Origin: a virus
Length of the DNA stretch: 29,472 nt
Virus record (IMG/VR): IMGVR_UViG_3300027733_000156
Span: 1 to 29,472 of that record
Reading direction: 5' to 3' (one strand)
The translations under genes and the position numbers were made by a program. Positions 1 to 29,472 of the stretch are shown piece by piece (position 1 is the first letter of the stretch; the number at the start of each line of letters is the position of its first letter). Under the pieces are notes generated by a model that saw only the letters and a list, made by a program, of their open reading frames with translations, had not been told where the DNA came from and did no database searches.

Positions 1-142
1 TTCATCGGCATTGTTTCCAAATCCAGAACCATCTTTAATTCCTAAAAGTAATGGAGATATAACTCGATGTGCTACCATTATTTTACGCATACTTTCGTCA
101 GATAGGAATTGATACTGATTATGAGCATCAGATAGCTGAACT
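1..142. repeat. Terminal redundancy, left copy (matches 29331-29472)
   Basis: Bases 17-142 are identical to 29347-29472. The first 16 bases differ from 29331-29346 at three positions (7, 13, 16). All three fall in third codon positions of the portal gene and are silent (GGA/GGT, AAC/AAT, GCC/GCA). This is the signature of a circular or permuted genome assembled to overlap, with the outermost bases coming from a close relative. A true direct terminal repeat would normally be identical throughout. Confidence 0.9.
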
Positions 143-990
143 GGTGTAATAGTTGCTCCGTAGTTATTTGAATCGTTAAATGATAAGATAAACCTACCAG
201 CATTCGAAGTACCGCTAAATTTTTGGGCAATACTTCTTTCAATTTCTCTCTGTTCTGTTTCGGTAGGTGTACCATTATTAAAATTGATTAACATACTTGG
301 TGCTAATCCATTTAAGATATTATTTAAGTGGTAATTTGATATTTCTTCTTCTAGTTCACAATATTGTAAACCTCCTTGATAATCTACTGGAGAATAATAA
401 TAAAATCCAGTCTTATAAGGTTTTACATATAATATCTCTTCAGATTCTTTACTTGTTCCAAATGCTGGAATAGGTAAAGGTTTATTAAGTGAATTTACTT
501 TACCCCAATCATCTGAATAATAATAAAATTCAACATCTCCATCATCATTACATTTACCACTTCTTAAGGTTTCTATTGGAAAATGGTTGCATTTTACTAT
601 TCTGCTTCTATCAACTGAATATACAACTTGTATTGCACAATTTCCCATAGATTTCAAATCATAACATAATCTTTCGACAACATCATCATTGAATAATAGC
701 ATTGCTTGTGCGTAGTCCTCTGGCTTTAATAAAGAATCAGTAGCATCAATACCACGACCGAAAATCATTTGACTAATTCCGTTTATAATTGCTGAATTGG
801 TAGGACTTCCGTTAATTCTGTCTTGTAGAAATTCAAAGTAATTATTATCATCTCCATAAGCAACCCAGTCTTGATTTCTAACTTCGGTTACTTTTGGCGA
901 TGTATATGTTGCAAGGTTTACAACTCCAATACCAGCATTTTTAGTTGGTTCTTCTTTTCTTAAAGGATTTATTTTTTTTATATTTCTCAT
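1..990 (-). CDS. Portal protein, N-terminal part (gene continues at 29330)
   Basis: This is the first 330 codons of the portal protein, which forms the dodecameric ring through which DNA enters and leaves the capsid. The ATG at 990 overlaps the preceding stop as ATGA, so it is translationally coupled. The frame is open to position 1 and continues in the same frame at 29330, giving about 588 residues on the circular map. The region rich in Asn, Tyr and Asp, followed by a helical part ending near the motif HRVISPLLLGI, resembles Bacteroidetes phage portals. The identification rests on family resemblance and on its place beside the connector and capsid genes. The window edge cuts the gene; it is not a broken gene. 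Confidence 0.85.
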   Translation of the reverse strand, partial: MRNIKKINPLRKEEPTKNAGIGVVNLATYTSPKVTEVRNQDWVAYGDDNNYFEFLQDRINGSPTNSAIINGISQMIFGRGIDATDSLLKPEDYAQAMLLFNDDVVERLCYDLKSMGNCAIQVVYSVDRSRIVKCNHFPIETLRSGKCNDDGDVEFYYYSDDWGKVNSLNKPLPIPAFGTSKESEEILYVKPYKTGFYYYSPVDYQGGLQYCELEEEISNYHLNNILNGLAPSMLINFNNGTPTETEQREIERSIAQKFSGTSNAGRFILSFNDSNNYGATITPVQLSDAHNQYQFLSDESMRKIMVAHRVISPLLLGIKDGSGFGNNADE

Positions 991-1343
991 ATTGTAATAT
1001 AATCGTTATTGTCCATATATGGCAATGTATATTTGTCTTTATTGATTGAATAACTACCTATTGGTTGTGTTGTACAAAAAACTCTGTCTTTATAAATTAC
1101 TTCATTAGTTGTTCCAAATCTAACAATCAAATTATAAAATTTATTTTCTTGTAAAAAGTCTAAATTAGGACTTCCAATAATTAACGTATCATAACTTTCA
1201 ATTCTTGTTAAAGATACTTTTATAAAAACTTCTTTTGTTGTTTCGTCTGTAAAGTATAGATTAATAGGATGATTAGTCCCATCAGTTATTCTCGTAGGAA
1301 TAATTGGAAAGTCTTGACTAAGATTTGTGTTTAATACTATCAT
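987..1343 (-). CDS. Small structural protein upstream of portal
   Basis: A 118-residue protein that I do not recognise by family. The open frame reaches 1376 only by using a TTG inside the terminator poly-T, so the ATG at 1343 is preferred. That ATG lies five bases after a CGTTATA element shared with other late genes. The protein looks mostly beta-stranded (alternating Val, Ile, Thr, Phe with Asn/Asp turns), with few helical stretches. It is coupled to the portal by an ATGA overlap at 987-990. Its place between tail tube and portal suggests a minor virion or chaperone role, but that is inference from position only. Confidence 0.8.
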   Translation of the reverse strand: MIVLNTNLSQDFPIIPTRITDGTNHPINLYFTDETTKEVFIKVSLTRIESYDTLIIGSPNLDFLQENKFYNLIVRFGTTNEVIYKDRVFCTTQPIGSYSINKDKYTLPYMDNNDYITI

Positions 1344-1348
1344 ACTGT

Positions 1349-1381
1349 TATAACGTTTGTTTTCATGTTTTTGCAAAAAAA
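1349..1381 (-). promoter_or_regulatory. Putative late promoter (CGTTATA type) before 1343
   Basis: On the minus strand CGTTATA (1355-1349) lies exactly five bases before the ATG at 1343. A GCAAAA stretch begins 19 bases upstream of it. The same arrangement recurs at 3985, 8109 and 15211. If it is a -10 element, transcription would start at or near the A of ATG. The upstream part abuts the terminator at 1375-1406. Confidence 0.5.
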
Positions 1382-1406
1382 AAAGACATTGAAATTAATC
1401 AATGCC
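1375..1406 (-). terminator. Rho-independent terminator after the tail tube gene
   Basis: On the minus strand an 8-bp stem (GGCATTGA / TCAATGTC, one G-U pair) with loop TTAATT is followed by ten T. It lies about 50 bases after the tail tube stop. A second small hairpin (GAGG TGT CCTC, 1415-1425) sits just upstream. It probably ends or attenuates capsid/tail-tube transcription before the portal block. Confidence 0.85.
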
Positions 1407-1453
1407 TTTCCGACCGAGGACACCTCAATCCAATCACTCGCTAAAGTGTAATA

Positions 1454-1993
1454 TTAAACTGGTGTTATTTGTGTTGGTGTTGCACCGCCAGCAATTTTAG
1501 TAGTTACCAAAGATGCAGTAATAAATTGAGCCATCAACGGTTCTTGTCCAGTGATTGTCAAAGTATATCCGTTTAAATCTCCTAATGCTACTCCAGTTGA
1601 TATAGAACCAGTAACGTTCGTACCTCTTGTCATTCCTACTGATAAGTAGTTTCCATTGTTATCAAGTATAAATGCGTGTGGTCTTGAAGAAATAACTTTT
1701 TGCAATTCAACTTGAGTCAAAGGGTCTAATTTAGTCAAAACAACCGTTAATGCTTGTTCGTAAAAACTTGTTCCATTTTCATCACTTGAATTGATTGTTT
1801 GCTCTAATCCCGAAGCCGATTTAACATCGTATTGGTATAGAGTATATGCAGTACCAGCAAATGCAGTAACATAACCGGTTGAACCGATAGTTGCTGCACC
1901 TAATGTACCATAATCTGCGAAGTAAATTGTCTTAATACCACCTACGGCATCTTTACAAGCTAATTTACGTCCGGTTGTCATTAAACAAGCCAT
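1454..1993 (-). CDS. Major tail tube protein
   Basis: A 179-residue protein, probably the subunit of the tail tube that stacks in rings around the tape measure. The start MACLMTTGRKLACKDAVGG, a following IKTIYFADYG, and the central SGLEQTINSS and ENGTSFYEQ motifs match a family I recognise as tail tube proteins of Bacteroidetes phages. The rest is Thr/Ser/Gly-rich beta structure, typical of tube folds. The gene follows the major capsid gene after a strong hairpin terminator and has its own terminator downstream, which would set its level separately from the capsid. No CGTTATA element precedes it, so it probably relies on readthrough. Confidence 0.75.
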   Translation of the reverse strand: MACLMTTGRKLACKDAVGGIKTIYFADYGTLGAATIGSTGYVTAFAGTAYTLYQYDVKSASGLEQTINSSDENGTSFYEQALTVVLTKLDPLTQVELQKVISSRPHAFILDNNGNYLSVGMTRGTNVTGSISTGVALGDLNGYTLTITGQEPLMAQFITASLVTTKIAGGATPTQITPV

Positions 1994-2020
1994 AAGTATA
2001 TATTTTTTAAATTAATAGTT

Positions 2021-2043
2021 AAAAAGGGCGTTTCCGCCCCTTT
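2021..2043 (-). terminator. Strong terminator after the major capsid gene
   Basis: On the minus strand AAAGGGGCG, a GAAA tetraloop and CGCCCTTTTT form a 9-bp stem with one G-U pair, ending in a T run. It starts four bases after the capsid stop. The GC-rich stem stands out in AT-rich DNA. As no obvious promoter follows, partial readthrough into the tail tube gene is likely. Confidence 0.9.
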
Positions 2044-2047
2044 AAAT

Positions 2048-2977
2048 TTATGCAGAATAAACTACTGAATCAGAACCGAATCCAACTTGAAGTCCTTGTG
2101 TCCATCTCATTACGAAACGTACATTTTTAGAACCATCAATATCAGCCATATCAATTAATTTTACAAGGTTTTGGTCGTCAAGTAAACCAGTGCCAAAATA
2201 CAAGTTGTCAACTGCTGACAATACCATAGCACTTCCGTTATTTGCGTTCAATCCGTTAGCAACGAATACCGGCACACCATCGAATGATAATGCAGTACCT
2301 CCGTTGTACCAAGTTGTTCCTTGAGCGTTGATACCATTTGCTCCAATGTTAGTAGCATAACCACCTAAAGCAGCTACGTAATCTTTTGCTACTTTTTGAG
2401 ATACGAATAATTTCAAATCTTCTTTTCCATAGATACCAGCTGGACAAGCCGTAACCATTTTACGCATTTCAGCAATAACGTTTGTAGCATCAATCGTAGT
2501 AGGTGTAACCAAAGTTGCTCCATCTGCTTTTAATAAAGCTGGAAAACCAGTTGTAAAGTTCCACAAGTATTGTTCTGTACTCAATGCAACATCTTTCAAG
2601 ATTTTACCGATAAAGAAATCAGAAAATTTAGTTGGCAATACATCGAATGCTGAATAACCCATTTGAACTGCATCCCAATCAGATTGGAAAGGAGTTTTGC
2701 AAAGTTGTAAGTTAACTTGTTTTTCAGATACGGTTAATACTTTCTCTGCTAAAGTTACAATTCCAGAATCATCAAAATCACAAGTAGCATCTTGAATTAA
2801 GTTAGAAGTAGACAAAGTTTTTACAACCTCTTTAAATTTCACATTTGGTCTTACAGTTACACCACCATTTGCGATTGTGTTAGCTGATAAAATAGCAGCG
2901 TTAATATAGTTACCAGCGAATTCGCCAGCGTAAGTAGTACTGATATTATTTACCGTAGATAATTTTGTATTTCTCAT
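2048..2977 (-). CDS. Major capsid protein
   Basis: A 309-residue protein, probably the HK97-fold shell subunit. The N-terminal arm (about residues 1-60, Asn/Thr/Ala-rich) is followed by a charged helix region and then a P-domain-like part with MRKMVTACP and KLFVSQKVAKDYVAAL. The C-terminal segment NVRFVMRWTQGLQVGFGSD is typical of capsid proteins from flavobacterial phages. The gene is preceded by scaffold and decoration genes and followed by a strong terminator, as expected for a very abundant virion protein. The ATG at 2977 follows an A-rich leader. I recognise the family from sequence; no structure was compared. Confidence 0.85.
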   Translation of the reverse strand: MRNTKLSTVNNISTTYAGEFAGNYINAAILSANTIANGGVTVRPNVKFKEVVKTLSTSNLIQDATCDFDDSGIVTLAEKVLTVSEKQVNLQLCKTPFQSDWDAVQMGYSAFDVLPTKFSDFFIGKILKDVALSTEQYLWNFTTGFPALLKADGATLVTPTTIDATNVIAEMRKMVTACPAGIYGKEDLKLFVSQKVAKDYVAALGGYATNIGANGINAQGTTWYNGGTALSFDGVPVFVANGLNANNGSAMVLSAVDNLYFGTGLLDDQNLVKLIDMADIDGSKNVRFVMRWTQGLQVGFGSDSVVYSA

Positions 2978-3005
2978 TTTGTTATATTTTTTTTATAATT
3001 AATTA

Positions 3006-3431
3006 TTATGCTTCTGATGCCCAAACTCCTTGTCCACCTTGAATGTACCACGCTCCTAATGCTACTGCTTTAATAGTAACGTAATCTCCTTTTTTAGAAG
3101 TCGCTTTTGTGTTAATCCAGTCTTTGTTTACTACTCCACCAGCTCTATTCATAGATGCAGTTGAACCAGTTACGAAAGGGAATCCACCAATAAAAGCATC
3201 GGTAGCAGCTGGAGATAAAGTGATGATGTTATTAGCATCTGCTCCAGTATTACGGAATGTTAATTCAAGTCCGATATTGTCAGCAGAAATTGTTGGTAAA
3301 GTGATTACTAAAGCATCTGTTGCGATGTTATAATCTCTTGAAGAGTTACCCTCTAATAATGTTTGAGTAGTCGTTAATGTTGCTTGTGGTCTACGCTCTC
3401 TTACTACTTGATTTGAAATGTTATTTGCCAT
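3006..3431 (-). CDS. Probable head decoration or minor capsid protein
   Basis: A 141-residue protein, Ala/Thr/Gly/Asn-rich and beta-stranded, with no membrane segment. The N-terminus contains a basic VRERRPQA stretch, and the C-terminus has a GAWYIQGGQGVWASEA segment with two Trp. Such small Gly/Thr-rich proteins directly upstream of the capsid gene are often capsid decoration or fibre-like proteins. A motif around DALVITLPTISADNIG is similar to stretches in tail spike and fibre trimers, so a surface fibre is the alternative. Its place in the scaffold-capsid block argues for a head protein. Confidence 0.65.
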   Translation of the reverse strand: MANNISNQVVRERRPQATLTTTQTLLEGNSSRDYNIATDALVITLPTISADNIGLELTFRNTGADANNIITLSPAATDAFIGGFPFVTGSTASMNRAGGVVNKDWINTKATSKKGDYVTIKAVALGAWYIQGGQGVWASEA

Positions 3432-3453
3432 TTTGTTTTATTTTTATTGTTTA

Positions 3454-3966
3454 TTATTTTGATAATTGTGCGAAAATGCGAGCTTGTACGTCATTTGATG
3501 CTACTTCTACTTTTGCAGTGTTTTTTAATTCAGTTGGTTTATGAACTGTGTGTTTACTTGCAGTTGCAGATAATTGCTCTTTCATAGCAGTTTGACCACC
3601 AGATAAAGCATCTATTTTAGCTTGTAACTCATCCAATTTTGGTTGTATAGCATCTACCAAAGCAGTTAAGATTTCTTCTAATGTAGCTGGAACTTCTGCC
3701 ATTTCTACTTCTCCAGCTTCTGCAACCGGTGTAGCAATTTCTCCAATAATCCCGATTTCATATACTTCTAAAGTATTTCCATCATTCATTAAATAAGTTC
3801 CAATTTCTAATGGCATTTTATTTTCTCCATCAATTGCAAAGATAGGTTGTCCTACTTCAAAGCTATCAGCTTCTACGACAGTACCATTATCTAAGGTCAT
3901 TTGTTCCAACTTTACGTTTCTACCTAGCAAAGCATTGATTTTACTTAAAATTTCTGTGTTTTTCAT
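3454..3966 (-). CDS. Probable scaffold or capsid assembly protein
   Basis: A 170-residue acidic protein. The N-terminal half is beta-rich, with a VEADSFEVGQPIFAIDGENK stretch. Residues about 92-125 (LEEILTALVDAIQPKLDELQAKIDAL) form a clear coiled coil, followed by a Ser/Thr/Lys-rich tail ending in RIFAQLSK. A coiled-coil protein immediately upstream of decoration and capsid genes fits a scaffolding protein, which guides shell assembly and is removed by the prohead protease. The first ATG is at 3966, with a CGTTATA element 18 bases upstream, suggesting it heads the capsid block. Function is inferred from context and coiled coil. Confidence 0.65.
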   Translation of the reverse strand: MKNTEILSKINALLGRNVKLEQMTLDNGTVVEADSFEVGQPIFAIDGENKMPLEIGTYLMNDGNTLEVYEIGIIGEIATPVAEAGEVEMAEVPATLEEILTALVDAIQPKLDELQAKIDALSGGQTAMKEQLSATASKHTVHKPTELKNTAKVEVASNDVQARIFAQLSK

Positions 3967-3984
3967 ATTTATAAATTTTATTAA

Positions 3985-4010
3985 TATAACGATTTTGTTA
4001 TTTTTTTTGC
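3985..4010 (-). promoter_or_regulatory. Putative late promoter (CGTTATA type) before 3966
   Basis: On the minus strand CGTTATA occupies 3991-3985, with GCAAAA starting 19 bases upstream. It lies 18 bases before the ATG at 3966, so this copy would leave a short leader, unlike the other three. The 124-base intergenic region (3967-4090) also holds a 6-bp hairpin at 4061-4078 without a clear T tract. Confidence 0.45.
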
Positions 4011-4090
4011 ATTTTAAGGCATTATTTTTTTTAAGTAACCAAATAGATATAAATATAATTTTGATTGCTTAAAATCAATGTATGCATTAA

Positions 4091-4252
4091 TTAGCGTATA
4101 TCTTGTTCTTCTGTCCACATAGAATAATCTCCATCAAGAGGAACGTAAATTTCTTTTGTTCTTACTTCTGGCTCTTGGTCGTAATTTACTAATTCCATTC
4201 CAGTTTCTGCCGTTATATGGATGTAATATCCATCTATTGTTTCTATTATCAT
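4091..4252 (-). CDS. Small acidic protein of unknown function
   Basis: A 53-residue protein not recognised by family. It starts at ATG 4252, ten bases after the receptor-binding protein stop, and ends with TAA at 4091. It is acidic, with several Tyr (DGYYIHITAETG, then EIYVPLDGDY). The reading frame is clean and the spacing tight, so it belongs to the fibre block. Small proteins at this place in related phages may act as fibre assembly chaperones, but nothing in the sequence proves this. Confidence 0.65.
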   Translation of the reverse strand: MIIETIDGYYIHITAETGMELVNYDQEPEVRTKEIYVPLDGDYSMWTEEQDIR

Positions 4253-4262
4253 ATTTATTTAT

Positions 4263-5651
4263 TTATGCAATTGTCCATCCTTTTAAAGTCGCTATTAGTC
4301 TTTCTCCAGCAGTTAATCCAGCATATCCGGGATTTGTTGAAACGGTTATTGTTTGCGCTCCTGAAGCTGTACCTAAATTATTAAATATCGTTACTATATT
4401 AGCTTGACTTAAAGCCATATTACTATATGAATGACCTCTTGTAGGATTAATTACTCCACTTTTAGCAAGTGTTGTATTGTTAGCTAACCACGATGTAAAT
4501 ACAGTACAAACTGGCAAACTTAAAGCCGGCAATTCTCTCAAAGCATAACAGTTACTAAATGTTGAATTTACCGTTGTTACGTTAGCTGTATTAAGTGCTG
4601 GTATGTATATCATATTTTGAGCACTACTAAACATTGAACTTAAATTAGTAGCTGAAACCGTATTTAATAATGGTATCTCCATAATTGATTGACATCCATT
4701 AAACATATTGGTAAAGTTTTGTCCGGCACTTGTATTTATAATTGGAATACTTGTTAAAGCTACACAGTTTTGAAACATTCCAGTAAAATTAGTTACATTG
4801 GTAGTTACCATCATTCCTATCGTTACTAATGAATAACAATTGAAAAACAATTGAGTTGCATCAGTTCCTAAAGTTATTGCCGGAACCGTTACCAAAGAAT
4901 AACATCCACCAAACATTTGAGTAACAGTAGTACAAGCCGATAAGTTAAAAGCTGGTACACTTTGAATATTAAAGCAGTTATTAAACATCGTAGTAGTATT
5001 CGTAGCTGAACTCATATCAAATAAATTGACATCCTCCAATGCGTAGCAGTTAGAAAACATTGAGTTAAATGCAGTACATCCAGTTGTTTCTGCTGGCTCA
5101 ATATAAACTGATTTTAAGTTATATAAATTCGTAAATAAATTTTGTGGATTCTGACCTCCAGTTTCTCGAATAGTTATTTTTTCAAGTCTTGCATATCTTA
5201 TTATATTTGCAGATGCTCCGTAAGTTGGTAGTGCAAATGGTGTTCTAATATCAAACTCTAACCATCCCGGAGCAAATGATTTTCCAATTGTGGCATTAGT
5301 AACTCCTAAAGTAACTGTAGTTAGATTCTGTCCCGATTGAGGTGTTATTCTTACTAAAGCTTGACGAAAACCTTTACTTGTTAATGTTCCAGAACTCAAA
5401 GATGCAAAAGTATGTTGATATGATGCAGTTACTCCAGTAGCGTAATTTGTTACTGTTCCATCTCCCCAATCTACTGTGTAAGCACCAGCACACGTAAGAG
5501 CCACGTAATTAGAACCATCATCATAAACTGCCATTAATCCTATAACCTCTTGCGTTCCCGGAGTTGGAATTGTAAGCCAATCTGATGGTCTTGTCCAGCT
5601 TGTTGTTGCAGTTGCTCCTCCAATTGGTAATTTAAAAGTTCCTATTGCCAT
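4263..5651 (-). CDS. Leucine-rich-repeat receptor-binding tail protein
   Basis: A 462-residue protein, probably the receptor-binding tip or fibre. An N-terminal part carries a PKD-like VDWGDGTVTNY motif (about residues 64-74). Then come about eight repeats of 24 residues of the BspA type (pattern xxMFxxCxxLxxxPxxNxSxxTx, about residues 190-390). The C-terminus, GYAGLTAGERLIATLKGWTI, is a motif common at the ends of Bacteroidetes phage and cell-surface adhesins. LRR domains of this kind bind surface proteins or glycans, so host recognition is the likely role. The start at 5651 overlaps the stop of the preceding fibre gene by one base, so the two are co-translated. Confidence 0.8.
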   Translation of the reverse strand: MAIGTFKLPIGGATATTSWTRPSDWLTIPTPGTQEVIGLMAVYDDGSNYVALTCAGAYTVDWGDGTVTNYATGVTASYQHTFASLSSGTLTSKGFRQALVRITPQSGQNLTTVTLGVTNATIGKSFAPGWLEFDIRTPFALPTYGASANIIRYARLEKITIRETGGQNPQNLFTNLYNLKSVYIEPAETTGCTAFNSMFSNCYALEDVNLFDMSSATNTTTMFNNCFNIQSVPAFNLSACTTVTQMFGGCYSLVTVPAITLGTDATQLFFNCYSLVTIGMMVTTNVTNFTGMFQNCVALTSIPIINTSAGQNFTNMFNGCQSIMEIPLLNTVSATNLSSMFSSAQNMIYIPALNTANVTTVNSTFSNCYALRELPALSLPVCTVFTSWLANNTTLAKSGVINPTRGHSYSNMALSQANIVTIFNNLGTASGAQTITVSTNPGYAGLTAGERLIATLKGWTIA

Positions 5652-7258
5652 TATTTGAATATATTAAAAGTTACAATTATACTACCGGTTGGTAAATTAG
5701 TAGCGTATAAAGTTACGGTTCCAGTTGCACTTAAAGTTGATGGCATTATATCAGCAGCTTTTACAACTGTTATGCTTGCACTTGATGGAATTACATCAAC
5801 AATACTTGCAGAAGTTATAGCACCATTTGAGTAAACATAATTATATAATCCACTTACTAAAGTCCAACCCCCAGTAGTTAATGTTACTGGTGTTACTTGT
5901 GTTACTCCTATTTTACTATTTATTTGAGTTTGAATAGAACTCGTTGCGTCATTATAGGTATTTTGGTTTTCTGTTTGGTAACGTTTTCCAGTACTATCTG
6001 CTACATCAGCAGTAGTTAGAACTACATTTGCACTTAATGGTTTTGCATTAACCGTTCTTGCTGTAGGCACATATCCACTTAAATCTTGGTCGCCAGTATT
6101 ATTTCCACTTAAAGTAGTAATTCCAAGTTTAGTTTTAATAGTAGAAGTAGTTTCATCTCCAGTATTTGTTCCACTTGTATTTCCTATTACAGTAACTTGT
6201 GCATCTGTTACATAGTTTTTATTTGTGCTGGCTGCAATATCTGCCGTTGTAACGCTTTTATTCTTCCATAAAGAAGTTGCATTATCATAAGACAATACTT
6301 GGTCGTTTATCGGTGTAGAAATTGCAACATCGTGAATTTCATCTAATTCATAACCGTTTTGAATACCGATTTCAATTTGCCCCAATGTAGGGTGTGAACG
6401 AGTTACTTTCCCAACGTAAACTAAATGTGTTGGTGCTAATATTTTTGATGCAGTATATGTTCCCGCAGTAACACCACTCAAATATAATTGGTCGCCCTCT
6501 GTAAATGATGATGTATTTAATCCGGTTAAATCTCCAATGATAACGCAGTATCCCAATCCATTATTTAAAATGTTAGATTGTAGCAATCCAAATGTTCTTG
6601 CACTTAAGGCATCAGTTGTTGCAAGTGCTTTTGATACCAATGGCTTATTTCCATTTGCTCCCGAAATATAAACTACCGTTCCTTTGGTCAAAGTTGCTCC
6701 AGTCATATTTTTAACTTCACGAACTAATGTACCAGCTTGCCCAGCAGTCGGAATATCCAAAGCAGTAATAAATGGATTTGTGCCATCAGCACCGTTATTA
6801 GTCAAGTTACTTGTTTGTGTTGGTATTGCTGGTTTATTCAATATTTGGGATACACCACTAGTTGCATTCCAATCACTATTTACTTGTGCTGATGGAATTG
6901 TGGGCTTATTTAATATTTGAGCATCCCCACTAGTTGCATTCCAATCTGCATTTACGTTTACTTCGGCTCCGGCTTGTATTCCGGTTAACTTAGTTTGCTC
7001 TAAAGTTGTATAATCATTTGTTGAAAGTCCTTTACCAGCTATTTTGTCAACCTTTAATGCTAATGCATCAAATACACCATTTGAACTAACTGCATTTGGA
7101 CTGGCATCAGTTGGTATTGCATCTATTGTTATAGTTGCTAATGATGATTTTATCTGCGATATAGATACTTTTCTAGTTTGATTACCATTTACAATTGGCA
7201 ATACATCTGTATCTTGTAGAGATTGTACTGCATCTAATGCTGATATTTTCTTATCCAT
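5651..7258 (-). CDS. Tail fibre protein
   Basis: A 535-residue protein with the features of a trimeric tail fibre. The N-terminus (KISALDAVQSLQDTDVLPIV, then a KVSISQIKSSL stretch) resembles fibre attachment domains. A 24-residue repeat (VNxDWNATSGxxQILNKPxIPxx, two copies, about residues 102-149) is typical of fibre shafts. A conserved central module includes GYCVIIGDLTGLNT, GDQLYLSG and GKVTRSHPTLGQIEIG. Thr/Asn/Gly-rich repeats follow to the C-terminus. It overlaps the Cys-rich gene upstream by 8 bases and the LRR protein downstream by 1 base. It probably links the tail tip to the LRR receptor-binding protein. Confidence 0.8.
   Translation of the reverse strand: MDKKISALDAVQSLQDTDVLPIVNGNQTRKVSISQIKSSLATITIDAIPTDASPNAVSSNGVFDALALKVDKIAGKGLSTNDYTTLEQTKLTGIQAGAEVNVNADWNATSGDAQILNKPTIPSAQVNSDWNATSGVSQILNKPAIPTQTSNLTNNGADGTNPFITALDIPTAGQAGTLVREVKNMTGATLTKGTVVYISGANGNKPLVSKALATTDALSARTFGLLQSNILNNGLGYCVIIGDLTGLNTSSFTEGDQLYLSGVTAGTYTASKILAPTHLVYVGKVTRSHPTLGQIEIGIQNGYELDEIHDVAISTPINDQVLSYDNATSLWKNKSVTTADIAASTNKNYVTDAQVTVIGNTSGTNTGDETTSTIKTKLGITTLSGNNTGDQDLSGYVPTARTVNAKPLSANVVLTTADVADSTGKRYQTENQNTYNDATSSIQTQINSKIGVTQVTPVTLTTGGWTLVSGLYNYVYSNGAITSASIVDVIPSSASITVVKAADIMPSTLSATGTVTLYATNLPTGSIIVTFNIFK
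6834..6977. repeat. Tandem 72-bp repeat inside the tail fibre gene
   Basis: Two diverged 72-base units, about 6834-6905 and 6906-6977, encode the 24-residue repeat VNxDWNATSG...ILNKPxIP. The best-conserved core (CACTAGTTGCATTCCAATC) is identical in both. This is a fibre-shaft repeat that could vary in copy number. Confidence 0.7.
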
Positions 7259-7484
7259 TTTCTAATATTATTTTTGATTCATTTTCTTGAATTATTGCAT
7301 TGTAATCTTCTTGAAGTAAATTAAATGTCTCTACGTATGCAACTCTGTTTATTACTCCTATTCCTTGTGCTTGTAATGAACCATCGCAACAATCTCTATC
7401 GTAAGTTCCATCCGGACATAAACATCCTCTTTTACCTCCTTTTGGACTTGTGTGACTTGGTGTTTTAAAGTTTTGAATTGCCAT
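7251..7484 (-). CDS. Cys-rich small virion-associated protein
   Basis: A 77-residue protein starting MAIQNFKTPSHTSPKGGKRG. The longer frame to 7493 needs a TTG, so the ATG at 7484 is chosen. Residues about 20-40 hold GCLCPDGTYDRDCCDGS, a four-Cys cluster that could bind metal or form disulfides. The motif followed by QAQGIG recurs in Bacteroidetes phage genomes just before tail fibre genes. It overlaps the protease gene by 20 bases and the fibre gene by 8 bases. A fibre connector or metal-stabilised tail part is possible; the function is unknown. Confidence 0.75.
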   Translation of the reverse strand: MAIQNFKTPSHTSPKGGKRGCLCPDGTYDRDCCDGSLQAQGIGVINRVAYVETFNLLQEDYNAIIQENESKIILENG

Positions 7485-8103
7485 AATTATCAAATAAGGA
7501 TTTAATTTCTAATAATTCCAACCCAGCTAATATCTCATTCTCAATTTCAGTATCTTCATCTATTTGTTTTGATAATGGAGTTGCTTTGTCTGCAAAATAA
7601 CCCTCTATTGAGAATCCTTTTACTTTTCCAGTTTTGATAAAATCATTCCATATAACTTCGTTGTCAACTTTCATTGTTCCCATCCACGTTCCTACTGGTA
7701 CGTTTAAATCATACAATTTACTTTTATCCTTTTCGGTATCTTCCACAATCCAACTTTCAACAAGTGTTAATCCGCTAATAGTTTCTAGATGTTCAAATGT
7801 TGCATTGGATTGATTTCCATTTTTAAAAAACATCTCCATACATTTACGAATGGTATCTTTAGAGAAAAAAATATTATACTCCCCATTTTCTTCATCTCGT
7901 CTGTAAATCAATTTATCCGGAACTAATAAAGCACCCATAATGATTTTCTTTTCCGAATCAACTTCTGCAAATTTATATTCCTTTGGTTCTTGCTTATTTA
8001 AGGCAATCCAGTTTTCTTCTATGGCTGGAAATTCAACGATTGATATTGCATCAATACCACTTAATTCCATTTCTTCATCTATTATTAATTCAATTGCTTT
8101 CAT
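7465..8103 (-). CDS. Prohead protease (XkdF-like, S78 family)
   Basis: A 212-residue protein, probably the maturation protease that cleaves scaffold and capsid proteins. The N-terminus has the ISIVEFPAIEENW motif typical of XkdF-like proteins. The catalytic region reads ATFEHLETISGLTLVESWIVED, with His105 and Ser117 as likely catalytic residues. The region WMGTMKVDNEVIWNDFIKTG followed by VKGFSIEGYF is also typical of the family. The ATG at 8103 lies five bases after a CGTTATA element. The gene is separated from its probable substrates (2048-3966) by fibre genes, which is an unusual order. Confidence 0.8.
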   Translation of the reverse strand: MKAIELIIDEEMELSGIDAISIVEFPAIEENWIALNKQEPKEYKFAEVDSEKKIIMGALLVPDKLIYRRDEENGEYNIFFSKDTIRKCMEMFFKNGNQSNATFEHLETISGLTLVESWIVEDTEKDKSKLYDLNVPVGTWMGTMKVDNEVIWNDFIKTGKVKGFSIEGYFADKATPLSKQIDEDTEIENEILAGLELLEIKSLFDNYGNSKL

Positions 8104-8108
8104 AGTCT

Positions 8109-8134
8109 TATAACGTTATTTAATTTAATTTTGT
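8109..8134 (-). promoter_or_regulatory. Putative late promoter (CGTTATA type) before 8103
   Basis: On the minus strand CGTTATA (8115-8109) is five bases before the ATG at 8103, with ACAAAA starting 19 bases upstream. It falls in the 33-base gap after the tape measure stop. The flanking AACGTTAT is also a palindrome. Confidence 0.5.
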
Positions 8135-8136
8135 GT

Positions 8137-10104
8137 TTAAATTGTAGCACTCTTGATTATGTTTCTATCTAATGATTGTTGACTTGTAACATCATTCCCA
8201 ACTACGTATGCCTTTATAGGTTCTTGATTTCTTTGTGCTATTGTTTGTGCAATTTGATTTGTACTGCTTGCTCCTACTACATTAAAACTTGGAGATGCCA
8301 TTTGTGGAGTTGAAATACTTGGAGCAGAACTTCCACCAACACCACCTCCAGAACTTGAACCAGATAATGCTGATTTGGCTTTAGCCACGTTGGCTAAAAT
8401 TTGTATTAATCCACTTGCGTAGAATATTGGTTTTGAAAATGGGTACGCTGGTCCAGTAGCTACCGCAGCCGCTTCTGAACCAGCCATTAATTTAGAGAAT
8501 GCAGATGCAGTATCTATTCCTATCTGAACTAATGTTAATGCCTTTTGTGCTTGTTGTGCTTTTTTACCCTCTCCTAATATAACTGATGTCAAACTTGTCA
8601 AAGCATTAAAGCCAGCTTCAAGTAATATTTTTTTAGCATCTTCTCTGGCTTTTACTTGTGCTACTTCATCATCTCCTAATTTCTTTTGAGCATCTTTAGA
8701 ATCTTTCATTATTTGCAATCTTTGACTTTCTGTCAATGTTTGGTCTTGTAATAAAATTGCTTCCCTATCTAATATCAATTGCTTTTTAGTTGCGAATGCT
8801 ATGGCATCGTTTTCCAACTCTAAATTAATCAAAGCAACCTTTTCTTCATTTGCTTTTTTTGCTTTGTCTAATGCCAGTAATTTGTTTTGTTCTTCAAAAG
8901 TATTTTGCAATAAAACTCTTGCATTATTCTTTTCAGTTTCCGAAGCTGTCATTGCTGTCAAATCTACTTCTAATTGTTTCCTTGCACTTTCTTGTTGAAG
9001 TAATAATTTTTCTTCGTCTGTCTTGGCTAATAAAGTTTTCTTATCAAGTTCCAATTTAGTATTTAAAGCCAGTACCTTTTCTTGGTGTGACTTTTCTAAT
9101 TCAATTTGCTTGGCTTGAAAATCTTTAATTATTAATTCTCTTGCTTTTGACTTTTCTGATTCAGAAAGTTTTACTAATGCAAGTTCCTCAAATGCTCGTT
9201 CCTTTTGTCTATCTAATGTTTGTTGTTCGGTTTTGTCTTTTAAGTTTTCTAAATCATCTTCATATTTCTTTTCAAGATTATTTAATGCTTGCTTTTGTTG
9301 TTCTCTTAATTGCTTAGCTTTCTCCCCATCTTGCTTTTCCTTTTCAAGTGCTTTCTTAGACGCTTCCTCTTTTGTTTCTCTTTCGGCAATAAGATTGTCT
9401 GCTACATCCATTCTTCTTTTATGATTGTTTGCAGATAAAGCCCCAGTAAGTTTATCAGCTTGTGCCAATGCTTTATCGTTAGCTTCTTTTCTTGCTTCAA
9501 TACTTAAATCTTCATTATTTGATATTGAATTTAATAGCATATTATTATCAGCTATTGCCTTTTCAATTCTATTCTTTTCAGATAAATAAAACTCCTCATT
9601 CTTTTTGTCCATTTGGTCTTTAGTTTCTCCATTGACCTTGGCATATTTCATTTTCATTTCATTATCAAACTTTACTGATTCAGATGCTCTATCAAAAGCT
9701 TCAGCTTGTCTGTCCAAAGCACTTGTTAAATCGTCTGATGCTTTTTCAGATTTCTTTTCAGCAGAATACATTTCAGCTAACATAGTAATTAGTTCTCCTA
9801 ACGCAATAACTAATATTCCGATACCGGTAGACATAATAGCACCTTTCATTGCTTTTAAAGACAAATTACTTAAATCAATACCTTTTGCAGCATTAATAAA
9901 AGCGTCGGACATTCCTCCAGTTGCTTGACTTAATTTTTGAGTTAACTGACCATTCTGTAATATTTGTTTTCCATAATCAGTAGTTTTTTCTTGTGTACTT
10001 TTTACCGCAGTATCAACCTTTTTAAATGACTTTTCTAAATTATCCATTCCAGCCGTTGCGGAGCCAGTGTCAACTTTTACTCTTACTTCTACTTCTTGTG
10101 CCAT
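8137..10104 (-). CDS. Tail tape measure protein
   Basis: A 655-residue protein that sets tail length and fills the tail tube. The N-terminus (VEVRVKVDTGSATAGMDNLE) is typical of tape measures. A hydrophobic segment at about residues 88-110 (GIGILVIALGELITM) may be membrane-active. A long Lys/Glu/Gln-rich coiled coil spans about 115-480. A second hydrophobic part at about 490-590 is followed by a Gly/Ser-rich C-terminus. At roughly 1.5 angstrom per residue the tail would be near 100 nm. Its ATG lies inside the end of the small gene at 10089-10235, so they are coupled. Confidence 0.9.
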   Translation of the reverse strand: MAQEVEVRVKVDTGSATAGMDNLEKSFKKVDTAVKSTQEKTTDYGKQILQNGQLTQKLSQATGGMSDAFINAAKGIDLSNLSLKAMKGAIMSTGIGILVIALGELITMLAEMYSAEKKSEKASDDLTSALDRQAEAFDRASESVKFDNEMKMKYAKVNGETKDQMDKKNEEFYLSEKNRIEKAIADNNMLLNSISNNEDLSIEARKEANDKALAQADKLTGALSANNHKRRMDVADNLIAERETKEEASKKALEKEKQDGEKAKQLREQQKQALNNLEKKYEDDLENLKDKTEQQTLDRQKERAFEELALVKLSESEKSKARELIIKDFQAKQIELEKSHQEKVLALNTKLELDKKTLLAKTDEEKLLLQQESARKQLEVDLTAMTASETEKNNARVLLQNTFEEQNKLLALDKAKKANEEKVALINLELENDAIAFATKKQLILDREAILLQDQTLTESQRLQIMKDSKDAQKKLGDDEVAQVKAREDAKKILLEAGFNALTSLTSVILGEGKKAQQAQKALTLVQIGIDTASAFSKLMAGSEAAAVATGPAYPFSKPIFYASGLIQILANVAKAKSALSGSSSGGGVGGSSAPSISTPQMASPSFNVVGASSTNQIAQTIAQRNQEPIKAYVVGNDVTSQQSLDRNIIKSATI

Positions 10105-10235
10105 TGTATTTCTTTTAAAGGTTGAATTGCTTCTTTGAATGTTTCTGGTAATTTATTTTTACCCTTAGCGATGGCTATATATTTACTTCTGTGTTTAAAA
10201 TCATATTTCAAACAATCTAAAATGTGCTTTATCAT
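10089..10235 (-). CDS. Small basic protein before the tape measure
   Basis: A 48-residue protein (MIKHILDCLKYDFKHRSKYI...) with no recognised family. Its ATG overlaps the stop of the large tail gene as ATGA, and its own stop lies inside the tape measure coding sequence (overlap of 16 bases). These couplings on both sides argue that it is real although short. It is Lys- and His-rich and looks helical. A tail assembly role is possible from position. Confidence 0.65.
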   Translation of the reverse strand: MIKHILDCLKYDFKHRSKYIAIAKGKNKLPETFKEAIQPLKEIQWHKK

Positions 10236-12298
10236 ATCGTTCTTAAATCAGTTATTAATTCAAAACTTACCAATCCAGTTGTCAAATTGGTTGTCATTGT
10301 ATTTATAATGTATCTTGTATCTCTTATAATCATCCTATCGTTTAATTTAATCGACGTTAATACGCTTGTTGGTAAGATAGTATCAATTTTAATTAATCGT
10401 GCCTTAGGACTAAATGTATTGCCTAAATAGTTTTCATAGTATTGATTATATAAACTTTTGTCGCAAAATAATCCACTAAATGTTGATTGTTGTACATTAA
10501 AATTTAAACTAAATGAATCAGTCAAAGTATAATTCTCTTGCCCAAATGGTCTATACATTTGATATGCAGTTCCAGAACCGGTTGGAGTTGTCGCCACATA
10601 AAATGTAACTCCTTGTGCTGACATATCTATCATATAAGAACCATCTAAAATAGAACCATACAATAAAATAGGTTTCGGAATATATGCTTGGTAATCTGTT
10701 TTTAAACAATAACCTACTTGTAATCTATAGTTTAAATTTGAAAAGTTTAAATCTTCAAACGGTAGTTTAATATTATATTCTTCTCCATCTGCTGGAGGAA
10801 CTGGAGTATAAAAAAGTGAACCATACTCAATCCCATTTACAGAATTAAACCCAACATTAATTAATGATTCAGATTTTTGATATTCAAAGTTTATTTTCTT
10901 ATATGTCTTTACCCTATTTAAATTTTTCTTATCTGAAAATACATATTGTGTTATGTCAAGATATCTTCCATTTAAATAATAATTTTCTAAAGTATCTAAA
11001 TTATAATTAATACCATCTTCTGAAGTACAAGTAAGATTAAACATTTTTAATAGTCCACTAAAAAATTCTTCAATTTTTATTTCTGGAAAATAATATTTTA
11101 ATGGCAAATAATAAGTTGGCATTGATTGACTTGTTCCACTTGAAGTATAGTATCTAAATTCTGTAAACCCTCCCGGAGTATCTTGAAAATCAATCCTACA
11201 AGCCATTTGTGATGTAAAACTCAAAGGTACTGCCGTATTTACATAGTATTCATAATAATCAGTTGTAGCTGAATTATCAAGTAAAGTTATTCCATAACCA
11301 TATCCAATTCCCCCAGCAGTTGAAATCATTGCTGGACTTTCGTATAAAAAATTTCCATTCTTATAAGTTGATATTGTATATTCAACTCCAGCCGTTGCAG
11401 TTGTAATATGTATTACGGCTTCTCTTTGAGTGAAGTAATATGTTGTTCCACTTACCACAATGCTTGCCGTTCCGGCTCCTATGTACAATCTATCAGTAGT
11501 CAAATCAACATCAAATCCAGTTAGGTTAGGACTTGTTTCTGAAGTAAAGTTTATTTTTAATCCTTGTTTTTTTGGTTTAAATACATCAGCATTTTTCATC
11601 AACATAAATAAAGGTGTAAATCTAATGTCAGATAATATTGAACCAGTAAAATTAATTCCAAATTGACTTTCAATCATATTTAAAATTGAAGTAACTCTCA
11701 AAGCTGGAAACAATTCATTTGTTCTTATTGGATTTGCAGCATTATTAATATCATAACCACTTCCATATTGCCAAACATTTTTAGAAGTTACTAAAGGAAA
11801 AAATACATCTGGACAAGTTGGTGTACTTCCAGATATATTAGTTATTTTATCTAATACAAATTGTTGAGTATATGGAAAATTATAAGTAGTATCATTTAAA
11901 TCTTTTAAAAACAATCCGGCAAATGTATCTTTTAAGTTACCCAGTGTTCCAATAAATGTAATTGAGTAATCTTGTGCTATGCCATTTAAAACATTACAAG
12001 ATTCTAATTGTACCTTACCCTTACGGAATGGAATAGTATCTATTTCAATATAGGCATTTGCTTTTACTAATGTGCTGAAAAAATCATTGTTGGAATTATC
12101 ATACCAATGCTTAAAGATTTTATTATTTTGAACCGAAGCTGGAATAGTAAACGTCTGACTAAAATCTGTAAAAGTTTTCGCAATGTCGTTAATATTCTGA
12201 ACGGATGATACCACAGATATATTCTCGTCAGAAAACAAATCAATTCTATCGTATTCAAGCGTTGTTACATTTTGAACATATATTCCTACTACTATCAT
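10232..12298 (-). CDS. Large tail protein (baseplate or tail tip)
   Basis: A 688-residue protein. The N-terminus (DRIDLFSDENISVVSSVQNI, then DFSQTFTIPAS and FKHWYDN) matches a family I know from Bacteroidetes phage tail regions, thought to be baseplate or distal tail components. The sequence is beta-rich, with many Tyr, Thr and Asn and no membrane segments. Near the C-terminus RMIIRDTRYIINTMTTNLTTGLVSFELITDL forms a conserved closing motif. It overlaps the preceding gene by four bases. The family is recognised only from sequence resemblance, so tail tip versus baseplate hub stays open. Confidence 0.75.
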   Translation of the reverse strand: MIVVGIYVQNVTTLEYDRIDLFSDENISVVSSVQNINDIAKTFTDFSQTFTIPASVQNNKIFKHWYDNSNNDFFSTLVKANAYIEIDTIPFRKGKVQLESCNVLNGIAQDYSITFIGTLGNLKDTFAGLFLKDLNDTTYNFPYTQQFVLDKITNISGSTPTCPDVFFPLVTSKNVWQYGSGYDINNAANPIRTNELFPALRVTSILNMIESQFGINFTGSILSDIRFTPLFMLMKNADVFKPKKQGLKINFTSETSPNLTGFDVDLTTDRLYIGAGTASIVVSGTTYYFTQREAVIHITTATAGVEYTISTYKNGNFLYESPAMISTAGGIGYGYGITLLDNSATTDYYEYYVNTAVPLSFTSQMACRIDFQDTPGGFTEFRYYTSSGTSQSMPTYYLPLKYYFPEIKIEEFFSGLLKMFNLTCTSEDGINYNLDTLENYYLNGRYLDITQYVFSDKKNLNRVKTYKKINFEYQKSESLINVGFNSVNGIEYGSLFYTPVPPADGEEYNIKLPFEDLNFSNLNYRLQVGYCLKTDYQAYIPKPILLYGSILDGSYMIDMSAQGVTFYVATTPTGSGTAYQMYRPFGQENYTLTDSFSLNFNVQQSTFSGLFCDKSLYNQYYENYLGNTFSPKARLIKIDTILPTSVLTSIKLNDRMIIRDTRYIINTMTTNLTTGLVSFELITDLRTI

Positions 12299-13452
12299 AC
12301 TACATTATTTATTAAGTCATAAGCGTATTCAAATTCAATCTCATAATTTATATTCTTATTTTGTATGTAAGTCTTTAAATCACTCCCTTGTGTTTTTACT
12401 AAAACTGGTTTATAATCTAATAAAACCTTTTCTGACAATAATAAATCTTGGATTAATTCTGAATAGTTTTCATCAACCCAGCCAGTATTTAATTTGATTG
12501 TTTTCTTTCCATTTATGTTGAAAGTTTTAATCTGTCCTTTTAAAGTATTATAATTATAATCTTGTGGAGTTAATTTAAAATCAGTACCGGTACTTGATAT
12601 AGAACTTTTTTGTGCTTTAAAGAAGTATAGAAATTCCCATCCACCATAACGATTTATAAATTGACATTTTACTGGTTCGTATTTACATTCATCAATTTGA
12701 AGAGTAGTAAATGAACGAGTAACCAATACGGCATTACTTACATCGTATATTTTTATCTCTACCGTTGTTGGATGAGTATCAGATACGGCATTAGTAATAA
12801 ATAATGGAACTCTTTTCATTCCAGATGTTATAGGAAAATCATAAGATACTGGAGTACCACTTATTGTTGTTTTATAAAATACTTTTCCCGATGTTGCAGA
12901 ACCGGATAAGTCAATATAAACATCTGCATAATTTACATTAAACTGATTTGTAATATCTGAACTTTTAATTCTTTTTTGAATTGTTGTATCTGTCAACATT
13001 GTGATATAAGGACTTGTAGCACTTGGATAAAACCTTAGACTATTTACGCCCTCTAAATAACCAGTATAACCATTTACACCTACAAATAATTCGTTAGAAA
13101 TTAATGTATCTCCAGCCGTAGCAGTCCAATATGCTTTAATTCTAAAATTACAATACTCATATATCTCCTCGTTCTCATCTCCAAATTCAATTGGATAATC
13201 AAAAAAATCAGAAGCCGGAGCAATGTTATCAATAAATTCTTTTACATAATTTGATACGTTCCATCTCCCAGCTTTTTGAGTTGGACTTGCTGCTAATTTT
13301 GATAAAGAATAATAGCCACGTTGCCCAGCCGTTGGCTCTGAAAATCCTTGATTCCAAATAGTTAATATTATCTTTGTCCCAGTTTGAGTACTGCCATAAG
13401 TTCCGGCTACTTCTTTTACGAAAGGACTTCTTACTCTTATTAATTGGCTCAT
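12295..13452 (-). CDS. Tail protein, probably distal tail
   Basis: A 385-residue beta-rich protein. The N-terminus MSQLIRVRSPFVKEV and the central CQFINRYGGWEFLYFFK motif are typical of a family encoded next to the larger tail protein in Bacteroidetes phages. A distal tail or tail-tip role is likely but not proven. Start and stop overlap both neighbours by four bases (13449-13452 and 12295-12298), so the three tail genes are translationally coupled. Confidence 0.7.
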   Translation of the reverse strand: MSQLIRVRSPFVKEVAGTYGSTQTGTKIILTIWNQGFSEPTAGQRGYYSLSKLAASPTQKAGRWNVSNYVKEFIDNIAPASDFFDYPIEFGDENEEIYEYCNFRIKAYWTATAGDTLISNELFVGVNGYTGYLEGVNSLRFYPSATSPYITMLTDTTIQKRIKSSDITNQFNVNYADVYIDLSGSATSGKVFYKTTISGTPVSYDFPITSGMKRVPLFITNAVSDTHPTTVEIKIYDVSNAVLVTRSFTTLQIDECKYEPVKCQFINRYGGWEFLYFFKAQKSSISSTGTDFKLTPQDYNYNTLKGQIKTFNINGKKTIKLNTGWVDENYSELIQDLLLSEKVLLDYKPVLVKTQGSDLKTYIQNKNINYEIEFEYAYDLINNVV

Positions 13453-13994
13453 TTTTTAAAATTTGATTTAATAATAAAATCTACGGTACTCTTTACATCC
13501 AATCCAAATGCTTCTTGCAATTTCATTGGCATTGTTTTAATATTCTTTTCTACTGCTTTGGTTAAGAATGGAGTTGGCTCGATACCTTGTCTGTAAACAC
13601 TCTCACGTATCGCATAAGGATTCAATCCTCTTTTGTTTGACCATTCTATAAAATGTTTCACACTTGGCTTTACGCCCTCTTTAAATGAATATGGACTGCC
13701 CTTACCTTTTTGTTTCCATATCTTTCCTTTATTATTTCTTCGATTGAAAGTACTTGTTTGTTTACGAACTCCACCAGCACCACGCACACCCTTTTCAACG
13801 AATGCACCGTAATATGATAAAGATATACCCAGCGTAATACTTCTTTTCATAAATACCGCACCGGTAGATTTAATGCTATTTTGCAATTGACCGGTATCAA
13901 CTTTGCCAGATGATGCAAGGTTAGTTCTGGCATCGGATACTACTTGATTACCAAAGTCATTTAGTTCTTGTTGAAGATATTTTAAAGTTAACAT
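13449..13994 (-). CDS. HK97 gp10-like tail completion protein
   Basis: A 181-residue basic protein. The first third (VVSDARTNLASSGKVDTGQLQNSIK) followed by SLSYYGAFVEKGVRGAGG matches the HK97 gp10 family, which joins tail and head. The C-terminal ESVYRQGIEPTPFLTKAVEK segment is the family's usual end: R-x-G-x-x-x-x-P-F-L. It is rich in Lys and Gly in the middle. Overlap with the neighbours on both sides is short (7 and 4 bases). Confidence 0.8.
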   Translation of the reverse strand: MLTLKYLQQELNDFGNQVVSDARTNLASSGKVDTGQLQNSIKSTGAVFMKRSITLGISLSYYGAFVEKGVRGAGGVRKQTSTFNRRNNKGKIWKQKGKGSPYSFKEGVKPSVKHFIEWSNKRGLNPYAIRESVYRQGIEPTPFLTKAVEKNIKTMPMKLQEAFGLDVKSTVDFIIKSNFKK

Positions 13995-14464
13995 ACGTTT
14001 ATTCCGTTTGGTATTGCTATTGATAAAGTTGTTTCAAATCCAGCAAGCATATTTTCCATTTCTTTATCTACGAAATCAGATTGTGGAGTTCCAATTAATT
14101 CCCAGCCATCTTGGTATATAGTTTGTTGTCTTAATCTTCCAATAAGTCTATTAATAACATAAAGTTGATTAGTCCAGATATAAACTAAATTATCATTTCC
14201 AAATATTTTATTCTCTGGCTCATCTTTTGATATCTCAACAATATCCAAATTGGTAATTGTAATTTCAAATACTAATGTATTTTCACTATTGGTTACATTG
14301 TTCAAAGTTATATCAGCTAATGGGAATATAGTTTGTTTAGGTAAATCAATTTCTGTCATTCTTCCCAGCGTAACTACATTACAAAATGGATTGGAAATTA
14401 ACTCCGCTTCCATTGAATTAATAAGCCTATAAATTGATTCTACTCCGCTTGTGTTATTTGCCAT
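13988..14464 (-). CDS. Probable tail terminator or neck protein
   Basis: A 158-residue protein without a sure family match. N-terminal helices (GVESIYRLINSMEAELISNPF) are followed by alternating strands with ITNLDIVEISKDEPENKIFG, and a C-terminal TTLSIAIPNGINVC. Size, fold pattern and position before the gp10-like gene fit a tail terminator or minor tail protein. It overlaps the chaperone frameshift frame by 11 bases. Confidence 0.6.
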   Translation of the reverse strand: MANNTSGVESIYRLINSMEAELISNPFCNVVTLGRMTEIDLPKQTIFPLADITLNNVTNSENTLVFEITITNLDIVEISKDEPENKIFGNDNLVYIWTNQLYVINRLIGRLRQQTIYQDGWELIGTPQSDFVDKEMENMLAGFETTLSIAIPNGINVC

Positions 14465-14717
14465 TCCTTTGTATTTTTTTCAATTCGTTATTTTCTTTTC
14501 TTCTCTTTGAAATGTTATAGCACAACTTATATAAACAAGTATGTACATTCATTTTTAATATCGCTTCAAACTTTGTAAGGTCGTGACCAGCGAGTTCATC
14601 GACTGTTGTATACCAACCCCACTGTTCACTAAATTGGTCTGATTCTGAATTGTCAGCAGAGATTCCATTTCCAAATACTTCGCCATATAAGTCGTGCAGT
14701 CTATCCCTAAATTCCAA
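14454..14717 (-). CDS. Tail assembly chaperone, frameshift extension
   Basis: An 87-codon frame with no ATG near its start; the first codon is TTG, right after the T run at 14716-14724. After the frameshift it would extend the 15205 product to about 250 residues, like lambda gpGT. The motif QWGWYTTVDELAGHDLTKFE (about residues 32-51 of the frame) followed by a helix is typical of the second chaperone frame in Bacteroidetes phages. It overlaps the zero-frame end for 163 bases. Independent initiation at TTG cannot be excluded. Confidence 0.75.
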   Translation of the reverse strand: MEFRDRLHDLYGEVFGNGISADNSESDQFSEQWGWYTTVDELAGHDLTKFEAILKMNVHTCLYKLCYNISKRRKENNELKKIQRNGK

Positions 14718-15205
14718 AAAAAAACCATTGAACCTACTACGGCATCCATAGGCATTTCTTTCAACGCATCGTGGTAAGTATCTCCTTTGTATTTTTCAAT
14801 AAGATACTTTCCTTTAAACTCTTTTTTAATTGGTCTGTATAGAACTCCCATAGCAGTAACAATATTTTCCCAGTCGCCTATGTTACTATTTAAATCTAAA
14901 AACTCGGCATAAGTCATATCGTCAAGTTTTGGAATCCATCCAAAGGTTAAATCACCTACTTGAAATCTTTCAACCAAATCTGGCTCTTGTTTTAAAATCT
15001 CTCCAATCCTTTGTGCAATTTCACTTATAAATGAATACTCAATATTTAATGCTTCAATTCTTGTAAGTCCGCAGAATATCTCTACCATAATTACATCCAG
15101 CCATTTCTCCTCGTTTAACTTTGTTGCTTCTTCAACGGCTTTAAGGTATCTCAAATATTGTGATAATCTTATTTCTGCTAACGATGTTGGAACTATTATT
15201 TTCAT
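14555..15205 (-). CDS. Tail assembly chaperone, zero-frame product
   Basis: A 216-residue helical protein (MKIIVPTSLAEIRLSQYLRY...) that probably binds the tape measure during tail assembly, in the role of lambda gpG. Residues 161-163 (Val-Phe-Phe) are encoded at a run of nine T, where a -1 shift would enter the 14454-14717 frame. Without a shift the protein ends TLQSLKRY. The ATG at 15205 lies five bases after a CGTTATA element. The recognition comes from the overlapping frames, the adjacent downstream frame with its WGWY motif, and the tail neighbourhood. Confidence 0.75.
   Translation of the reverse strand: MKIIVPTSLAEIRLSQYLRYLKAVEEATKLNEEKWLDVIMVEIFCGLTRIEALNIEYSFISEIAQRIGEILKQEPDLVERFQVGDLTFGWIPKLDDMTYAEFLDLNSNIGDWENIVTAMGVLYRPIKKEFKGKYLIEKYKGDTYHDALKEMPMDAVVGSMVFFWNLGIDCTTYMAKYLEMESLLTIQNQTNLVNSGVGIQQSMNSLVTTLQSLKRY
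14715..14725 (-). promoter_or_regulatory. Probable -1 ribosomal frameshift site (T9 run)
   Basis: In the zero frame the minus strand reads GTT TTT TTT TGG. The heptamer T TTT TTT fits the slippery form X XXY YYZ. A -1 slip gives TTT TTG GAA TTT, entering the downstream chaperone frame at 14717. A homopolymer sequencing error or transcriptional slippage could give the same picture. Confidence 0.65.
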
Positions 15206-15210
15206 AATTG

Positions 15211-15235
15211 TATAACGTATTAATATTTTGTTTGT
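15211..15235 (-). promoter_or_regulatory. Putative late promoter (CGTTATA type) before 15205
   Basis: On the minus strand CGTTATA (15217-15211) is five bases before the ATG at 15205, with ACAAAC beginning 18 bases upstream. It lies in the gap after the small MPIPK gene and would start the tail block. Confidence 0.5.
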
Positions 15236-15255
15236 GAGAAAATCAACTTATAGGT

Positions 15256-15420
15256 TTACTTTTTTATCTTTCGGACTATTCTTAATGTTTCTATTTGTCC
15301 TATGCAAATTGCATATCGTTGTTTCTGGTCTGGATAATCTGTAACCATTTTATTATCTCCCATACATCTATTGATAAATTCATTTGAAGTTTCGCTACTT
15401 TCTTTTTTTGGTATTGGCAT
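15256..15420 (-). CDS. Small phage protein with MPIPK...YPDQKQR motif
   Basis: A 54-residue protein, starting at ATG 15420 (23 bases after the terminase stop). The pattern MPIPKKESS, FINRCMGDNKMV, YPDQKQRYAICIGQ is a widespread phage module. It is found alone or at the N-terminus of head proteins such as proteases and portal-associated proteins. Two Cys (residues 19 and 39) are conserved in the pattern. Its role is unknown; position beside the terminase suggests head assembly or packaging. Confidence 0.75.
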   Translation of the reverse strand: MPIPKKESSETSNEFINRCMGDNKMVTDYPDQKQRYAICIGQIETLRIVRKIKK

Positions 15421-15443
15421 TTGTTTTTAATTTAAATTAATAA

Positions 15444-16625
15444 TTATCTTACTGCATACTTTCCGTAGTTCGGTCTTGCCAGCTTATCGTATAAAGCGTA
15501 ACGCACCGCATCAATTGTGTGATTGAATAAATCTGTTGGCTCATTTTGCACTATTCCATTTTTATCTTCTTTCCATTTGTAATTCCTAAACTCTTTTATC
15601 ATATTCAAGGAATCCTTTGTAATGTTAATCCGATATCGTTTCATCATATCAATTCCGATGTTCACACTACCTTGACCTTTGGTTGCTGGTTTAATATTCC
15701 AACCCATACGATAAAGTTCCTCGATTGATTTTGGTTCGGCACTATCTGCAAAGATTTCTTTTCTTTCAATGCCAAATGATTTTAAATGACTATCAATATC
15801 CCTATTGGTCAACCCAGTTTTAAACAACAATTCTTTTAAATATAAATCATCTCCTTGTTTCCATACTTCTACTAATGTGGTTGGGTCATTTGTAAAGCCA
15901 AAGTCCATTCCGTAAGATAAAAACTCTGCTGTATCTGGAATGTCAACACAATCTTTAAATCTAAATATTATTGACTTACTTGCTCCTACTTCTCCTAATC
16001 CGTAAACTCTCCAGTAATTCTCATCAATATCTTTTAGCCGTTCAATTTCTTTTATTGTTTCATATTCTAAGAATGGATTGTCCAGATAGTTTGTAATATA
16101 AAAGTCTGAATCATCTCTTGGCTTTATTTTATCATAAATGAAATGAAACTCATCAGAGGGATTATAGTCTAAAATTATCTTTCCAGTAGTACGGAATACT
16201 AATTGTTGCCAGTCCTCAAAGTATATCTCATTCGCTTCGTTAATGTATAGCATATCTCTTTTACGACCTCTTAATTTTTGTGGCTGGTCTAAAGATATAA
16301 ATTCAATTAAGTTTCCATTAAGGATGTATTCTGAATTAGATTTGTTATGATATTGTTCATCGTATAAATCATAAGTTCTTAATATCTCAAAGAAATCTCT
16401 CATACAACTGGCACGTAAAGCCGGATAAGTTTTACGGCATATAGTTATAGTTAAACCTTTGTTTTCTGTTGTGAACTGAAATATAATCCACATTAAAATA
16501 TTATAGGTCTTACCACTTCTTGTTCCACCTTGCTCAATCGTAATTCTTTTATTACTTTCGGCAAGATGTTCAAATACTATATTAGTTTTTATTCTTTTCT
16601 TTTCTTCCAATGATTTCAATTTCAA
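15444..16625 (-). CDS. Terminase large subunit
   Basis: A 393-residue packaging motor with ATPase and nuclease domains. Walker A is GGTRSGKT (residues 33-40); Walker B with catalytic Glu is MLYINEANE (125-133). The nuclease part has Asp241 (SYGMDFGFTNDPT), Asp294 (IFADSAEPKS) and a C-terminal Asp in FNHTIDAVRYAL. The length is near the low end for PBSX-type terminases. It drives DNA into the capsid through the portal and cuts it. The start overlaps the small subunit by 44 bases. Confidence 0.93.
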   Translation of the reverse strand: MKLKSLEEKKRIKTNIVFEHLAESNKRITIEQGGTRSGKTYNILMWIIFQFTTENKGLTITICRKTYPALRASCMRDFFEILRTYDLYDEQYHNKSNSEYILNGNLIEFISLDQPQKLRGRKRDMLYINEANEIYFEDWQQLVFRTTGKIILDYNPSDEFHFIYDKIKPRDDSDFYITNYLDNPFLEYETIKEIERLKDIDENYWRVYGLGEVGASKSIIFRFKDCVDIPDTAEFLSYGMDFGFTNDPTTLVEVWKQGDDLYLKELLFKTGLTNRDIDSHLKSFGIERKEIFADSAEPKSIEELYRMGWNIKPATKGQGSVNIGIDMMKRYRINITKDSLNMIKEFRNYKWKEDKNGIVQNEPTDLFNHTIDAVRYALYDKLARPNYGKYAVR

Positions 16626-16953
16626 ATTGTTTTACCTCGTGTTTATTTTCTGATTCAACAAATTGCATAGATAATTTTTTTCTATCTTCATCTTCACATA
16701 AGACTTTGAATGCTGATATTTGTAAAGTTGCATTGTCTGAACCTACCCATTTATTTAGCATATAAGATATTGCTTTATTCTTATTAGTTTGTATAGCTTC
16801 TTTAATACTTTCCGATTTTTCTAATTCAAGATTATAAAATTGTGCCGAACCTAAGTCAGTATAATGCTGAAAGATATGTTGTATCTTCATTATCTTGTGC
16901 TTTACTATTACATCAAGTATTTCTGTTTCGTGTTGCTCTTTTGTTTTTCCCAT
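16582..16953 (-). CDS. Terminase small subunit
   Basis: A 123-residue charged helical protein (MGKTKEQHETEILDVIVKHKIMKIQ...). It probably recognises packaging-site DNA and recruits the large subunit. Residues 10-60 can form helix-turn-helix-like helices (IQHIFQHYTDLGSAQFYNLE). The C-terminal KQFEIEIIGRKEKNKN tail resembles small terminases. It starts two bases after the adenine methyltransferase stop and overlaps the large subunit. The assignment rests mainly on size and position. Confidence 0.7.
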   Translation of the reverse strand: MGKTKEQHETEILDVIVKHKIMKIQHIFQHYTDLGSAQFYNLELEKSESIKEAIQTNKNKAISYMLNKWVGSDNATLQISAFKVLCEDEDRKKLSMQFVESENKHEVKQFEIEIIGRKEKNKN

Positions 16954-16954
16954 T

Positions 16955-18037
16955 TTAATTATATTTTTCTTGTCCTATTGGTACAAATAGTTTTTCGTCT
17001 GGTTGATTGTTATGTTTTTGAACTCCTCCTTGTAAGGTGCTCTTTTGAGTAAATGAAAGTAATATTTCAAAATCATCTGGAGCATTATATTCTGATATAT
17101 AAATTTTATTGCTCTTTGATATTTCTCTTACCCAATTCCAAAACTCTTTATGATTAAATGCTCCCTCTTTATATTCTGCCGTTCCTTGATATGGAGGGTC
17201 ACAGTATATTATTGCATCTTTTGGTATTTCTACTTCATTATAATTATTGCTATAAATTTCCAGTCGTTCCAGTTGTTGCAGTCGTTCCAGTTGTTGCAGT
17301 TGTTGCAGTTGTTGCAGTTGTTCCAGTCGTTGCAGTTGTTCCAGTTGTTGCAGTCGTTCCAGTTGTTGCAGTTGTTGCAGTTGTTGCAGTTGTTCCAGTC
17401 GTTGCAGTTGTTGCAGTTGTTCCAGTCGTTCCAGTTGTTGCAGTCGTTCCAGTTGTTCCAGTTGTTCCAGTTGTTGCAGTTGTTCCAGTTCTAAAATTCT
17501 ATTCTTTAAAACTTTTGCGACTTTACCTAAAGCAATTCTTCTCTTATGCCAATCAGTTTGTTTTAGTATTCCATCGATATATTTTTGTGGAATATTAGGT
17601 AATAATTGTTTTAATAGTTTTGAGTCTTTATTTATTACTAATTCGTGTCCAGCTCTTTTGTATGGCTCTGTTTCTTTTCCAAAAATATATCCTTTTTGAT
17701 TATTACCAAAACTCCATATACACATTGCATAACCTACATACCAATCTTCATAATTATTTGGATTTTTTAATAGGTCTTCAAACTTTGCTCTTGTAATAAA
17801 TTCTAAACATTTTTTCTCATCTAAACCTTTGTTTATTGTTTGTTCTAATAAAGCAACTACATATTTATTTTTATCATTTGCAATAACATTAAATCCATTT
17901 TTATAAAACAATTCTCCAATAGCAAAACCACCACAGAATAAATCTATAATGGTTTTTTGATTTGGATTAAAATTTATAATAGTTTGATAAATTTTTTGTG
18001 CTGATTTTCTTTTTGAACCCATATAAGGTATTGCCAT
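16955..18037 (-). CDS. DNA adenine methyltransferase (D12 class) with LxQ repeat
   Basis: A 360-residue N6-adenine methyltransferase. MGSKRKSAQKI (6-16) is motif X, DLFCGG (32-37) is motif I for SAM binding, and DPPY (280-283) is the catalytic motif. Between them, residues 185-259 are 25 tandem tripeptides (Glu/Gln)-(Gln/Arg)-Leu, encoded by 9-base units. Flanking parts look like an intact enzyme, so the repeat is an in-frame insertion just before the catalytic motif. It overlaps the ParB-like stop (TAATG). Modification of phage DNA to escape restriction is the likely role. Confidence 0.87.
   Translation of the reverse strand: MAIPYMGSKRKSAQKIYQTIINFNPNQKTIIDLFCGGFAIGELFYKNGFNVIANDKNKYVVALLEQTINKGLDEKKCLEFITRAKFEDLLKNPNNYEDWYVGYAMCIWSFGNNQKGYIFGKETEPYKRAGHELVINKDSKLLKQLLPNIPQKYIDGILKQTDWHKRRIALGKVAKVLKNRILELEQLQQLEQLEQLERLQQLERLEQLQQLQRLEQLQQLQQLQQLERLQQLEQLQRLEQLQQLQQLQQLERLQQLERLEIYSNNYNEVEIPKDAIIYCDPPYQGTAEYKEGAFNHKEFWNWVREISKSNKIYISEYNAPDDFEILLSFTQKSTLQGGVQKHNNQPDEKLFVPIGQEKYN
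17261..17485. repeat. 25-copy 9-bp tandem repeat in the adenine methyltransferase
   Basis: Plus-strand units CAGTTGTTG, CAGTTGTTC, CAGTCGTTC and CAGTCGTTG, 25 in a row with no gap. Only two bases vary; the coded tripeptide is QQL, EQL, ERL or QRL. Units 1-8 (17261-17332) and 9-16 (17333-17404) are a 72-base duplication with one base difference. As 9 is a multiple of 3, gain or loss of units keeps the frame. Confidence 0.97.
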
Positions 18038-18510
18038 TATACATCAAATTTATGTGCACATTTAGGACACGTTACCACCTTGCTTTGTTTGTCTGCATTC
18101 CTATCTTCATTTGAATTTATATTATCAAAGTCAATATCTTCATCATCAAAATAAATTGGTGTATCTAAACCCCAATCTTTTAAAGTTTGAACATCCCATT
18201 CATTGGCCAGTATATCCCAATCCCATTCTCCGCCAGATACATTGTCTTTGATTAAGAACTCTTTTTGTTGCTCCTCTGTTAAGTCTGTTATAATAATTGG
18301 AACTTCTGCCAACCCAGCTTCAATTGATGCTTTAAATCGCATATTACCTCCTAAGATAATCATATCTTTATTTACAACTATCGGTCTAATATCTAACATC
18401 TCTGGAAAGTCTTTTATTGACTGAACTAATTTTCTAAACTTATCATCCTTAATTAATCTTGGATTATTTGGATTGATTTTTACTTCTGAAATCTTTACTG
18501 TTTTATTCAT
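18037..18510 (-). CDS. ParB/Srx-type nuclease domain protein
   Basis: A 157-residue protein with a ParB-like N-terminal domain. KISEVKINPNNPRLIKDD is box I-like; the GGNMRFKASIEAGLAEVPII motif (about residues 55-73) is the conserved box II. The C-terminus has a CPKCAHKFDV half zinc ribbon. Phages often encode such proteins beside or fused to DNA methyltransferases, as here with the adenine methyltransferase that overlaps its stop. The domain may bind or nick DNA, or use CTP or ATP; the exact activity is not clear from sequence. Confidence 0.8.
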   Translation of the reverse strand: MNKTVKISEVKINPNNPRLIKDDKFRKLVQSIKDFPEMLDIRPIVVNKDMIILGGNMRFKASIEAGLAEVPIIITDLTEEQQKEFLIKDNVSGGEWDWDILANEWDVQTLKDWGLDTPIYFDDEDIDFDNINSNEDRNADKQSKVVTCPKCAHKFDV

Positions 18511-18512
18511 CT

Positions 18513-18881
18513 TTAGCTATTTATACAATTTAATATTTGTTCTAATTTTCCAATGTCGTCTATCTTTTCAAGTTTTTTTAAGATAGCATACTTTGGACTT
18601 ATACCTCCCAGAATATTATCTCTAATAAAATCAAGTTTTGGTTTTCTCCTCCTTACCTCATCGTATATTTCTACATTATGTAGTACGCTACAATGGTCAA
18701 ACTTTTTACCTTTGGCTCTTAAACTGTCTCTCACTTGGTATAACGTATAGTTCAAGTCTTTGCGTAGTATGTAGCAATATAGACTTCTGGCATCTACCAA
18801 GTCCAATGTTCTTGTGTTTTGGTAAATATCCAAATCAAGAGTTTCGTTTATTTCATTTCCTATTTCTTCGGCTTTTGTCAT
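18513..18881 (-). CDS. DnaA domain IV-like DNA-binding protein
   Basis: A 122-residue protein. Residues about 28-75 (LVDARSLYCYILR through DHCSVLHNVEIYDE) resemble the helix-turn-helix of bacterial DnaA domain IV, whose signature is RDHTTVLHA. There is no ATPase domain. The frame is open to 18911, but the ATG at 18881 overlaps the exonuclease stop as ATGA and is preferred. It may mark the phage origin or regulate host DnaA sites. The homology is inferred from motif shape. Confidence 0.65.
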   Translation of the reverse strand: MTKAEEIGNEINETLDLDIYQNTRTLDLVDARSLYCYILRKDLNYTLYQVRDSLRAKGKKFDHCSVLHNVEIYDEVRRRKPKLDFIRDNILGGISPKYAILKKLEKIDDIGKLEQILNCINS

Positions 18882-19588
18882 TCTGTTCTTAGTTTTAATA
18901 GTTGGTAACATTCTAAATACTTCTCCCTTGCTTTATTACGATATAATTCTTTATAAAGAGTAAATACTGCTTTCATAAAAGAATAGTTGCTTAAACAATC
19001 TTTAAATGCTTTTTTACAATATGCTTTTCCAAATCCTTTGCAGTAGTTTACATTATCAGCAGAATCTCCAGAAATCATTTGTTCGTAGAAATTATATCTA
19101 GCTTCAAGTGGAGTTATATCATAAAACAATTGCTTTTTATAATGGTAATCATAAATCAAGCAAGGGAACTGTTTGTAGTCCTTATCTATACTTACAATTA
19201 ATACTTCATCTCTACCAAAGGTATCTGTTAATGTTTTCCAATAGGTAGCCACTACATCGTCAGTTTCAACACCCTCTCCAGCAATAGCATTGTAATTATC
19301 TTTTACGTAACGATTAAGTTCGTTTAATATTGGAGGCCTATCACTTTCTTTCCGATTTGCTTTATAGTCTTTCGATATTTGTTTTCTAAAATTACCTCTG
19401 GCTCCAGCAAAGGTTAGCACCTTATCAATCTCGTATCGTTCTTCAATCTTATTGATGATTGACATAAATACTTCATCAAATTTTGCTACTGCATTTTCAA
19501 GTGTATGGTACATATCATCATCTGGGTGTTCTTTCTTTCGGTAACAACTGCTCCATATTAAGCTATCTGCATCTACTAATACTATCAT
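18878..19588 (-). CDS. 5'-3' exonuclease (FEN-like)
   Basis: A 236-residue nuclease of the T7 gene 6 / PolI 5' nuclease kind. Metal-binding acids are visible at Asp6 and Asp8 (MIVLVDADSL), Glu108, Asp110 and Asp111 (GVETDDVV), Asp135 and Asp137 (SIDKDYKQF) and Asp175/Asp178 (GDSADNV). It removes RNA primers and flaps in replication or resects ends for recombination by the Erf protein. It is coupled to the neighbours: its ATG overlaps the methyltransferase stop by one base, and its stop overlaps the DnaA-like start. Confidence 0.85.
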   Translation of the reverse strand: MIVLVDADSLIWSSCYRKKEHPDDDMYHTLENAVAKFDEVFMSIINKIEERYEIDKVLTFAGARGNFRKQISKDYKANRKESDRPPILNELNRYVKDNYNAIAGEGVETDDVVATYWKTLTDTFGRDEVLIVSIDKDYKQFPCLIYDYHYKKQLFYDITPLEARYNFYEQMISGDSADNVNYCKGFGKAYCKKAFKDCLSNYSFMKAVFTLYKELYRNKAREKYLECYQLLKLRTE

Positions 19589-20232
19589 TAAAATAATTGT
19601 GTTTGGTTAATATTTGATTTCTCTACTATACATCTTGCAATATTAAATATAGTTTTTCCAGCTTCGTAGTCTACTAAGTTTCTTGCCATTTTTAAAACAG
19701 ATTGATTTCCTTTATATTTTGTAAAGTCATAATTATGAAATTCACACAATCCTTTTAACTCTTGTTTTTCTGAACTTATTGCAAATCTTCTGTCGTTTAA
19801 ATCATTTGGTAGTTTAAAGTTTGTCCAGTATAAATGCCTACCTCTTTTTTGTGCTGGTATTAATGGCTCGTAGTAAGGGATTACATTTTCAACTACATAT
19901 TTACCAGTTCTGTAATAATGTTGTAAAAACAAAATTTCCTCATACAATTTCATATCTGGGTAAATTGCTTTTGTTGTAGTATCGTAATTTGAACTGTTCC
20001 AATATCTTGCTCGTGAGTGACTAGGGCAAGGAGGCGAACTCCAAATAAAATCAAACTCTTTGTAATGGTCTAATAGGTACTGGTGTGCATCTGCAACAAT
20101 AACTATGTCGTTTGGAAATCTCTCTTGATATAATCTTGCAGCTTCTGGGTCAAGTTCAACTGCAGTAACTTCGCAATCCTCCCATAAAAGTCTATTGCCC
20201 CCCAAACACGCATATAAATTTAATACTTTCAT
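19588..20232 (-). CDS. DNA cytosine-5 methyltransferase-like protein
   Basis: A 214-residue protein. SSPPCPSHSRAR (65-76) is motif IV with the catalytic Cys69, and VVENVIPYYEPLIP (113-126) is motif VI with Glu-Asn-Val. The N-terminus (MKVLNLYACLGGNRLL) is the SAM-binding motif I, with Cys-Leu-Gly-Gly in place of the usual Phe-x-Gly-x-Gly. It is shorter than most cytosine methyltransferases and has a small target domain, as in other phage versions. A host-type promoter lies 30-60 bases upstream. Confidence 0.85.
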   Translation of the reverse strand: MKVLNLYACLGGNRLLWEDCEVTAVELDPEAARLYQERFPNDIVIVADAHQYLLDHYKEFDFIWSSPPCPSHSRARYWNSSNYDTTTKAIYPDMKLYEEILFLQHYYRTGKYVVENVIPYYEPLIPAQKRGRHLYWTNFKLPNDLNDRRFAISSEKQELKGLCEFHNYDFTKYKGNQSVLKMARNLVDYEAGKTIFNIARCIVEKSNINQTQLF

Positions 20233-20240
20233 TTTTTTTG

Positions 20241-20252
20241 TTTTTAGTGATT
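20241..20252 (-). promoter_or_regulatory. Early leader motif before 20232
   Basis: On the minus strand AATCACTAAAAAC precedes the ATG by eight bases. It recurs before other early genes. Eleven bases (TCACTAAAAAC) are complementary to the candidate small RNA at 26323-26421. Confidence 0.5.
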
Positions 20253-20261
20253 ATTATTTTA

Positions 20262-20292
20262 CAAAGGTAATCTATTATATTTTATAAACAAA
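20262..20292 (-). promoter_or_regulatory. Bacteroidetes-type promoter before 20232
   Basis: On the minus strand TTTG (20292-20289), 19 bases, then TACCTTTG (20269-20262) match the consensus TTTG-N19-TAnnTTTG. It lies just after the stop of the nuclease-like gene and would drive the methyltransferase, exonuclease, DnaA-like, ParB and perhaps terminase genes. Confidence 0.85.
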
Positions 20293-20295
20293 TTT

Positions 20296-20706
20296 TTAAT
20301 ACTTATTGATTATACTGGCTTGACTTTCTGAAAGCATAAAACATTCCTTATCAATTAATTCTTCTCGGTCAAACTTTTCAGTTGCTTTGCACTTAATCAA
20401 TTTTATTTGTGGTGTTTTCATTGTATCTAAATGATAAAGATAATTACCGCCAGAATCGAATACATAATAGAACTTCATACAATTTATTTGCATTAGCTTG
20501 TCATATTTAAACTTCTCCATAATCTTTGTAGGATAGTATGCGTGCCTTAATTTAAATTCAATTACGCAATCAAATCCCTTTGGAGTTTTCCCTTTAGCAT
20601 CGTAGTGTTCGAATTCTTCCCCAGTCCATTCCAGTTCCCAGCCATCAAGATTCATTAGCTGGATAATTCCTTGCTCCCAGATATGATGTGATGTTCTGTT
20701 ACTCAT
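20296..20706 (-). CDS. Probable PD-(D/E)XK nuclease-like protein
   Basis: A 136-residue protein. The stretch GKTPKGFDCVIEFKLRHAYYP contains Asp, then Glu-x-Lys (GFDCVIEFK), the pattern of a PD-(D/E)XK core. Upstream, WELEWTGEEFEHYDAKG could supply the first acidic residue. Phage replication clusters often hold such small nucleases (VRR-NUC or resolvase types). The start overlaps the previous stop by 8 bases and the gene ends just before the promoter at 20262. The nuclease call is inference from one motif. Confidence 0.6.
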   Translation of the reverse strand: MSNRTSHHIWEQGIIQLMNLDGWELEWTGEEFEHYDAKGKTPKGFDCVIEFKLRHAYYPTKIMEKFKYDKLMQINCMKFYYVFDSGGNYLYHLDTMKTPQIKLIKCKATEKFDREELIDKECFMLSESQASIINKY

Positions 20707-20899
20707 TTATTTCGTATTTAGTGTTTACGTCATTAATCATTTTTTGAATCTTAATCGGATTGCATTTACAAGGATATTCAACTTTTAATTCATAAGTCCT
20801 TGCGTATATTTCGCATACCATTTTGTATTCATCGTTTTCTAAATATGGTCTTTTTTGTAGTCTAAAATTACTCCACCAATTATAATCTTCTTTATTCAT
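20699..20899 (-). CDS. Small conserved phage protein
   Basis: A 66-residue protein (MNKEDYNWWSNFRLQKRPYL...) with a YPCKCNPIKIQKMINDVN C-terminal segment that I have met in Bacteroidetes phages without known function. Two Cys and four aromatic residues near the N-terminus suggest a compact fold. It overlaps both neighbours by 8 bases, so it is translated in a coupled chain. Confidence 0.65.
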   Translation of the reverse strand: MNKEDYNWWSNFRLQKRPYLENDEYKMVCEIYARTYELKVEYPCKCNPIKIQKMINDVNTKYEINE

Positions 20900-21095
20900 C
20901 TTTAAATTGTTTTAATGCAAACTTGGCATAGTTAATAATCTTTTCAAAATCTTCTTTGTCTTGACCTTTTTTTCTCCAGCAGTATTTATCAATATTAAAT
21001 TTGCAACTGGCAATGATTTCTTCTTTGGTCATATTAGCTTCGGCACGTTGGAATGTATCAATTCCAATGTCATATTGCTTTGGTTTATTTTCCAT
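20892..21095 (-). CDS. DUF3310-like small protein
   Basis: A 67-residue protein. The pattern KQYDIGIDTFQRAEANMTKEEIIASCKFNIDKYCWRKKGQDKEDFEKI fits the DUF3310 family in spacing: a short N-terminal Tyr/Ile part, a helix, then K(Y/x)-R/K-GQDKEDF-x-K-I-x-x-A. These proteins are common in phage replication regions and sometimes called nucleotide kinase-like, without firm evidence. It starts directly after the preceding TAA. Confidence 0.65.
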   Translation of the reverse strand: MENKPKQYDIGIDTFQRAEANMTKEEIIASCKFNIDKYCWRKKGQDKEDFEKIINYAKFALKQFKDE

Positions 21096-21230
21096 TTAAT
21101 TTCTTTTAAATTGAAACTCATTCATTTTCTTTTGTCTTTCATCGCAATTACAATTAGGATGTATTTTTTTTACAATCCATTTGATTCCGGTCTTTCTGAA
21201 TAACCACTCTAGCTTATCCCCTATCTTCAT
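21096..21230 (-). CDS. Small Cys-containing protein
   Basis: A 44-residue basic protein (MKIGDKLEWLFRKTGIKWIV...) with HPNCNCDERQKKMNEF at the end. The NCxCDxRQ motif is shared with small phage proteins found near replication genes. It starts inside the preceding small membrane gene (17-base overlap), and its TAA directly abuts the next ATG. Confidence 0.65.
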   Translation of the reverse strand: MKIGDKLEWLFRKTGIKWIVKKIHPNCNCDERQKKMNEFQFKRN

Positions 21231-21321
21231 TTTGTTTATCTTTTAAAATTGCTACTATTGCCAATGCAAAGCAAGTTCCAATTATATATCCAATGACTAA
21301 TCCTTGTGCAAAATCTTCCAT
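21214..21321 (-). CDS. Tiny membrane protein
   Basis: A 35-residue protein with one membrane segment (LVIGYIIGTCFALAIVAIL, residues 8-26) and a charged C-terminus. It starts two bases after the preceding stop and overlaps the next gene, so it sits in a translation chain. Unknown function; membrane proteins of this size in phages may block other phages or act on the envelope. Confidence 0.65.
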   Translation of the reverse strand: MEDFAQGLVIGYIIGTCFALAIVAILKDKQNEDRG

Positions 21322-21323
21322 AA

Positions 21324-21539
21324 TTAGTATTTGTTTTCAAATTCAACTTCGTACCCTAATTGTTTTAAAACTGCGTGTAATCCAGTTTCTATATCTTCCC
21401 CTAAATATCCGTTATCGTGTATTTCTGGATTAGGATGTTCTAATTGTTTACCATTCAAATACAAATTAGTTCCATAATTATCACAACAACCATCACCACA
21501 TTGATAGTGCCAATGTTCAAATTTTATTTTTAATTTCAT
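21324..21539 (-). CDS. Small protein with CGDGCC motif
   Basis: A 71-residue protein. WHYQCGDGCCDNYGTNLYLNG near the N-terminus carries three Cys in a compact CxxxCC cluster, suggesting metal binding; the rest is acidic. I have seen the W-x-Y-x-CGDGCC pattern in flavobacterial phages but know no function. It starts three bases after the tiny gene at 21543. Confidence 0.7.
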   Translation of the reverse strand: MKLKIKFEHWHYQCGDGCCDNYGTNLYLNGKQLEHPNPEIHDNGYLGEDIETGLHAVLKQLGYEVEFENKY

Positions 21540-21542
21540 AAC

Positions 21543-21632
21543 TTATGCTTTACTAATTAAATAATTATACAACCAAATTACCTTTGGTCTTATGAACTCA
21601 TATCCCATCCAAATCAAAAATATTTTTATCAT
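21543..21632 (-). CDS. Tiny hydrophobic protein
   Basis: A 29-residue protein (MIKIFLIWMGYEFIRPKVIW...). Its ATG overlaps the stop of the preceding gene as ATGA, and the next gene starts three bases after it, which supports translation. It is aromatic and hydrophobic and probably membrane-associated. Unknown function. Confidence 0.5.
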   Translation of the reverse strand: MIKIFLIWMGYEFIRPKVIWLYNYLISKA

Positions 21633-21856
21633 AGCTTTTCTATTTCTTGTTTTACTTCTCTCCAGTAAATTGCTTTATTATTTATTAATGCCCAATCTGA
21701 TTCTGATAAATAATTAATCATCTCATCAACTGCAATTAATGCACATTGTTTTGTCTTATCGTGGTAGTAAACATAAACTCCATTGCCGAAACCTACCTTT
21801 GTTAGTTCTGTATATTTATCGTATAGCTTTTTAGCTTGTTCCTTTGGCTTTATCAT
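21629..21856 (-). CDS. Small conserved phage protein
   Basis: A 75-residue protein (MIKPKEQAKKLYDKYTELTK...), with CALIAVDEMINYL and a final YWREVKQEIEKL helix. This pattern, A-K-x-L ... CALIAVDE ... YW-x-EVK-x-EI, is very common in Bacteroidetes phages and has no assigned function. The neighbouring protein at 21863 ends with a similar YWNEVSKEVKKI, so the two may be paralogues. Confidence 0.75.
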   Translation of the reverse strand: MIKPKEQAKKLYDKYTELTKVGFGNGVYVYYHDKTKQCALIAVDEMINYLSESDWALINNKAIYWREVKQEIEKL

Positions 21857-21862
21857 AATTTC

Positions 21863-22045
21863 TTATTTTATTATTTTTTTTACTTCTTTTGAGACTTCAT
21901 TCCAGTAATTGCAACGCTCGGCATCATCTTCTTTCCGGCTACTTTTTATTTCATAATTAACAATATCCTTTACGTATTGAATAGAATATTTTTTCAATAG
22001 TAAAATTGCCCTATCGTATGCACTCATTTGTTCTTCTAATTTCAT
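21863..22045 (-). CDS. Small charged helical protein
   Basis: A 60-residue protein ending CNYWNEVSKEVKKIIK, similar to the end of the next gene product. It overlaps the sigma factor by 35 bases if ATG 22045 is used. A second ATG at 22027 gives 54 residues with a shorter overlap. The A-rich sequence before 22045 favours the longer form slightly. Function unknown. Confidence 0.6.
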   Translation of the reverse strand: MKLEEQMSAYDRAILLLKKYSIQYVKDIVNYEIKSSRKEDDAERCNYWNEVSKEVKKIIK

Positions 22046-22571
22046 TTTTTATTTGTTTTTTAATAGTAAGAATTGTATTCCTTAGGCTCCAGTAAGATAT
22101 TCCGACTTCTTTTGATAATTCAGTTACGCTCATTTTATCTATAAATATTTTATCATAAATAAATTTAATGTATAATAAATTGGCTTTTCTTTTATTGTAA
22201 TCGTAAATACTTTCAATTTCTGAATCAATATTAACCAGCCAACGTAATACAGCATCGTTTTTTTGATTAAAATCTATCTCGGAATAGTAAGTATCATCTT
22301 CAATAAAATCATTCTTTATTTCCTCTATTACAACTTTCTTTTTTCTAAAATCATCGTAATACATATTTTTTAAAACTACATAGACAAATATGAAATTTAC
22401 CTCATTATCTGCATACATCAAATCATTATTGTTTCGCTCGGTGTAATTGAAAATCTTGATGTACATTTCTTGAACATAGTCTTCTGCTTTGTCGTCAGCG
22501 CATCCAAAAGATTTTACATATTTTAGCCAAGTCAAATGTTTTCTAAAAAGTACATCAAGTATATTTTCCAT
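22011..22571 (-). CDS. Phage RNA polymerase sigma factor (sigma-70 family, ECF-like)
   Basis: A 186-residue protein with the two-domain plan of small sigma factors. The sigma-2 region includes CADDKAEDYVQEMYIKIFNY (24-43) and KNMYYDDFRKKK (68-79). The sigma-4 helix-turn-helix is at about 147-175 (MSVTELSKEVGISYWSLRNT). It would redirect host RNA polymerase, most plausibly to the late elements at 1349, 3985, 8109 and 15211. It starts one base after the ATPase stop. Sequence divergence from host sigma factors is high, so the call rests on motif pattern. Confidence 0.8.
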   Translation of the reverse strand: MENILDVLFRKHLTWLKYVKSFGCADDKAEDYVQEMYIKIFNYTERNNNDLMYADNEVNFIFVYVVLKNMYYDDFRKKKVVIEEIKNDFIEDDTYYSEIDFNQKNDAVLRWLVNIDSEIESIYDYNKRKANLLYIKFIYDKIFIDKMSVTELSKEVGISYWSLRNTILTIKKQIKNEIRRTNECIR

Positions 22572-23483
22572 CTATAAAAAATTTAATTGTGATTCCTTAA
22601 TACTACGCAATATAGATTTTCCTTGATAGGAGAACCCAACGGAATTTTGCAAAGCTACAATTTCAATTGGACTATCAATACTAGTAGGTCGCCCACCGGT
22701 TTCAATTTCTTTTACTTTCCGGATATGAATCATAGTAGTAGTATATAATTTCGGATGCAAAGTTAATCGGTGGATAACCATAAAATCATCGGCTCTATTT
22801 ACAAACTTTCCACCACCCTCTACATCGGAAGCCATCGGTGGCAAAGGATGCCCGGCATATTCGTGGTCTCTCTGATAAACCATTCTTAAAGCTGAAGTAT
22901 TTGCGTGAGTATTCAACCACATCGTTACATTATTTTCTTTGCAAAACATTCTCATTTCAGTACAAGCTTGGTAGTCATATTCGTGTCCACCCAAACTTTT
23001 CATTAATTCGTTATCTTTAATCAAAGCATTATAAGGATCAAGTAAAATTCCATCGTATTTGAATTCTTTTTTTACTTCCTTAAACATTCTTAAAGCAGTT
23101 TTAAAATCATACATAACGGTATTGTCAACAAATCGAAAGTGCTTATTTACAAATTCAGAGTGTGTTTTAAAATTAGCTTCTGACATTAAATTAATCGGTG
23201 TCTCATCTAAAAATTCAACTAGCTTCCGGATTAAGGAATACGAATCATTTTCAGAACTACAAACTAACCATTTAAGACTATGCTTAACAGAATAGCAAAG
23301 CATTAAATATAAAATAGAAGTTGTCTTTCCTACGTTTGCGTGACCCAATACAATATTAAAATTTGATGCTTTAAATCGGATATGCTCATCCAAATCCGGA
23401 ATGCCTAGCTTTAATCCATCTTTTATTTTTCCACTCCGGATATTCCGAATTATATCCAATTGTTTATTATAGTCTATTAACAT
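22572..23483 (-). CDS. RecA/DnaB-fold ATPase, probable replicative helicase-like
   Basis: A 303-residue ATPase. Walker A is GHANVGKTT (47-55), Walker B is GILLDPYNAL (145-154), and a sensor-like MWLNTHANTSALRMV follows at 188-202. The order matches DnaB/Twinkle C-terminal domains; the N-terminal primase-binding domain is missing. A helicase or helicase-loading role at the fork, or a RecA-like recombination role, is possible. It lies after the terminator at 23502. Confidence 0.8.
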   Translation of the reverse strand: MLIDYNKQLDIIRNIRSGKIKDGLKLGIPDLDEHIRFKASNFNIVLGHANVGKTTSILYLMLCYSVKHSLKWLVCSSENDSYSLIRKLVEFLDETPINLMSEANFKTHSEFVNKHFRFVDNTVMYDFKTALRMFKEVKKEFKYDGILLDPYNALIKDNELMKSLGGHEYDYQACTEMRMFCKENNVTMWLNTHANTSALRMVYQRDHEYAGHPLPPMASDVEGGGKFVNRADDFMVIHRLTLHPKLYTTTMIHIRKVKEIETGGRPTSIDSPIEIVALQNSVGFSYQGKSILRSIKESQLNFL

Positions 23484-23489
23484 ATTTTA

Positions 23490-23501
23490 TTTTTAGTGAT
23501 T
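23490..23501 (-). promoter_or_regulatory. Early leader motif before 23483
   Basis: On the minus strand AATCACTAAAAA precedes the ATG by six bases. Ten bases match the complement of the candidate small RNA. It directly follows the T tract of the terminator. Confidence 0.45.
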
Positions 23502-23527
23502 AAAAAAAACCGGCAGTTTCCTACCGG
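23502..23527 (-). terminator. Rho-independent terminator after the SSB-like gene
   Basis: On the minus strand CCGGTAG, tetraloop GAAA and CTGCCGG form a 7-bp stem (one G-U) followed by eight T. It lies nine bases after the SSB-like stop. No promoter fits between it and the helicase gene, so it probably attenuates the early transcript. Confidence 0.9.
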
Positions 23528-23535
23528 CATCTAAA

Positions 23536-23892
23536 TTAGAATGATAAATCATCATCAAATTCCTCAATACTTTCCTCTATCAATTGTTTTTTTATTCTGT
23601 CCGGCATAAAAGATTCTGATGATAATTCTTTTTCGCCTTTCTCAATTTTCCACCCATCAAGGTTTACATAATATTTTCCTTGCCATTCCGTTCCTCTAAT
23701 ATTAATTGAAATCTTTGCATATTGTCCTACTTCATATTTATCTAGGATTACGCATTTATCTTGCGTAAAATCAACCGGAATACTCTGTGGATATTGTGCA
23801 TCGGTCTTAATTACAATTTGTCGTTTTTTAAATCCTTTTGCACCAAAAGTTTCGGTTTCGCCAATTAGGATAATTTGTCCTTGAATTTCCAT
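23536..23892 (-). CDS. DUF3127-like single-stranded DNA-binding protein
   Basis: A 118-residue OB-fold-like protein. MEIQGQIILIGETETFGAKGFKKRQIVI and the KISINIRGTEWQGKYYVNLDGWKIEK segment match DUF3127, a Bacteroidetes family related to SSB. The C-terminus EEFDDDLSF resembles the acidic tip of SSB (DDDIPF) that recruits partners. It follows the Erf annealing gene by two bases; the two would act together on single strands in recombination and replication. Confidence 0.8.
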   Translation of the reverse strand: MEIQGQIILIGETETFGAKGFKKRQIVIKTDAQYPQSIPVDFTQDKCVILDKYEVGQYAKISINIRGTEWQGKYYVNLDGWKIEKGEKELSSESFMPDRIKKQLIEESIEEFDDDLSF

Positions 23893-23894
23893 TT

Positions 23895-24482
23895 CTATTT
23901 ATTTAAGAGTTTATTTCTAATTTCATCCGTAAGTATGTACTTCTTTTCAATTAATGCAATATCTCCACCACCGGCTACATAGTCAACGGCTTTGTAAAAC
24001 GCTTCCGTTCCGGATTCCATTTTAGGTTTTGTCTTATCAATTAATTGAGATTTTCCGTGAGTATTAGTAGCATCTGAATCCGCAGTATCGTCAATCAATA
24101 AAAGGTTTCCTAGTGCGTATTTTTTACCATAACTAGAAGTAGCACCATATCTTTGTGCCATAGCCATTCCTTTTTGTTCTAGATCAACTCCTACGATAGC
24201 TTGACAATCTATACTTTGCCCACTTTCACAATCCCAAATAGTGGCAACTGATTCAATAATAGGTGGATTCGCATTAATCAATCTTTCGTTAACCGTAAAG
24301 TAAACTACATACTTTTCATTAAAAGGTTTCAACGCTTCTAGAATAGCTTCAGCACTTCTAAAATAATAGTTCCCAAATTTATTAAAGGATGTTTTTTTAG
24401 CTTTAAACTCAATTTGTATTCTAGCCAATTTTTGTCCTAGACTTAAAGGATTGTACGCAATAATAGTTTTTTCAGTTCCCAT
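23895..24482 (-). CDS. erf: Erf-family single-strand annealing protein
   Basis: A 195-residue recombinase. FNKFGNYYFRSAEAILEALKP (33-53) and GATSSYGKKYALGNLLLIDDTADSDAT (113-139) are the diagnostic Erf motifs. It anneals complementary strands for recombination-dependent replication and genome circularisation, which fits the circular, terminally redundant molecule. The C-terminal 40 residues form a separate helical tail. The SSB-like protein and exonuclease complete the set. Confidence 0.93.
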   Translation of the reverse strand: MGTEKTIIAYNPLSLGQKLARIQIEFKAKKTSFNKFGNYYFRSAEAILEALKPFNEKYVVYFTVNERLINANPPIIESVATIWDCESGQSIDCQAIVGVDLEQKGMAMAQRYGATSSYGKKYALGNLLLIDDTADSDATNTHGKSQLIDKTKPKMESGTEAFYKAVDYVAGGGDIALIEKKYILTDEIRNKLLNK

Positions 24483-24483
24483 C

Positions 24484-24687
24484 TTATTTTATTTTTTTAT
24501 TAAAATTATAATTCACTTTACATCCGTAATATTGATTACTAACTACCTCTGCATCTACAACTTGCATTTCGTTAGTCAATCGTTCAATTTCGTCAAGTAA
24601 TCTCAAATTCTCAACTCTTAACGCTTCATTACTTTGCGATAGAAAATTCATCGCTTCTTTTGTGCCCCAATTCTCGTTTGTTCTCAT
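24484..24687 (-). CDS. Small coiled-coil protein
   Basis: A 67-residue protein. Residues about 15-47 (SQSNEALRVENLRLLDEIERLTNEMQ) have Leu heptads and predict a coiled coil. The end is basic (YNFNKKIK). No family recognised. It ends one base before the Erf start, and its ATG follows the leader motif ACTAAAAACT. Confidence 0.65.
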   Translation of the reverse strand: MRTNENWGTKEAMNFLSQSNEALRVENLRLLDEIERLTNEMQVVDAEVVSNQYYGCKVNYNFNKKIK

Positions 24688-24697
24688 AGTTTTTAGT
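24688..24697 (-). promoter_or_regulatory. Early leader motif before 24687
   Basis: On the minus strand ACTAAAAACT directly precedes ATG. The 11 bases ACTAAAAACTA (into the start codon) are complementary to TAGTTTTTAGT of the candidate small RNA. Confidence 0.45.
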
Positions 24698-24698
24698 T

Positions 24699-24887
24699 TT
24701 AATTATTAATATCACAATATTCATAGTATTCATCGTATCCGAGTGTATATTCAAGATTCGGATATTTTAATTGCCATTCCTTTTGAAGTGCTTTCGCTTC
24801 CGATTCAGTTAATAAAACCGTATGCACAATTCCCTCCTCGAGTAGCATCCATTGAGTATCAATTTTAGTAGTCATTTTTTCTATCAT
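24699..24887 (-). CDS. Small acidic protein of unknown function
   Basis: A 62-residue protein, with LLTESEAKALQKEWQLKYPNLEYTLGYDEYYEYCDINN. The Ser-Glu-Ala-Lys helix and Tyr-rich end are clear but not familiar. ATG 24887 overlaps the preceding gene; an internal ATG at 24875 (MTTKIDTQW) gives a 58-residue form. Confidence 0.6.
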   Translation of the reverse strand: MIEKMTTKIDTQWMLLEEGIVHTVLLTESEAKALQKEWQLKYPNLEYTLGYDEYYEYCDINN

Positions 24888-25092
24888 TCATTACTTCTAC
24901 AACAAAATCAAAAAATTCCTCAAATTGTGATTCTAATAACTCATCGGCATCTTGCCCATTTATTTTCAAGTTATAAATTTCCCATTCTTCAGAACAACCC
25001 GGATAGTCATAAGTTTGTATTTCTTCCGGAGAGTATGTGTACTCAAAATCAATATCTATCCCTTTGTAATTTACTTTGTCTTTATAAGCCAT
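24865..25092 (-). CDS. Small acidic protein of unknown function
   Basis: A 75-residue, strongly acidic protein (MAYKDKVNYKGIDIDFEYTY...). The ADELLESQFEEFFDFVVEVMNDR part is an amphipathic helix. Acidic small proteins of phages sometimes mimic DNA to block host enzymes; there is no direct evidence here. The start overlaps the end of the 53-residue gene upstream by 11 bases. Confidence 0.65.
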   Translation of the reverse strand: MAYKDKVNYKGIDIDFEYTYSPEEIQTYDYPGCSEEWEIYNLKINGQDADELLESQFEEFFDFVVEVMNDRKNDY

Positions 25093-25243
25093 TTTTATAA
25101 GTTTTAACGTTAATTTTTGCAGTCTTTTTTTCGGTAGCTACCGGTTGAATTTCAATTGTGATTTCAATATGTGTAAGTTCTTTATCACGTTTAAATACTT
25201 CTGCCATTTCCTCGTAAATCAATTTAAAATCTTCAAATCTCAT
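25082..25243 (-). CDS. Small protein of unknown function
   Basis: A 53-residue protein (MRFEDFKLIYEEMAEVFKRD...) with an N-terminal helix and a strand-rich HIEITIEIQPVATEKKTAKINV part. It starts near the RadC-like stop and overlaps the next gene by 11 bases, supporting a real coding sequence. Function unknown. Confidence 0.65.
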   Translation of the reverse strand: MRFEDFKLIYEEMAEVFKRDKELTHIEITIEIQPVATEKKTAKINVKTYKNGL

Positions 25244-25244
25244 A

Positions 25245-25658
25245 TTATGATTCTATTGTTGAATGGCTATCTTTCGTAAGTATAAAATGATCCAGTAAAA
25301 CAATATCAAATATTTTTAAACCGTCTTTTACTTTTTTAGTAGTTGCAATGTCAGCTTCACTAGCTTTTAAATTTCCACTTGGATGATTATGACATAGTAT
25401 AACTCCAGTTGCTAAACTTTCAATTGCATATTTTGCAATCAATCTTGTATCTACTACCGTTCCAGTTATTCCCCCTTGACTTATTTTAGCGTAACCGATT
25501 GTTATGTTAGAATTATTTAAAAGTAGAATAAAACAACTTTCAAAAATTTCAATATCATCTCCGTAAAATTGTCTTATTACATTAATTGCATCTTCTCCGC
25601 TTGTTATCTTTACTGATTGGAAATTAGTCTGTAAAGTTTTTAATTCAAATTTCTTCAT
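25245..25658 (-). CDS. RadC-like JAB domain protein
   Basis: A 137-residue protein with the JAMM metalloprotease-like motif: Glu40, then His90, His92 and Asp103 (CHNHPSGNLKASEAD). The central VVDTRLIAKYAIESLATGVIL matches RadC. It lacks the N-terminal helix-hairpin-helix domain of cellular RadC. Such proteins are common in mobile elements; the substrate is unknown and a link to DNA repair is not established. Leader motif AATCACTAAAAAC lies eight bases upstream of the ATG. Confidence 0.88.
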   Translation of the reverse strand: MKKFELKTLQTNFQSVKITSGEDAINVIRQFYGDDIEIFESCFILLLNNSNITIGYAKISQGGITGTVVDTRLIAKYAIESLATGVILCHNHPSGNLKASEADIATTKKVKDGLKIFDIVLLDHFILTKDSHSTIES

Positions 25659-25666
25659 TTTTTTTG

Positions 25667-25678
25667 TTTTTAGTGATT
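25667..25678 (-). promoter_or_regulatory. Early leader motif before 25658
   Basis: On the minus strand AATCACTAAAAAC then AAAAAAA precede ATG, the same arrangement as at 20241. Eleven bases are complementary to the candidate small RNA. Confidence 0.5.
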
Positions 25679-25682
25679 GATA

Positions 25683-25838
25683 TTATTTTATTGCGTTTAA
25701 AAGTTCTATTTGTGTTTTGTAAATTCTTGTTTTAGTCCCGTATGCTCTATTAGTCGCATAATAACCAGTTCTGATTCCACCAATAAATGTGACTCCTAAC
25801 TGAAATCCTTTTTTTCTTAATTTGTCTTGAATTGTCAT
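25683..25838 (-). CDS. Small basic protein of unknown function
   Basis: A 51-residue protein (MTIQDKLRKKGFQLGVTFIG...), with GGIRTGYYATNRAYGTKTRIY. The frame is open to 25991, but the ATG at 25838 follows a leader motif (ATTACTAAAAATA), and the upstream part is better explained by a membrane protein in another frame. Basic and Gly/Tyr-rich; could bind nucleic acid. Confidence 0.6.
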   Translation of the reverse strand: MTIQDKLRKKGFQLGVTFIGGIRTGYYATNRAYGTKTRIYKTQIELLNAIK

Positions 25839-25845
25839 AATATTA

Positions 25846-25855
25846 TTTTTAGTAA
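25846..25855 (-). promoter_or_regulatory. Early leader motif before 25838 (variant)
   Basis: On the minus strand TTACTAAAAA precedes ATG by seven bases; eight bases are complementary to the candidate small RNA. It overlaps the end of the tiny membrane gene. Confidence 0.35.
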
Positions 25856-25975
25856 TTATTTTCTTGATTCTATAAATATACATACGATACAAATCGCAAA
25901 GCATATTATTACTACTGGAACTAAATTTGATAACAATCCTATTGTTGCCGAAATCGGCATAATTACATTTCTCAT
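25856..25975 (-). CDS. Tiny membrane protein
   Basis: A 39-residue protein (MRNVIMPISATIGLLSNLVP...) with a membrane segment VVIICFAICIVCIFI (residues 21-35). It starts two bases after the preceding stop. A competing longer frame (25683-25991) runs through the same DNA, but the hydrophobic segment, start spacing and leader downstream favour this reading. Confidence 0.55.
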   Translation of the reverse strand: MRNVIMPISATIGLLSNLVPVVIICFAICIVCIFIESRK

Positions 25976-25977
25976 AA

Positions 25978-26220
25978 CTATTTTTCATCATTTATTAATA
26001 CAATTCTAACTTGACCTCTCTTATACTCAATTCTAGCCGGATTATCAGTATAAGCCCAATCATAGATTTCAAATCCTTGATTTAATAAATACTCATCTAC
26101 AATTAGATTATAGTTACCAAGAAATTGAATACCATATTGGTCAATAGTTCCGGTAAAGAAATGATTCAAATTTAGGTTTTCGGATACAAGGCTCCCCAAT
26201 TGTGCATTTAGTGCTTTCAT
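25978..26220 (-). CDS. Early protein of unknown function
   Basis: An 80-residue protein, MKALNAQLGSLVSENLNLNH..., with FFTGTIDQYGIQFLGNYNLIV. The frame reaches 26256 only with a TTG; the ATG at 26220 is chosen because two leader motif copies lie upstream and the promoter -7 element is at 26262. First gene of the early operon after the small RNA, so made early. No family known. Confidence 0.65.
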   Translation of the reverse strand: MKALNAQLGSLVSENLNLNHFFTGTIDQYGIQFLGNYNLIVDEYLLNQGFEIYDWAYTDNPARIEYKRGQVRIVLINDEK

Positions 26221-26239
26221 AATTTTTAGTGTTTTTAGA

Positions 26240-26251
26240 TTTTTAGTGATT
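26240..26251 (-). promoter_or_regulatory. Early leader motif before 26220 (two copies)
   Basis: On the minus strand AATCACTAAAAA and, 12 bases on, ACACTAAAAATT (26221-26232) precede ATG. The first has 10 and the second 9 bases complementary to the candidate small RNA. Confidence 0.45.
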
Positions 26252-26261
26252 TTCAACTAGG

Positions 26262-26291
26262 CAAAGATATAAAAAATTTGTTTATAACAAA
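26262..26291 (-). promoter_or_regulatory. Bacteroidetes-type promoter of the early operon
   Basis: On the minus strand TTTG (26291-26288), 18 bases, then TATCTTTG (26269-26262). Transcription should start near 26255, ahead of the ATG at 26220. It follows the terminator at 26322-26358. Confidence 0.85.
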
Positions 26292-26321
26292 ATAATTATG
26301 AAAAAAATTTTAAAAAAAAGC

Positions 26322-26358
26322 AAAAAAAAATCCTAACAACTTAATGCTAGGACTTTTT
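26322..26358 (-). terminator. Rho-independent terminator (works on either strand)
   Basis: On the minus strand AAAAA-G-TCCTA, a 12-base loop, TAGGA and nine T form an interrupted 10-bp stem. It ends the candidate small RNA and perhaps NinG. On the plus strand the same hairpin is followed by CTTTTT. Confidence 0.8.
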
Positions 26359-26421
26359 CAGTTTCACTAAAAACTAATAATTATGGTTAGAATCACAATA
26401 TTTGGAGCATATCGTAATAGG
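26323..26421 (-). ncRNA. Candidate small regulatory RNA
   Basis: A promoter (26427-26457) and a terminator (26322-26358) bracket about 100 bases with no convincing gene; the only start codon on this strand gives a 5-residue peptide. Near its middle the RNA carries TAGTTTTTAGTGAAAC (26376-26361). This is the reverse complement of the leader motif (T)CACTAAAAAC(T) of six early genes, with 8-11 bases of pairing. An antisense role is inferred; the existence of the transcript rests on the sequence signals only. Confidence 0.45.
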
Positions 26422-26426
26422 GTTTA

Positions 26427-26457
26427 CAAATATATAACATTCTTTTCAATAACCAAA
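26427..26457 (-). promoter_or_regulatory. Bacteroidetes-type promoter of the candidate small RNA
   Basis: On the minus strand TTTG (26457-26454), 19 bases, then TATATTTG (26434-26427) match TTTG-N19-TAnnTTTG. The -33 part lies in the last codons of NinG. The start would be near 26421. Confidence 0.7.
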
Positions 26458-26871
26458 CAATTTGTTTTTATTTTTATACAACTCTATTAATTCTGTCAAT
26501 TCAAAATCTTTTATTTTAAATTCATTCCTAGATTTTATCAATAGATTTTCTGCCGTTCCGGAACCATATAATTTGTTTAAATGTAAACCAAATTTGAATT
26601 GTTCTCCATATTTGTAAACATTACATCCAACGCATTGTACTTGGCAATTTAATTCATCCCACCTAGTCGAATAATGTTTTCTAGATTGAAAATGTCCGCA
26701 TTGTAATTTATTCCAATCATCTATTTTCCCACAAGTAAAGCAAGTTGATTTTCCATAAATCATAAATCGCTTCCGGATATATATACTAAATTCAATATCT
26801 AGTTTTTTTATTAGTGATGCCCTAGTCGGTTTTTTTACTTTTGCTACTTTTGGTTTCGGATTTAATGCCAT
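26446..26871 (-). CDS. ninG: NinG/Rap recombination protein
   Basis: A 141-residue nuclease-like protein. Zinc ligands are Cys44 and Cys47 (CFTC), Cys58-Gly-His60-Phe (CGHF), and Cys76, Cys80 and Cys83 (NCQVQCVGCN). CGHFQSRKHYSTRWDELN is the core of NinG, which acts as a resolvase or helps Rap/Red recombination. The N-terminal lysines and prolines are a basic arm. It is placed ahead of the early recombination genes, which it would serve. Confidence 0.9.
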   Translation of the reverse strand: MALNPKPKVAKVKKPTRASLIKKLDIEFSIYIRKRFMIYGKSTCFTCGKIDDWNKLQCGHFQSRKHYSTRWDELNCQVQCVGCNVYKYGEQFKFGLHLNKLYGSGTAENLLIKSRNEFKIKDFELTELIELYKNKNKLFGY

Positions 26872-26895
26872 AATTTTTTTGGTTTTTGCTTATAT

Positions 26896-26993
26896 ATATA
26901 TTATTATATATTATTATTATATATTATTATTATATATTATTATTATATATTATTATTATATATTATTATTATATATTATTATTATTATATATA
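26896..26993. repeat. 13-bp AT-only tandem repeat, candidate origin or regulatory array
   Basis: Six perfect 13-base units (ATATATTATTATT, starting at 26906, 26919, 26932, 26945, 26958 and 26971) with a 10-base partial copy before them and a degenerate end. It lies in the longest gene-free stretch (26872-27120, 249 bases), between late terminator and NinG. Pure A/T, easily melted. Each unit holds TATAAT on the minus strand. Confidence 0.9.
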
Positions 26994-27008
26994 GGAATTT
27001 TTCAAAAT

Positions 27009-27055
27009 TAAAAAATCTTACGATTAAGCAATTATTTTTTGCTAAAGGTAAGATT
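27009..27055 (-). terminator. Terminator at the end of the late/lysis transcript
   Basis: On the minus strand AATCTTAC ... GTAAGATT (8-bp outer stem, 27048-27055 with 27014-27021) encloses an inner AGCAA/TTGCT stem and is followed by a T run. It lies about 65 bases after the last late gene and insulates the early region. Confidence 0.85.
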
Positions 27056-27120
27056 AATTAACTTATTTGGTTTAATTTCTTAAAACCACTTAAAAATACG
27101 AAATAAAGCTATTTGCTCAT

Positions 27121-27321
27121 TTATTTAGATATTTTGTGTGCGAACATTTTAATTATTGTACTTGGTTTAATAAACTTACAAATTAATCGTAATATAAATC
27201 CAGCATTTGTAGTAGAATTACTTTCTGCATATCTTTGAGCAGCTTCGTCTAAAGATAATTTAATTGGCTCTGGTATTCTATCTAAATCTGACATATCGAT
27301 GTTTTTATTAAATATTTTCAT
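27121..27321 (-). CDS. Small protein at the end of the lysis cassette
   Basis: A 66-residue protein (MKIFNKNIDMSDLDRIPEPIK...), with LDEAAQRYAESNSTTNAGFILRLI and a basic C-terminus. Start overlaps the endolysin by 14 bases. A second ATG at codon 10 is possible. No family recognised; the amphipathic C-terminus could touch membranes, fitting a lysis helper, but that is speculation. Confidence 0.65.
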   Translation of the reverse strand: MKIFNKNIDMSDLDRIPEPIKLSLDEAAQRYAESNSTTNAGFILRLICKFIKPSTIIKMFAHKISK

Positions 27322-27769
27322 AATGTGTTTTTCCGTTAGTTTTTACAGACTTCAAAATCTGTTTTCTATTTTTTGTATTAGTATAAGATACGTGAACCCA
27401 GCTTGGATTCTTATCGTTTCCAAATTCCCAAATAAGCTGGTCAAATTCAAGATTCTTTTTAATATAATCAAATATCTCTTTGTTACTTGGCTTCCCAGTA
27501 TCTCCCATATCGATATCCATAGCTTGTCCAGAACAATGTTGGCTTGTAATACTGCCTTTTACGGCTTGATTTAAATTTAAAGAACGAAACGCACTTGAAA
27601 CTATAATTGGTTGCTTAAAATGCTCCCTAATAGGCTCAAACACCTTTTCAGCAAGTAATTTTAAATTTTCAATTACAGATAGGTTAGGATTATTGTTTAT
27701 AATTCCTAATTTATCCGCTTCTGCTGACTTAGTACATTCGTCTAATGTTAAGTGATTACTTATTTTCAT
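27308..27769 (-). CDS. Endolysin, M15-family peptidase
   Basis: A 153-residue cell-wall peptidase. Zinc ligands are His78 and Asp85 in SQHCSGQAMD and His126 in WVHVS, the M15 signature. SSAFRS at 58-63 is also typical. It cuts cross-links of peptidoglycan to free progeny. It has no signal peptide, so it needs the holin encoded just before it. The ATG lies inside the end of the holin gene. Confidence 0.9.
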   Translation of the reverse strand: MKISNHLTLDECTKSAEADKLGIINNNPNLSVIENLKLLAEKVFEPIREHFKQPIIVSSAFRSLNLNQAVKGSITSQHCSGQAMDIDMGDTGKPSNKEIFDYIKKNLEFDQLIWEFGNDKNPSWVHVSYTNTKNRKQILKSVKTNGKTHYENI

Positions 27770-27926
27770 CTTCTTTCTTTTTAGTTAATATTTTAATAAT
27801 CATAATTGATGTGTATAATATAGATAAACCTAATAAAAATACACGCATTGAGCTCTCTATGCTTGTGAAACTTAATCCAAAAATGGTCGTGTTTACTGCG
27901 AATAATTTTACGTTTTCGTGTGTCAT
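27756..27926 (-). CDS. Holin-like membrane protein
   Basis: A 56-residue protein (MTHENVKLFAVNTTIFGLSF...). Two hydrophobic segments (about residues 8-20 and 28-46), a short turn with TSIESS, and a charged KKKEDENK tail match small two-segment holins of Bacteroidetes phages. It makes pores for the endolysin. It overlaps the endolysin start by 14 bases, and its own ATG overlaps the preceding stop as ATGA. Confidence 0.8.
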   Translation of the reverse strand: MTHENVKLFAVNTTIFGLSFTSIESSMRVFLLGLSILYTSIMIIKILTKKKEDENK

Positions 27927-28036
27927 TTTTTTTCTTTTTTCAAATATTCTTGCATCTTTTGAATATTCGTATTTTTAATTTGATATTGTTTTTTCTCTGT
28001 TTTATTTTCTGTATTATTTTTTTCTTTTCTTTCCAT
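27923..28036 (-). CDS. Very small charged protein before the holin
   Basis: A 37-residue Lys/Glu/Asn-rich protein (MERKEKNNTENKTEKKQYQI...), predicted disordered or helical. It starts 11 bases after the connector stop and overlaps the holin as ATGA. This spacing suggests that it is translated, perhaps to control holin production or timing. Confidence 0.55.
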   Translation of the reverse strand: MERKEKNNTENKTEKKQYQIKNTNIQKMQEYLKKEKK

Positions 28037-28047
28037 AATTTTTTATT

Positions 28048-28551
28048 TTATAGAACCCATCCGGTTGGATTTGGTTTTGTGTCTGGAAACATATTGTCGT
28101 TTGAATTGGTATAATATTCTGGGAATTTATTTGAAGCGTATATTCCCATATAATCCACAAATCTTTGAGCATAAAAATCTGCAAAAGTTCTATGCTTTTG
28201 AACTAAAATATCTAATTCTTCTTTTGTTGTGCTTTCTGAATTATCAGTACGATGCTTGAATACACCACCATTTCTGATTTGATAGTTTGCAAATGGCAAA
28301 TAATCTACCATAGCAAAATGAATAAGCATAGGTTGTACATAGTCTAATACCAATGCTAAATAATCTCCAGTCAAATCATTTGCATTTATTTTAGTAGTTA
28401 TTGAATCATACAATTTAGTTCCTAAATAGTTTTGCACGTGCATTTGTTGCGCTATCTTGATGAATTGTAGAAACATATCATTGTCTACATTTCCATTTAG
28501 GATTGTATTCTGTTTTAAATCGTTCGGAGTTATAAATAAAGTTGTTGCCAT
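28048..28551 (-). CDS. Head-tail connector protein
   Basis: A 167-residue helical protein (MATTLFITPNDLKQNTILNG...), with NVDNDMFLQFIKIAQQMHVQNYLGTKLYDSI and VQPMLIHFAMVDYLPF. This is the DUF6712-type pattern found just after the portal in Bacteroidetes phages, where gp6-like adaptors sit. It would form the ring below the portal. It starts two bases after the portal stop. The fold assignment is inferred. Confidence 0.75.
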   Translation of the reverse strand: MATTLFITPNDLKQNTILNGNVDNDMFLQFIKIAQQMHVQNYLGTKLYDSITTKINANDLTGDYLALVLDYVQPMLIHFAMVDYLPFANYQIRNGGVFKHRTDNSESTTKEELDILVQKHRTFADFYAQRFVDYMGIYASNKFPEYYTNSNDNMFPDTKPNPTGWVL

Positions 28552-28553
28552 AA

Positions 28554-29472
28554 TTACATATCGTGTGGTGCGATAAACGCCCTTGAATCGGTTATTGGTG
28601 GAATAAATCCATTTTCAGAAATACTTCTTGATGGACTAACTATTTCGGCATTCGGACTATAAACATCTACTTTTCCAGTTCTGTCTTTAGTAGCATAAGT
28701 TTCACGTACCCAAAAGTGTTTACACGTTCCAAAATTAAAATTATCAGATAACTTACCACCGCCTTTCCATAAAAAGATATCGTATGGCTGATTAGGATTA
28801 GGATGCATACCGAATCCGGGATTAACCGTATTTTTGCTCATTCTGTCAATATCTTCTCTACGATAGATTTTATTAGCTGACATCATTTCCTTGCAGAATG
28901 ACCTCTCTGGACTTGGATTGCCATCGTATCTATATCTCACTTTATAAATTGGAGTATCTTCATCAGAATTTGCATTACCATAAGCTGACCCGGTGCTTAA
29001 ATGAACGCTTAACATTTCATCTAATTTTTTCTCCATTTCATAGTCAACTTGTCTTGAATCAATTAATTCGTAAACATCCAAGTCTATAACTTCGCCATAT
29101 TCTGACAAATCAATTTGTTGTTGGCTTAATGTTTTTTGACCAGTTTCTTGTTCAATTTGAGTAGTAGATACTGCGTTACTTAAATCATTAAATTCAAGAG
29201 GTTGTAAGGTCTTAAAGTAAAGATTTAATGATATTTTATTATAAGCTAATATTTTATCAAATGGTTTTATTAATAGATTTTGAAACGGTCTAATAACGGT
29301 ATTATCCATTAAAATAGATGCAGTTTTTAATTCATCTGCATTATTACCAAATCCAGAACCATCTTTAATTCCTAAAAGTAATGGAGATATAACTCGATGT
29401 GCTACCATTATTTTACGCATACTTTCGTCAGATAGGAATTGATACTGATTATGAGCATCAGATAGCTGAACT
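28554..29472 (-). CDS. Portal protein, C-terminal part (gene starts at 990)
   Basis: This is the 3' part of the portal gene, ending with a stop at 28554. The segment 29331-29472 repeats bases 1-142, so the new sequence starts at 29330 and adds 258 residues. The ATG at 29420 is internal (it corresponds to 90) and is not a gene start. The C-terminal domain has an FCKEMM...NKIYRREDI stretch, a VNPGFG motif, a WKGGGK motif and a TCKHFWVRETY motif, an arrangement I associate with portal C-termini of Bacteroidetes phages, where a small extra domain follows the portal core. The next gene starts two bases after the stop. Confidence 0.85.
   Translation of the reverse strand, partial: VQLSDAHNQYQFLSDESMRKIMVAHRVISPLLLGIKDGSGFGNNADELKTASILMDNTVIRPFQNLLIKPFDKILAYNKISLNLYFKTLQPLEFNDLSNAVSTTQIEQETGQKTLSQQQIDLSEYGEVIDLDVYELIDSRQVDYEMEKKLDEMLSVHLSTGSAYGNANSDEDTPIYKVRYRYDGNPSPERSFCKEMMSANKIYRREDIDRMSKNTVNPGFGMHPNPNQPYDIFLWKGGGKLSDNFNFGTCKHFWVRETYATKDRTGKVDVYSPNAEIVSPSRSISENGFIPPITDSRAFIAPHDM
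29331..29472. repeat. Terminal redundancy, right copy (matches 1-142)
   Basis: This is the right-hand copy of the 142-base overlap. Joining 29330 to position 1 gives a continuous portal reading frame, which supports circular closure at about 29,330 bases. Confidence 0.9.

Follow-up and report, generated by a model that had tools for sequence, protein, structure and literature searches.

An in-frame tripeptide repeat array of variable length in a predicted phage D12-family adenine methyltransferase

The DNA analyzed here, hereafter the window (29,472 nucleotides; IMG/VR record IMGVR_UViG_3300027733_000156), encodes a D12/Dam-family N6-adenine DNA methyltransferase in which 25 in-frame 9-bp units, read as (E/Q)(Q/R)L, precede the strand that leads to the catalytic DPPY. 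Such arrays are a real and widespread feature of a known enzyme class, are apparently undescribed, and gain and lose whole 9-bp units by unequal exchange, much faster than their flanks change. The anatomy of the array and its mode of change are well supported, and function is treated as hypothesis: in the account favored here, at slightly better than even confidence, the loop between the recognition region and the DPPY strand would have turned into a hypervariable, length-adjustable repeat arm.

The methyltransferase and its repeat array

The protein matches Pfam MethyltransfD12 (PF02086) with 54.1 bits (cut-off 22; 2.5e-14), PHROG 56, DNA methyltransferase (6e-27), and a type II methyltransferase profile in PADLOC. 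Its motifs follow the order of the alpha group (X, I, recognition region, and IV with DPPY) and are near-invariant across 61 relatives (Table 1). The AF2 model has a confident Dam-like core (mean pLDDT 83), and its structural matches are T4Dam, E. coli Dam, and DpnM at Z 15-17, with T4Dam (1yf3) at Z 16.9 (rmsd 3.1, 201 residues aligned) and E. coli Dam (2g1p) at Z 15.9 (rmsd 3.0, 197 aligned). Against NCBIfam TIGR00571, the dam subfamily that acts on GATC, the protein scores 33.1 where the cut-off is 114.85, and thus the enzyme should not be named Dam in the GATC sense. It is a predicted phage orphan adenine methyltransferase, adenine methylation being known through its relatives (PMC4190342), and it probably guards phage DNA against host restriction.

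Four unit types make up the array, namely GAACAACTG (EQL), CAACAACTG (QQL), GAACGACTG (ERL), and CAACGACTG (QRL), and variation is confined to base 1 (G or C) and base 5 (A or G) of each unit. Tandem Repeats Finder scores the array at 326 with period 9 and at 376 with period 18, far above the other repeats of the window. Counted along the plus strand, units 1-8 (coding units 25-18) match units 9-16 (coding units 17-10) at all but one of 72 bases. The coordinates, unit letters, and near-perfect 72-base block given in an earlier sequence-only reading were all correct on recount, and its remark that leucine at every third residue does not fit a heptad coiled coil is shared here. The leucine codon of the array, CTG, is scarce elsewhere in the phage (10 of 418 leucine codons in 13 other genes), as expected if the array recently expanded from one seed unit. 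Two antisense ORFs of 114 and 146 aa (window 17150-17598, plus strand) owe their open passage through the array solely to the lack of stop codons in the repeat when read in their frames, and they show no sign of being genes.

Table 1. Features of the window (positions are those of the whole window).
Feature	Position	Strand	Basis or remark
Terminase large subunit	15444..16625	-	NCBIfam TIGR01547, 1.3e-39; downstream neighbor but one of the methyltransferase
D12/Dam-family N6-adenine DNA methyltransferase	16955..18037	-	360-aa ORF; Pfam MethyltransfD12, PHROG 56, AF2 fold
Motif IV, DPPY (catalytic), residues 280-283	17189..17200	-	D280, P282, Y283 invariant in 61 sequences
25-unit in-frame 9-bp array (E/Q)(Q/R)L, residues 185-259	17261..17485	-	Unit reading and Tandem Repeats Finder
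Coding unit 17 (GAACAACTG), hybrid of units 17 and 9 of the 17-unit allele	17333..17341	-	Marks the crossover
72 bp (8 units) missing from L001	17341..17412	-	One 72-base gap and 0 mismatches in a global alignment; placement one of several equivalent
SFGNNQ segment, residues 109-114	17696..17713	-	S109, F110, G111, N112 (nearly) invariant in 61 sequences
Motif I, DLFCGG (SAM binding)	17927..17944	-	D32, G36, G37 invariant in 61 sequences
Motif X, PYMGSK	18011..18028	-	G7, S8, K9 invariant in 61 sequences
ParB-like nuclease-domain protein	18037..18510	-	PHROG 620, 1.6e-27; immediately upstream of the methyltransferase gene
Cytosine-type methyltransferase homologue	19588-20232		Close to the adenine methyltransferase gene

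In HMMER alignments, the strand after the array aligns from residue 147 of T4Dam and residue 156 of E. coli Dam onward, which places the array as an insertion: the last helix that follows the recognition region lies on one side, and on the other is the strand that runs up to DPPY. The aligned part in an hhalign comparison of the family with E. coli Dam covers the first 65 residues only. The sequence-only reading had placed the array where target recognition is expected; it does lie beside the recognition region, but it is not within the conserved SFGNNQ segment, which is likely part of that region by its conservation. Conservation in the presumed recognition region peaks at WSFGNNQxxYLFG, about 70 residues before the array.

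Structure prediction, which the same reading had suggested for this region, leaves the array itself poorly defined. The AF2 model extends the preceding helix, residues 163-222, into the array, residues 224-257 fall below pLDDT 50, and in a model of a 5-unit protein the array is a coil of low confidence. Glutamate, glutamine, arginine, and leucine are all helix-favoring residues. The array is tied at each end to the same domain, and unit numbers in relatives cover 4 to 25 smoothly with no preference for even or odd counts, which makes a rigid register unlikely; the preferred picture is that of an exposed arm that would be mostly helical or flexible.

The surroundings of the gene offer several side observations. 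The ParB-like gene and the cytosine-type methyltransferase homologue form with it a modification-rich cluster adjoining the terminase gene. Window positions 1-142 and 29331-29472 form a direct repeat of 142 bases at 97.9% identity, and the window ends split one gene into a 330-aa ORF at 1-990 and an ORF at 28554-29471; the record therefore probably represents a single genome, either circular or circularly permuted. At 26890-26990, non-coding in the ORF list, an AT-rich 13-bp tandem repeat (TTATATATTATTA, 7.6 copies, 97% matches) is a possible origin or iteron region.

Unequal exchange adds and removes whole units

A second contig (L001) has no mismatch to the window in 6867 flanking bases (6552 + 315), and carries 17 units against 25. 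One unequal crossover of the 17-unit array with itself reproduces the 25-unit array exactly, and every solution puts the breakpoint within unit 17, somewhere from base 1 to base 5. A crossover inside the unit yields the hybrid listed in Table 1, so that the one-base difference between the two 72-base blocks needs no point mutation. Growth by block duplication, as the sequence-only reading had proposed, is thus borne out by this pair and its single-crossover solution.

Five further near-identical pairs differ in copy number. L032 and L278 carry 8 and 12 units with no mismatch in 1265 flanking bases, and L071 and L082 carry 17 and 13 units with 10 mismatches in 8356 flanking bases; the others are L027/L028 (11 and 9 units), L109/L115 (11 and 9), and LP9609/LP0109 (6 and 4). 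After one deletion, the substitutions left over in the four of these pairs that come from IMG/VR lie exclusively at base 1 or base 5. Furthermore, the overlapping ends of one assembled circular contig (3300027973_000134) carry 9 and 6 units, a difference of 27 bases, and otherwise have no mismatch. The unit is 9 bp and alleles differ by whole units, so the array does not behave as a frameshifting phase-variable repeat, whose unit is not a multiple of three. The suggestions of the sequence-only reading that the frame is kept and that copy number varies hold in these six pairs and the one genome, and the constant copy number that would have counted against it is not what the comparison of homologues returned, unit number differing among relatives over the range given above.

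That reading had also named assembly collapse or expansion as a possible sole source of the array. This is unlikely as a general cause, since several variable arrays span 54-108 bp, shorter than a usual read; in addition, two assemblies (L003 and L006) carry the same allele. For the 225-bp array of the window, a length that short-read assembly can misjudge, an artefact is possible; the hybrid unit argues against exact duplication by an assembler, which would not create one.

Relatives and the pattern of variation

A total of 117 distinct arrays of 4-25 units, which share ancestry so that counts across them are not independent, were read at the same place before the DPPY strand in relatives down to about 30% identity. 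With more than 100 relatives carrying similar arrays at one place, a chance origin is excluded. The first IMG/VR search returned 47 relatives whose reading frames carry arrays; it was partly seeded with the repeat peptide, a bias removed by repeating the search with an array-free alignment. Among the best 80 loci of the second search, the canonical array is present in 38 of the 64 complete members, and another run with leucine at every third residue (LxxLxx), for example (LQN)n, in 25 of the remaining 26, so that arrays or array-like leucine runs are kept in 63 of the 64 complete relatives examined. Compact homologues with zero units at the same join occur in Klebsiella, Vibrio, Cellulophaga, and Bacteroides phages, and the array is therefore dispensable for the fold.

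Cultured carriers include the Lactococcus phages 8R06S, Phi15, Phi93, and Phi145 and the Leuconostoc phage LDG, with looser units in a Cylindrospermopsis virus and the podophage Lau218. The 8R06S protein matches more than 200 Lactococcus phage records, in ten of which arrays were read. A frame-blind scan of IMG/VR DNA for five coding [EQ][QR]L units returned at least 120 stretches, and among the matches listed, long mixed-letter in-frame arrays occur only in D12 methyltransferases. The remaining listed matches look like short ORFs or ORFs of low complexity, most of them built from a single unit type, and no gene was identified in them.

Several variants were observed alongside these. Sister enzymes in IMG/VR (L245-L250, L256-L271) have in this position a uniform array of (LQN)n units that varies in length, which amounts to a second unit alphabet. 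One locus (L020:4827-7062) holds two tandem paralogous methyltransferases, one with a canonical array and the other with LQG/LES units, and a relative on a Fibrobacter MAG contig (L213:1-471) has about 14 pure ERL units. Three BFVD matches (A0A2H4FIE3, A0A126HDS1, and H9EEE7) are relatives of the window enzyme from Lactococcus phages, present as fragments of 108-181 aa, and 936 phages may carry shortened or split copies of the enzyme.

Within 110 arrays, base 1 varies in 98% and base 5 in 97%, while the four synonymous positions vary in 15-27%. The palette is narrow: E or Q at position 1 in 95% of units, Q or R at position 2 in 96%, and leucine at position 3 in 99% (1113 of 1123). Across arrays, 19 different synonymous backgrounds occur. 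Equal homogenization would give all sites like diversity, which indicates that bases 1 and 5 are held diverse, and the bases around the toggles differ between backgrounds, which argues against a sequence-directed mutator. Arginine is paired with glutamate inside one unit above expectation in 88 of 103 arrays and below it in 15 (sign test 1e-13, a value too small because the arrays are related), and this coupling keeps its sign in most codon backgrounds. Adjacent units tend to differ (z -4.1 for E/Q and -3.7 for Q/R). The coupling is within the unit only: helix salt bridges from i to i+4 are not enriched (odds ratio 1.07). A charge constraint beyond unit composition was likewise rejected, the net charge of arrays varying as in random draws of units. 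Judged from these sequences, the pattern points to selection on the protein, and the diversity at bases 1 and 5 could also have a non-selective cause.

Possible roles of the array

In the favored account, unequal exchange between units adds and removes whole 9-bp units at a pace beyond that of the flanks, within a palette restricted to leucine at position 3, E or Q at 1, and Q or R at 2, with R favored beside E. Anchored at both ends in one domain, the array would project as a near-neutral arm, largely helical or flexible. Selection would preserve its mixed composition (soluble, helix-favoring, and charge-balanced), with length drifting or adapting quickly. More tentatively, the arm might tune the grip of the enzyme on DNA or on another enzyme copy, through affinity, processivity, or stringency, and not the target base by base.

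A specificity switch, in which unit number or letter order alters the target and re-aims protection against host restriction as gap length does in TAEL repeats, appears unlikely. It would draw on the position of the array next to the recognition region, on the clear precedent of the TAEL repeats in type IC HsdS (PMC3874165), and on motifs published for 936 phages. Murphy and colleagues linked CC6mAG in Phi15 and CY6mAG in Phi93 and Phi145 to these genes, with motifs from SMRT sequencing and CYAG assigned to its gene by alignment only (PMC4190342). M.Phi15I has about 7 array units, and M.Phi93II and M.Phi145II have 19; the figure legend of that paper (PMC4190342) mentions 55 and 15 residues omitted from the alignment, and judging from the sequences these are most likely the array. 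The shift of specificity with copy number that the sequence-only reading had envisaged is nevertheless not supported so far: relatives with 7 and 19 units both have 4-bp motifs, CCAG and CYAG. The units thus do not read bases one per unit, and a TALE-like reader, whose target scales with its units, does not fit, with the caveat that the second motif rests on the alignment. The Phi15 and Phi93 enzymes also differ elsewhere, and the looser CYAG cannot be ascribed to the longer array; the SFGNNQ segment is conserved regardless of the array; and the even spread of unit numbers, without parity or phase, speaks against rigid TAEL-like phasing.

That the array is a tolerated passenger, a near-neutral expansion in an exposed loop filtered only for solubility and helix-formers and of functionless length, is similarly improbable. 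Zero-unit relatives and the free differences in copy number between near-identical phages would suit it, but neutrality predicts equal diversity where bases 1 and 5 far exceed the synonymous sites, the E-R coupling has one sign across codon backgrounds, and nearly all complete relatives retain the leucine run. It is rather less probable that the leucine-rich arm associates with itself or binds a host or phage partner, with letter order setting the partner and conflict keeping the diversity; the near-fixed leucine and the two diverse exposed positions would favor such a surface, and no partner is known. As a long shot, the QQ, EQ, ER, and QR units might be letters of a combinatorial surface shuffled by crossover, whose order and number choose a DNA context or a partner; if true, this would give a modification enzyme a fast, in-frame means of diversification that differs from phase variation and from the diversity generators known so far. 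Least credible is an element acting as DNA or RNA (a binding site, hypermutation target, or directed diversification) with an incidental peptide: toggling is limited to two bases of nine as this would require, but the 19 synonymous backgrounds alter the DNA around the toggled bases and leave the peptide palette unchanged, and divergent members retain the leucine periodicity with other residues.

Methyltransferases are among the chief means by which phages withstand host restriction, and a region beside the recognition part that varies in length between otherwise identical phages, probably within one sample, amounts to a natural experiment on enzyme adaptation. Cultured and sequenced 936 phages with short and long arrays make its role directly testable in Lactococcus. 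The combination of uniform silent sites with two diverse coding bases is, moreover, a signature worth seeking in other repeat proteins.

The open-licence literature gave no result in searches for the array, for methyltransferase tripeptide repeats, or for the peptide strings themselves. Other repeat classes were rejected: the LED repeat (PF20854) scores 17.3 against a cut-off of 59, LRR and internalin profiles stay far under their cut-offs, and a diversity-generating retroelement target would vary specifically at adenines, through template copying by a reverse transcriptase, where base 1 toggles between G and C. The 936-phage enzymes M.Phi15I, M.Phi93II, and M.Phi145II (PMC4190342) belong to the same family, share the (E/Q)(Q/R)L array and its position with the window protein, and are about 30-40% identical to it; a term search of the text of that paper found no description of the array.

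T4Dam, E. coli Dam, and DpnM (PF02086) share with the window enzyme the fold, the motif order X-I-recognition-IV, DPPY, and the phage context. Their solved structures lack a repeat array ahead of the motif IV strand, and the helical segment after the recognition region is larger in the window enzyme than in these solved enzymes. The TAEL/LEAT repeats of type IC HsdS (EcoR124I/EcoR124II) resemble the array as short in-frame repeats of helix-forming residues in a modification enzyme, with copy number changing and the frame preserved. However, HsdS is a separate specificity subunit whose two recognition domains are joined by 2-3 copies of a 4-residue unit that set the gap, whereas the array family places 4-25 copies of 3 residues within the catalytic chain of a single-chain D12 enzyme. 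The mod phasevarions are likewise a case of repeat-driven methyltransferase variation; they switch on and off by frameshift, while the 9-bp unit of the window array keeps the frame.
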